Positions 1-64,000 of a stretch of DNA of 64,000 nt are shown here, in pieces. The notes beneath the pieces are model-generated. The model was not told the DNA's origin. It saw only the letters and a program-made list of their open reading frames with translations, and searched no databases. Every line of letters starts with the position of its first letter. Position 1 is the first letter of the stretch. Position numbers and translations under genes: made by a program. This DNA comes from Myrmaecium sp. VS I D KN 1 (lineage: Eukaryota; Ascomycota; Dothideomycetes; Valsariales; Valsariaceae), in assembly GCA_019775845.1 (NCBI GenBank), contig JADQAV010000047.1:124001-188000 (forward strand), written 5' to 3'.

Positions 1-383
1 GTCGTAGAAGTAGCTGAGCCCGCTGCCCTTCTCGCGGTCGTGACCGCACGGTATCAGCCCGGGATCGCAGCGGACGAGGTAGAGGATCCGGAAGTAGGTG
101 GTCGCGGTGAAGAATAGGAAGAGGAAGTAGAGGACGAGGACCGCGATCCCGGCGCCACGCCGCGGGTCGATGTGGTACGAGGCGGTCGGGGCGAGGAGAT
201 AATGCACTGCGCGCGGTCAGTCTCGTGGAGCCCCCACGCATTCTTTCCATTCCCATTCAACTCACCTGCGATCTTTACAACCACGACCCAGGTCGCATAG
301 CCAATGATGCCTATGAGGACCAGGGGGACGACGATGGCAGCGTAGCGGTTGACGACCTTTTGGCGATCCGCCGGACTGGACAT
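1..383 (-). CDS. pfa5: PFA5-like DHHC palmitoyltransferase, N-terminal part (cut by window edge)
   Basis: Two exons are visible: 383-266 and 206-1, joined across a GTGAGT...GCGCAG intron (265-207). The ATG at 383 gives MSSPADRQKVVNRYAAIV. A first membrane segment follows (VVPLVLIGIIGYATWVVVV), then KIAVHYLLAPTASYH, a GAGIAV-started second membrane segment and a YLVRCDPGLIPCG turn. This layout and wording match the N-terminus of fungal Pfa5 palmitoyltransferases, which S-acylate cysteines of membrane-associated proteins. The catalytic DHHC cysteine-rich domain lies beyond the left edge, so the enzyme class is inferred from the N-terminus only. The gene continues leftwards out of the window. 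Another multi-span DHHC paralogue (Pfa3/Pfa4 type) is possible but fits less well. Confidence 0.68.
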
Positions 384-1674
384 CAAAAGGCTGCTGAGGG
401 GATCGGAGGTAGTAGCGCACTCGACGCCTGCTACCACCGCGGACCCGAGAACATAGAGAAGAGGAACGTGTAGAGCGTCTCAATGGTTCGGTCGCAGGAC
501 GCAAGTACAGTATCTGTAAGGTGTGGAGTTGGTGTTGAGACCCTGGTCGTCTGTCTGAGAGGTCGTAACCCGTAGTGGTTCGTACAGGGGGAGGCGGCGC
601 GAAGGATCTCTCAGATCCGGGGAGGGCTGCGCGCAGGGTGGCCGACGTCACTTGGCCAAAGCTTGCTGTTCATCCCCATCTCTTTCACAGCTTCGACCTC
701 AGCCTTGAAGCGTAGGCAGGATACCTCTGGATATCGCCATGCGCGGTGTTTTCGACCTGCCAAAAGCATGCCACCTGCGGATATCATCTTCTAGCCCATT
801 GGGAAAAGTGATGAACAACGCATTCCCCCTTCAGCCTTTTAAATATCCCACAAAGAACTCAGATAAAAGTCGGTATAAATATCGTTAATATGAACCGAGA
901 ACCCATGCCTACTCTCACGCTCCGCAAAAACCGTCCCCGTGGTGTTACAGAGAGCATTCAAAACTCCCACCCACCTATCCCGAGTAATAACATTGCGTAT
1001 CCTCAATGCCCCAGAAAACACTCAGTGCTTCCCAATCCCACACTCACTCCACTTACACAACCCTGTAGAACGGTGAACCTCGACCACGAACCAGTACATA
1101 GACCTAGGTGCATATCAGCCAGTCATTCATGGCTAAGCCAACGACCCCTTCCCAGAACAAAATGCGAGTTTTACAAGATAGAATGATGCTAAAGGGAGAG
1201 AAACGAAGAGTATGAGGGAGACGAACGAACAGGGATATGCTATCCTACTGCTAGCGAAAAAATAACTTGCACGGAACATGTAACAGACTTGGGCTCGTCT
1301 CGAGATCGGTAAGGATCTTAAGAATCCTAGGCGAAGAAGGAAAGGGCCCCGGGTACCCACCATAGGATAGAGTCCTATTGCATGTGCAAGGCAATGATCT
1401 CATGTCCATTGACGAAGGCCTCAGAAGATCAACAGCATTGCCATCCCAGGTCAGGACCGACCCTCCCTAGATTGTGAGAGAGAACAGAGAGAACCGATGC
1501 AGAATCAGTGGCCTAGTAGTTCAGTATATACACAAGCTCCCTTTTGCCCTCCTCTCCTGGTAGTAAAAGCCATCCATCACAACACATCACATCACTCAGC
1601 ACCATCCATCCCTCCTCTCCGATACCACAGGTAGTAGTTTTTTCAAACTGCGAAAAGGCGCGTGGAGAAACGAT
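384..1674. other. Intergenic: pfa5 upstream / atp5 downstream
   Basis: No supported gene. This contains the pfa5 promoter (minus-strand transcription starting leftwards from around 384) and the atp5 3' region. Open frames here are short and lack family resemblance. Confidence 0.6.
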
Positions 1675-2606
1675 CTACAACTGGTCCTGGAGGAGCTTGT
1701 TCAGCCTGGCCAGCTTGGCGGACACGCTGAGGTCGATCGTCCTGTCGCCGATCTCGACGATGAGACCGCCACGGATGTCGGGGTTGACCTGTTTTTGGAT
1801 CGGGATCAATCGGATGCTCAATGTTTACGATACTGTGAAGGGGCTCTCGTACCTTGGGGACAACCTTGAGCTTCTTGCCCTGGCCGACGTACTGGGACTT
1901 GGAGACGGCGTTCTGGAGGCGGTTGAGGGTCTTGTTGTCAAGAGGCTGCGAACCGCATTAGCAAGTCATAGGTCTAACGGCCATTGTCCTCTCAGACGCG
2001 TACCTCGGCGCTGGTAACGGTGAGCTCGACCTCGCCGCGGTGAGCGCTCATCAAGGTCTCGAACTTCTCGCACACGGACGCCAACACGCCGAGCCGGTTG
2101 TTCTCCGCGAGCGTCTGGAGGAAGTTCTTGACGATCTCGCCCTTGTCCGCTGCGCCGACGTGCTTCTGGAGCTCGGCCACGATCTGCCTCTTGTCCTCGA
2201 CGCTCAGGGTGGGCGCGCTCAGGATCTGCGGGAGCTTGGGGTCCTTGCGGAAGACGGTGGCGAGGTTGTCGATGGCCTTGGCCGTGCTGTCGAGGGCGGA
2301 CGTCTTCGCGGCCGCGGTGTACTATACATTTCCCAATGGAAGAAGCCGTTAGTCCGTAGCCTGCCGATATACATCCCGTAACGTCCTTCCACCAATGCAC
2401 TCCATCCTCAATTCCCTTCATCTATCACATCCGGGCTGACATACCAGAGCACTGGCGTAGGTTCCGTCGACGCCGAAGAGCGCAACCGGAGGCTTCACGG
2501 GCGAGGGAGCGGCTTGGGCGTAGCTCCTGAAGGCGGTGCGGGGGACAATTGAGGCGCGAGGAGCGGCCGACCGCGCGGCCTGGGCGACGAAGCGACCAGA
2601 GAACAT
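1675..2606 (-). CDS. atp5: Mitochondrial F1Fo-ATP synthase OSCP (subunit 5)
   Basis: Four exons: 2606-2445, 2321-2004, 1945-1853 and 1788-1675, all with GT-AG introns, give 228 residues in one frame. The start MFSGRFVAQAARSAAPRAS is rich in Arg/Ser/Ala and lacks acids, as in mitochondrial presequences; maturation probably occurs near SYAQAAPSPVKPP. The mature part has the OSCP/delta features: KPPVALFGVDGTYASALYTAA at the N-terminus, the KGEIVKNFLQTLAENNRL segment, the FETLMSAHRGEVE region and the C-terminal GGLIVEIGDRTIDLSVSAKLA. OSCP is the cap of the peripheral stalk, holding the F1 hexamer to the stator of complex V in the inner membrane. Length is close to the family norm (yeast Atp5 about 212). 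It lies head-to-tail with rps8. Confidence 0.95.
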
Positions 2607-3116
2607 TGTGAAGAGGAGCAGGGAGTTGGCGGAAGGGAGGAAGTCGATGTGGTGGAGCTTGAACGGTCGGTTCACCAGGTCTTGACCAACTAAAGTTCAG
2701 GTTCAATTCTACCGGAAGTCCGGGTTACATAAGCTGGCTTGGCCCGGAAGTCGGACATGAAGATTTGGCCAACATTACAGCCATCACTGAGCAAATCAAG
2801 ACAACAAGTCTTGTTCCATTTCCTGCGTGCGATCTTTCTGTGATCTCCAGAACTCGTCGATGTGAATCAAGTGGGTGATTGATTTCATCAAGCATGCCAA
2901 GTCACGGATGAGACATGGACGCCTGATTGCACTTAGAACATGAAGTGTTTAATGATGTATTCTTAACCATGAAAGTGGGTATATTGTTACGCCCGATTTA
3001 GGCACTTGCATTCATTCTCTAGCTCGAACGCATTATCATAATGCCATGCACCAGACGCACGAATGATGAACCCTTTTTGACCTGTTTTGACCCCAAGAAA
3101 GCCCAGACTAAACCCT
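2607..3116. other. Intergenic: atp5 promoter / rps8 3' region
   Basis: About 510 bp between two minus-strand genes. It must hold the atp5 promoter and the rps8 terminator. I see no coding signal and no clear repeat. Confidence 0.6.
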
Positions 3117-3828
3117 CTACTTCCTGATAGCACGCTGGTAGAAAGCCAACTCCTCACCCTCGAGGATGTAACCGTCGCAGCGGCCGGACTGACCGGGCCT
3201 GGAGGCAATGACGGCGTAGAGACGACCGGCCTCGAACTGGCGCTCGAGAGCGTTCTCGACCTTGGAGGTGGCGGCAACGCGGGCAGCCTGCTTCTTCTCG
3301 ACAGACTTGCTCTTCTTCTCCTCAGCCGGAGCGTCGGTCTTGGCCTGCCTCCTGCGGCCGATGGGCTGGCCGTAGTGGGCCTCGAACCACTGCCTGAAAG
3401 GAGCGGCATCGATCTGGACAACGGCGGACTTGGTGAGGGTGTTGGTGCGGACGAGTTCGTTGTTGGAAGGGTGGTAAGCGACAGCAATCACACGGGTCTT
3501 GCGGGAGATACCCTCAGAGCCCCAGGAGAAGTTGCCGGAGTCGAGACGCAGAGCACGGAACTTGCGGTTACCACCACGGGTACGGACCAAGTGGATACGC
3601 TTGGCACCAATACGGGTGTTGGCGGGCTGGCGGCCCTTCTCGAAAGCCCTGAAGCCATGTTAAAAACATGAAGTTCAGGTGCAATCGGTTTATGCATACC
3701 TCTTCTTGCGGTAGTATGCCCTCTTAGCACCGGTAGCGGCGCGCTTGTGACGAGAGTCGCGAGAGATACTGGAGAAAAGTTAGCCTTGAAGATTTTGCAG
3801 GACGAAGAAGGACTGATATGTACCCCAT
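3117..3828 (-). CDS. rps8: 40S ribosomal protein S8 (eS8)
   Basis: Three exons: 3828-3824 (only ATGGG), 3768-3700 and 3648-3117, giving 201 residues, the usual eS8 length. The protein opens MGISRDSRHKRAATGAKRAY, followed by RKKRAFEKGRQPANTRIGAK and VRTRGGNRKFRALRLDSGNF, all hallmark eS8 stretches, and ends EELAFYQRAIRK. eS8 sits on the body of the small subunit and helps early 18S processing. The first coding exon has only five bases, so the second codon (Gly) is split by the first intron; early introns close to the ATG are common in fungal ribosomal-protein genes. Codon use is strongly biased to C/G-ending preferred codons, as expected for a highly expressed gene. Confidence 0.97.
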
Positions 3829-4601
3829 GTTTGCGGTTGATGAAGATGGCTGCAACAAATCCTGACGTTAGCTGATTGACCGAGAAATCGAGACGACCAC
3901 AGGCTAGGAAACGATGTCGAAGACGCAGGCGGCGCAGCACGACCAAGTCCAACTGATCAAAACCAGTCGCACAGTATTCTCTTCATCTCCGAGCGGAAGA
4001 ATCGAATGTCGAAAGACTCGGTCGGTCGGGTGTCGAGAGAAGAGTGCGGTTGTGGAACAGGTAATGCGTCGCCGACTGACATCGTCTTGTGTCGCTCCTA
4101 GCCCATAGCCATTGTGCGAGCGTCGTAACTGACCTATTCGTCCGGAATCTTCACCAGGGGGTTGTCGTAAGGTCGCTGGGTGTGAGTTCGTTCGTATCAG
4201 TAGTTTGACCTGGGCGGAGGAAATCGTGTGGGAGTCTCGCTTCGCGTAAATTCTTAGCGTGTCTTGGCTGGTTTGCACAGATTTATGCCTCAGGCATCAA
4301 GTACACTTCTTTCCGCTCGCCATATCAAGACACGCCAGAGTAACAACGAGCGCTCGGGTTGCGGTTTGATGGAATTTCTGTGAGTTCCACACCTATCAAT
4401 TGCTCATCTCACCGTGTCCCTTCATTCAGGATTAAGATACTACAACTTTAAGTTATTTTGACTAAATAATAAAGCCCTCCGCTATGCAAGACCATCTACC
4501 AACTAGCGTCCATGCGCATGCTTTGCATGAGACTACAGCAACGATGGACGGAGACAGAAAGCTTCTCATCGAGCGCATGATTCCCTTTTGAAGCCAACCG
4601 A
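3829..4601. other. Intergenic: rps8 promoter
   Basis: About 770 bp between rps8 and the 3' end of the ARMH3-like gene. It includes an AT-rich patch near 4430-4480. A 5'-UTR exon of rps8 may lie here but I cannot place its splice sites with confidence. Confidence 0.5.
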
Positions 4602-6835
4602 TCATTTCTGCTCGACCAGCGCCTTCGCATCCTCCACCGCGACCTTCGCAATCCTTTTCAACATATTCTTATGATCAACCTCCCTAAACCTCTCCCAATG
4701 ATCCAAGCCCTCCTTCGCCTGTATAGACAACGTATCGTACCCCTGCTTGATCACCCTGGCCACCTCCCTCGGGCTCAAGTTCTTGCTCTTGACCTTGCCC
4801 TTCTCCGGACCTTCCAGCAACGCGTAGTAGTGCTTCGACACGCTGATCAGGGTCTGGATCGAGCTCGCATTGTCCGCGGCCTTGGAGAGCGAATAGGCGT
4901 CGCGGAACTTGGTGAGGGTCTCGCCGGCCTCGACGAGCTTGTAGAAGAGGTCGTCGTAAGACGCGGTGTCGGGGAGAAAGGATTCGCCCGTGGACAGCGC
5001 CAGCGCGATGACGTTGGCGAGGCTCTCCACCAGCTCCGACCAGCGAGGCAGCGACCGGACGTCGCTGGAGTACTGTACGAGGAACTTCATAAATGATAGG
5101 AGGGTTCTCCAAAGTTCGCTCCAGTGGTACGCCAACCGGATGCGCGATCGGCCAAGGAACGAGATCGTCCGGAGTAAGATGCCTAAGCAGAGACTGCGGG
5201 AGATGTCAGCGTAGCGCTACAGGACGGCGGGGCATGTTCACCTACATATAAAATTCAACATCGAGTCGCCGCCGTAGATTGTGGTTGATACCGTCCACCA
5301 TGAGATCCAAGATCACAGTGGCAGCAACCCGTTCGCCTTTGGCGAGAGGCAGATACGGTTGTCTTTGCCTACACAGGCGAACAGACGACCTGCTCTCTTC
5401 GCTACACAGACGCTTCATGATCACTTGATCTTCTATAAGGACTTGCAAGATGTAGAGCGTGAGATAGGTGTACAATGTCGCGCGGGGGGAGCGGTGCGCA
5501 TGCTGGAAAAGGTAAGATGTCAAGGAGAGCAGGGCGCTGAGGGGAGGAGGATCTGTTTTAGACTCAGCCGGCATCGTCACCAGGTTGAAGCAGAATAGCT
5601 TGTTCGCGTTGGCGAAATCGAAGGTTGAGAGGAGAATTGCGGCTTCTGGTCCCGGTCTGCCTATGTTAACATGATCTTCCGCAAGCAGGGGTTTCATCAG
5701 TAGCAACTTACAATGCGCCAAACAGGGTTTTGGCCTCTTCGGCCGTTGGTACCGGGGTTGACGGGCGAGATCCCAAGCCGATCAGGCTGAGCGTACTGCT
5801 CAAGCTCCAGCCTTCCGGCATATCATCTTGAATAGCAATATACTTGTCCCTCGCGGAAGCGCAGGTCGAGCCAATGCAGGATATGATCTTCTTGATGATG
5901 GCTTCATTGACGAAGTCATCCAGCCGCAGTCGGTACGGGTTCTGGAACTCAAATTTGTTGTAGTTCGACAAGATCCCCAACAAGACGAAAGGCCGCAGTA
6001 TATCCGCGGTGCTCTCCGACTCGTGAATGCACTGTTCATCCCGATTACCATATGACTCGCGAGATACTTCTATTGGAAACGAACCTTCATCAGAGCCGGG
6101 AAAAGATCCCGATGCGTAAAATACGAGATCAAACCGGTATGGTAGGCACCCGACGTGATCGACAGCGCCGCTCGTACGGCCTTCTGGCGCACTTCCACTG
6201 CTCAAACAGTCAGGTCCATGCTCATGCGTTTTTCGAGTTTCAATCTGTTCGCGCTCACTATTGCGGCCATTCCGTATCGTCTTGTCCAGCACGTCCACGA
6301 GCTCCGGCAGCACCACGTCGGCCTCGTCCAGGCCCGCCAGGACGGAAAGGATATCCGAGCTCGGATTGGTGTACTTCTTGCTCAGCACAGCGCCTAGGAA
6401 TACTGTCAAGGTCTAGCCCGTAAGTCGGTGGCTTTTGGTTTCCGCGGCGGTGGTGGGGGAAGGGGACGATGGGGCTTACATCGAGCGCGATCACGTCCGA
6501 GGGCGCGGCGGCAGCCTTGATGCGCTGGATCGCACGGCGCAACAGCTCTTGAGACCGGCTCTGGAACCGAAAAAGTCAGCACCATTCAGGAACAGGAAAT
6601 CATGCGGTCCGGAAGATCTCACCTGCAGATGGAGAAGGCCGTCCGCATCCAACTCCGCCAGGATCTGCTTCAGGCTCGTCGGCTCCGGTTTCAGCAGGAA
6701 GAACTCCTGCCAGTATCCCTCGGTGAGGTGGTCGGTGGCCGGCTCATCCTCCGCGAAGAGCGTGTCATACAGCGTCACGATCTTCGGCTGGAACGTCTCC
6801 GGGCGCGAGTCTTGCGTGAGAGGGGACGGCTCCAT
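4602..6835 (-). CDS. ARMH3/UPF0588-like armadillo-like helical protein (DUF1741)
   Basis: Seven exons (6835-6623, 6560-6480, 6412-6259, 6197-6085, 6031-5712, 5656-5246, 5193-4602) add to 1884 bases, exactly 628 codons including stop, which supports the model. The family signature is strong: SRPETFQPKIVTLYDTLF near the start, then KKYTNPSSDILSVLAGLDEAD, YNKFEFQNPYRLRLDDFVNE, PEGWSLSSTLSLIGLG, FDFANANKLFCFNLV, DGINHNLRRRLDVEFY and RLAYHWSELWRTLL. The human relative ARMH3 (C10orf76) is a Golgi protein that works with GBF1 and PI4KB; the S. pombe homologue is an uncharacterised UPF0588 membrane protein. A Golgi lipid/ARF role is therefore inferred from the family. At the exon 5/6 junction two AGs lie four bases apart (TAG then GCAG); only the second keeps the frame. 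It shares a divergent promoter with the kinase gene to its right. Confidence 0.88.
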
Positions 6836-7278
6836 GTGGACGATGTTCTGCTGGCGGGCTTCGCGTCGCGCTCCGGGTCCGGATCGAAGAAGGTACGTAG
6901 CATTTGCCCGGAGGGCCGGAGGGGGACGATGGAAGTCTGCTCGCGGTCGGGGAGAAGAGGGGGGGTTGCGACCCTCAGATGTCGATTGGTCGGATCCAAT
7001 GACGAGTGACGGTGTGACAGGGAGCGAATGCGGATACCGTTGCATGTGAAGCCCCAAGCTCTCTCTCTCTCTCTCCCCTCGCAATAATGGGCTGGGCAGC
7101 GGGCGTCCGTGCGGTCGGGTCGGCGAATTCCTCAGCCCTACGAAGCGACAGCTGGAACGGCGTGAACGGTCTCGCAGCGATGATCTCCGCCTCCGAGTCC
7201 GAGTCCGCGACATCGCAACACCACCACCACCTCTCAACCACACGGGTACACAGCTCGCGCGAGGACAAAGACACAACC
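6836..7278. promoter_or_regulatory. Divergent promoter between ARMH3-like gene and NRK gene
   Basis: Both ATGs (6835 minus, 7279 plus) point outward from these 443 bp, so both promoters must lie here. A (CT)n tract at about 7059-7076 lies on the kinase side; CT-rich tracts are common near fungal transcription starts. The frame of the kinase is open back to an ATG at 7087, but that start would add an unconserved low-complexity leader. Confidence 0.7.
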
Positions 7279-8187
7279 ATGTCCCCCCAAGAACCCCCAC
7301 CATCATCCTCACCAGCACCAGCACACCCACCACCAACCCACCTCCTCGCCCTCTCCGGCCCCTCCAGCAGCGGCAAAACCACGCTCGCCCGACTCCTCCA
7401 CGCCCTCCTGCCCCCAGGGACCTCCTTCATCCTGCACGAAGACGACTTCTACCTCCCGGACGCCCAGATCCCCACGACCACCGTCCCGAGCACCGGCGCG
7501 CAGGTGCAGGACTGGGACTGCGCCGAGGCCCTCGACCTCGCCGCCTTCGCGCGCGCTCTCGCCCACATCCGCGCTCACGGTCGTCCGCCACCGGACCTTC
7601 ACCCGAGCCTCCAAGACCAACAAGAAGAAAACAACACCACCGCACCGTCTATCCCCCCCTCAACCCTCGCCCACTACCGCGCCCGCCTCCGCGCCCTCTT
7701 CACCGCCGCCAACCTCCCCTGTCCCCCTTCCCCTTCCACCCCACCATTCACACTCGCCCTCATCGACGGCTTCCTCCTCTACCCACCCCTCCCAACGCCA
7801 ATCTACACTTACCTCCACACCAAACTCTTCCTGCCCCTGCCCCGCACCATCGCGCTCGCCCGACGCCGCGCCCGCTCCGGCTACGCCACGTGCGACGGCG
7901 GCTACTGGCAGGATCCGCCCGGGTACGTCGAAGGGGTCGTGTGGCCGGCGTACGTGCGGGATCATGGGTTTTTGTTTCGGGACGAAGGGGATGTGGAGGA
8001 AGGGGTGCCGGATGCGGAGAGGCTGAGGCGGTGTGGGGTCATGGGGATGCCGGTGGAGGTCGTGGTTGGTGGGGGCCTGGAGGGCTGTTTGGAGTGGGTG
8101 TGGCGGGAGGTGGTGGAGCCGGTGGTGAGGGGGTTGGTGGAGGAGGCGGCGGCGAGGAGGAGGGGGAGTGAGGAGGTGGGGCAATAA
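7279..8187 (+). CDS. nrk1: Nicotinamide riboside kinase
   Basis: Single exon, 302 residues. A proline-rich start is followed by LLALSGPSSSGKTTLARLL, a P-loop with G27-T34. HEDDFYLPD follows (the Asp/Tyr motif that binds the riboside in Nrk enzymes), then VQDWDCAEALD, LALIDGFLLY, the lid-like RTIALARRRARSGYAT, and a YWQDPPGYVEGVVWPAYVRDH motif typical of fungal Nrk1. The enzyme phosphorylates nicotinamide riboside to NMN in the NAD+ salvage pathway in the cytosol. I chose the ATG at 7279 because it places the P-loop about 27 residues in; an in-frame ATG at 7087 would add 64 poorly protein-like residues. It is longer than yeast Nrk1 (240) through Pro/Ser-rich insertions. It converges on the GST gene, leaving 286 bp between stop codons. 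Confidence 0.9.
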   Translation: MSPQEPPPSSSPAPAHPPPTHLLALSGPSSSGKTTLARLLHALLPPGTSFILHEDDFYLPDAQIPTTTVPSTGAQVQDWDCAEALDLAAFARALAHIRAHGRPPPDLHPSLQDQQEENNTTAPSIPPSTLAHYRARLRALFTAANLPCPPSPSTPPFTLALIDGFLLYPPLPTPIYTYLHTKLFLPLPRTIALARRRARSGYATCDGGYWQDPPGYVEGVVWPAYVRDHGFLFRDEGDVEEGVPDAERLRRCGVMGMPVEVVVGGGLEGCLEWVWREVVEPVVRGLVEEAAARRRGSEEVGQ

Positions 8188-8473
8188 GGTGGGGAGGGAT
8201 TGGAAGGGGAGTTGGATATTGGGGAAGATGTGCGTTTGCACCGTGGGGTGAGAGGTTCGCGTATGGTTGAACAGTGGGAATAAAGCGCGGGGCATTCATA
8301 CGAGATCACGATTACGCGATAGACTATAGCTAGACGACCTGAGACGATTATAGATGAATTTATAGAGGAAGACTTCCATTGCGTATAGCATATACTTAAC
8401 TTCGTAAGTTCAACGGTCATCCCTCCTTCCACGCATCACATCATCCAGCCTCGCAACTCACCTCCCGTCTTAC

Positions 8474-9483
8474 TCAAGGCGACGCATACTTATACCCATA
8501 CTGCTCCTTGCTCCTCGCAATCAGCGCACGATACTCCTCCTGCTCCTTCCGAAACCCCTCCTCCTCCGCCAACCTGCGATAAAACACCTCATTCGAAAAC
8601 GCGCTCTCGCCGGGGACCGCCAAGCCCTTGCGCACCGCCGGGCGCCGCGCAATCTCCGTCCACCAGCGGTGCACGTTCGCGAACGGCTTCAGGTCCACGC
8701 CCGTGAACTCGCAGATGTTCACCCAGCCGAAGGAGGCGATGTCCGCGATGCTGTAGGCGCCCCGGCCGGCGCCGACGAGGTAGTCGCGATCCGCGAGCCG
8801 CGCGTCCAGCACGCCGAGCAGCCGCTCCGTCTCGCCGATGTACCGCTGGATGGCGTAGGGGATCTTCTCCTTGGCGAAGTGGCCGAAGTGGTTCGCTTGG
8901 CCTTGCATCGGGCCCAGGCCGCCGTGCTGCCAGGCCATCCATTGCTCGGCCAGCGAGATGTCTTTGGGGTCTGTGAAGTGGAAGCGGTGCTCTGGGTCGT
9001 AGTGGCGGGTGAGGTAGGTGAGGATGGCTGATGGGTATGTTAGCGTGGAGAGTGCGGGGAAAGGAGAGGGCGGAAGGGGGGAACGGACAGAGGCCTTCCA
9101 TCACGGAGAAACCGTCGTTGTCGTGGTCGACAATGACGGGGATCCGGCCGTTGGGGCCGAGCTTGGTGAACCAGGGCTGCTTTTGCGTGTTCTTCACAGA
9201 CGGTTAGAAAGCGTGGCCGAGCGAACGAGCGAGCGGTGAGACGAAAGCTGACCTTGCCGATGTTGATGGCCTGGAAGGTGTAGTCCTTGCCATACGCCTC
9301 CTTCAGCTCCTCCAAGATGATCGAGGCTTTCCAGCCATTGGGCGTGCCGGCGGTCAAGAGCTCGATGCCCTTGTTGGCGATGAGGCCGGTGGGTTCTTCG
9401 GACATGACTGCGGCTGCGGTGGAGTTGGCTTGTAGAAACGTTCTCGAGGTGCGGAAGAGGCGGGAAGCGGAAGCTCTGAACAT
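8474..9483 (-). CDS. Ure2/GstA-type glutathione S-transferase with probable mitochondrial leader
   Basis: Three exons (9483-9253, 9191-9089, 9027-8474) encode 295 residues. The thioredoxin-fold half holds KGIELLTAGTPNGWKASIILEELKEAYG, the [29 protein letters not shown] stretch and the FSVMEGLSILTYLTRHYDPEH glutathione-site helix. The helical half holds AEQWMAWQHGGLGPMQGQANHF and YSIADIASFGW. This is the fungal Ure2p-like/GstA class, which conjugates or reduces electrophiles and peroxides with glutathione. Relative to cytosolic GstA it carries about 26 extra residues (MFRASASRLFRTSRTFLQAN), basic and Ser-rich with no acids, which look like a mitochondrial presequence. A second Met at residue 27 begins at the usual cytosolic start (MSEEPTGL). 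Intron 2 uses an unusual GTCCGT donor, but the reading frame and homology support it. Confidence 0.92.
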
Positions 9484-10065
9484 GGATGGGTAGGAGAGAG
9501 GAGGAAAGGAGAGAAGCAGGTCCCGTGTTTATCTTATAATGAAAAAGGTTATGTCCATCCCCGCTCACAGATTACATAACGGGCTCACGGCACAGAGCTG
9601 GGACTGAGCAAGCGTGATGTCGGCTTTGAATTTCTAATCACCGTCTGACTGTAAGCTACTAGTCCTAGCGGTACCATGACGCATACTAGCACTTTGAGGT
9701 GGTCGGTAGGAGTGGTAGAAGGAAGCTATACTAAGAGCTGTAGTAGTGTAGCAGGTACCCCGCAACATTGTAGGTAGCTTCGACCGATAAATTATGTCCG
9801 GCGAGCGGGCGGAGCGGGGATTGATGGATTGATTAGTAATAAGGCACCTCTCCCACCAGGCTGCCATCTCATGTACCGCTCCATCTCGCAAGATATCCGC
9901 CCATGCCGCCGTCACCCCCGCCTACCCCAAAAAAGAAGAAACGAAGTCGTGCCGAAACATGTAGCGAAACTCCAAATTCAACCAGCATGATAAAGAAAAT
10001 CAAAAGGAGATGAAATGCTTCCTGCGGAAAAAGCGACGGCACAGCCTCCCGCCTTCCCTCCTATC
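9484..10065. other. Intergenic: GST promoter / MCC 3' region
   Basis: About 580 bp holding the GST promoter. No supported gene or conspicuous repeat. Confidence 0.55.
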
Positions 10066-12553
10066 TCACTGGTTCTCCCCGACAAACTCCACCAGCGCCG
10101 TGCCAGCCTTGCAAAGATCCTGCAGGAACGGGGGATTAGCATCACTCTCTCCTCTCATTTCGTCGCACACAACAAAAGTAAACTCCTCTCGGCCGAGAAG
10201 AAGGAAGGAAGGAAGGAAGGAAGAAAAAGAAAAGACGCAAAGCGAAAGCAAGGGAAAAGCAAGGAAGAACGGCACTCACCCCAGCCCGATGCACCACCCG
10301 CTCCACGACCCCATCCACAGGGGCCCGGATCACCGTCTCCATCTTCATGCTCTCAATCACGACCAGCGGCTGATCGCGGCGCACGCGCTCGCCCTCCCGC
10401 ACCTCCACCCGCAGCACCCGACACGGCATCGGCGCCCGCACGCTGTGCGCCACATCCGGGCCGCCGCCGCCGCCCAGGACCTCCTCCGCCCACGCCGGCG
10501 CCGCGACCCGCAGCCGATGCTGTCGTCCATGCTGGAAGAGCGTGAGTCGATCCTCGTCCTGGATGAGGGTGCTGGCGAGACGGGTGTGGGGGTAGAAGCT
10601 TGTGACGATGTGGGAGGTGGGGTCTAGCGTGCTCGTGACGTCGCGGTATGTGGTCTCGCCGTTGACGGAGATGTCGAAGCGGCCCGGCGCGAGTTGGCGG
10701 ATGGAGACGCGGGTCGGTGTCGGCTCAGCCGTGCCGTCGGCGGCCAGCTCGACGAGGTCGATGTCCCGCTGCTGATATCCGCTACCACCGAAACCGATGG
10801 CGGAGCCCGCGGCGCCGAACGCGGAGACGGGGAGGGCCTCCGCTTCCCGGAGCAGCACACCGATCGCGGCCTGCGCCAGCACCTCCGGCGGCGTCGGCAG
10901 GCGCGCAAACAACTCCTCCCGATGCTTAGCGATATACCCCGTCTCGACCGCCCCCGCGACGAAGTCCGGGCTCACGCACATGCGCTTGAGGAACTCGATG
11001 TTGGTGACGGGGCCGGCGATCTCGTAGGCCTCGAGCGCGGCGCGCAGCGTCCGGAGCGCCCCGCGCCGGTCCGAACCCCGGACGATCAGCTTGGCGATCA
11101 TCGGGTCGTAGTAGGAGGACACGGCGTCCCCGGCCGCGAAGCCCGCGTCGATTCGCACCGTCTCCGTCGCCGGGGGCGTGCGCAGATGCAGCAGTGTGCC
11201 CGAGTCTGGGAGGAAGTCCCTACCACCGCCACATATGTCAGCACAGCTTGTTCCTGGCGGCCGAAGGGAGGGATCACGCATACATGTCCGGGTTTTCCGC
11301 GTAGATCCTCGCCTCGATCGCCCAGCCCCTCTCCGCGATCCGCTGCTGCACTTCCTCCTGCGACAGGGGCAACGTCCCGCCCTCGGCAACGATCAGCTGC
11401 CAGTGCACCAGGTCCTCTCCCGTCACCATCTCCGTGACCGGGTGCTCGACCTGCAACCGCGTATTCATCTCCATAAAAAAGAACTCGCCCGTCTCATTAT
11501 CAAAAATGAACTCCACCGTCCCCGCGCCCTCATACCCCACCGCCAACGCCGCCTTCCTCGCCTTGTCCCACAGATCCTGCCGCACCTCCTCCGGCAGATG
11601 CGGGGCGGGGCTCTCCTCCAAGATCTTCTGATGGCGTCGCTGCACGCTGCAATCCCGCTCCCCCAGCGCGACGCAGTTCCCGTGCCGGTCCGCGAAGACC
11701 TGCACCTCGATGTGCCGGGGCGTGGTGATGTACTTCTCCACCAGCATCACTTCATCCCCGAACGCGTTGCGCGCCTCGCGCTTCGCGCTCTCCAACTGAG
11801 CTGGAAACTCCGCCGCCGTCCGCGCGATGCGCATGCCCTTCCCTCCACCGCCCTTGACGGCCTTGAGCAGGACCGGGTAGCCGATCTTCTCCGCCTCGGC
11901 TTGCAGGACGTCCGGGTCCTGGTTGGCGCCGTGGTAGCCCGGGATGCAAGGCACGCCGGCCGCGTTCATGATGTCCTTGCTCGTGCTCTTGCTGCCCATG
12001 GCCTCGATGGCCTCCCAGGGCGGGCCGATGAAGGTCAAGCCGGCGTCCTGGCATTTCCGGGCGAAGGCCGGGTTCTCGCTGAGGAAGCCGTAGCCCGGGT
12101 GGATGCCGTTGCAGCCCTGCTGCTTGGCGACGGCGATGATGCGGTCGCCGTCGAGGTAGGCGCTGGGGTCGCCGAGGTTGACGGAGTATGGGGAGGAGAG
12201 CGCGTGCTGGGATCGTGCGTCGGGGTCGGTGTAGATGGTGGTGGTGCGGATGCCGTAGGCGGCGGCGGTGCGGTTCACGCGGCTGGAGGGGGGGGGGGGG
12301 GGGGNNNNNNNNNNNNNNNNNNNNNCCCCCCCCCCACGTTCAGCTTTGTTTGATGGGCAATTGAGACTCGAAGAAGGGCTTACAGGGCTATCTCTCCTCG
12401 ATTGGCGATCAGGATCGAAGTCAGAGGTTTGGAGCCCATTGCCCCGCTTGTAGCAGCGGCGGTGGAGCTGCGTCGGACGGTGGACTGAGCATGGTGGTTT
12501 AGTATTCGAGTGAGACCGGCTGGAGGCCGACGTAAGGCTGAAAGGGAGGTCAT
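10066..12553 (-). CDS. mccA: 3-methylcrotonyl-CoA carboxylase, biotin-containing alpha subunit
   Basis: Four exons: 12553-12384, 12282-11284, 11219-10280 and 10119-10066, together 720 residues. Exon 1 gives an Arg/Ser-rich mitochondrial-type leader, then TSILIANRGEIA, the start of the biotin carboxylase domain. Exon 2 holds CNGIHPGYGFLSENPAFA, the ATP-grasp loop KGGGGKGMRIA and the signature EMNTRLQVEHPVTEMVTG. Exon 3 holds the C-terminal carboxylase part (FLPDSGTLLHLRTP, YYDPMIAKLIV), the BT linker and the biotinyl domain with VIESMKMETVIRAP, whose middle lysine is the biotin site. The enzyme carboxylates 3-methylcrotonyl-CoA in mitochondrial leucine breakdown; its beta partner is not in this window. 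Intron 1 contains an assembly gap that begins a few bases from the exon 2 acceptor. Exon joining across the gap (IAL-RVNRTAAAYGIR) matches the family, so the coding sequence appears intact. Confidence 0.95.
12288..12335. other. Assembly gap flanked by G-run and C-run (in mccA intron 1)
   Basis: A run of 17 G (12288-12304) is followed by 21 N (12305-12325) and 10 C (12326-12335). The same G-then-N-then-C arrangement recurs near 22.55 kb. It lies wholly within an intron. Confidence 0.95.
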
Positions 12554-13764
12554 TGTGAAAGCATGCGGCCGAGCGGTCGCAAGAAGACGAGCTTGAGGTG
12601 AGTCGAGAGAGGTGTTGAATGTTGAAGGGTGTGAGTTGGTCGCCTGGTCATTCGCGGGGTGCCTGAGCTCTCCCCGGATTCCCCCCAGGTTGCCCCGTGC
12701 AGGGGCCGAGGCTGGCGAGCACTGGTACTTAGCCGGTGCTAAGCGGGGTCATCCGGCGGGGAAGGCGGGACGGACGATGGACGATGGACGATGCGCCGCT
12801 TCTCCTCCGACTCGTTGTTGAGTACATACGTACTAATACTGAGTTGCAATCAGTAGGAGTGTGAAGTAAGTACTGTAGATTTACATAGCAGACATGCGAT
12901 GCCAGCTTGGTGACATCGCTGCCTGCTTGCCTGCCTGAGTGCCTGCCTGGCCTAAGTATAGCCCTGCCGGTGTGACAGACGCGCTGCAGAGAGAGCGCAA
13001 CCTACTAAATTACCTACCTTATTCACATATGCTCTTCCATTCTCTGATACAGACTGGGTTCGGCCAAAGAGGAAAGCAATTGTTCTGACTAGGTATCTCG
13101 TTAGCTTGTCAGCTGTCTGGCCGGGTAGTGAGCGCAGCAGGTCACGTCCACCTGGCGCGCCCTTGTGAGGTTTGCAAGGCACGACACCTGATACTTTTTC
13201 AGTCAGTAGTGCACTGTAAGGTAGGTACCTACAGTAGGTATGTAGGCATGTAGGTACTAGGTATGTGGTAGTACCAGGTACAGGCAGAGTGAAGTTGCCG
13301 TTCAGTAGAAGTTGGCAAGCGCGAGCCGCATTCACACTATTTCTCCGGTTCCACGGCCTTGCAACTGCCAGGACCTGACTACTACACAACCTCCCCGCCG
13401 ACGAGACCTCCCCGTCTTCCTCAACACCTTGCCAACAACACGAGAATAGCGATCGAGCGAGAGGCGCGCTCATAAATTGCGTTGTCCAGCCCATTCCGGC
13501 CCGGTCATTTGTTCGTGCTTCACTTCGCCAACTTGCATCTGGAGAGCGCCAGTGTGCCGGTGCGGCGAGGCAAACAAGCTTCAACAACCGATTGCGCCTG
13601 CAGCACCGTTGTTCCTTCCAACCAAACGCCCGCGTCCGTGACAACGACTACTAAGCTTCACCAACAACCGAACACGTACCTGATATACACCATCCCACCA
13701 TACCGCGCAATTCAAATACACGATCCTATCCAATCTTCTGCTTACCCACGCTCAATCCTCCGCC
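12554..13764. promoter_or_regulatory. Divergent promoter region between mccA and the unrecognised plus-strand gene
   Basis: These 1.2 kb serve two outward-facing genes. They contain CCTGC-type short repeats near 12920-12950 and a patch of TAGGTA/TACCTA words at 13213-13280, including the perfect palindrome GTAGGTACCTAC at 13221-13232. No gene is supported. Confidence 0.6.
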
Positions 13765-15242
13765 ATGTCCGACTATGGCGACTTCGAGGACGACTACGAT
13801 TTCGAGTTCTGGGACGTAGACGGTTTCGGTTACGTGGAGGAGGCCTATCACCCAGCTGTACGTACCCTTCCCCGTGTCACCTCGTTCCCATGCGCGCCGC
13901 ATGATCGGTCCCGCGCACGGGATCAAATTGATGCACCGAGCCGCTGACGGGCACGCCCCCCCAGGACGATCTCGCCGAACGCGCTGTCGCGTCACCCCCT
14001 CCACCTGACGGTCCGCTTCCGGATGGCTACGAGGACTGGGATCGCTTCGACTACTGGTACGAGATCGAGGAGGGTGACGGCGACGGGTATGAGGACCGGG
14101 AACACGGCGCCGCGCGTGACGAGCCGTTGATCGGGAGGAAGAGGAAGCAAGCCTCGTCCCAGGGCCCGATCACGTCGAAGAAACAACGGGTTGGCGGTGA
14201 GATGGGGCGGGGACCGATCGCCAGGCCGGTCTCACCGGCGCCCACCGTGCTCTGGCGCTCGTGGGAGGACCGTCTGAGAGAGCCGACCAGGAAGACGATG
14301 CCGAAGCCGGGCAAGATGTACGCCCTGCTGAGCGACTGGAGAGATCGCTTCGGGGATGACAAGACGCCTGCTGAGGTCCTCAGACAGTACCGCGCGCCAC
14401 GCGGGAAGAAAGCAGCGGTTCAACTCGTCCCGCCCTCGCCTCCTTCTGACGATGATCAGGGTTCAGAGGAGGAGGATGTAGAACCCTTCAGTGTCGAAGC
14501 GTTGCAAGCTGCATTACAGAACAGGCTCGCTGCCACGGGAGGAATCCCGGAAGGCTTCGACTCTACCCGCCTTCTCCAGTGCGCCATGCGTATGTTGTTG
14601 GCAGAGGGGGACTCGGACGACGTCCTGGGGGAGCTGGCGGAGGAACTCCTCGTCCAACCAACCGAGGAGAATGGAGGCATATCTCGATGGCTCGCGCAGC
14701 AGGTCGAAGCCTCGAAAGCCAGCCACGGTGGTGAAGCACCGACCGAGCCGGATACGGAGACCGATCCCTACGATCCTACCCTGTCGAATGCGCATATCGC
14801 ATATTCACTTCTCGCGGACCAGGGTCCGTCGACCAGCGCTGGCACGACCACCTCAACCAGCAGCCTCCCAAGCAAGCTCTCAAACGCTCCTCCGACAGGA
14901 AACGCCAAAAGCCCACGCAGCTCCACCGCCATTCCCTCGAAAGACACGCCTCCTTCCACCGCAACACCTCACCCTCCCACCACGCAAACCCTCCCTTCAA
15001 CGACAACAACGATGAAGAAGCCATCCAACCCCACCGCCGCCCCTGCGGCGCCGCCCCGGAAGCGCAAGGCGATTGACCAAGAGGATATCGAGAACGTGCC
15101 CGCGTCGCCGCCGAAGAAACGGGCTGGGTCTGGCAGGAGGACGTTTGATGCGCCGACGGCGAGTAGCAGGGCGAAGGCGACTCCGGCGGCTTCGGTGGCG
15201 GAGGTGAGGGCCACGCGAGTGTTGAAGGGGCGGGGGGTGTGA
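13765..15242 (+). CDS. Unrecognised protein, acidic/aromatic N-terminus and basic NLS-rich C-terminus
   Basis: Two exons (13765-13857, 13965-15242) give 456 residues. I do not recognise a family. The N-terminus is strikingly acidic and aromatic (MSDYGDFEDDYDFEFWDVDG, then EDWDRFDYWYEIEEGDGDGY). A basic stretch follows (GRKRKQASSQ, SKKQRVGG). A possible folded core lies around residues 145-180 (VLWRSWEDRLREPTRKTMPKPGK, then YALLSDWRDRFGDD) and a helical part around residues 225-290 (FSVEALQAALQNRLA, LLQCAMRMLLAEGDSDDV). The last 130 residues are Ser/Thr/Pro-rich with PPRKRKAIDQED and PPKKRAGSGRR, which look like nuclear localisation signals. Codon use is C/G-biased like the neighbours and the intron phase is preserved, so I take it as a real gene. 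A nuclear role is inferred only from the basic clusters. Confidence 0.75.
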
Positions 15243-16477
15243 TGGGGGATGGGGGATGGGTGTTTGTGGTGGCTCTTCCACTTTTTCTCTCTCCCCTTTT
15301 TTCCCCTTTTTAGCTTGCCTTTCGGCTTGTGATGGCCGTGCTCGTATTATGTTACTGGCCGGGTATGTATAAGGGGTATTCTTTCTGGGACTGGGAGGGA
15401 AGATGGACATCTTCTGTGTGGATTGTCATACTGGGTCTGGCGTTTTCTTTGGGATGGATGGATGGGCTTTGGAGTCGGAATCGGAGGTTCATGAAGGGAT
15501 GGATGGAGGGATGGATAGGCGTTACTTGTTGCTCTTTCTTTGATTTCTTCCTCTTGTTACGACTTCACGGTTAATGCCCACGGTAACGGGTGAATGATGG
15601 AAGAAATCGAAGGCCCTCCCTCTGCTGTGCGGGATATGCGTGTCAGCTCCGTGATTCGCAATGAAGGGACTCTATCCTTCTCTCTGTTCTTGTGGATTAT
15701 GTAGAGGATAAGAGATCGTGGTATGTTACTCGCCTCAACCCGACCCAATCGCTCTGACGGGGTCATGGTGTTGCTGCTCCGCTGACTGATTGACTGACTG
15801 CTCCCGTACCTAACCTGCACATCTCTAGGGTGAGGTACCCGTACCCTCCCTACCTTAGACACCAAATATATTGTATGTACCTATGTAGATACCTACCGAC
15901 ATGTCCAAACAATTGAAACATGCTGAACCCAGAAACCTTTCGTGCGCAGTGCAACAACTGTTCCCCTCCTCAACCGACCTATGGATCGATGAGCAGGCAG
16001 GTACATGTACAATTGCAGGTGATTGTAGAAGGACATTGGGTATATAAACACCCTCCTCCTCCCATCGCCCTCTCTTTCCTTCTTCTTCCTCTTCCTCCTC
16101 CTGCTTCACCACCCGGAAGACATTCCGTCCGATTCGACCTTCTTCCCCACCAAAAACAACCTCACCAGCCCCACTCAACCGACACACGGACAGGTGGCTC
16201 CGACGACCGAAGCGCCCCCCCCCCTCTTCCCCCGCCCCCGCTGTCGTCATCGCGCTCCTATTTAGTCGCTCTTGAGGAAGCCTTGTTGTTGTTGTTGTTG
16301 TTGTTGTTGTCTTCATTCACGGCTGGTCGCTCACCCGGACTACTACTACTACTGCTACTTGCTTACCTTACCCCTCTTTCATCGGTGCTACGCTCACTTC
16401 ACTGCATCTGCGATACCACCACCGCAACGAACTACTACTACTACCACAACAGATATCTCGCATCGCAACCGATCATC
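15243..16477. other. Intergenic: promoter and leader of the HAD gene
   Basis: Pyrimidine-rich DNA with GGATGGAT words near 15455-15520, a TACCTA-rich patch at 15806-15895 and a (TTG)n microsatellite at about 16283-16310. A long open frame crossing this region from 15920 is produced by the low-complexity tracts and is not supported as a gene. Confidence 0.55.
16283..16310 (+). repeat. (TTG)n trinucleotide microsatellite
   Basis: About nine copies of TTG in the putative leader of the HAD phosphatase gene. Confidence 0.95.
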
Positions 16478-17312
16478 ATGGGCAAGGTGAGTTACACAGT
16501 TACCAGAGCCCCAACCAACATCATGCAATCACACCCGACCCCAAACTCACCCCCACCAACCCGAGCAACAGGTCAAGTGGATCCTCTTCGACTGCGACAA
16601 CACGCTCGTGCTCTCCGAAGAGCTCGCCTTCGAAGCCTGCGCCGAGCTCGCCAACGAGATCCTCGCCGCGCACGGCCGACCCGAACGCTACACCGGCCCG
16701 GAACTCCTCAAGGACTTCGTCGGCCAAAACTTCCGCGGCATGATGGTCTCGCTGCAGCAAAAATACCACTTCAGCCTGTCGGAAGACGAATTCACCGCCT
16801 ACGTCGACCGGGAACTCGGCAAGGTCGTCGAGAAGCTCGAGCGCTCCGCGCAGCCCTGCGACGGCGTGCTCGCCCAGCTCGAGTCCCTGCACCACCACAA
16901 CCCTCACTACGGCCTCGCGGTCGTGAGCTCCTCCGCCCTCCCCCGCGTCCACGCCTCCCTCCGCAAAGTCGGCCTCGACCGCTTCTTCCACCCGGAGCAC
17001 GTCTACTCCGCCGCCTCCTCCCTCGCCCAGCCGACCTCCAAGCCCGACCCGGCCATCTACCTGCACGCCTGCCGCGAGTTGGGCGTGCGTCCGGAGGAGT
17101 GCGTCGCGGTGGAGGATTCGCGCTCGGGTGCCACGGCGGCGAAGAATGCGGGGATCCCGCTGATCGGGTATGTGGGCCCGTATGGCCCTGAGGAGCGGGA
17201 GCGCATGGAGAGGGTGTTGAGGGAGGAGTGTGGGGCGGTGGTGGTGATGCGGCATTGGAGGGAGTTTCCGGAGGCGTTGAGGATGGTGGAGGAGGGTGGG
17301 GGGAAGTTGTGA
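16478..17312 (+). CDS. HAD-superfamily phosphatase (beta-phosphoglucomutase-like)
   Basis: Two exons, 16478-16486 (MGK only) and 16572-17312, encode 249 residues. Motif I is WILFDCDNTLV with the nucleophile D10 and the acid/base D12. The helical cap follows (residues about 20-100). Motif II is near AVVSSSALPRV, the motif III lysine is in TSKPDPAIYLHA and motif IV is CVAVEDSRSGATAAKNAG. This is a subfamily I HAD hydrolase related to beta-phosphoglucomutase and small sugar-phosphate or phosphoglycolate-type phosphatases. The substrate cannot be told from sequence. The nine-base first coding exon is supported because the intron removes the only frame break and puts the catalytic motif at the normal distance from the N-terminus. 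It is a single-domain cytosolic enzyme with no targeting signal seen. Confidence 0.9.
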
Positions 17313-18641
17313 GGTGGGAAGGGGGGGTGGGATGTGGAAGGGGGGTGGATGCTAGGTGCATGCATGCTTGCTCCCTGGGTTTTTAGTTTGGAAAACGAGA
17401 TCGACATCGAGATTAGTTTCCATGTTCCCGTGGAGATAAAGACAGCGAGAGAGAGAAAGACAACGATCTAGTTGAACGATATACTTGAACAGATGATTTT
17501 CCACACAACGAAGGACTAGAGCGCGACGGAGAGACGTAATAACATGACTCCATGCACCGTCTTATACTCGTACACGGATGCTCGCAGTTGAATGAATCGG
17601 TTTGAATCGAACAGAATAAGATTAGACGGACACATACATACATACGACACACCCCCTCAATCCCGTCGCTATCTACATCCTGCATCGCCAAACTGTGATT
17701 CGCCGGTGTTTATCTATATCCGCGTATCCGCATGTCCCGTCATCGTACTGTACGCATATGCATATCCATATCCATACTGGTAAGTAACTTCACGGACGGC
17801 CCGCCCCACCACTCAACCACCAACCACCAACCAGCTCGAGGATGCAGGGTTGGAAGATGGCGTCGAGTCATCGATCGCACAACATGCTCAAGTCGCTGAT
17901 GGCAGTCTCGCTCGGGAGAAAGGAAGAAAGGGAGAATAAAGAAGGGAGAGTGCGTTGTTTCTCTCTTCCCGCCGTCTTCTACCTCTTGCACTCAGATCAG
18001 AAGGGGGATGAAGAGCAAAGGACAAATTCGTTGCGTGTGATTTCAGTGGTGGTGGTGACTAAGGTACTGTAAGAAAGAAAGGAGAATATGAAGAGAAAAC
18101 AAGAGCCTCGTGATGACATGGCGCTGATGTTTACCACATCAACAACAACAACAACAGCACCGCATCACAAAAAGCCATCATGAACCACGCACGGTGCAGC
18201 TCTCACGGTCTGGTTTGGTTTGAAATATCTGGTCTGCAAATCCGTAGGGGAGGGGAGGGCAGTTTCTCATTTTGTTTTCTTCCCCTCTAACAAAAAAAAA
18301 GAAGAAGAAAAATAAAAAATGGGACATCAAAGTGGGAAAAAGGGAAGAGGAGGGGGTATCATATACGCGCGATTAGAGGAAGAGTCCCGAAAGTGATCAT
18401 TTTTTCGTTCGGTCTGATAACCGGTGCAATCCCAACGCAGCATGGACGAACACCAACGGTCGCCATGGATGAATGCGGGAAAGGATGGAGGGCAGGAGGC
18501 GATGGTGGAGCAGCGTGATGATGCTACGGCTCGTGTACTCGAGCATCGTCGGATAGTTTCCGAAGCTAACGCCATGGCAGCAGAAACATTCGAGCCAGTC
18601 TCATCCATCGCGGATGGTATCCTATGCGTGAAGCCGACCGT
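17313..18641. other. Convergent intergenic region between HAD gene and medusa-like gene
   Basis: About 1.3 kb between two 3' ends. It holds an alternating purine/pyrimidine-like ATGCATATCCATATCC patch near 17755-17780 and A-rich tracts near 18290-18320. No gene is supported. Confidence 0.55.
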
Positions 18642-21303
18642 TTAGGGCGAAGACTCGCGCCTGTTCTTCTTGCTTCGTTCGATCCACTTGCGCTTCCCCA
18701 CGCGCGTTTCGAAATGCGGAGCGACCGTAGGGACGTCCTGGCCGGCTGCGACTATGGCGCTGTGCATCTTGTTGCGATAAGCATCCACTAAAGACGGTCA
18801 GTATCCTGGATTCGATCAACCGGAAAGCACCATCACTTACGAGACCGCTGCAGGAACAGAGTCCGGCCGGCAAAGACTCGGCTCTGGCTCCAGCTCATCC
18901 GGTATCCAAGGTCGTTCAGCGTGATCTCTTTGCTGCGCTTCGCACGGGTGATGCGGGGCTTCGCCAACTTGGTATCGGACCCATCCAGCATCGGGACCGG
19001 GACCAACGTCCGGCCGGTCAGAGGTTCGGTGGACTTCTCCGGTTGTTCTGCGGCCTCGTCGACCGGGTCGTCGAACATGCGGCTTCCGCGAGGAGAGGCC
19101 GGCGGCGACTGCATCTGCATGTCGAAGTACGAGCGCGGAAAAACGGAGTTGTTCTTCCGGTAAGAGTCCGGCATCTCCGCCATCTTGACTTGGTCGAGGG
19201 TCACGCGGACGCGGACGCGAGTGCCGCGCTGGGTGTCGTCGACAAGAATGAATTTGCGTCGCTTCGAGTCGGGAAGGTCTCCGAACAAGGCCACATTGCG
19301 CTCGTCGTTGTCTTGCGTCGAGGTGGTAACGGCGCTCGCGTGCGACGGTGCGTGATGTCCATCAGCATGGAGTGGCGGGATCGCCGAGGCGGTCATGGAT
19401 GATGGAGCGGGTGGGTAGTTGGGATAGAAGTTCTGAGCATGGCGCACTTCGCTCTCGCCCTGGCCGCTGGGGGCCTGGTGGTGATGAGTACTGGTTCCAT
19501 CAGCGTAAGCGGTACCGGCTAAATAGGAAAAACAGGTTAGCTCCACGTTCTCAATAATACCTACAGGGGGGTGGGTTGCGGGTGTGATTGGTTGTGCATG
19601 ACTGAAGACTGCGCGGGAGCCAGGGGGCAGATCACATCAAGGATAATATACATGATGGCAAAAAAAGAAAGACAGTGTGTGTATATCATTTCAAACCCAT
19701 CAACAGGCCGCAAATCACGCGCATCACATCTGGTGAAACATACCGCTAACATCATCATTACCACCTGGTGGTCCGCCTGAATGCTCATGGTGGTGGTGCA
19801 GTTGTGGACCGCCGAGTCCCATATTGGCCTGCCGGGGGCCGGGTGCCGGAGGAAGACCGGCTGAATTAGGAATGGCCGCCGCACCCGGGCCTGCTGCTCC
19901 AATATGCGGGTTGTGCTGTGCTGCTTGAACCGCCTTCCTGTTGTTCATCTTCGCCATCCTGCGGACTCTTCTGCTCCGTAGGCGCGGGTCCTGGTTGCTG
20001 TTCCTCCAGCTATCTACAGCTCGCTGAATGAGTCCTCGCTTGCCGCGCAGACAGGCATTTAACTGAGCCAGGGCCCAGCCCACGGTGTTGCACTCCGACT
20101 CGTAGTGCAGACGGTTGCCCTTATACTGTTCTTTGCTGCAACAGGCGCGCGGATAAACGCAATTCTCCGTCTTGAAATCCTGAGGAAGCTCGTCCACATT
20201 GACGGACTCGACGTCGCATCGAATCGTGTACTCCATCTTGACGCGGTCTCGGGAGTACTCAAATGCGATCCACTGAACGCCATTCTGGTCTTGTCGTACG
20301 ACAAGAGGCGTGGTCGCCGGGATAGGCCCCGGAGCGGCGTTAGGGTTGACGTTGGACCCTTGAGGAGCTCCGGCATGTGCGCTACCAGGCGGTCCTGCCG
20401 AGGTCGCTTGAGTGCCTAGTCCTGAGGGGGGCCGCTGGAGCGGAGGCTGTGCCATGCGCTTTGGGCTACCGATCGCTCCCGGTTGATGGGATGCCTGATG
20501 CGGCATCGTCTGAGCTTGCGGATGAGGCATCATGAGGGGATTTTGCCCGATGTGCGGTGGTTGCGATACGGGATGCTGGTAAGGCGATTGTTGCTGCATG
20601 GAGTACGGCTGCGAATAGTACATAGCCTGTGTCAGCGGCGCAGGTGGCTGTCCGTAGATTGGCCGTCCGTGCGGGTCATGTTGAGGTGACTGGACGGATG
20701 CGGGCGAATTGCCCTGCGGAGTCTGATAGATCGGAGGGAATTGGCGGTTCATCGTTGCGGCGGCCATTAGCTCTGGTGTTTCTGTAGCGCATGTCAGCCT
20801 TGTACACAGTTTGACATCGGACATCGGTAAAGCAGGGTTCCGCCACACACGTGACTTGGCCTTACGTGACACGTAGAGGATTGCTCCACCAACGTGTATA
20901 ACACGAGGAAGCACGTACCTGCGGATGAATAGTTTCCTTGGGCAGCCTGAGTGCTATATGAACTTGGATGGGCCGAGTAATAGGGCACCTCTGGTGGCGG
21001 TTGCTGCTGTTGTTGCTGATGCTGTTGCGGTTGCTGCTGCTGCGTTGGCGGGCCCGGAACGGAGTTGACGTAGGGCGATTGGTGCTGAGGTGGAAGAGAA
21101 GGGTTGGACGGGTGAGCAGGAACGTAGGATCCCTGCGGTGGCTGAGGCGGCGGGGGATGTGAGGCTTGGGGTGGATGAGGTGAGTTAGAGATGTGCTGCT
21201 GATGATGATGCTGGTGCTGCTGGTGCACAGCGCTGGTCCTCGGAAGCTGAAGCTGCAGAGGCGGCGGCGGTGGAAGGCCGTGCGCCACGCTATTTGTTTG
21301 CTG
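18642..21303 (-). CDS. medA: Medusa/REN1/ACR1-like developmental regulator (DUF8032), 5' end unresolved
   Basis: Four exons are supported: 21303-20919, 20781-19744, 19518-18841 and 18787-18642, with consistent phases, giving at least 748 codons. The N-terminal third is Gln/Pro/His-rich (HQQHQHHHQQHISN, QQQQPQQHQQQQQQPPP). The first conserved block is VQWIAFEYSRDRVKMEYTIR, then NVDELPQDFKTENCVYPRAC, GNRLHYESECNTVGWALAQLN and RVRRMAKMNNRK. The second is RRKFILVDDTQRGTRVRVRV, then DLGYRMSWSQSRVFAGRTLFLQ, RSLDAYRNKM and HFETRVGKRKWIERSKKNRR. From memory these blocks define DUF8032, the family I associate with A. nidulans MedA, Fusarium REN1 and Magnaporthe ACR1, nuclear regulators of conidiophore development. 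The family link is recalled, not searched. The first exon is unresolved: exon 21303 opens after a CTACAG acceptor, and the initiator ATG must lie upstream. An ATG directly followed by GTAGGT at 22455-22453 is one candidate. An internal Met at 20766 is the fallback. Confidence 0.72.
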
Positions 21304-22082
21304 CTGTAGAACGCGCACCTGTTAGCCACTCTGCCTTGGGAGGTTGTTGGACGGAAGGAATATGCGCGCGAATGAGGTGAATGATTGTAGTAAGTAGGTA
21401 GTAGCTCTAGCTGATCGAGTGGAGGATGGGAAAGAGCGGAAACCCTGCATGCGACATGAGGAGGGAGAGCCTTGTGCGTACCCGAGACGAGACGAGCGGA
21501 GCGGAGGAAAGGGTGTGGTGGAGAAGGGACAGGGCAAGGCGAAGCCAAACGGAAAGCAGGGAAGGTGAAGATATACAAGACAGGTAGCGTACCAAGCGGC
21601 ACGGGACGATCGACGGAGAAGAGAGGATTGCGCCAACGGGAGATGCTCCAACCGAGCGGGTAGGACAGGATAGGGCAGGATAGGATAGGGTTAAGGTGTG
21701 AAGGGGGAGAGCGGGTAGGAGAAGGAAGAAAGGATGAGCCCAGGTACTCTTTCACTGCTGACGTGAAAGGGAGAAGGGGAGAGGAGGGGGGGGGGGGGGT
21801 GGAACTTGTGGTCGGTGTGGTGAATGTGGATGTGGTGGGATCAAACGAAAGAGATATGCGAAGCGACAGGGCTGCGACTCGGGACGGGGATTTGCCAGGA
21901 TATAAGAAAGGGGCGAGGAGAGCGGAAGACGAAAGGAGAATGGTGAAACGGCGGATAAATGACAAGACGGTGAGAGGCGGTAAAGTGTGTGACTTGGTGG
22001 GCGGGTAGAAGCTCTTTCGAAACGGCAACAGGCATGGATGGCGCTGCTTTCGACCGTTGAAAGAGAAGCCCGACGGGTGAGA

Positions 22083-22128
22083 GGGACGTGAGGGAGGTGA
22101 AGGGACGTGAGGAGCGTGAGGGACGTGA
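22083..22128. repeat. Three GGGACGTGA units in 46 bp
   Basis: GGGACGTGA occurs at 22083, 22102 and 22120 with degenerate copies between them (GGGAGGTGA, GGAGCGTGA). The ACGTGA core resembles half-sites of bZIP/bHLH regulators. It lies in the upstream region of the medusa-like gene. Confidence 0.75.
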
Positions 22129-22526
22129 GTGGATGTGTGAACTGGACCGTGTAGTGCTCGAAGGTGGTGGAGGGCGCAGGGGGGTGGGTTAGAGGGAGAG
22201 AGAGGGGTGGTTTTGCAATCGTGCGCTGCATGCCGATGCGTTGCGTGCGCGCGTGCGGGGGTGTTTTAGAGTGAGATAGCGGGTCATCCTGAGCGAGGGG
22301 GATGGAGGTGGTCGGGTGCTAGTGCTTGTGCTTGTGCGTGTGCTTGTGCTCGTTCGGTGCTGACCGGGGGATCCCGGCGAGGGGAGGGGGAGCGACAGGA
22401 GGAAGAGGGTGAAGCCAGGGAAAAAAAAAGCTTGGCGAGGAAAAAGGACCTACCATGTCGCTTGCTTGATCTTGACGACCACCAGGCTGGGGGACAACCG
22501 CTGACGGGTTGACGAGGGCCTCGACT

Positions 22527-22581
22527 GGGGGGGCGGGGGGGGGGGGGGGGGGGGGNNCCCCCCCCCCCCCCCCCCCCCCCC
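22527..22581. other. Second assembly gap flanked by G-run and C-run
   Basis: A G-tract interrupted by one C (22527-22555) is followed by two N (22556-22557) and a C-run of about 24 (22558-22581). The layout is the same as at 12.3 kb. Confidence 0.93.
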
Positions 22582-22925
22582 GGAGGACGAACGGTGGTGG
22601 ACGGGCTCGCTACCTCAGGTCCTTTCTTCAATGCGCTATGCGGCGCAGGTGCGAGCGTGGGCGTCGGCGCGGGCGTGGGCGTAGGCGCAGGCGTGAACCT
22701 GGGCGTGGACCTGGGCGTGGGCGGGCGTGGGCAGGCAGGTTGATGCACGCGTGGAGAGGCTGATGCATGCAACTGCTGGCCTAGCAGGGAGCTTGTTGCC
22801 TACTGCTACCTAGGAGCTTTGCCCGGTGCGGGTGGTGTGTGTGGTGCGGTCGGGGTCAGGGCCGGGATCGAGAGAACCACGGGAACGCTGGAACGCTGCA
22901 AAACGCTGGGACGGATGCTGGGACG

Positions 22926-22957
22926 GACGCGGTGACGCGGTGACGCGGTGACGCGGT
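22926..22957. repeat. GACGCGGT tandem repeat, four units
   Basis: Perfect 8-bp head-to-tail units start at 22926, 22934, 22942 and 22950. The region just before (22650-22740) is a looser GGGCGT-rich imperfect repeat. Confidence 0.9.
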
Positions 22958-25350
22958 AACGCTGGGGACGCGCAGGGGAAGGAGAGGGAGAAGGAGGAGA
23001 GTGGAGGATGAGTTCGCTGCTGCTGGAGATAGACAGCTGCGAACCGACGGTGGTGCTTTGCCTGAATAAAAAAAGTAGAAGAGGTGAAAGAATGCCAGCG
23101 CGAAAAGGCGACCGTGCCAGAGCGGAAGCGCCAAAGTGCCACAAGTGCCAGAATAGCGGACCGATGATGATGCTAAAGGAAGCCAATGACCCTGCCACCT
23201 TGCTGTCAACCGACGGGACGAGAGACGATGGACGATGGACGACAAGGACAAGACTGGACGTTGGCGATGGCCACGGACGAGAACCGACTGCGACAGGAAA
23301 CAAGAGGGGGGGGGAACCGACGACCGATGACACAGGCGAGGACGGGGGAACGAGCAGGGAGGCACCTCACAAGATCGTCCGCCACACAAAGGAGCCGGGC
23401 CTTCCTTATACCTCCGGAAAGCCTGTCCGCCCCCCTCTGGCGATGCGACACATGGGGACGTTGGTATAATCGGCTCTCCGCGCTGGCTGCTGTTGCGCTT
23501 GGGAAAGCTTGGAGCCCGTCCGAGCCTGTCCCGTCCCGGATTGGGCCAAGAGGGGGAGGGGGCCATGGAACGGCTGGCTGGCACGGCTGGGCTAGCAGGC
23601 CAGCCGACCTCGACCGAGCAGGCCTAGCACCGACCGGGGGCCGACCAGGACCGACCAGGCTGGAGCGTGGAGGTGGTGGAGGGAGTAGTGAAGGGGAGAC
23701 AGCGGCCTGCCAGGTCCAGTAGCAGCCCGTCTCGCAACGGCCTGCTAGCCCACCATGCCGCCCACCATGCCGCCCACCTCCTGGTGCCCCCCAGCCAGGG
23801 CCACCGCCGGCCTGGGCAATTTCAGCACACCAACCTCCGCCCGTGCCCATCGGTGACCCGACCAGTCAGCCAACCCAGCCAACCCTCATCCTGATCAATC
23901 CACTCGGTCCACCCAGAGTCCATCATGCCTGCACCATCACCGTCGCAATCGCCCATCGCCCATCACCCATCGCCCATCGCACGCCTCCACTTGCTCCTCC
24001 ACTCCCCTTCCCGCATGAACGGGGGCCATCCCTGTCGCCCGTCGTGCGCCCCCCCTCCCCTGTCCGAACGTCCTTGCGATTGCGGTTCCGTGGTCCGCCA
24101 GTCAAAGTGATGGACGACGGCGGGTTGAGTGAGTGGGACCCCACCCAGGGCCCATCCTGAAATAAACTCGAAACCCCCTAACGCCCGCCCGCCACAAGCC
24201 ACACTCCCCCCTGACTGGCTGGCCCATCCCCGGACCCAGCCGGTTCGGCCCCATGTCCTGCCTGCAGCCACGGCGTCGCTGCCTCTTCCGGCCTAACGTC
24301 CCTCTTTTTTTTTTTCCCGCGCCCCCTCGTCGATGCCAATGCCGACGATGTCTACGACGACGACGACGACGGCGATGCCCGCGCGCGCGCGCAACAGAAG
24401 ACGAAAAAAGCGACGATGATAATCACGATGTTGATGATGAAAAGAAAGCAAGAGAAAAAAAGTCCCGATCACACCCCAATAACCGCGGCGGATGCGCGCC
24501 CACCAATCCCGTTCCTCTTCCTCTTCCTGTTCCACTCCACTTCCCGCCCCCCCCCCCCTTCCCTCCTTCCTGGACCAAGGGGACCTCCGTCCCCGATCAC
24601 CCCTGCCTCATGTCCACTCCGCCCCCTGTGTAACGGCTGGCAGGCAGCCGCCGCCCGGGAATGACAAGGATCGAGGGAGGGTGTGTGTGTGTGTGCGCGA
24701 ACGCAAACACCCGTCCATCCATGGCGGAGGCTCCATCAGGCAAAATGCAAAGACATTCACGATATCGATGGAGGACGATGGGACCGGATGATCGAGTCTC
24801 TCAGCGCACACGCACACACACTCTCTCTCTCTCAATTTCTCTCTCGTTCAGCATGGGTAGCAGCAGAGTGGGGGTCCGTTGAGAGAGGGGCATGTCAGGG
24901 CAAGCAAGAAACAGGAACGCATCAGCATAGCAAGGAAGAGACCCGCCGTTCGCTACCTGCCTATTGTACCTCACTAAAAACCACCTACCCGACCTAGCTA
25001 GCACGGTACCCTTAGGGTAGGTACTAAGGTAGTCGCTCAGCGAGGCATCCACGCCGTGCGGGTGCGCTACACACACGAGTGTTTGGATGCATGGATGCAT
25101 GGATGGCAACCACCAAATCCAAACGGCTTTCCTTCACCCGTTCTCGCTCTCCTCATCCCGATCAACCATCGATAAAATCATCATCACCACCGCAGTCATG
25201 CAACAACAACAATAAAACGAGAACGAGGAAAAACAGCCGTGCGTCGAAAAAACGAGGTATGTAGTAGTCGCTCACCTCTCTACATATAACTCCGAACCGA
25301 TACTCCCATCTCCGCCGCGCGCCTCGCCGCGATCGGAAAACCCGCTCGCT

Positions 25351-25380
25351 GATCATCATCATCATCATCACCATCATCAC
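25351..25380. repeat. (ATC)n microsatellite
   Basis: ATC/TCA trinucleotide array with interruptions toward the right end. Confidence 0.9.
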
Positions 25381-26330
25381 CGCCATCACCAACACGATCC
25401 CAACCTGCCATCTCGCAAACCCACACACCCGCATCAGGAAAAGTCCGGCAGGGGAAGGGGCGGGCGGGCGGGCACGAGGTACCCGCATAGCTGCGCTTTG
25501 CTCTCTCTCATCGAGAGTCGTTTCGCGTGGTGGAATCTCCTGGCTTACTAATCGTGTGTGAACAGGTTTCTGTGTCTGCGACACGCGCGCGCGGGGGCGC
25601 GGGTGGGCGCGTGGATCGCGCGCACATACTTTGTACGCGTGTTGAGAGTGAGTGAGTGGGTGGTGGGGTGTCCCGTGCAGTCTCGCGGCGGCTGGGGCTT
25701 TGACGGGAAACGGCTAACGGCTGGCGACGGTGGACGGTCTCTCTCGCTCTTCCTGTACTTCGTAGGAAATACTGTAGACAAAGAAGAAGACCGTACATGT
25801 CCCTATAGAATGGGCCTGGGGTTATGTGTGAACATACCTATTTCGTGGACGCGATGTGCCGCGGATAGGTACTGTTGAACATCGTGATTGATTGGTGAAT
25901 GATCGGTTGATGATTGATTAATGATTGCAGTGTTCGATGAAAAATCAATGCCTGCGCGCCCTCTAGCCGCCGAACTCATACCGAGTACTCATCCATCTGA
26001 TGATGTCCGGCACATTCGCAAGCGAGCAAGTCCATCACGCCGGGTACAGATATCGCGAGACACCGAGATGGATGGGACGCGAGACACCGAGGACTGCTTC
26101 CGCGGAAGCTCGACGGGTATCCAGACTCACCTGCTTCCGCAGCGCACCTCGAAGCGTGAACAGTATGGCGCGATGGGGGGATGGGATGGAGGGGTCCACA
26201 TCCATGCCTGCTCCTTCGAACCCTCTTTCGTTCGCTCGTTCTTCAGCCTCGCTTCGAGAGCCGAGGGGATGATGTCGACCGTATAGGGGCGCACGAAGGA
26301 CTTACCGTACGTACGTATGTACGCAATCGA

Positions 26331-26348
26331 ATAGGTACATGTACCTAT
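26331..26348. repeat. 18-bp perfect palindrome ATAGGTACATGTACCTAT
   Basis: The sequence equals its own reverse complement over 18 bases. It is a member of the TAGGTACCTA-type word family found throughout the intergenic DNA here. Confidence 0.9.
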
Positions 26349-26948
26349 AAAGAATTATATATCTATGCCTGTATTCGATGAACAACATGCATGCATATTC
26401 GCTTGCATAATACGGAGTACTCCCCACCAGCCTACTATTATGTTCATTAATCGCCTCCTTTCCCTTCCCCTCGCTAAGAACATCATAACAAGAGAGATGC
26501 ACCGGATGGTGTGGAGGTGGCATGTTTACATACATACGTATCATACCTTCCATCCGGCACCTCATTGCTGGAACCTCCCTGGGGCAACATTTAAGGTATG
26601 AAGAACGAGTGAAGTCCCTGCCCCCGGCGCCTCTTCTCCCCTTTCCCCCACCCCCGGCCGGCCGGCCCGCTGCCGCATCGCACATGCGCGGGAGCGGAAC
26701 AGGGGAACGGTCGATGAGGAAACCGCTCCCGTTTGTGGACTCTCTTCGTTTTGTCTCTCTCACCCTCGGCTGGAAAAGAGCGGGTCGAGTTTTCTCGGTT
26801 GGATTCGGGGTGCATGTATCGGTAACTTCCATTCTATAAGCGATCCGGTATGTACGTTAGGACGGGAATGTCTAGGTACCAACTGATGTAGTCACTAATA
26901 AGGTGAGTCCGTTCCTCGCTCCGCGGACGTCCGGGGTGGAGATGTGGA

Positions 26949-26973
26949 GGGCGGGAGGACGGGAGGGGGCGGG
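26949..26973 (+). other. Potential G-quadruplex
   Basis: Four G-runs of at least three (26949-26951, 26953-26955, 26961-26963, 26965-26969), with a fifth at 26971-26973, separated by loops of 1, 5, 1 and 1 bases. It lies in gene-poor DNA upstream of the medusa-like gene. Confidence 0.6.
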
Positions 26974-27527
26974 AGACGAGGCGCGGCAAGGCGAGGGGGG
27001 GGGTACCTTAAGGTAGTTTCGACTTCTGGTTTCTCTTTTGGATGGGAGGGAATGGAATCTGCATCCCTATAACTAGGTATCTCCTTTTACTCGGCTGGAC
27101 CGCAGCCTTGCGGGTCGGTAGGCTCGAGTAGTATGTTGGTACCATTCCTATCTATACATACTGTATATATTTCTCGACACCTCTTTATCTTGATTTTTGT
27201 TTCGTCCACCTTTCTTCTGTATGGATTGAGGAAGAATATACATACGGAAATAGAACTTTCAGATCCTCTTGCTGCCAGTATCCCAGATGAAGACTTTCAG
27301 GTCGTTAGCGGTACATTCGCCGCGGAGCGCAGGGTCGAGGTCGAGGGTGTGTGTGGGGGGGACGGGACAAGGTTCGAGTTCCCGTTCCCCCCCTCCCTCC
27401 TTCCGCCTGGGCAGAGCAGGGAGGTGGGAGGCAGGGTAGCCTGGACAGTTTACTCGAGGGGTTCCCGTCCCCTCCCTACCCTGCCTTGCCCTGGCCTCCC
27501 GAGCATCCCGTCGTCGACGCTAAAGGA

Positions 27528-27778
27528 CCAAGGGTGCACCGGAAAAGTCGTGGCCCCGCCAGAATCAATCAGTCAATACAACGCCTATACACCAGGGCTT
27601 AACACCATAATTAGAGCTCTTATATAGAGCGAATAAATACTAGTAAACGATATTTTATTATAGATAAACTCTCTATAGCCCTCAAAATGGTTTTCGAGTA
27701 TATATCTAGTGGTGATTTATATGGTTGAAAGGTCGCCAAGACGTTGGCAGGGCCATGACTTTCTCGGTGCACCCTTGG
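27528..27778. mobile_element. MITE-like non-autonomous DNA transposon
   Basis: The ends are 28-bp inverted repeats (27528-27555 and 27751-27778) matching at 25 of 28 positions; both begin CCAAGGGTGCACCG. The interior from about 27590 to 27720 is clearly AT-rich (long TTATATAG/ATATTTTATTATAG-type stretches) in otherwise GC-rich DNA, and there is no coding capacity. I see no convincing target-site duplication, and the ends differ by three transitions, so it looks old. The superfamily is not determinable from the ends alone. The AT-rich interior could be an original feature or the product of RIP-type C-to-T mutation. Confidence 0.8.
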
Positions 27779-29253
27779 ACCCTCGAAGGAGCGGGTGCGC
27801 GCGCGAGATGGTGAGATGTGTAAGCCGTCGCCGGACAGGCTATGGTGGACGCTTTCCCTCGACGAGCAGCAGCAACAGGAAGAGAGCAGATCGAACGGTC
27901 CGTTGTAAAAGAAAGGGAGATGAACAAATCGCGTGCCTCTTTTTCGCTATAGATAGTAAGTGCTAAGCTCCGTCTCCATTTTAATATTGTAACTTGATTT
28001 TATATTTCCTTTTTCCCTGATTTGATCATCGACGTGAAGGACTGGCACTGCCTTGCCTGCGGTGCCTGCCAGCCTGCCAGCCTGCCTCCTCCAGGATCCG
28101 GACCCTGGTTTCCCGGCCGCGGATGGTGGACGGCCGGGGGGGCGTTAGGTTTTCTGGTGCGGGCCGCTGCAGGGAAGGGGCGGAGGGGGACCCTTGCGGC
28201 GGGCGTTGGCGGCGACGACGACGAGGTGCATGTGGGCTGTTCCGTACGGTACGAGTACATGCTACCAACGAGGTTTTCCGGTGCAGTATTTTATTGTCGA
28301 CTACCGCTTACTCAGACTGCAGAATGCGGATGATTCTGCAGGCAGGAGAAGGTTATTTTTTTGCTTTTCTAGGTTAGGTTCATATGAGAGGAAGGTCGAG
28401 GCGGACGGATGGTAGAGACACAAGGCTGACCACGTTCTACGAGGGAAATGCTCCCTCGACAACATCGCGAGCACAAACGATATGTCCGTCTGTACACACA
28501 ACCCCCAGCTGCCGCTCTTCGTACAGTACGATTTATATATGTGTAGCGACCCGAAGTGCGAAAAGAACGACACAAACAAAAGATAGTAAGTATATGTACA
28601 GTGTATTTCCATCGCCGGTGGTTAGCTTACGCCATGCATGTGGCTTGAGAGCCTGGTTTACACGAATGAAAGACCGTCCCGAGGCTGTTTTTCCCTGCAA
28701 CAAGGCGTGCATTATGCAACGCTAACCACCGGCTGCGCCAATACACTGTATATGCATACATATGTGGTGGCTCCGCTGGAGGAGGTAGGTTGTGGCGCGT
28801 CCGAAGCCATTACGGTCCGTTCGGAGGACAGAGAGAGGTACGGCGTACGGCGTACAAAATGTGCCACACAGATATGAACATAACCGTGCAGATCTTTCTT
28901 TCTTTCTTCTTGTGTCCGCTCGGTTGCTCACTTTCTCGCCTTCCCCCCTGGTGCGCGTGGTCCTCGAGTCTTTCCGACCTCCGACTCTCGGTGTTCACGA
29001 TAGACGAGCAAACGAGCTAGAGATATGAGGTGGGTTTGTGTTGTGTTGTATTCTGTTCTGTTGTGTGGTGTTGGATAGCAAAGATCCGGCTGCTCGCAGG
29101 CAGTGTCGGGTCAGAAGAAGGATGCTCCCGGATGTTGTTGTCCTCGTACAGTACAGTAGAGGCAGGACGACATTTTTTGTGTCCATAGGAGTAGCGTGCT
29201 ATTCGTTGGTCGTTCGTTCGACCGAAGCACCGCGGAACGGGCACATGCATATT

Positions 29254-29355
29254 ATTCATTCATTCATTCATTCATTCATTCATTCATTCATTCATTCATT
29301 CATTCATTCATTCATTCATTCATTCATTCATTCATTCATTCATTCATTCATTCAT
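29254..29355. repeat. (ATTC)n tetranucleotide array, about 25 copies
   Basis: Uninterrupted ATTC units over about 100 bp. Such a perfect array implies ongoing length variation. Confidence 0.97.
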
Positions 29356-32300
29356 GTGGCGAAGCTTTTCTTCATTTCTACCTCCCACCCCTTCCACCCG
29401 ATTGTCTACTACCTCTAAATTACCCATCAGCGGACAAGAAAGTTCCTGTAGTACTCCTGTACGCCCTCTCACGTGCGCGATTCCCGAGCCTCGTAACACA
29501 GCAACTCATCCCTCATCAGCGAGCAGCCACGAAGTTGCTTCCTCGGAAGTGCGCGACCATGGATAGGCATGGCGCATGATCTGGGGCTCAACATGATCCG
29601 GCCGTCTGCTTTTTGCGATCGCGCTCCCTTTGCATTGCGTTGCTTTTCTTTCTCTCCTCAAACATGCGCGCGCGAAGACAGGAGTGATAGTAATAGACCA
29701 TTCACCGAAGCCTCTACAAATGGGTGGATGGGATGGGATAGTGAATGGATACCTTAGTACCCTCCCCCCACCCCCAGAAAGTCCCTTTCCCTCTTCATCT
29801 TCCCGTCCCTCGCACCCTTGTTCGTTCACCAGCGGGAAAGCGGGAAGGGCAAGTCAAGGGTTCCAGGTCATTCAGCAACGGTCGACGATCTTTGCCGTGG
29901 GTGATGAACATGGGCAAGGGCATGGGCAAGGACAAGGGCGTGAAGGGCAGAGGGCAAGGGCAGGGTTCGGCTGTCTTGTGGATTCAGGCAACGAGGCATA
30001 AATATCTTCGCAACACTTGATACAAGTTATGAATGCCTCGATGCCTGATATACGTACATACTAGCATGAACCGAGCAGGTCAAACAACACCAACAACAAC
30101 GATCCCATGCGCAGACACTGGACACACAGGTACGGAGGCCAGGGAGGTGTTCGTTCGAAGATCACTCCCGCCCTCGCGAGTCGCCCGCCCCTCTCTTTCC
30201 CACGCACACGCGCAAGGCTCGACCGAGCTTAGTCTCCTCGGAGCTGACCTCTGTTCTGGTGGGGGGGGGGAGGTTGGAGGTGGGACAACACCTCCCCTAC
30301 CTCCTCCCCTACCTTACCCACTCACACTCACCCACTCGCTCGGTCGGTCGACAGCCTCTCGCCATCAGGAGAAAGTGCTGATCACGAGGAAAAAGAACGA
30401 GGAAGAGGCGGAGGAGCAAGTGTTGCAAGCGAACCGTACCCATAACCCGATCGGAAGTCGCCGCCTCTATCTGCCGCGCGCGCATCAAGGGGCCAAGGCA
30501 TGAACAATAATCATCAGTCCATCCTATAATCATCAAACAATGGCCAACCCGGTGAGCCTTATCATGCGTATTATGATCGCTGTGTTCCCACTATAGCATT
30601 AGCATCAGTCACTCTCTATCGCGCTCGCTGCACGCGGCCACGTCAGCTCCGAACGAGTTCATTGGTTTTTGGGGGAGGAAAAAAAGGGGGGGGATTGTTT
30701 GCTTGGTGGAACTTCCCTCCTATCCCCTCCTCTACCTCCGACAACGACGACTACGACCGCGAGGACGGCGAAGAGGGTGTGATGAGAACCGTGCTCGCTT
30801 CGCACATCCCATCCAGCAGCGCGAAAGAGGCACCACTGACTTGTCCGGCATGAATACCATCTCGTATGCCATCGCCGTCCTCACACTCCCGCGCGGTCAA
30901 AGCAAGCAAGCAAGTACCCTTCTTCATTCGTCCCAACAAACTGTTACGGGATCCTCTCCCGAAACAGCCTCGTCGGTTTCGGGGCTGCGACATAATCGTA
31001 TAGCGGCTGGCTGCTACATCGCATCGCCTCGCCGCATAACCCAACCCCCCCTCCCTCTTTCGCCGCACGCGATGTGGTACAATCATGTCGCATGGGAGCC
31101 GGACGATGCGCGTGAGTCACCTTCGACTATTTTTCTTTTTCTCTCCTTCTCTTCCTTTTTCCTTGTTTGCTTGTTCGTTTGGCGATAACTTTGCCTTCTC
31201 GGTGCGGCAGGTGCAGTCTGTTTTGCACGGCAGATGGTTAGCAGTGCTCTGTTTACTTTGGCTGACGGGAGAGCCTTCGATCTCCGTCTGGGCCAATCAA
31301 CAGCTGTCTCGAAGCTGCAATTCGTCTCTAGCAGGGCGTGCTTGAGATCATGCTGACCATCTGCTGTGCCCAATGTCTGTATGGCGAAGAGGAAGAGGGA
31401 GACACGGGTGAGGTCGATCCGATGGCGCTGTTCTCCATCAACCCTCTCCCGCCATGTTACCTCATGTTGTAAGGTATCCTCGAAAATTTCTCTCGTCACT
31501 CAGTGACCTACCATCTTCGAGACGGAGTCGCCTCCCTCATTGAGAAAGCAGCGACAGCGGCCGCCACCACCACCACCACCGCCGTCGCCGCAAACCCAAT
31601 GGAACGGCTCCGCGGAACTCTCACTTCCCCTCAATGGGTCTGATCAAACTCCGTCGGGCGAATCATCCGCCTCATTGGTAATATCAGCGTCGACGTGCAC
31701 TGCCCGACGCGCTTTTTCGGTGGTTGTTCTACTCTCGAAGTCGACTGTGGGATGCGGAATCCGGAATGAGGATGCCGAACGAGTGAATAAGCATCACTGT
31801 CCAGTCCAAGTCCATATTGCCCTGCACCTTGTCGGATTTCCCTGCACCTATCAGCCCATGTCTCTCTTCCTTCTCGCCCTCTCCACGATCCACCAGTCAC
31901 CAGTCACTTTCCGTGCTGCTGCTGTCAAACCAAGGGAAAGGTCAGCCCTCCTCCCCTTGCCCCCCAATTCCTTGCTCCTCCTCCCGCCCGTGAAGCCGCC
32001 GCCCGTCGCCTCTCAGGCCCCCCTCCCTCCATCCCCACCAGCCCGAACCAGGAAGCAGCGGGAAGCAGGGCTCTTCCCTGCTTTGCCCTGCTCCCCCGCC
32101 GCCGCCGAGGGCAGGACATGCGACCTTCCTTTTAGCTTGACGAACGGCAGGATCGGGACAGGAGAAAGGGTGGAGCACGCGCTTCGGTAACATGCGCTTG
32201 TTCGCTCCTTCGTCCACCCACATCGCATTGTGTATGTCGTTCGCCGTTGGCGGAGGAGATGGGTGGGTGGGGACACGCCAGCCCGTTCTCGACCGTTAAC

Positions 32301-32656
32301 CCTCTCTCTCTCTGTCTCTGTCTGTCTCCTTCCCCATTCTATTTCTCGTTCTCGGCGACAGTATCATCCGGACGAACGAATCACGGGCCCCGAACGGCTC
32401 GTCGGCTGTGAAAAAGGAGGGGAGAAGTGGAAAAAAAGGGCCATGGCGTGGCGCTTATGCATGGCCGTTGGGCCGGAGAGAGGCGACGGCGGGCAGACGG
32501 GCAGGCCAGCTGCCTGGCTGGCTGGCAGGTCGGTAGGGCATGAGAGAACCGCTTCGGTTAGACGTATGTACCCGCGGCCGTATTGCCCGCCTCGTTCAGA
32601 TAGCGCATGAAGAAGAGATGGAAGAAGGAGAGTGAAATGTTCAGCGGTTCTGGTTA

Positions 32657-32676
32657 TGATGATGATGATGATGATT
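32657..32676. repeat. (GAT)n microsatellite
   Basis: Six or so GAT units in gene-poor DNA. Confidence 0.9.
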
Positions 32677-33092
32677 AGAAATCCAACGAGGCATTTTTTG
32701 CTGGAAGATGAGGAAAGTCGGCAACATGACCTTTAAATGCTCGAGGAGGAAATGGTCCGCCGAAACAAGCGAACGAATGGAAATGATAGCGGAGGGGGAA
32801 ATGAAGCGCCGTATGAAGAAGTGCGGAACGTATTGTTGGTCTGGGGCGAATAGGGAAAGAGCAATGGGAAAGGGTGAGTCACGGATGGAAGGATAGGAGG
32901 ACGGATAGAGAGAGATCGGGTATGAAATTTGTTGATTTTTCTTCACTTTACTTCGTTCTATTCTATCGCTCCTATCTTTCTTCACTGGCTGAAGTATCAA
33001 GCACTGTCACGAGACGGATGCTTGCCCGGACGAAGTCTTCACACGGGCTTCTCACCCGGAGGTACTTTTCCCACCCCAATCCTTCACGAAAG

Positions 33093-33130
33093 CGTACCTT
33101 ACTGACATCACATACAGACAGTAAGGTACG
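33093..33130. repeat. Inverted repeat, 12-bp perfect arms
   Basis: CGTACCTTACTG (33093-33104) and its exact reverse complement (33119-33130) are separated by 14 bases, so the transcript could form a hairpin. The arms contain the same TACCTTA word seen at other sites. Confidence 0.85.
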
Positions 33131-33313
33131 TCTCGCGGGAACATCCGCCCCATCTGAAGTCTAAAACTTTCTCTCCACCTCCGTTTCTCTCTAGTCGAAA
33201 CGTGTCCGGCGCGCGACATTCCCCTTCGATGAAGAAAGAAGAAGAAAAGAAAAGAAAAGAAGAGAAGGACAAATAGAACACGCCGCGTCTCGTCTAAGGG
33301 TCTGGTTATACTC

Positions 33314-33525
33314 GTCTGATGAACACAACATGAGAGAATCTGGCTTCCCGAACCTACCTACTACCTACACCTATAGAAGAAGAACAGAGAGAAGGGAACA
33401 AGACACGCCATATTTCTCGTAGAACGCCCTTGTTGATACTCACTCGGCTCGGACGTCTGGTGAACATAATATGAGAGGACCCAGCTTCCCGTATCTACCT
33501 ACTACCTACTACCTACACCTAGATA
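33314..33525. repeat. Direct duplication, two diverged units about 138 bp apart
   Basis: Unit 1 (33314-33376) and unit 2 (33453-33525) share CGTCTGRTGAACAYAAYATG, then GAGAG, the segment GCTTCCCG and a run of CTACCTACTACCTAC ending in ACACCTA. Unit 2 carries one more CTACCTA step. The units are diverged, so the duplication is not recent. Confidence 0.8.
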
Positions 33526-35018
33526 GCGAGATAGGTATGTGTGTCATACGGCTATCACATATCAACACCCAGACATGTAGGTAGGTATCGAGTTTACCCG
33601 ATTTACTACGTACCTGTACACATCACGCGTCCGCATCCGCATACCCGTTCCAGCGCCGAGATCGGAAGACATACGACGATCTGTAGGTAGTCTTTTCTGG
33701 TGCACGCAGTATACGCGGGCTTCCGTTTTTGCGACGGCAATCGTGGAGGTATATGTATGTCCATACGCTATACGGCCGGCGGCACGAGGTTTGTTTACTT
33801 TGGTTTGTTTACGCTGTTTGTTTTATCTTTTCTTGTTTGGGCTTCATAGATTGTCTGGATCATTATGATGATGATGGGATCTCGTTTCTTGCCATCTCCT
33901 CCCTTCCTGGCCCGCCGTCGCTACCGTACATATCTTCTTCCCCCTGGAGAGGACGAGAGAACGAGGCGGCGAGGTACGGCTTCGTTGGGAGAGGTTTGAG
34001 GGGGAGGTGACTCTTATAACTACTTTGATTTCGGAAGCTTAATGAACTCAGTGATGAGTGAACAACGCCTGCTTCGGGCCATTGTACATAAGTACATACT
34101 GAGAAATCGATATATGCCACGCAGCGAAGAATCGTGTGGAGGAGCCTCATTAACATCCTATACATACGACGTACGCTAATAGGAATAAGGTTCTTATCGT
34201 TATATCGCCAGAGATGAATTTCCAAACGCTGCTCGGAGACGATGTTGGAGACTGACCGGGCAACAATGCTTTCTTGTCAGGATGGCGTCGACCGTATATC
34301 CTGTGCTTAATGATACTATATTGATATCAACATACCCAGCGCAACGCCTGAGGAAGAAATTCTATATCTCTGCATAATCCATAACCTCCTTCGACGTGAC
34401 ATGAACGAAGAACTGCTCAAGCTTCATGCCGCTCCGTTCGAGTTGAGCGGGCCTTTCTCTCGTTTCTTGAAACGGAACCGTCTTGCTATCATCAGCAATC
34501 ACATCGAACTTTGAATCCTTCTCATTCTTTTCTTCAGCCGCACGCACGCCGTGTAAGCCTCTCTCTCGCCGGAATCCAAGAACGTGTGTGTTTGTGTGGT
34601 GGTGCATCATCCTCATCTCCCCACCAAATGCCGCTCACTCTTCCTTCGCATATCGCGAGATATAAGGCAATCAATACCGATATTTTCCATATTTGGAAGA
34701 AGAAGGGACAGTATAAGATCAGAAGCATAGTAGTGGCGAACAGGAAGATAGCGAACAGTGCAATCCACGTTGATTCTCAACGGCGGCAGAGCAACGAGCA
34801 GATCGTCAAGCGCATGAATCGGCGAAGAGGTTGAAAGAATCAGAGAAACGAACTTGCAAGCGTCTCTTGTTCCTGCATTCTGAAGCTGTGAAGTGAATAC
34901 CGAATGAATTGATGTCTGCAAGCGTGCCCCTCCGAAGAATTTCGATATGCACATCCACCACTACTACCCGTAAAACCACCCGGGTCGAGAACGCCGTGGA
35001 AAGTGACCCACCTCCCAA

Positions 35019-38000
35019 TCACACACGTCGTGCACTTCCTTCACCCACCTCCACCACCCTCCCGGACGCCTTCCGCTCTCCAAAGTTGTGCAGTCGCTCG
35101 CCGACAAGATACACCTCGTCCCGGATGATCCTCCTCCACCGCTTCGTCGCCCGTAACATCTCGTTACACCCCCAGCCCAGCGCCGCCACCCCCAGCAGCG
35201 CCGGATATGCGAACCGGAACACCAACCGCCGGACGAGCGGATCTACCGCGTTGCCGCCGGACCAGACGTGCAACACAGCCTGCGCCGTGGCGGCGGGAGC
35301 TCCCATGAGCACGATGAATGCGACGAGTGCGGGGATGATGAACCCTCGCGTGGCGATGCGGACGCTGGGACGCCCGTACCCGTCGCGGACAACGGCCCGA
35401 AGAGCGCGAGTGAGGATCGGTGTGCGGCCCCAGATAACGATGCGGGCTAAGACTCGAGCGTAGAGAATGCCAACGGTCCAGTCCTGGACGATGTGGACGA
35501 CGTGCTCTTGATCCGGGTCGATGAAAGAGTGCAGAGGAAGCAGGATGTAGCACTCGAGGACGAAAGCGAAGAGGACGGGGAGTACGACGAGCAAGGCGGT
35601 GTAAACGTAGATACAGGAGCTGACGAGGACGGTATATCTCTTGACGGTCGCTGCGAATTTGATGATAGTGGTTAAGCAAGTGCTGCGCAGGGAGCCGTTG
35701 AGCGCTTGGCTGATGACCCGATGCTTCACGCATGCATACAAGATGGCTCCGAGCACGTACACACCGAGGGAGAATGCATAGATGTCGTTAATGTCGCGCA
35801 TGTCGGGTACAATGCATGATAAAGCCCATCGACCAAACAGCAAAGGTAGTATGGTAGCACCAAGGCCTGTTGTTGCTGCGAAGAACCAGATACTCAGGAC
35901 GAACAGCGCGACACGCAGGCGGAACCACGTAGGAATATAAACCTTGGTGACCATGCCAGATGAGCGAGCATGCACACCTTCATCTGGCTTACCATCCAAC
36001 CTTCTGTTGTTCCGATCAACTTCCACAAAGACCGGGTGCCCTTTTGGAATCCGGACTTGATCAGACGCTGGAGCCCTCACGAACTTTCCATGGAACTTGA
36101 GGTTTCCTGCCGAACTGTCTGCTCCCCTCTCTTCCTGTGCATCTTCGCCATGTGGTTCCTTTGCTTCGTCAGCCCGGCGCTTGAAAACCCTCTGCCAGAG
36201 CGGACGTTCATCATAAAGCTGCTCATCTTCATTCTTGTCGCCGAACAGGAAATCTGAAAGTCGCAAGACTCTAGCACATTTGCGAAACCACCATTGGTAC
36301 ATCGTATGGAGGCCATCAGAGGGCTTGGTTACCCGGATGATGAAGGGCGTCAAGAAATTGTAGAAGAGTAAATCCAAGGGGAATTCGACCGACGGAATGT
36401 GAGAGGCCCAATGGATAGGGAAGATGCCCGGGAAAGAATAATTGAGACTCCAGATTACACCACCGAGACAAACGATGACTAGCGTTCCGTAGACTAAAGC
36501 GCTGAAAGCAATCTTGCGAAGTTGCGTACTAACCGGGCGTTCGAGGACATCTCGAACCGGATGGAACGTCGGATCATCAGGATCTCTGATGAAATATAAC
36601 ACCCCGGTTCGCATGATCTTGCGGCACATAGATACAAACAATGCAAAATGAAACATATAGCAGGTGCCTACGAACCAGTGTACGAATCCTGAAATCCAAG
36701 GGCTGCTAACTGTGAAGTGATAGCGCGTAGAGAGCGTCGTCCCTTCGAAAAGGGGAAGCGTAGCAACATCTAGAAGGATGCCGCAATATAACGGGAAAGT
36801 CAGCATCTCAATGCTGATGATCAGGATGACTTTCAACACGCCGCCAGCTTGTTGCAGAATGTCGATGACTACATTTTCCACTCTTCTGGCCTGTTCGGTC
36901 GTAGAAAATGGAGCCCCGCGACGAAGATATAGTGTGCCGGCAACAGTAAAGAATAAATAGCCGATGAGAATAGCGATCGCCCGGTCTTGCGAGCTCCACT
37001 GATCCAAAGAAGGTTCGACAGGCGGAGGAGCCGAGCCTAGACTCAGAGTGATTTTGTAGCCTTTGGAATTCCATAGGATGATTAGAGCGTCTCGTATACG
37101 AGCTATGGTGGAGGCTATCACTGAGGAAATGGTTTCTGCAGCCGAGAAAGCCACGTTGCTTGACGAGTCGCTAGACCAAAGAGCAATGAAATCTCCAGTG
37201 CTGTTCAAAGTGCGTGATATTTGTGCTTGGACTGTTCGCAATGCGGCATGAGAGTTCATGGAGAATCCGGCCCAATCGCTTGCTGGAGAGGCGGTCACTG
37301 ATAGGTAAAGCTTCATCAAGCGACCCAATGCGGATTCCGCCATTGACTTGGCTGGGGCTGCGATGAGAACAATTGGCCGGTGAGCGGTCTCATAAGAGGA
37401 CGTCCAGCTGAGGGTAAACATCATCATGAGGACCCGGAACCCAAAGGAGGCCCAGGTGGTGATCCAAAATACGCAAAGACCGCCAAGGAACAGTGACGAA
37501 TCCACGAGGAAGTCAGCGAAGCTGGAGAGCAATTGCAGAGGTAATCGGATTAGCAGCGAAACCGGGCTTCCGACAAGCAACAAGACCATCTTGCCCCAGA
37601 GGTACGGGACCCAGACGGCTAGGGCAAGGGTAGCTGATATAAGTACCGCACTGAAACAGGCGTTCTGCACGAGACCAATAAGTGGGCCTTGCATGCCAAT
37701 AAGCTCCAATATCCCTTCTAGGTCCTCAGCATCATCTATGGCCTCCTGGTCGTTGAGATCGATTCCCGCTTGAGCAGCAGCGGCAGCCACTTCCGGATCC
37801 TGAGCAGCCGCATTATCCTCCGCATTTGCAGGCTGGCCCTCCACCACAGGTACGAAAGGAGCTTCATCGGCAAAGTCTTGAATAATGTGCTCGTCCTGGG
37901 GTTCCGCTTCTGGAGCATTCCCACGATCAGTAATGTCGATATCACCCCAAAACCAGTTGAAGGTACGGTCCCAGAGGCTAGCCGGCGGAGCTTCATTCGA

Positions 38001-40067
38001 CGCATTCGAGTCCGTGTTACCCTCGTTCTGGATCTCCGAGCTCAGTCCTTGCGCGGACGGACCCTGAGATGACGCAGCAGTGCCGTGGTCATATTCCTCA
38101 TGACCTTCTAGCAAGGGCTCTGGATTTTGCATCCCTTGATCTCGTTCGATCGTGTTAGGATGATCATCCCATTCCCGAGGATGGACATGGTCATGAGTGT
38201 TATCAGGACTCTCAGATAGTCGACGTCCCTGCTCCGGCGGCATCGCAACATCACGATCTGCAGAACCATGAATGTTGTCCGAAACGTGGTCCCGGGTTTC
38301 ATCAGAGCGGAAGGCATCATTAGTAGCCCAGTCCCCTTCAGCAATACTGGGCCCATTTGGAGGGACGCGTTGCCAGCTCGAGTTGCTGTGGTCGCTTGAC
38401 TGCTCCGCTTCTTGATCATCATCCCGTCGTAGTAGCATGAGGCGGTTCCGCAAGTCCTCCAGTCGTCGTCGAACATGACGATCAACGGCCGAGTGCGCTT
38501 GTGTTTCAGCTACGTTCCCTTCCGAAGCCGCCGAAGCATCCAAGGCGCTTCCGCCGGAACTGTGCACATACGAACTCTCCCCAAAGAGCTTGCTGTGCTG
38601 CCAGACCAAAGCCAGCATCTCGTTTGCTATTTCCGCTTCCATTTCTGGCATTTCACCCAACAAGCGGTCGACTTCCTCCAAGTTCCGCCTTCGAAGAGCG
38701 TCGCGGAGTATAGCAGGGAGATATTCTGTCAACTCTAGAGCATGGTTGCGTATGTTATCTGACACGAATCCGGTCCTACTGGTGCTCGGGGATGGAGACG
38801 TGTGCTCTTCATGATGACCCGACCCAGTCGCTTCATCGCCTTCACGTAGATGCTCACGGTCATCCTCGAAGTCCCAATCAGAACTAGACTGATCAGATTC
38901 GCCCATCTCGCCACCTGTTATAAACCGTGGATGCTCATCGATCTCGGAGTCTTCTTCATGTTCTTCCCCGTCCAGTTCAGCATCGTCATCCAGCTCTGCT
39001 TGGCCCATGTCAACGTCCGCATCAGCCTCCGGCTCCTGGTTCTCCACACCCATTCCAGCAAGGTTCATGATGGGCTGCTGCTGGACAACCCATTCGCGGA
39101 TGAGGAAGATCAAGATGAAGGCAACCACGACCAAGAGAGTGATGATCTGGCCTTCGAAGACATCGATGATAAACCGGTTGAGGACCGGAGAAGGAGTGAG
39201 AGATGTGAAGAAACCCACATCCGACAAAAGTGAAGATGCTGTCGCAACGGTCGAGTTGATGGGAGCGTCCACAGTAGAGTTGGTAGCTGTAGAGGCTGAA
39301 TAGCTTTGTGTAGCCGGCTGGATTCCGAGTAAGAAACGCTTGATCAAAGTAAGTGGAGATGGCTCTCCTGCACTCATATTGAGCGTCTGCGAAAATGGTG
39401 CCCAAACTGTCGGGGGTAGTAATGGTACACCTTCAACTGACGAATTTGCGGGTTTCGTACCATTTGCAGATTGAAGAGCAGCTGATACAACCGCAGATAA
39501 TATGTCTGAGACTGATGTATTCGCCAGTGGCGGCTGTAGCTGCCTGCTTGACTGCGGCTCTGGGAACGTGCTCTGCATCCAGCCCGCATCTCCGAACCAA
39601 AAGAGGGCCCTCCATACTACGCGCATACACCATGGCAAAACGAACAACCAAACTGTTAATACGAGAATGCCACGACACCACGTGAGGAGAAAATTGAGGA
39701 AATGTATAGCGGCTCGTCGCACGAATATGGCTGTAGGAATACGGTTGGGCATCTCCGGATGATAAAGCTTGGTAAAACGAAATGGTGTTTTGCAGAGCTC
39801 GCAATACTTCTTTTGCGAGTGTGAAAGCCATTCCATGAGGCAATCTTGGTGGACATATTTGATGCTCCCGCTGCATTTGCAAGGAAAGAAAAGCGGCTCG
39901 TCCGAAGTCCCCTCTCCCCGACAAATTCTACAAGTGTCCGGGTCATCACCAGCTCGATCGGAAGCATTGGTGCGCTTGTCATGTGCGGGATCGTTCATTA
40001 TGTCGACTGCCGGCTCAGAAGAGTTACCCGCAAGCATTTGACCGGGGCCACGAGAGCCTGCTTGCAT
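35019..40067 (-). CDS. doa10: Doa10/MARCH6-type RING-CH E3 ubiquitin ligase of ERAD
   Basis: Intronless, 1682 residues. The RING-CH (C4HC3) domain is at residues 46-92: C46, C49, C63, C65, H73, C76, C89 and C92 are all present (TCRICRGEGTSDE, FFPCKCSGSIKYVHQDCL, KKYCELCKTPFRF). Next is the first hydrophobic hairpin (about 115-160), and then many further hydrophobic segments in the second half, as expected for the roughly 14-span Doa10 topology. The last 35 residues contain EVYLVGERLHNFGE, the conserved C-terminal element that Doa10 and MARCH6 need for substrate turnover. Residues about 345-700 are acidic, low-complexity and probably disordered, making the protein longer than yeast Doa10 (1319) but normal for filamentous fungi. 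It marks misfolded ER, nuclear-envelope and Ac/N-degron proteins for proteasomal degradation. An open frame of 5 kb without introns stands out among its intron-containing neighbours. Confidence 0.96.
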   Translation of the reverse strand: MQAGSRGPGQMLAGNSSEPAVDIMNDPAHDKRTNASDRAGDDPDTCRICRGEGTSDEPLFFPCKCSGSIKYVHQDCLMEWLSHSQKKYCELCKTPFRFTKLYHPEMPNRIPTAIFVRRAAIHFLNFLLTWCRGILVLTVWLFVLPWCMRVVWRALFWFGDAGWMQSTFPEPQSSRQLQPPLANTSVSDILSAVVSAALQSANGTKPANSSVEGVPLLPPTVWAPFSQTLNMSAGEPSPLTLIKRFLLGIQPATQSYSASTATNSTVDAPINSTVATASSLLSDVGFFTSLTPSPVLNRFIIDVFEGQIITLLVVVAFILIFLIREWVVQQQPIMNLAGMGVENQEPEADADVDMGQAELDDDAELDGEEHEEDSEIDEHPRFITGGEMGESDQSSSDWDFEDDREHLREGDEATGSGHHEEHTSPSPSTSRTGFVSDNIRNHALELTEYLPAILRDALRRRNLEEVDRLLGEMPEMEAEIANEMLALVWQHSKLFGESSYVHSSGGSALDASAASEGNVAETQAHSAVDRHVRRRLEDLRNRLMLLRRDDDQEAEQSSDHSNSSWQRVPPNGPSIAEGDWATNDAFRSDETRDHVSDNIHGSADRDVAMPPEQGRRLSESPDNTHDHVHPREWDDHPNTIERDQGMQNPEPLLEGHEEYDHGTAASSQGPSAQGLSSEIQNEGNTDSNASNEAPPASLWDRTFNWFWGDIDITDRGNAPEAEPQDEHIIQDFADEAPFVPVVEGQPANAEDNAAAQDPEVAAAAAQAGIDLNDQEAIDDAEDLEGILELIGMQGPLIGLVQNACFSAVLISATLALAVWVPYLWGKMVLLLVGSPVSLLIRLPLQLLSSFADFLVDSSLFLGGLCVFWITTWASFGFRVLMMMFTLSWTSSYETAHRPIVLIAAPAKSMAESALGRLMKLYLSVTASPASDWAGFSMNSHAALRTVQAQISRTLNSTGDFIALWSSDSSSNVAFSAAETISSVIASTIARIRDALIILWNSKGYKITLSLGSAPPPVEPSLDQWSSQDRAIAILIGYLFFTVAGTLYLRRGAPFSTTEQARRVENVVIDILQQAGGVLKVILIISIEMLTFPLYCGILLDVATLPLFEGTTLSTRYHFTVSSPWISGFVHWFVGTCYMFHFALFVSMCRKIMRTGVLYFIRDPDDPTFHPVRDVLERPVSTQLRKIAFSALVYGTLVIVCLGGVIWSLNYSFPGIFPIHWASHIPSVEFPLDLLFYNFLTPFIIRVTKPSDGLHTMYQWWFRKCARVLRLSDFLFGDKNEDEQLYDERPLWQRVFKRRADEAKEPHGEDAQEERGADSSAGNLKFHGKFVRAPASDQVRIPKGHPVFVEVDRNNRRLDGKPDEGVHARSSGMVTKVYIPTWFRLRVALFVLSIWFFAATTGLGATILPLLFGRWALSCIVPDMRDINDIYAFSLGVYVLGAILYACVKHRVISQALNGSLRSTCLTTIIKFAATVKRYTVLVSSCIYVYTALLVVLPVLFAFVLECYILLPLHSFIDPDQEHVVHIVQDWTVGILYARVLARIVIWGRTPILTRALRAVVRDGYGRPSVRIATRGFIIPALVAFIVLMGAPAATAQAVLHVWSGGNAVDPLVRRLVFRFAYPALLGVAALGWGCNEMLRATKRWRRIIRDEVYLVGERLHNFGERKASGRVVEVGEGSARRV

Positions 40068-41217
40068 GAATGCGAACGCGAGATGGCGATAGATGCAGAG
40101 AGTTGGTAAAGTCGCAAGACGCGAGCAATAATGCCGCCGGTGGCAGTGTGATCTATCCTAGCATCGGAAATCGAGAAGGGAGGGTTATATGAGGCGTGTC
40201 ACTGGTATGCGGAACATGCGGAGCGGGAAGTCAAATCGTCGCGGACGGGACGGAAAACGGCTGATTACGGCGGCGAGAGATGAGCGTTCGATCAAAGAGC
40301 CGGAAGGTACGTTTGTCGAAGTGGCTTTAGTGAGACGTGACTTCTCTGGGTGACAAGAAGAGAGTAGAAGAGTTGGAAGGTAGGTCGAAAGGCAATAGGT
40401 AGGTACATACAAAGTATCCACCTACTTACTTACCTCCCGTCTCCCGTATCTAACGGCGATCCGGGTGATGATGACGGAAGTCGGCGTGCAAGTTCCGATA
40501 GGGATCCCCGCAGGACCCTATTGGTGCCTTGTTGCCTGTCACTCCAGTCTAGTCTGTCTTTTGGTATGCCTTCATGCTTTGGTGCCTTAGTGCCTGGTGT
40601 GAGGGGGGACCTGACGCAAGGCAGGGCAAGCTTCGACGAAACTGTTTGATGATTTCGTGAGTGAGCCGATCCTCCCACCTATCTTACAGAACAAAGCGCA
40701 GCTTCACAGTCACTTACTTAAGTACCAGTCGCGCATCTCGTCCTGTTGCATAACTACTATATATTTATCGCAAGTGGGCGACCTCGTCAGCGGCTCCAGG
40801 CGTTCCCTTTGGGGATCCACTGCCTTGCCCGGTGCTCCAGGAAGGAGGTAGTGGTGGACTGGTGGTGCCTCTGACGTACTGTATCCGCCTGTCCTTGGTA
40901 CTTTCCGGTTCCCAGCTCGCGTAAAGGGTATTGTAGTTACAAGTTGATCGCCAAACCAGATTTGCGCAGCAACTCTGACAAGATATTAACACCGCCAAAT
41001 CCCTACCTCTTCTCTCTCCCTCCTCTGCTGCCAAACGAATCTGACTTCACGCGTCAGTCTCTTCTTCGCTTTCGTGGGATCATCCTACCGCTAAGCTCTT
41101 TCGGGCTGAGGCAGGAGCATAGCGCACGTCGCTCATCATCACCGCTACTCCGCCAGTCGTTTTTACAGCAGAACAAGCACTGGATCGTGTGTCCGATCCC
41201 AGGCACAACCTCCCACA
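40068..41217. promoter_or_regulatory. Divergent promoter between doa10 and the tail-repeat membrane protein gene
   Basis: These 1.15 kb lie between two outward-pointing ATGs. They contain a TAGGTA/TACTTAC-rich patch at 40375-40436. No gene is supported. Confidence 0.65.
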
Positions 41218-44200
41218 ATGGCTGCCCAAATCAACGGGCGAGCGAAAAAGCCGAGGAAAGGGGAACTTAACGGCCATGCAAATGGTCACTTAGTCCCGCA
41301 CATCGATGGAAGCATCGGTCGGCCCCAGAAGTTGAGTAAGCCAAAGAAAAAGGGTGTACTCGCTTCTCTGGTCAGTGTCGCTATACGGTTTGTTGCCTCC
41401 TAGCTCTTCTCATCATATACCAATACTAATGTGGTCTTCCGTGGTAGGTTGGCAATATGGTATAGTCTGATCACCACGATCTTTCGATGCCCATCTTCGA
41501 TCTCGCAGCTGTCCGATACTTCGCCTGCGCTTTGCAAACCATACCTCCAGCTACGGGCGCACACTGCACCCTACGTCGATCCTTACTATGAGACCTATCT
41601 CGCACCACACGTCGAAAAAGTGCGCCCTCACGTTGACCGCATCAATCGCCACGTTTACACTCCCGCCTCTACTTTCGTTAGGCAAAACTACGAAAACTAT
41701 GGCAAACCCCGAGTTCTACAGCTCCAGGAGTACGCTCAAAAGGAGTGGGAACGGGTGGCAAAACCCCGGCTTGAGATTGCCCAGGGTAAAGCTAAGGCTC
41801 AATATGATGCGTATCTTGCACCACATATCTGTCGTGTATCAGATAGCATCGGGCCGCACTACAACTGGGTAAAGTCAACCGGCGTTGAACAGTACCACGG
41901 GACTTTGCTACCCGCCTATGAGTCTGCCCTACCTTATGCACGTCAGGGTTATGAACAAGGACATCACATCACTGTGGACGTTGTTTTCCCGTTCATTCGC
42001 TCCGCTAAAGACGCAACGATATACTTCCTCCAGCGCAAGGTTTGGCCCCAAGTCAGAGTACTCTATGGCGATAATGTCGAACCGCAGCTGGTCAGGATTA
42101 GCGAAAGGCTCGGCCGGTACAAGGACGGGAAGAAGTTGGAAGCAGCTGTTGAGAGTATTGACAGCGTTGCTGTTTCTTCGTCTTCCACTAAGTCTACCGT
42201 TACTTCACAGACGGCGACAGCTTCTGTTTCAGCGACTGAGCGCGCTTCCAATCCCGCTCAAGCCTCAACGACTGCGAAATATGATCCAGAAGAGGTTCAA
42301 CAGAACGTTCAAAACGACTTGAGAACTTGGCAAGAGAAGTTTGCGAAGGCGGCAGACAAGGGCTCCGAGGATTTGCAAGAACGGATCAAGGAGATCACTG
42401 ACCGGCAAATCGAGAATCAGGCCGGCGGTGTCGGAGAAGCCCTTGTAGTCAAGCTTGAAGAGGTGTCCAAGTCCGCAATTGCGAACCTGAAGGCAACCGT
42501 CCAGCAGTTGGTAGAAAAGACATCTGAAGAGACCTCTGAAGAAGAGCTCCACGCCCTTCTTGACCAAGCAGTCGCGGCGACGAGGTCTGCAGGAGCAGAA
42601 ATCAAGGATAACGCACAAGCTGTTCGTGCTTGGAAGCAAAGATACGATGATGAGACATATTCGCTTGTCAAAGCTGCTCTAGATTCTACACTTGAGGTCA
42701 TCGACAACATACGCGATCTCGGTCTGCAAGAAATCGGCATGCGCTGGGCTTGGATGGATGGCGTGACATACAAGGATTGGGCAAAATATCACGAACTCAG
42801 AAAGACATTCGATGAATGGCGGCGTGAGGTTGAGTCCGTTGCTATGGGACATGATGGGCTAGCCAAGGCGAAGGAAGAAGGCATTAAGGTCGAAGAAAAA
42901 GCCATGGCAATCGCGGAGGAAGCTGCAAAAGAGCTAATCAGGCTGAAGGACGTTGCTAAGTGGAAACTGTGGGCTGGAGACTCGAGCGATGACTTCAGCA
43001 ACAGAAATGTTCCGGCAAGGGTTTTCAAGGCAGCGCAACATGTGATGGACCAAGCCAGCGCCGCCAGTGAGTTCGTTGCTGGTACATCTACAGGAACAGC
43101 TGAGTCGATTGCGTCTTTGGCTTCCGAAAAGGGGGAAAGCATTGCTTCCAGCGTCTCTGCCGCGATTGTTGGCACTGAACCTGGCGTTGCCGAAAGCGTA
43201 GTCTCGCAAGTCAAGGATGCCGTTGTAGGCACCGAAACCCCACTTGCGCAGAGCTTTGCTTCCATGGCAAACTCCAAGGCGTCGGCAATTTCCTCCCAGA
43301 TATCGAATTCTATTGAACAGGCTGCTACGCAGATGTCACAAGCAGGTTCTGGGTCTATCAATGAAAAGGCCTCCGCTGCTGCCATTGCCGCGTCCGAGAA
43401 CATTGCATCCGCTGCGAGGAGCGTACAGAGCAAAGCCACTGAACCTGTTGGCGAGGATGCGTCGACAAAGATCATGTCAACTCTCTCCGAGGCATTTTCA
43501 GGCCTCGGCGCGGTATCTTCGGCGGCCTCTGTGACAGAGGATGCCGCTGAAGCTACCGTCAAGAAAGTTTGGGGAGGGGCTATGGCGCAGAGCGTCGTCA
43601 CTGCTAAAACGATTGTCTACGAAGATGATATTGTTGAAGACGATGATGACGAAACCTACTCGGAGAAGATACAAAGCATCATTAGTGGAGCTGGTGATCG
43701 CGCCGCAGCCCTGACCCAGGCGATTAATGACGCTCTCAAGCCCTCTAGCACCAGTCGGGGATCGGTAGAGTCCATCACCTCCTTAGCAAAGGAACAGTAC
43801 GAAAGCGCTTTGTCTGCTGCGTCCAGCGCACTTTACGGCACGGAGCAGGGCACAGCCGAAAGCTTGTCTAGTGTCGCTGCGGACAGATATGCCCAGGCTG
43901 TGACAGCGGCATCTTATGCAATCTACGGAAGGCCTACGCCTGTCCTATCCTCTGTTGCTGCTGAAGCTAGTTCCAGGTATGCTGATGCGGTCAGAGTTGC
44001 TGCGGAGCAATATTCGATTGCAAAATCCCGAGTTTCGCAGCAGATTTCCGGCACCCCCAAGCCTGTCCACCAACAGATGCTTTCGTCTGTCGAGGCCGCA
44101 TATTCCGGCTCGTTATCCTCAGCGAGCGCAAGGCTGCAGTCTGCTCTCAAGCACACCGATACGGTGAAGAGTTCTATAGCCGCGCCTGCTCAAAGCGTGT

Positions 44201-45885
44201 TGGCGTCCATGTCTTCAGTTGCATCATCAAGGCTTTCTGAAGGCCTTAGTGCTGCATCTGCTCAGTGAGTGATCCCATTGCATGGTCGAATGACCCCGAC
44301 CGCTAACAGCTCTTGTAGGTTGAATAGTGCTAAAAGTGCAGTTTCTGCCCAGCCCACTCCCGTCCATCAACAATATATGGTAGAAGCTCAGAGACGCTAC
44401 TATGAAGGAATCGGCCTTGCCCATGCTCGTTACTCGGAATTCCTGGAGGCTGGCTCTAAAGCCATCTATGGCACCCCGACGCCTGCCTATGAGAGCCTGG
44501 CCAGTAGGGCTTCGGGCTCTCTATTTGGAACTCCCACCCCGGCTTATGAAAGCATGATTTCCGCAGCCAGAGAGAGCTACGACAGTGCCACTGCTGCAGC
44601 TGCAGAGCAATATTCTCGCGTCCTAAGCTCCGCTAGCTCTGCCGTCGGTCGGTCATCTAAATCGCCGGCTCAAAGTGTCCTCGATGCTGCTTCTTCTCAG
44701 TACGAGGCTGGTCTTTCTGCTGCATCAGCTACTCTTTCTGCCGCCTCGTCCAAAGCCAGCATTGCGCTTTATGGCAGTCCACAGGCCACCATCGAGTCTC
44801 TCGCGTCCGTAGTGTCCGAAAAGGCTCAGTCGGTAGCATCCGTTGCAAGCGAGGGGGTCGTGGGTTCGGAGACACCGTGGACGGAATCTATGGCCTCCCA
44901 AGCATCGGAATCTCTGAACTCGGTTGCTTCACAAGCCTCTGAGAACTGGGATGCGCTCATCTCTAGAGTGAGTGAGCAGGTCTACGGTGCCCCAACACCG
45001 TTCACCAGTTCTGTCTGGTCACAAGCTGGAGCATATGGTGCTCAGGCTACTGATGCCGCTGTATCAAGATATGAGGCAGTTCAGGCTTTGGTCTCAGAAC
45101 TGATTCACGGTCGCGAGCCTGACTTCACTGAAAGCGTGATGAGCCAACTTAGCTCAGCCTACTACACCGGCTATCCGGCGATGGCCTCTTCCGCATCGTC
45201 GTATGCTAGTGAAGCCTATGGATCGGCCTCTTCGGTGATATCCTCCATATTCACCCCTCCTCCTACCCTAGAAGCCATCCTTGATTCAGCAAATGATCAG
45301 ATCCAGTCGGTGATTGATGCTGCTAGCGTGCAGGTCTACGGTACGAGCAAAGGGCCCGTTGAGCAAGCCAGCGAAGCAGCTGCGAGCGCTTATAGCACCG
45401 CCAAAGCTAAAGCCAGTGAAGCCGTTTATGGCAAGGAACCAGGATATCTGGAAGCTGCCCAGAGCTCCATGGAGAATGTTGCTTCCTCAGCTGCTAGCGC
45501 GATTTCTGTGGCTCTGTATGGCACCCCCACCGGTACTGTTGAAGCTGTTGAGAGCAGTGCGGCTAGTGTGTATGCATTCATCACCTCCGTCGCCGGAGAG
45601 AACGTGGCTTCGGCCAGCTCTGCTGTCGGCAACGTTGTCTCCGCCGCTCACTCCAAGGCGTCGGAAGCCGTATACGGACCAGAGCAGGGAGCTCTGGAAA
45701 GCGCGGCGAGCAGGCTCTCCGCCGCTGTGGAGAGCGCACGCGCGAGGTTGGCAGATTTGGCCTCTGAGTCCGGTGAAGCGGCTGGTGACAAGTTCGAGGA
45801 GGTTAAGGAGGGCTTGAGTGACTTTGCGAGCAGTGTTGGCGAGGCGGCTTCTTCGGCGACACGGAGAGTCAAGGATGAGTTGTGA
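41218..45885 (+). CDS. Large membrane-anchored protein with degenerate YGTPTPxxES repeats
   Basis: Three exons (41218-41387, 41448-44264, 44319-45885) encode 1517 residues; both introns are about 55-60 bp with branch sites TACTAAT and GCTAAC. A basic, polar N-terminus is followed by one hydrophobic segment (about residues 46-69, LASLVSVAIRLAIWYSLITT), a likely membrane anchor. Residues about 90-260 are an aromatic/proline helical region (YVDPYYETYLAPHVEKVRPH, QNYENYGKPRVLQLQEY). A long coiled-coil-like region follows up to about 560 (LRTWQEKFAKAADKG, VRAWKQRYDDETYSLVKAAL). From about 600 to the end there are some 17 degenerate copies of a motif centred on [IL]YGTPTPxxES, alternating with Ala/Ser-rich amphipathic helices. 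I recognise this as a filamentous-fungal family that I recall being labelled, probably wrongly, 'transcription factor hoxa13'. No DNA-binding domain is visible. The amphipathic Ala/Ser helices recall perilipin or apolipoprotein-like surface coats, but that is inference. Confidence 0.85.
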
Positions 45886-47276
45886 TGGGAGTCGACCGGA
45901 TCAGGTTTCAAAAAGGAGCGGAGCGGAGGCTGGGATGATGACCGAGACGAGACTGTCTTTATGATATGAAGTGACGAACTTTATTGGGAAAGTGGAGACC
46001 CTGCAGCCTTTACGATTGTATCATGTGGCTCCCCTTTTCTTTTCTTCTTCTTTCCCTTTTTTCTTCACAATATTCCCATATCTCACTATTATAACGATCT
46101 TTTCCTTCTGCTTCTTCCTCTTCTTTTCTTCTTAGACTGCATGTGGAATGCAGGAATATATATCTCCTTAAGCACACACACACTCTCGCTTGCTCCTTTT
46201 CTGGGATCTTTCCCCGCTTCTCGCTGGCGTCGTTGCTTTTGATACCTTGCGCACGGGAGGGTCTGCTGAATCCGGGCTTATCCTGTCGATTTCGCTTTTT
46301 CTCCTTCCTCTCGTCTTCCTCATCCGTGAATTCAGACTGCTTGAGGTCAGAAAATGAGAAAGAGGGGGGGTCTGTCTTCGTACTTGCTTTTTTTGTTCAG
46401 AATCGCTTGCTGTCCCCTTCTTTCTTCATCTAATTCCCCCTCGTATGTTTTTTTCTTGTTGCTTCTCCCTGTTCGTGTATGGTAACGGTATGTAGATTGA
46501 TTGACTGATCAAACGAGGTGGGATTTTCTACTCCCGTGTTTAGGGGGCCGGTGTGCTTTTTTAAGATGATTTTAACGTGATATCGTTCTTGTTGACTGCT
46601 CTATAGATTATAATTTTACTACTACTAACGGTTGTACTTTCTTTCCGCGTGTTCGCTTCGGAAAGTTACTTTAGAATTCCTTTAATTTCCTTCTTTCTTT
46701 CCTGATCTATTTATCCCTTTTTAAAGTCTTTTTGGGAAACCTTCAACCGTTCTTCGTATCTTTATGTACTCTAATTTACGATAACTTGTTTTAGATTATC
46801 TATAGCTTCTCCCCTTCCCATCCGCAGGAGCAAACTGTGGACTATACCACAGATCTGCCTAATAGATGTTACTTCTCCAATAAATAGTCGTATATATCGC
46901 TTTTTCTCCCATACGGGAACTCTCCCGCCTCCCCCAGCCTCCCATGGGCGCGATCAACGGTAACGACATAATACAGAACGCCAAGAAGCCACAGAAAGAA
47001 AAAAATGGAGAGGGGGGTATAACATCCCTAAAACCGCAAAACCAGAGATACAACCGAAGAAAGGGAAAAGGAGGAGAAGACAAAACCAGATGGAGAAGAG
47101 ATAAAGTGGGGGAGAATAAGAGGGGAACCCCAGGAAGAGAAAAGAAAAGGGACAAAGGTAAGGGGAAAGGGGGGATCCAAAGTGGACAGAAAGAGAAGAG
47201 ACACAAGAGGATACTCATCGTCTTTCGTTCTCTTCCGAAACTCTGGAGGGTCTCCCCTCACGGTCGCGTCCCACGC
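45886..47276. other. Convergent intergenic region between repeat-protein gene and spt8
   Basis: About 1.4 kb, pyrimidine-rich on the left and AT-rich around 46560-46800. It must hold both terminators. No gene is supported. Confidence 0.55.
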
Positions 47277-49516
47277 CTACACCGACTGCGGCACCCCGAT
47301 CTCATACCCCAGCAGGACCTCGGTGCTCGAGCCCTCCCAGCCGCGGTTGCCGCCCGTGGAGATCATGAAGGTGCATGTCGGATCGATGTAGAGCTGGGAG
47401 ATGACGCCGGTGCGGTGGCCGGGCACGATCAGGTAGGGCACGGTGGAGTGCTTGTTGGTGCCGGGCTCGGGTTCCTTCTGGAGGTCGTAGAGACGGAGGA
47501 TGTCGTAGGATGCACTGTGGAGAAGGGGGGTAAGGGGGGTTAGCTTGCTGTCCACTTTTGCTGTCGTCGACCAAGGGGCGAAAGGGGGTGGGTGGGAATG
47601 TGAACGTACCACACGATGTGTTTCCCGTTCGGCATGGCCCGGACAGCGCTGACCGCCCCGCTGACGGAGGGGAATTTGAAGGTCCGACGCGGCTCGCGGA
47701 GGCCCTTGTGCAGGCTATACTCGTCCACCGTGCCGTTACGGCGGCCGGCGTAGATGAAGTTGCCGTCGGGCGACCAGGTGGCGCTCATGCACCAGGGGGG
47801 GATGTTCCGTTGCGGCGCGATTCGAGCGATCGGATTCGGCTGGCGGCGGTCCCAGACCCGGAGGGTGCCGTCGATGGAGGCGTCGAGGAAGGTGGTGTCG
47901 GATGAGGGGGGAGTGTCGGAGTCTAGGGTGTTGTTGTATTCGTTCTCGTGAGAGGCCGAGGGGTTTTCCTCTGAGTGCGGAAGCCCGTTTAGGGCGGCGG
48001 ATGGGGACTCAGGTTTTGGTGTGCTGTCGGCTTGCTCTTGTGTAGGATCAACTGTATCCGCTGATGGTTCTGCTTCGGCAGGTATCTCGGGCGGCTGGAC
48101 TGGGCCCCCAGCATCCATCATGTCGATGTCCGCCCGCGCAGCAGCTTCCTCTCCAGCAGCTTGCTGGAGTTCATTGGCGATAGCTCTGGAGAACTCGTCA
48201 TCGTCATCGTCACCGAACCCAGTTTGATCGCCCGAAGGAGCATCGCCGTTGTCTCCGAAAAGAGAGTCTTTATCACCACCACCAAATAGGGAATCATCCG
48301 GAGACCCTGGAGCATCCTCGTTGATCCCTTGCGATAGATTCAGGAGAGATGATTTGTCGCCCGCTGCGATGCCATTCGACAAGCCATTGCTCAGGGGTTT
48401 CGCGGCGTTGTTGGACGAGAAGGTACCGTTGGAAACGGGAACGTTAGATTCCTGCGGTACTGGAAGGCTAGAGAGCGGTCGGTGTTCTATGGCCGAGATT
48501 TGGCCACCGCTGGTCTCGAACTTGCGCCTAACTTGGCCCGTGTTCAAATCCCAGTCGTTGATGGTTTTGTCCCAACTGCCTGACAGTAAAGACTTCTCAT
48601 CGTCGGACAGGGTCAGGACCGAGACTGCCGAGGTGTGCTTTCGCAAGCAAGTAATCCTCCTGCCTTCTTCATGGCGAACGGTCTGGAGATTGATGCCTCC
48701 AGATTCGAGACCGGACAACAGCCATAATGCCTGGTGATGAACAGCTAGTGAATACACAGGCGACAGCACTAAACTATCGTCTCCTCCACGTATGCCAGGG
48801 CCCCGATCCGAAGGCTCCTCGTTTTCCCAGTAGCCCATCAGCACACCTGCCTTGGTAACACTTTCGACGAACGGATGTCGCTGCGCAACGGTCAGCATCA
48901 GCTTCCCGTTTGCCGTGTCCACCCAGTTGAACTTCCGAATATAGCCGTCTGCACCACCGCTGAAGACCCAGCGCATATCAGGGGTCGCAGTTACAGCATT
49001 GATGGAGGTGCTGTGAGGCGCAGCGATGGTCGGGACAATATCATAGACAGTAGCCGTGAGAGCTTCTGGCCGCACGCGCGGGCGGAACGGCAGGCCCGAC
49101 GACGGCGCCATGGAGTGCGCACGCGGCTGTGGGGAGGCAAACGTGACTTTGGGAGCATCTGCGCCGCTCCCGGAGGCACTCGAGATACCGTTCTGAAGAG
49201 CTGTTTTCACGGGGGGTCTGCTGCGCTGAGATGGCGATTCCAGCTCATCCTGGTCATCGTCCTCATCGTTGTCTCCTTCATCGTCATCGTTGTCCGCGTC
49301 CCCGTCCGGGTCATCGTCTGCATCGGCGTCAGGGTCGGCATCGGCATCGGCGTCGGCATCCATGTCGACGTCGTCCACATCGTCCATTGTCTCGTCGATG
49401 TCGTTATCCGAGCTCGATCCTGGCGAGCCTAATTGCGAGTCAGCGGCGGATGCCTCTCTGTGTCGGAATGTCTACAACCTACCCGCGCCATTCTCCTCAT
49501 CATCGTCGAAACTCAT
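47277..49516 (-). CDS. spt8: SAGA complex WD40 subunit Spt8
   Basis: Three exons: 49516-49483, 49428-47610 and 47514-47277, giving 696 residues. The N-terminus is extremely acidic (MSFDDDEENG, then alternating DADADAD and DDDEGDNDEDDDQDE, residues about 27-75), as in yeast Spt8. WD40 blades follow: TSINAVTATPDMRWVFSGGA (then DGYIRKFNW), ITCLRKHTSAVSVLTLSDDE (then KSLLSGSWDKTINDWDLNTG), a long disordered insert (about residues 360-530), FLDASIDGTLRVWDRR, MSATWSPDGNFIYAGRRNG and ending GGNRGWEGSSTEVLLGYEIG, a typical Spt8 C-terminus. Spt8 links the SAGA coactivator to TBP and influences TBP loading at promoters. The TBP-contact role is established for yeast; here it is inferred by homology. It is divergent from the helicase gene to its right. 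Confidence 0.95.
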
Positions 49517-51145
49517 GGTTCACGTCCCAGACGGCCATGCATGCATGCACAGCCGCTGCACGATTCCGGACCGCGGGCACGGTCTGCCCAGCGAAACAAG
49601 AGCGCGGAGCCGTGGGGAGCTCAGGGACAGTGGTATGGCGACAGTCCAAATAAGAGAATGGTCGGGTACAAGGTAATAATGTACAGAGTCATGGACGGGC
49701 GTTGTCGCTGTAGGTATGTAACAACCTCGACTTGACCGGTGGACGGGATCACAGTGGGCTGGCTTTACCGCATCTAGGCGTGGGGAGCCTCGTCCCTGGG
49801 TGCCTGGTCAGCGATGCGGCGGGACACCAATCCTTGGCGGCGGATGGACCCCCGGCATTCCCCCGGCTTTCGCTTCGGATAAACCTCATCGCGGAAAACA
49901 ACCTCACCTCTATGTGCACCGTCCGATGTGAGACACGCACACTGAGGATATGGCACCTCAGGTACGAGGATCACTATTATGTGCCTCAACTCCCTACCAG
50001 GTTACTCATTGTGAAGGCGTCTTACCTCAGCTCGCTATGTATGGCACCTTGTCAAAGGTACCTGCAGCTTAGCTCAATTGCTTCCCTACCAAATAGATCA
50101 TACATCGGGTTATAGTAGGTATCCCTTATTGGTACCTTAACAATATCCAGCCGGTTCTCAGATTTTGGTTTCTGCGCGCAAATAACACACGTCCCATGTC
50201 TGGCATCAGGTACTGTACCTCACGCCCCTGCATGGAAGAGCCACAGCCCGATCCAACTGCGTGGATCGGATGAGACGCCATGGTTCCGGAAGCATGCAAT
50301 GCACGCACCCGAGGGGTAGCAAACGGGCTTGCCTCTACTGACGGCATCTCCCTCGCGCGATGGCGCAGATCTGATTGTACTGTACCTTAGTGCACATATC
50401 ATGGCTGAACGGCGCGTTTGCACACCGCAGCCCTTCGGAACACCCATGGAGAGAGCAGAAGAGTAGCGGTAAAGTTGGTAAATCCTTCTTGATGATCCCC
50501 GCGGCGCCCTCGGTGAGACCATTCTTTCTGTCCTTGTCCTGCTAGAGTCAATCCCATCCTGGTCGTTCTGGAGTCCTTCTCTCCTTCACGATGTCTGTAC
50601 CATGTCTTCGCGTGCCTTGGCTGCGGTTGCCCGGTGTGAATGGAAGGGTATTGGCGTGGTTTCCCCATCCCGCCTGGTTGTCTGGGTTACAGTGGAGGGA
50701 GGAACCCTTTGATTGCTTTGCTCCCGTACTAGTGGACCTGCATCTGGAATGGTTTGGCTGTCCTGCTTTTATCTACCTTAAGGTAGGTTTCTTTCACATG
50801 GCTGCGGCCGTTCAGCGTTTGCCACTGCCCGAATTGACCCGACTGTTGACTGGACTCTGTAACTTCAATTCCTTCACCCGCCGCAAAGCACTGCAACTTC
50901 CCACCGCCCTGCCCGCTCACCGTTCTGCTTTCTTGTCTTCTCACCGAGCAACTAGCGGAGGGACTGAGCCTTCCAGCCACAACTTGGCCAGTCCTGGCGG
51001 ATAAAACCGTGGAAGACTCCCACCCTGGACGCGGCATCTTTGCTTGATCTTTCTTTCTCCATCTTTCTCCATTGCAAACCAGGACTCCTGCGACTGCCGC
51101 CGAACTCGTGACGGCGACTCCAGCCATCACCGCATCGTGAAGTAG
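49517..51145. promoter_or_regulatory. Divergent promoter region between spt8 and the NFX1-type helicase
   Basis: These 1.6 kb contain several GGTACCTTA/TAAGGTACC-type words (around 50026-50150) and a CTACCTTAAGGTAG palindrome at about 50773-50786. Open frames here have no family resemblance. Confidence 0.6.
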
Positions 51146-54100
51146 ATGTCGCCCGCTATCCCGATGGAGCGCTCCTTCTTCTCCGCACATGCGCACATGG
51201 AGGAGGAAGAGAAAACAACAACCGCAATGAAGCCCGTCCAGTTGGACTCCGCACTCATTGAGTACTTTCCATCAAAGTCTTCCGATCTTCCTTCCGCGCT
51301 GCCCTCCGAAGAGGACAGTATGCTGGCTCAGCAATCCCGACACGAACAGCCGTTTCTGCCTCATGGAGGCCATGATGCCGGAAGCCTTCTTCGTTCCAGT
51401 CCTCATCCTCGCGGCAGAGCTCAGCCTGTGAGAAGACCGCAAGGTCAGTATACTTCGCTCAACCACTGTTTCAAAGGAACTCACTGACTGTACGTAGCGC
51501 CGCGCCAACCATTCCAGCATCCTCGGGCTCCGGCAACAATCGAATTCAGTAACAAATACGCCGCCTTGGAGGACTCGGATGGCGATGGACCCGAGGAAAC
51601 ACATCATGGTAAGTCGAACTGAGCGCTTCTCTAGCTGTTCACACACACTACTCCACTATATTACGTCCGTTCCGAACAACTTGCCCGCAACTACTGTTTG
51701 GACAGTCTATTCACCCTACCCTTTGGCCCATTGTCCTTGATTCTGACGAATTGAAATCCGCCTTATGTCGCGGCTTTGGCTCTGCTTTACATTCCATGTC
51801 GCTTCATTGTGGGAGCAGATTTCGTCGAATATCTTTGTCTCTATCTTACGAAACCGCATGCTAACAATATATGTCCTTCTACAGAACTCAACCCTCATCT
51901 TATGGAGAGATTCACCAGCTCTCGCCCTCTACAGTCGGTACATCATCTGTCGCAAGCGGATGTCCGCATACTCCCGAATCCTGGATATGCAGAAGAAATT
52001 CAACGCTACTTCAACGAGTCGAAAACGACAAGGGCGGACGCTGGCTGGGCCTCGCGGCCAGAAGTTCCGACGCCTGAAGAGATTATGAGTGCTCAATCGT
52101 GTCCGGACCTAAAACCCAACATTCCACAGGGCTCTTTTGCCGATAAAGAGGAGTACTTGAAGACTCATTACGAATTGATGCGAGAAGATGCAACACGTCC
52201 ACTCCGCGAAGCTGTAGAGAAAGTGCGTGATAGACCTCACGCTATGGAGGGCGACCTCGGCGGGGCGATTGGTCTATATGATAAAGTCCATGTTGTTGGA
52301 ATCACCTTCGCGATCCGGGGAATTGCTGTTCGAATGGCTTTCTCTTTAGCGCGCATCGGCAAGAGGATACATTGGAAGCAATCGAAGCGACTGATGAGTG
52401 GCTCCCTCGTCGCTCTCTCCCCGCTCGGTGACATGTTCAGATCCTCTTGCGTCTTGGCCACTGTTGCGGCTCGTCCTCTCAATCTGGTGGATCAGGATCC
52501 TCCGGAGATTGATCTCTTCTTCAGCGGGCCAGAAGCGATCCAGCTAGATCCCAGTATATCATGGGTGATGGTAGAACATCGAGGTGCTTACTACGAGGCA
52601 GCTCGCCACACGCTTCGGGCGCTTCAGAAGCTTCGAACGGAACCCTTCCCTCTCAGCGAGCACTTAGTCGATGTTGAGACTACCGTCGACCCGCCACAGT
52701 ACCTCCTCAGGCAACCCCAATTGGACCTAAGTGCGGTAGTGACACTAGAAAATACTGATAAAGAAGTGTACCACACCGATGTTCTACAGGACTGGCCGAG
52801 CCATTCCAACATGAATCTTGATAAGTCGCAAGCAGCTGCCCTCAAGCGCATCATAACGAAGAGATTAGCCAACGTGCAAGGCCCTCCCGGGACCGGCAAA
52901 ACGCACGTTTCAGTCGAAGCATTGAAGGTCATGATCAGTAACCTCAAACCCGGCGATCCCCCTATAATCGTTACCTGTCAGACCAACCATGCTTTGGACC
53001 AGCTCTTAAAGCACATAGCTAACTTCGAAAAGAGCTTCGTCCGCTTAGGTGGCAGGTCGAAGGATACTGATATTATCAAGAAACGAACCTTGTTCGAAGT
53101 TCGAAGTCAAACACAAATCCCTGCCTGTAATAAGGTGTCCATCATTAAGAGCATGAGGGCTCTTACTGACCACATGAAAGGGATTGTGGAGCCCTTAGAA
53201 CTTGGGGATGGCCCGCTAGATCATAACATTTTGAAAGGGATGGGTCTGCTCACAGCGGAACAATGCGTTTCCTTAGAGCACGGCGATGACGACTGGGTAG
53301 GAGGCACCAGTGACGATAAATCAGCCGGAACACCCATAGAACGGTGGCTTGGTAACATGCTTATCCCAGCGGACCGGAACATCGAGCCTGACACCTTCGG
53401 CTTCGAATACGAGGAAGCAGACTTTGCTTTCGAACAACTGAAGGAGCAGGAAGCAGAGAACGTTGCTGCCGACGACGATGAGCTCGAGGCCCTTAAGGGG
53501 GTCTGGGTTCCTATCGCTGATAATTTCACGGGGAAGCGGTCAGGGGTGTATACCGATGAAAAGATCCGAGCGGAACTGCAAAAATATTCTGATATGACCA
53601 GGATGCCGATCAAACTTAGAGGCCCGGTATACTGCTATCTTCAAAGCCAAGCTAAGGCTAAAATCACTAAGCGGTTCCGTGAGAAAGCCGTGCAGTATCA
53701 GGCGTTGGTTGAGAAACGCCAGTTGAAGACGTGGGAAGAAAATATCTGGGTCCTGAAAGATCAAAAGGTTATTGGCATGACTACAACAGGCTTTAGCAAG
53801 TATAGGGCGATGATTTCAGTCCTCAAGCCGAAGATAGTGGTGGTCGAGGAGGCTGCAGAGACCCTGGAGGCGCCTGTGATCGCTACCTGCGTGCCATCAC
53901 TCGAACATCTTGTTCTGGTGGGAGATCACAAACAGCTGCGGCCGCATTGCCAGCTCATGGAACTTGAAGACGAGCCTTACTACTTGAATCTTTCGTTGTT
54001 TGAACGCATGGTTCTGAATGGCATCGAATTTAGCTCCTTGAAACGGCAACGCCGCATGATACCGGAGATTCGTCGTTTACTAAAGCCCATCTACGGAAAC

Positions 54101-55294
54101 ATGATCACAGACCATCCTCATGTGAAGGATCCAGCTGTTCGACCTCCGATTCCTGGCATGGGTGGCTGTAACTCTTTCTTCTTCACCCATGACTGGCCAG
54201 AGGAGCGGGACGCCACCATGTCTTGCTTCAACCGGAACGAGGCCGCTATGATATCCGGTTTCTGTAAGTATCTGATTTACCAAGGCATCCTCGGCTCTCA
54301 GATCACGGTCTTAACCTTTTACAACGGTCAACGCAAGAGACTTCGTGAAGCACTGGGCACCAACACGCATCTTCGCGGTTCCGGGATCAACATCTGCACG
54401 GTGGATTCCTACCAAGGCGAAGAGAATGAGGTCATCATCCTGTCCTTGACCCGCAGCAACAGCGACCGGAAGATTGGATTTCTGAGCGTGGACAATCGTG
54501 TCTGCGTGGCCTTGTCCAGAGCGAAGTGCGGGCTCTACATCTTTGGAAATGGCGAACTGCTCTGCAGCGAGAGCGAAACATGGGCCGCCGTCATCAGCAT
54601 CATGCATGGCAAATCCAACAAGAAAGAACAGGTTACACAAGGTCCTCCATCACGGCTCGGCTACCACCTCCCGGTGACTTGTTCCAACCACCAGCGTATC
54701 TTGTTCATGCAGCAGCCTGAGGATTGGGACCTGATCGTCGGCGGTTGCTTGCAGAAATGCACCGAGAAGCTCCCCTGCGGACATACGTGTTCCTTAACCT
54801 GTCATCCCAAGGGCCACGGCGACGACTTCGAGGTAGAGTGCCGACAGCAATGCCAGCGACAGCTGCCTTGCGGCCATCCGTGCAGTGCTCCCTGCTTGGA
54901 CGTCTGTCGATGCAACATCTGCATCGACCGCACCGGCAAGGTCGGCCTGCATCGCCGCGTCAATCACAACTCAGGTCAGATCGAGCCTCCCAGGCAGCAG
55001 GCTCCGCCGGACCACACCAGTCATTGGCATCACTATGCGGCCGGCGGCGTGAAGGAAGCGGACAGACGGCTGGCCAAGGAGCGTTCCGCTCAGGCTGCCG
55101 ACGCCCGCCGCGCTCGACTCGACGGCGAGAACTCCGAGCATCTGTTTGGAGTGACGTCCAGCAGCGGCAACTCCGCAAACCGCCTGCCGTCTCGCAGGGA
55201 GACCACGAGGAACGGACGGGTCTCGTACACAGAGCCTTTCAACCCTCGCATGGTCGATTACGGTCGGCAGGTGCCAGAGTCGCTCCTGGACTAG
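51146..55294 (+). CDS. SF1 helicase with NF-X1-type zinc-finger tail (ZNFX1/Hrr1-like)
   Basis: Three exons (51146-51443, 51498-51608, 51885-55294) encode 1272 residues; the 276-bp second intron ends with a GCTAAC branch site. The N-terminal 140 residues are low-complexity. The helicase core has the Q-type LDKSQAAALKRIITKR, Walker A GPPGTGKT (residues 469-476), Walker B-like VVVEEAAETLE (about 785-795), GDHKQLRPHC, QRRMIPEIRRLL, VDSYQGEENEVIILSLTRS and VCVALSRAKCGLYIFGN, the pattern of the UPF1-like SF1B group. The tail has Cys/His clusters (CLQKCTEKLPCGHTCSLTCH, CQRQLPCGHPCSAPCLDVC), which are NF-X1-type fingers. Relatives are animal ZNFX1 and S. pombe Hrr1, which work in small-RNA pathways and heterochromatin. 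A role in RNA silencing is inferred from that group. No CCCH finger is seen at its N-terminus. Confidence 0.93.
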
Positions 55295-57348
55295 ATGCTC
55301 GCTGTCCGTTCGACGAATCCCTGCTGCTGTTTTGTGATGGTTGGACTTTGTTTGCCATTCTGGTATAGTCGGGCTGTTGCGGTTCCTTGAGCTTCTCTTC
55401 AGAACAGAGGGAGGGGATAAAAGTCAAATGTGGTCTGTTTTCTCACGGTGTGTGTACGGTCTTGGATCGGCCTTCTCCTCTGATGGACTGTTTTTCCTGC
55501 GGTCCATCCTATCTCTCTTCCTTTCTTTGCTGTTCAATTCACTTTGGCGGCTTTGCTTTTACTCCCTTTCCCCTTTCCTTGTACGTTCTCCTCGGTGGGC
55601 GGCCCCTTTTTGTATTGATCCTCGACCTCTTTGCCTGGGATGGCGATTGCATATCTGGCTGAGAGGGTCCGCTTTCTCCGATGGTATTTCCCCCTGCCTT
55701 GTGCCTCTTGTGACTGAGGTTTTGGAACTCGGTTTTGCGCGCCGTCCCTCGAAAAGACGGACGAAAATGGGGAGGGGGAACGTTGGCGAAGATATGTATC
55801 TAGAGACAGAGAGGGGGAGGAATACAATCCTACCCGAGAAAGTGAATGAATGATTTGATTATCAACGTGTCACAGAGATTGTTTTGCACCACAGCTCGTT
55901 ATGCAGTCAGTCGCTCGGTTTGGTTTCGTGCAGGTGGACTTTTTTCATCCTCCGAGTATACTTTCTGTTTATCTACAAGAGAGGTTGGCGAGGCTGGCAT
56001 GGGAATTGGGATGAGAGGGCCATTTGATAGAGGTACGAATGCAATGCCCGATTCACTCTTCTACAAAGAAGGAAAAAACTACTATCCTGAATTTGAACCC
56101 CATGTTCTAGAATCCGAACAGCACCGTTTAAATGTTATTAATCGGTCGGACCGTTGTTCAACGGGTTTTTAGTTGGTTGTTGGTTGTGGGCGTTGGCATT
56201 CCACCCCTTCATTCTCCATCTCATCTCATCTCATCTCGTCTCCCGAATACAAGCGTCAACCTTGCTTGGAGTAGAGTTTCTTTCCCTCTTTTTGCGGGAC
56301 GGGACGGTAGGGGGTATATATAGAGAGAGGGTGTGCTGCTGCTGCCTCTTTTTTTGTACTCCTTTTCTTGCCTTTTTCGCTTTTTGTTTGTTGTACGTGT
56401 GTTTGTTGTGGTGCATCCTTCTTCTTTCGGGACGAGCAGGACCAAGACCAGGACCAGGACGACGACGACACGATGACACGGTACGACACGACATGACGCG
56501 ATAAACATGAGCGCCTGCTCTACAAACTAGGACTCTGAGACTGCTTCTCCTACCGACCTCGCCTACCTACGTACCTCCTACCACCACCCGACCTCACCAC
56601 CATGCAGCAGACGAAGAGCGGAGGGGAGTCGGTCAGTCAGTCCTGTCTGCTGCGAAATCGCACAGGCGGGTAAACAAAAACCAAACAACATCAACAACAA
56701 CAAAAGGTCGATCCAAATAAACAAACAAACAAACATATCACCAGCCTCCGGAAGTAGCTGCATGCATGCATGCACATCTATCTCAGCGACGACGCCTCCA
56801 CCCTTGGCGAGCGTGAGAGCGAAAAAAAAAGAGGTCGATCCTGCGATTACGAGGAGGAGTCCCGTTGTGATCGGACCACGTATGGGTACATGCGACGAGT
56901 GCATGTACATCCATCCAGAGCAAAGATCGATAGTACCGCATCTCGAAAGCGGTCAAGCGCGCAGGTGGTGCTTGGTGCTTGGTGCTTGGTGTGGTTGGTG
57001 ATATGGGTGGTTGGTGCTGCATGAAAGCGGGCGGACGGGTGGGCGGGTTTTGGTTGGTTGGTTGGGGAGGCTTGGACCGGGAACGCATGGGAATGAATCG
57101 TCCCCGCCCCCCGATCGGTCTGGGCAGCCCGCAGTGCAACTGCATCGCATCGCATCACTCATCTATCGCCCGCGAAAGAAAGAAAGAAGAAGAACCTGGA
57201 GACAAGTCTCGTCCGGTCAAGCAGTCAGCCATCCATCCAGCCATCCAGCCATCTGGCCAGCCCTTCGGTGCGCTCTTTTCTCACGACCTTACCTCCAGCT
57301 ATCGCTTGCTCGCTCTCCGCCTCGCCAACCACCCGCCAACCACCCTTG

Positions 57349-57385
57349 CACTGCACTCTGCACTCTGCACTCTGCACTCTGCACT
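57349..57385. repeat. TGCACTC tandem repeat
   Basis: About five 7-bp head-to-tail units (CACTCTG register), the last ones degenerate. Confidence 0.88.
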
Positions 57386-58290
57386 GCACCGCACTTCGCA
57401 GAGCGTGGGGACGTGATTCGATCGATGTGCGACCTCCGCATGGACCCATCTTTCTCTCCTCCCAGCAGCACCATGCACATCAGCCCCCTCCCCAATCCCC
57501 TCATCCATCCCTCACCACATCCTCGGCTCGGGGGGGTTTTTTTTTTCAGCTGAAGAGAGAGAGAGCTGAGCTGAGGGCGGCCTCCACCACGCCCACGCCC
57601 GCGCCCCCTCGTTGCCTAGGAAAGGACTCAGGTCCAGTCGGTGGGCTGACCAATGGTATAGCTCCACGACGACGAAGTTTCTAGCCGAGGTGGAGCAGCA
57701 GTAACAATCAATCAATCTGAAGAAGGACGGGAGGCTGGGAATCACAAAAGAACGGAGGAAGGAACCTGGAGGAAGGAGAAGTCCAGGTAGGAAGGAAGCT
57801 GCGAATGGGCGGATCCCCCCCGTCCCCCCACCTCTCGATGTCCCACCCAGCCGGTGTCGTGCACCGCTGGAGGAGCCCCCCCTGTCCTCTCTCCTCTCCC
57901 CTTTCTCTCTCTCTTTTCTTGTCTCTCCTTCGCTTTCTCTCCTTTTCCAGTCCCTCGCTCGCTCGTTCGCCTACACGAGTCAATGCTCCGCCCTCTCCCT
58001 CCACCCACTAACGCACGCATGTTGCGCACGGTACACACACGCCAACCTACGCACGCACGTACGCACGCCCACCACCACCACCTCCTCCCTCCTCCTCCTC
58101 CGGTGCGGTGGGGACCCGCTAGTTATGATCGACTAGCCGGGCTCATCAATGTGCTCGAGCGCGGTTCTGTTGTGGGATGGGAAGGCAGGAAGCTTGCTTG
58201 CTCGCTTGGTTTGCTCGCCCTTCTCCGGTCGAAGCTTCGAGCTTGAGCTTGGGAGGGGAGGGGAGGGGGCATTCCATGATCGTGGTAGGT

Positions 58291-58320
58291 AGTAGTAGCA
58301 GCAGCAGCAGCAGCAGCAGC
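58291..58320 (+). repeat. (CAG)n trinucleotide microsatellite
   Basis: Starts as GTAGTAG and continues as about eight CAG units. It lies upstream of the ATG-free hex1 leader. Confidence 0.93.
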
Positions 58321-58470
58321 GAGCAGCTCTTCTTTTCTGTCCCATCCTCTTGCGATGAGACAGCTGGCATGGGGGAAAAACGAATTGTGCTGCATGTCAG
58401 CATGGCCGTTGAAAAAGATAGGGAAGTGTTTTCGTAAGCTGCTCTGCTATTATTGCGTGCATCGTATCAT

Positions 58471-58673
58471 GAAATCCCCTCCCTTCTCCCCGGTCTGGTC
58501 CCCCTCTGCCCTTTCTGCGTCCATCCGTTGCCTTATCTTACCCGAACGGTTCCCGTTCGTACATACACGGTAAAGTTTAGTCCGGTACTGGTACTGCATC
58601 TTGTACGAAGGAGCTCCGCCTTAGCTTGGCGAGGCTGGGCTGGAAAGTGAGAGAGTGAGAGACGGAGCTCTAG

Positions 58674-58705
<32 letters not shown>

Positions 58706-60580
58706 GAGGGGGAGCACAATTCAGCTTGGAACAGCCTCGGCATCCCTGCCTCCTCCTCCCATCGCGCCTGCCCTCCTCTCTGCCTCCTCTCTTGCCTGCC
58801 CTTTCCCTTCCTGCCTCCTCCCGTCGTCCTGCCTTCCGTGATTGCATTTTTGGTCGCCCAGCCTTCAGGTCGACCTTTTGCGCCATCCCCCCCGGTCCAC
58901 CGGCCAGAGTACTTCATCTCCAAGCTCCTCACCCCTCAAACCTCACCGCTACAACCACGTATCCAGTCGGCTCCCCCTTCGATCCTCCCAGCCTCACCAG
59001 CACCGCACCGCACAGTCGTCCGCTCAGGCCTCTCTGCCACCGCTCCTCTTTTTTTCCCTTCCCCCTTCCCTTCTCTCTCACCGTCCCCATCGGGAATCGA
59101 AGAACCTCGGAAAGCGGGATTCTTCTGTTGTCTCTTTCGATCCAAGTCGAGGGAGCGCAACAGAAGAGGATAACGCCGGGTCCAAGCTGGATTTTGAACA
59201 GAAACTGCCCGTGCCCGTCTCGTTCTTCCCTTCGACGTACCGCAACGACGCCAAGGAGGAGGACCTCTCCCAGCTCTCGACGACCTCCACCTCCACCACC
59301 ACCACCGTCCAGGTAGAAGGGCACACCCGGCCGTCCGCTGAGTCCGCCGCGCGCGTCGAACGGGAAGAAGAGCAGGGCAGCAGCGTCAGCGGCAACAGCA
59401 GCAGCAGCGGCAACAAACAGCAGCGTCGCTTGCGCATCGATCAGCGCGATCCCCGGTACGAAGAGGAAATCCGTGTGTACGAGGAGCAGGACCGTGTTTC
59501 CCAGCGCCCCGGCCACCACCATCATCACCACCACCATCACCAAGCGTCCGAGCGCGAGCACGAGCACGAGCACCAGGAGCACTGGGTTGAGCAGCGTGAA
59601 GACCGTCGTCCCGCCCAACACCAGCACGAGGATCAGGTCGTAGAAGTCGACGTCCACCGCGAGAGGTACGTACAGTAGTGATCTTTATTCATCATCATCA
59701 TCTTCGTGACTTCTCTTTTACCACCGTCGTTTTATTATTTTTTTTTTTACGATACTCTCGCGTCATTTTTCACGTGGACGAGACGGCACAGCTCAGCTCA
59801 GCTCAGCTCAGCGACGACGCGGACATGGGCGGCGAGTCATTCACTTCCCTGTTTGTGCTGCTGCCGATCCGTCCCGCTCCTTCCTTTTCCTTGCTTTTTC
59901 ATTTGCCGTTTCCAGCCCCCTTCACCTCCCCTGTCCCCTGTCCCCTGCCCCTTCCCCTCCCCCCTGCCCTCCCCCATGTCGTCCGTCCCCGGCCCCGATT
60001 CGTCCGAGACAAGCGCCCGTTGCCGTTGCCGGGCCTCCCCGTTACTTGTCAGCCAGCCACGCCAGCTGGTCCGGGCGGGTGGCGGGAGGCAGGCGCTACT
60101 CCAGCAGCCGACCGTTTCGGGCACTTGGCGTTGGTGATCGGCCCGGCGAGCGGCCTGTCCCCTGTCACGGTTGCCGCGGCGACGGACGGCCCAAGCTCCC
60201 TCCTCCGCCCTCATATCCCGCATGTCCCGCATGTCCCAGGCGGCCCCCAACCCGACCTGAGCCAGCTCAGCTAACGCGTCCCTCGTGCCCTTCTCTCCAG
60301 GTACACGAAGCCCTTCCAAGCATTTGCCGGCGCCCACCTCGACACCGAGGACCGGACCTCCTCGTACGACCCCAGCTACCGTCCCGCCTCCTCGGTCCCT
60401 CACCACGACGAGGAGTCCGTGATTGACGTCTCCGAGCGTGAGTACCGTCAGCACACTCGTCCCATCAAGACCCACCCGGAGGAGTCCGTCGATCCACGCT
60501 ACTCTCCCGCCCCCACCGACGTCCGCGTAGAGAGCTCTACCCGGACAACCGTGGACCCCCCCAGGAAGTTCAAGCGTGAT
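58471..60580 (+). other. ATG-free, coding-like leader upstream of hex1, interrupted by one intron
   Basis: The last ATG before hex1 on the plus strand ends at 58470. From 58471 to 59665, and again in 60301-60580, there is no ATG at all. Within this, a frame open from at least 58842 to 59665 joins in phase (GAG AG/G TAC) to 60301-60580 and runs straight into the HEX1 methionine at 60581. From about 59160 the frame looks coding: C/G-ending codons and peptides such as RYEEEIRVYEEQDRV, EHEHEHQEHWVEQRED, VDVHRERYTKPFQAF and VSEREYRQHTRPIKTHPEE. Longer HexA forms with such an extension are known to me in aspergilli, where hex1 transcripts are alternatively spliced. Here, however, no AUG is available in the visible exons. 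See the findings for the alternatives. Confidence 0.75.
59666..60300 (+). other. 635-bp intron in the hex1 leader
   Basis: Donor GTACGT at 59666, acceptor CTCTCCAG ending at 60300, branch-like GCTAACG at about 60271. It is far longer than the other introns in this window (mostly 50-110 bp). It contains a (CAGCT)n stretch at about 59790-59812 and pyrimidine-rich DNA, and could hold a second promoter for a short hex1 transcript. Confidence 0.8.
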
Positions 60581-61339
60581 ATGGGATATTACGACGAGGA
60601 CGGCCAGTACCATTCATTCCGTCACGGTCTCCACAAAGCTGCCGATCGAATCCTCCACCCCATCCACGGTCACTCCCACAGCGAGCACCACAAGCACGAC
60701 CACGAGCACCACAAACACGACCACGAAGACAAGGAAGAAGTCGTGATCACCAAGTCCTCTTCCTCTACTTCCTCTGCTCCCTCTACCTACTCTGCTCCTC
60801 CTGCTCCCGTCGACTCCCTCTCCCGCGTGAGCTCTTCGTCTTCAACCTACGCCCCTTCCGTCCGCAGCCAGCCCGCTCGCACCATGGCGCCTCCCAACAC
60901 CATCACCATCCCGTGCCACCACATCCGCATTGGCGATCTCCTGATCCTTCAGGGCCGCCCTTGCCAGGTGATCCGCATCACCACCTCCTCCCAGACGGGT
61001 CAGCACCGCTACCTGGGTGTGGACATCTTCACCAAGCAGCTCCACGAGGAGTCCAGCTTCATCTCGCACCCGGCCCCCTCGGTCGTGGTCCAGAACATGC
61101 TCGGCCCGGTCTTCAAGCAGTACCGTGTCCTGGACATCCGCGAGGATGGCAAGGTCGTGGCCATGACCGAGACCGGCGACGTCAAGCAGGGCATTCCCGT
61201 CCTCGACCAGAGCGGCCTGCTCCACCGTCTTCAGGAGGCCTTTGACAACGGCCGCGGCAGCGTCCGCATCCTCGTCATCCACGACGAGGGCCGCGAGCTC
61301 GCCGTCGACTTCAAGGTCGTCCACGGCTCGAGGTTGTGA
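60581..61339 (+). CDS. hex1: Woronin body core protein HEX1
   Basis: Canonical form of 252 residues from the first available ATG. It begins MGYYDEDGQYHSFRHGLHKA, the usual HEX1 start. A His/Lys/Asp-rich and Ser-rich spacer follows (residues 25-100), then the eIF5A-like two-barrel core (about 104-252): TITIPCHHIRIGDLLILQG, then RPCQVIRITT, GQHRYLGVDIFTKQLHEESS, APSVVVQNMLGPVFKQYRVL, MTETGDVKQGIPVLDQS, and GRELAVDFKVVHGSRL. The final SRL is a type 1 peroxisomal targeting signal. HEX1 crystallises inside peroxisome-derived Woronin bodies that plug septal pores after hyphal damage, and it is restricted to Pezizomycotina. The core is in one exon with strong codon bias, implying high expression. 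It is longer than N. crassa HEX-1 (176) because of the spacer. An in-frame upstream extension is described separately. Confidence 0.97.
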   Translation: MGYYDEDGQYHSFRHGLHKAADRILHPIHGHSHSEHHKHDHEHHKHDHEDKEEVVITKSSSSTSSAPSTYSAPPAPVDSLSRVSSSSSTYAPSVRSQPARTMAPPNTITIPCHHIRIGDLLILQGRPCQVIRITTSSQTGQHRYLGVDIFTKQLHEESSFISHPAPSVVVQNMLGPVFKQYRVLDIREDGKVVAMTETGDVKQGIPVLDQSGLLHRLQEAFDNGRGSVRILVIHDEGRELAVDFKVVHGSRL

Positions 61340-63141
61340 GCGAGAGAAGAACAACACAAAAGCGGCAAAGGGACGGGAGTTTCTCCTCCCGTGTTCCTTC
61401 CTCCACCGTGCTATTTAATTGGTGTGGTTCGGTTCCCTTGCTGCACGTTTGGGAAAGGATGACGGCCCGGAAGCGAGACAAATCAAAGAGAGCATTAGAG
61501 GTTGACTGACCGTGGTTCCTTCACGTAGGGCCTCCTCCTCTCTCCCTCTCTTTCTTCCTCAAAAAGCGATGAGTCCATGACTTTTATCTTCAACTGGAGG
61601 GGGGTGTTTCTTTACCCTAAGCAAGAGAGAAAGGTTCTCCCTCACGTCTGGGCGTTATTGTTCCTCTTTCATATCCGGGACAGGATTGGATGGGATGGGA
61701 ATGTATACACACGCTCTCTCTTTGGTTTTTCTCGTTCTCGATCTGGGTCCTCTTTCTCTCCCTTCCCCTCTTCACTCGATGTCATCACACGACGTCACGT
61801 CATGTTCATGTCATGCGATCTAATGGCTTGCTTTTTTTGTTGTCTCGTTCTGTCCTTTCAGGTTCTGTGTTAAGTTAGGTGGTGCATGTTATGCTAAGAG
61901 GAGGATGAGGTCGGATGGAAGGGTACGATATGTATCGGATCGACTTGGCCTTGGCTTTTGGCTTGGTTCAGGTTGTGGGATTGGATGTAATGAGGTATAT
62001 AGCTAGTCATTTAGTATAGTTTAGGTACTTTGGATGGATGCGAGATAAAATGTTGCATTCCTTACTTGCTTAGTTACCTTGCTCTCTCTCTCACCCACTT
62101 TCTCTATTTCTCTCTCTTGGACTCATTGGACTTGATGTGCGTGTGGGAGTGATATGTGCTATGCTACTGCATCTTTCCCTGCTTCACTCCCCTCCCTTAC
62201 TCTATTGATGCAGGAAACATGACCGAGAACGGATCAGGGGAACGTTCAAGTTGTTGCGCATCTGCGGCGACGGAGTACGATCCTTCCTCTTTCCTCTTTC
62301 CCTTTCTCGTTCCCCGTTTCCTTCAGCTCATCCTTCGTACCCTTTCTCCCATCCTTCTCTCCCATGCTTCTTTCTTCCATCCTTCTTTCTCCCATCCTTC
62401 TTTCTCCCAACTCCCCCTCATTTCCCACCTCATTTTTTGAACGTTTTTTTCTATCAGTCTTTTGTTTATTCTTACTCGCTCACGCGGATCGATCCTCTCC
62501 CCCGATCTCCTCTGATCTCGTCTCGACCCGTCTCGTCTCGTCTCGTTCGTCCGCCTTTCTTTGTCTTCCAATGATTGTATGGATGGATGGATGGATGGAT
62601 AGACGGTATAAATGATATTGCATTAGGAGAGGGGAATGAGGAGGGAGAAGGAGGTAAGTTCGGTTTCAATTTCGGTTGCGGTTTCGGTCTACCCTGTTTT
62701 AATTTCGTCAAGCTTCCTCCTCCTTCTGCTCGTCCTCCTCATCCTCCTTACTCCTCCTCGTCCTCCTCGTCCTCCTTACTCCTCCTCGTCCTCTTCGCTT
62801 CCTGTTGTACTTCTGCATGGAATGTGGATGAAGATAGATATAGGAGGTTGGCTGGTTAGTTGGTACGGTTTAATTTGGTTTAGGTTTAGCTCACGCGTTG
62901 GACCCGTACGCAGACAGTCAAAATAACCAAAGGAAGGAAGAATAAGGGATTCTGCATTCAAAGCGTGCTCTGGGTATAAACTAAGTAAAAGGGGGGAAGG
63001 AGCAGCAGAGAACGGAAAAGAAGAAAAGTAACAACGCAAGAAAGAATGAACCCCCAACTCTACAAGTGAAAAAACCAGCCTATCCATCCAAGATCTAACC
63101 AGCTATCCCTCATCCGCACGCAGTATACACACGCCCCAATA
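61340..63141. other. Convergent intergenic region between hex1 and the thioredoxin gene
   Basis: About 1.8 kb with no supported gene. It contains TTCTTTCTCCCATCC-like imperfect repeats (62345-62410), (GGAT)n at 62577-62600 and CTCCTCGTCCTC-type repeats (62735-62795). The hex1 3' UTR probably occupies the left part. Confidence 0.55.
62577..62600. repeat. (GGAT)n tetranucleotide repeat
   Basis: About six GGAT units. Confidence 0.93.
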
Positions 63142-63810
63142 TCATCGTCTCCCCGCCCCCGCCCCCGCCACCGCAAACGGACTCGCCTGCGCGCCCGCAT
63201 ACGCATCCAAGCTCAAGAGACTGGCAAAGTACAGACCAACGAAGCGGACGAGGGTGCCAAGGAGGCCGGTGCGGCGGAGGGCGAAGGCCCAGCCGCCCAG
63301 GCTGGGGGCGGGCGCGGCTCCCGTGCCCAGCACGTGTCCGCGGGATTGGAAGGCGGGGGTGGCAGCGGTGCCGGCACCGCTGCCGGCTTTGGCGCAGGCC
63401 TCCGTGACGGCGCTCCGGAGGGCGGAGGGGTTGGCGCCCCGGATGGTGGTGGCGACGGTGCGGTTGTGGAAGATGAGGAAGGTTGGCATGCTGTTTGTTT
63501 TTATTTTTGGTGCTGGTCAGCGACAGGGTTCGGCGTGAGGGATATCAGAAGGGGGGGATGGGGCCGGGTTCGAATGAACTTACGCGCTGACGCCGTACTG
63601 GCCCGCGATGTCCGGATGCGCGTCCACGTCGATCTTGACGAAGGCGACCTTCTTCGGCTTGGTGTGGGTGGCGGCGAGCTGCTCGAAGACGGGCGCGATG
63701 GCCTTGCAGGGCCCGCACCAGGTCGCGTGGAAGTCGGCCACGACGACGACGTGGGTCCCGAGCACGGTGTTGAGGTGGGTGGAGGAGGTGATGGCGATCG
63801 GGCCGGACAT
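63142..63810 (-). CDS. Thioredoxin-domain protein with hydrophobic C-terminal tail
   Basis: Two exons (63810-63584, 63490-63142) encode 191 residues. Residues 1-105 are a complete thioredoxin fold: [20 protein letters not shown] with the redox pair C32/C35, [20 protein letters not shown], and the cis-proline loop [10 protein letters not shown]. After a Gly/Ala/Pro-rich linker there is an Arg-flanked hydrophobic stretch ([21 protein letters not shown]) near residues 150-172, then a short Ala/Gly tail ending in RR. A tail-anchored or membrane-associated thioredoxin is the natural reading; classic cytosolic thioredoxins are only about 105-110 residues. The domain call is firm; the membrane call rests on hydrophobicity only. 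Confidence 0.9.
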
Positions 63811-64000
63811 GGTGTGGTTTGGTGGTGGGAGTGGTGGTTGTTTGTTGGAGGACGAAGGGAAGGTAGGTGCGGAGATGTCGTCGGCGCGCGAGTGGGGTGT
63901 TGCTCTGTTTTCTCGGGGTGTCTTCACACAGAGAGGATGGTGAGGTGGTGAAGTCGTGACGAGGTCAGCAGCGTGAGGGAGGGTGGTTCGTTGAAGGTTG
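63811..64000. promoter_or_regulatory. Promoter side of the thioredoxin gene
   Basis: Short upstream stretch up to the window edge; no gene seen. Confidence 0.5.

Follow-up and report, generated by a model that had tools for sequence, protein, structure and literature searches.

An AUG-free leader in frame with HEX1 appears to encode a conserved N-terminal extension, possibly begun at a CUG codon

In-frame protein extensions begun at non-AUG codons are already known in fungi, and two such systems come closest to the arrangement described here. As presented in parts of PMC5487733, cpc-1 (CPC1; Pezizomycotina, Neurospora) resembles HEX1 in having a long, in-frame, protein-conserved extension, proposed near-cognate starts in good context and a downstream AUG that yields the short form, but cpc-1 has AUG uORFs and experimental support, whereas the HEX1 leader is AUG-free, its start is one that we infer, and the protein is a structural one. 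The words Woronin and hex are absent from the main text of that paper. In Ustilago maydis, the non-AUG start of Pgd1 gives a peroxisomal isoform according to a section of PMC7214817, which makes this a further fungal non-AUG extension on a peroxisome-linked protein; the Pgd1 extension is, however, short, bears a PTS2 and starts at AGG AUU, whereas that of HEX1 has about 250 residues and belongs to a protein with a PTS1-type SRL end. Spliced HEX1 isoforms of Verticillium and others, as described in portions of PMC7762394, are likewise pairs that differ in their N-terminal region, but both V. dahliae isoforms start with MGYYDD and vary only after it. The original prediction had counted known alternative hex1 splicing in Aspergillus as making an extended isoform plausible; since the intron described in PMC7762394 lies near the canonical start and both V. 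dahliae isoforms keep MGYYDD, the splicing described there does not support the extension. A proposal of non-AUG initiation in HEX1 was not found in the openly licensed literature searched, the available portions of PMC9882315, PMC5802734, PMC7559983 and PMC3713238 holding nothing on it, and the HEX1 case appears to be unreported there.

An RNA element has also been described at hex genes. The 'hexA motif', in the passages of PMC5640933 devoted to it, comprises 19 examples from 10 species, is a long hairpin in the hex 5' UTR or an intron, and has a 3' tail with codon-like variation and a right shoulder that resembles a 3' splice site; control of splicing leading to an altered ORF was suggested by its authors, and at least seven examples occur in the opposite orientation. 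The tail is not tied to a non-AUG start in those passages; we read it as the start of the HEX1 extension.

The window analyzed here is a stretch of 64,000 nucleotides from Myrmaecium sp. VS I D KN 1 (contig JADQAV010000047.1), and the features of its HEX1 gene are collected in Table 1. The canonical protein begins with MGYYD, matches eIF-5a in its C-terminal part and ends in SRL. Upstream of it, the frame 58842-59665 plus 60301-61339 is open for 620 codons across the splice, which bears out the original prediction of an open frame from 58842 that is spliced in phase into HEX1.

Table 1. Features of the HEX1 locus, in window positions.
Feature	Position	Strand	Basis or remark
AUG-free upstream part of the leader	58471..59186	+	frame open from 58842; composition not coding-like
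Hypothetical AUG exon (rival reading), donor GTAAAG	58469..58569	+	hand count; phase fits acceptor 59146
Hairpin, 22 bp, one bulge, 4-nt loop	59120..59168	+	possible 'hexA motif'
CUG, proposed start of the extended isoform (AAG CUG G)	59187..59189	+	Leu of SK-L-DFEQ
Extension, first part (exon A)	59187..59665	+	open frame, coding-like codon use, homology
Intron within the extension, GTACGT...CAG	59666..60300	+	frame continuity with relatives
Extension, second part, in frame directly into canonical HEX1	60301..60580	+	open frame, codon use, homology
Canonical HEX1, 252 residues, MGYYDEDG...SRL	60581..61339, stop included	+	

The position at which this open frame begins to resemble coding sequence is indicated by its codon use. 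In-frame GC3 is 0.61 for 58842-59186 and 0.79 for 59187-59665, and the frame-0 codon score is 3.5 for 58842-59116 (where another frame reaches 12.7) and -10.3 for 59117-59186, as against +39.5 for 59187-59665 and +13.8 for 60302-60580, where the other two forward frames are negative. Over 59187-59665, a score of +33.7 is also reached by one reverse-strand frame, and codon use alone therefore cannot fix the strand, which is fixed by homology. The coding-like frame that had been predicted is therefore present, but its onset lies near 59187 and not at 58842, and the extension amounts to about 253 codons instead of the up to 370 residues first proposed. The CTG at 59187 is the sole in-frame near-cognate codon in 58842-59300 with both A(-3) and G(+4). 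A search of the same genome for paralogues of the extension matched only its own two exons.

With the 620-codon frame as query, a protein search in which the candidates sharing the most words were scored returned 405 proteins, and many among the best 120 of these cover 80-86% of the query, which is nearly all of it after about residue 110. Two more searches, with relatives' extensions as queries, gave the best 120 of 229 and the best 120 of 222 matches, and the 282 relatives that were fetched are the top slice of these three sets. The matches listed include Geoglosso-, Xylono-, Leotio-, Sareo-, Candelario- and Coniocybomycetes, whose classes were looked up, together with genera that we take to be Dothideo-, Lecanoro- and Eurotiomycetes; the extension is thus found in HEX1 models of about nine leotiomyceta classes, and the best 120 of 405, 229 and 222 included no Sordariomycete that we noticed. 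Several of the public HEX1 models among the matches listed are marked 'partial'. Judged by these comparisons, the window frame appears to encode a conserved N-terminal extension of HEX1, recognizable by its hallmark (N/T/K)LDFDARVPIPFSVFPSSYRSDA, after which comes a charged stretch that varies. Its predicted tryptic peptides include VPIPFSVFPSSYR. From the PFSVFP block to the canonical Met, 240 relatives span 161-336 residues (median 223), and their gene models, which are not transcripts, run continuously through the extension to that Met. AlphaFold2 gives pLDDT values mostly of about 40-50 over the extension of one relative (P0119, 60 rows), and the extension is probably disordered on this model. 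HEX1, which fungi use to plug wounds, is known as a small protein that forms crystals, and its chains among 30 matched solved structures begin at or after the canonical Met. Pfam finds eIF5A-type domains in the three relatives submitted; a sub-threshold match to an RCR domain in one relative was rejected. The place of the intron at 59665/60301 seems to be conserved, in that 13 of 15 hand-picked unspliced ORFs of relatives pass, at the homologous position, out of intron-like sequence into a Ser and then a Tyr or Phe.

The upstream edge of this conservation falls at a single Leu, which corresponds to the CUG in the window. For this comparison, 204 of the 282 models were chosen by a pattern requiring Asp at +1, F/Y at +2, D/E at +3 and a V/I-P-x-P-F/I/S-S stretch, which makes the invariance of +1 to +3 and of VPxPFS partly a matter of construction; the Leu itself and position -1 were left free. 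The identity of the commonest residue is 0.11-0.53 at -20 to -2, in columns that mix contiguous and spliced models, rises to 0.86 at -1 and 1.0 at the Leu, and stays at 0.89-1.0 from there through +15. The homologous Leu is kept in 203 of the 204 models, the exception (P0098) looking like a splice-model effect, and it is preceded by N, T or K in 199. A 60-row alignment of hand-picked relatives has this Leu and the following Asp as its first invariant columns. Since N, T and K are all encoded by codons with A in first place, and Asp by codons with G in first place, the relatives by implication also have A(-3) and G(+4), although the CUG codon itself was seen in one genome, that of the window, the relatives being read as residues (Leu, with N/T/K before it). 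Met occurs at the Leu position in none of the 282 relatives; as CTG is one step from ATG, this suggests that a leaky start is wanted there. The canonical Met is preceded by K, D or N in 224 of 240 relatives, which implies a purine at -3 there as well.

Within the extension, Met is nearly absent. In 240 of the 282 proteins, an extension starting at the PFSVFP block, a linker that follows the canonical Met and a domain could be delimited; the 42 left uncounted lacked the FPSSYR block (35), a domain anchor (4) or the canonical start (3). The 240 extensions hold 1 Met in 53,408 residues, the linkers 64 in 17,253 and the domains 644 in 36,328. With one protein per cluster at 80, 60 and 50% identity (169, 79 and 41 proteins), the extension has 0 Met, and 149, 61 and 46 would be expected at the linker rate, which is a rough yardstick, as every linker Met is found no more than 30 residues from an end. 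The annotated sequence immediately before the Leu serves better as a control and, with the initial residue of each of the 204 models omitted, holds 110 Met in 8,306 residues (1.32%). A count begun one residue past the Leu, which covers 134 of 211 proteins, again gives 1 Met, in 29,688 residues, and it is the same one: it belongs to P0209, lies in a short insertion that two other Blastomyces models lack, and is probably a splice-model error. Over 7,121 aligned extension residues, the 42 uncounted proteins lack Met apart from the initial residue of the P0076 ORF itself (P0042, which starts with an M adjoining its aligned part, is uninformative for the count), so that the depletion is not accounted for by models cut short at an internal Met.

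The nucleotide sequence of the window tells a similar story. ATG is absent, as the original prediction had claimed, from both segments of the spliced leader, 58471-59665 (1195 nt) and 60301-60580 (280 nt), 1475 nt in total; the number expected is not the roughly 20 given there but 13.0 from base composition and 5.5 from dinucleotides, and a count of 0 was reached in 0.13% of 3000 dinucleotide shuffles. The 1356-nt gap between the ATG at 58469 and that at 59825 is the longest ATG-free gap of the window on either strand, the next measuring 685 nt and the longest in 100 shuffled windows 787 nt. The ATG at 58469 stands two bases 5' of the leader interval, the limit of which (58471) is the choice of the earlier reader and not a mapped transcript end. 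The 635-nt intron differs from the spliced leader in having 4 ATG (59825, 59976, 60222 and 60231) and not 0 (Fisher P 0.008), which is the pattern expected if the spliced message is under selection. When synonymous codons were permuted within the 759-nt extension, the lack of out-of-frame ATG was borderline (2.2 expected, P 0.05), the same permutation of the canonical CDS as a control giving P 0.47. Codons drawn from the long ORFs of the window also indicated too few ATG in the extension (P 0.0001), a test that was set aside as non-specific because the canonical CDS control likewise gave P 0.0001.

The AUG-free open frame, the conservation of the protein, the depletion of Met, the edge at the Leu and the CUG in its context are observations, and we consider them best explained, with a probability of roughly 0.6, by a single message on which leaky initiation at the CUG gives a minor HEX1 of 505 residues and initiation at the AUG at 60581 gives the canonical protein. 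Position, context and residue conservation point to CUG 59187 as the probable start. Some ribosomes would initiate at this codon, whose context is favorable, and would produce the 505-residue form with its 253-residue, probably disordered N-terminal extension; those that bypass it would have 756 nt of spliced leader left to traverse, free of AUG in all frames, and would initiate at AUG 60581, making the 252-residue protein the major form. An AUG inside the extension would intercept ribosomes as they scan, and this would be the reason for its exclusion there. A low dose of the long form is plausible, given that a bulky disordered tail on every subunit would ill suit a crystalline core. Two of the explanations offered in the original prediction, a leader selected to lack AUG and a non-AUG extension, would then both hold as two sides of one arrangement, since the extension is conserved in relatives and nearly free of Met. 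Leaky CUG initiation has evidence against it as well, in the many public models that have an AUG exon spliced on upstream, in the borderline depletion of out-of-frame ATG in the window, and in a hairpin just upstream of the CUG.

This hairpin is strong (-38.1 kcal/mol for a 91-nt fold, z -3.64), and its stem ends 18 nt before the CUG, which counts against scanning to that codon unless the hairpin is spliced out. Its right arm holds a 3' splice-site-like CAG at 59161-59163, and, compared with the textual description in parts of PMC5640933, it is like the hexA motif in being a long hairpin upstream of hex coding sequence with a splice-like right shoulder. Since it is expected to impede scanning, the hairpin may be removed from the message through a splice near this CAG, and the CUG would then stand 23 nt into the exon. 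Its stability is not unique in the window, where the best 64-nt window of the hairpin ranks 60th of 15,984 and many of the more stable ones sit in a G/C run at about 22.5 kb or in other GC-rich stretches; that run (about 22525-22585: G run, two N, C run) is probably an assembly join artefact. A search for inverted repeats with arms of at least 12 nt did not report the hairpin, the gap-free arms of which are probably shorter. Rfam, applied to 54001-64000 with E up to 1, returned three weak microRNA matches (E 0.15-0.84, far below gathering), which were rejected, and no other family.

The same splice-like shoulder lends itself to the main rival of leaky CUG initiation, which we think rather unlikely: a missed upstream exon that supplies an AUG and is joined to an acceptor near 59146-59163 would start the extension, and messages without this exon would use the region as a leader, hence its lack of AUG. 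Many annotated relatives do have such an exon, often joined just before HSRKDA, the hexA motif has a 3' splice-site-like right shoulder (as described in part of PMC5640933) as does the hairpin of the window, and an exon at 58469-58569 would be in phase by hand count. The annotated exons, however, differ even within Trichophyton and within Penicillium; 106 of 159 annotated upstream segments, which are predictions and short enough to give weak power, have no similar counterpart among the others at E 0.001, and each of the six printed clusters is confined to a genus or family; moreover, conservation falls away at the Leu. With one donor pattern, which leaves the 58469-58569|GTAAAG exon outside, there are 9 candidate AUG exons for acceptor 59146 and 13 for 59163, but a possible AUG exon was found for 18 of 18 AG sites in the window, so that candidates of this kind arise easily by chance and are uninformative. 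An upstream AUG exon had been the remaining explanation in the original prediction; no conserved AUG exon is seen in the relatives' models, which are predictions with short upstream segments, and possible exons can be found in the window for any acceptor.

Initiation at a different near-cognate codon that precedes the Leu, such as one in the FERHSRKDA-like stretch, would agree with the moderate conservation of this stretch across classes and with the open frame of the window across it, but we hold it to be distinctly improbable, as no conserved near-cognate codon is evident there, the in-frame codons of the window are poor in context, and an RNA hairpin can explain why the stretch is conserved. 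Its length also varies, the distance from F to Leu being 14 in 48 models (FERHSRKDA type) and 10 in 27 (AFEKRR type), two classes that may reflect RNA elements or splice sites and not protein. Least probable of all, and very much so, is an annotation artefact in which an untranslated leader, open by chance, passes for an extension: hypervariable N-terminal extensions of database HEX1 may come from faulty annotation, according to a passage of PMC7762394, but a near-invariant protein block is present in 204 of 282 relatives, homology is continuous to the canonical Met and the codon use is coding-like. The warning in that passage fits the sequence upstream of the Leu and disagrees with that downstream of it; database HEX1 extensions would accordingly be recast as probably wrong upstream of the Leu and probably right downstream.

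Whether leaky CUG initiation extends to a two-isoform HEX1 across much of leotiomyceta is, in our estimate, evenly balanced. A small, steady share of HEX1 would then carry a disordered tail of about 170-340 residues, with the tail held free of AUG across the whole group so as to maintain the isoform ratio, and the long form would serve in surface capping or tethering. We conjecture this function on the grounds that the tail should not fit the HEX1 lattice, which would leave the long form at the surface of the core, where it would cap the core or tie it to a membrane, septum or tether. If this is true, the conserved long isoform is an unrecognized component of the Woronin body that could bear on the sizing, sorting or tethering of its core. 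Met depletion in a conserved in-frame leader offers a simple signal for finding more fungal genes of this kind.

Two minor observations concern the protein sequence. The window extension contains a His9 run (about 59515-59541), and the His-rich stretches of relatives lie mostly after the canonical Met (12.7% His in the linker, 3.3% in the extension); septal targeting of A. fumigatus HexA is cited, in a passage of PMC7762394, as requiring a polyhistidine motif in its N-terminal region, and the His9 run may or may not be relevant to function. The only other eIF-5a match in the genome (L001, G000:C34:345841-345969) is presumably the true eIF5A gene.
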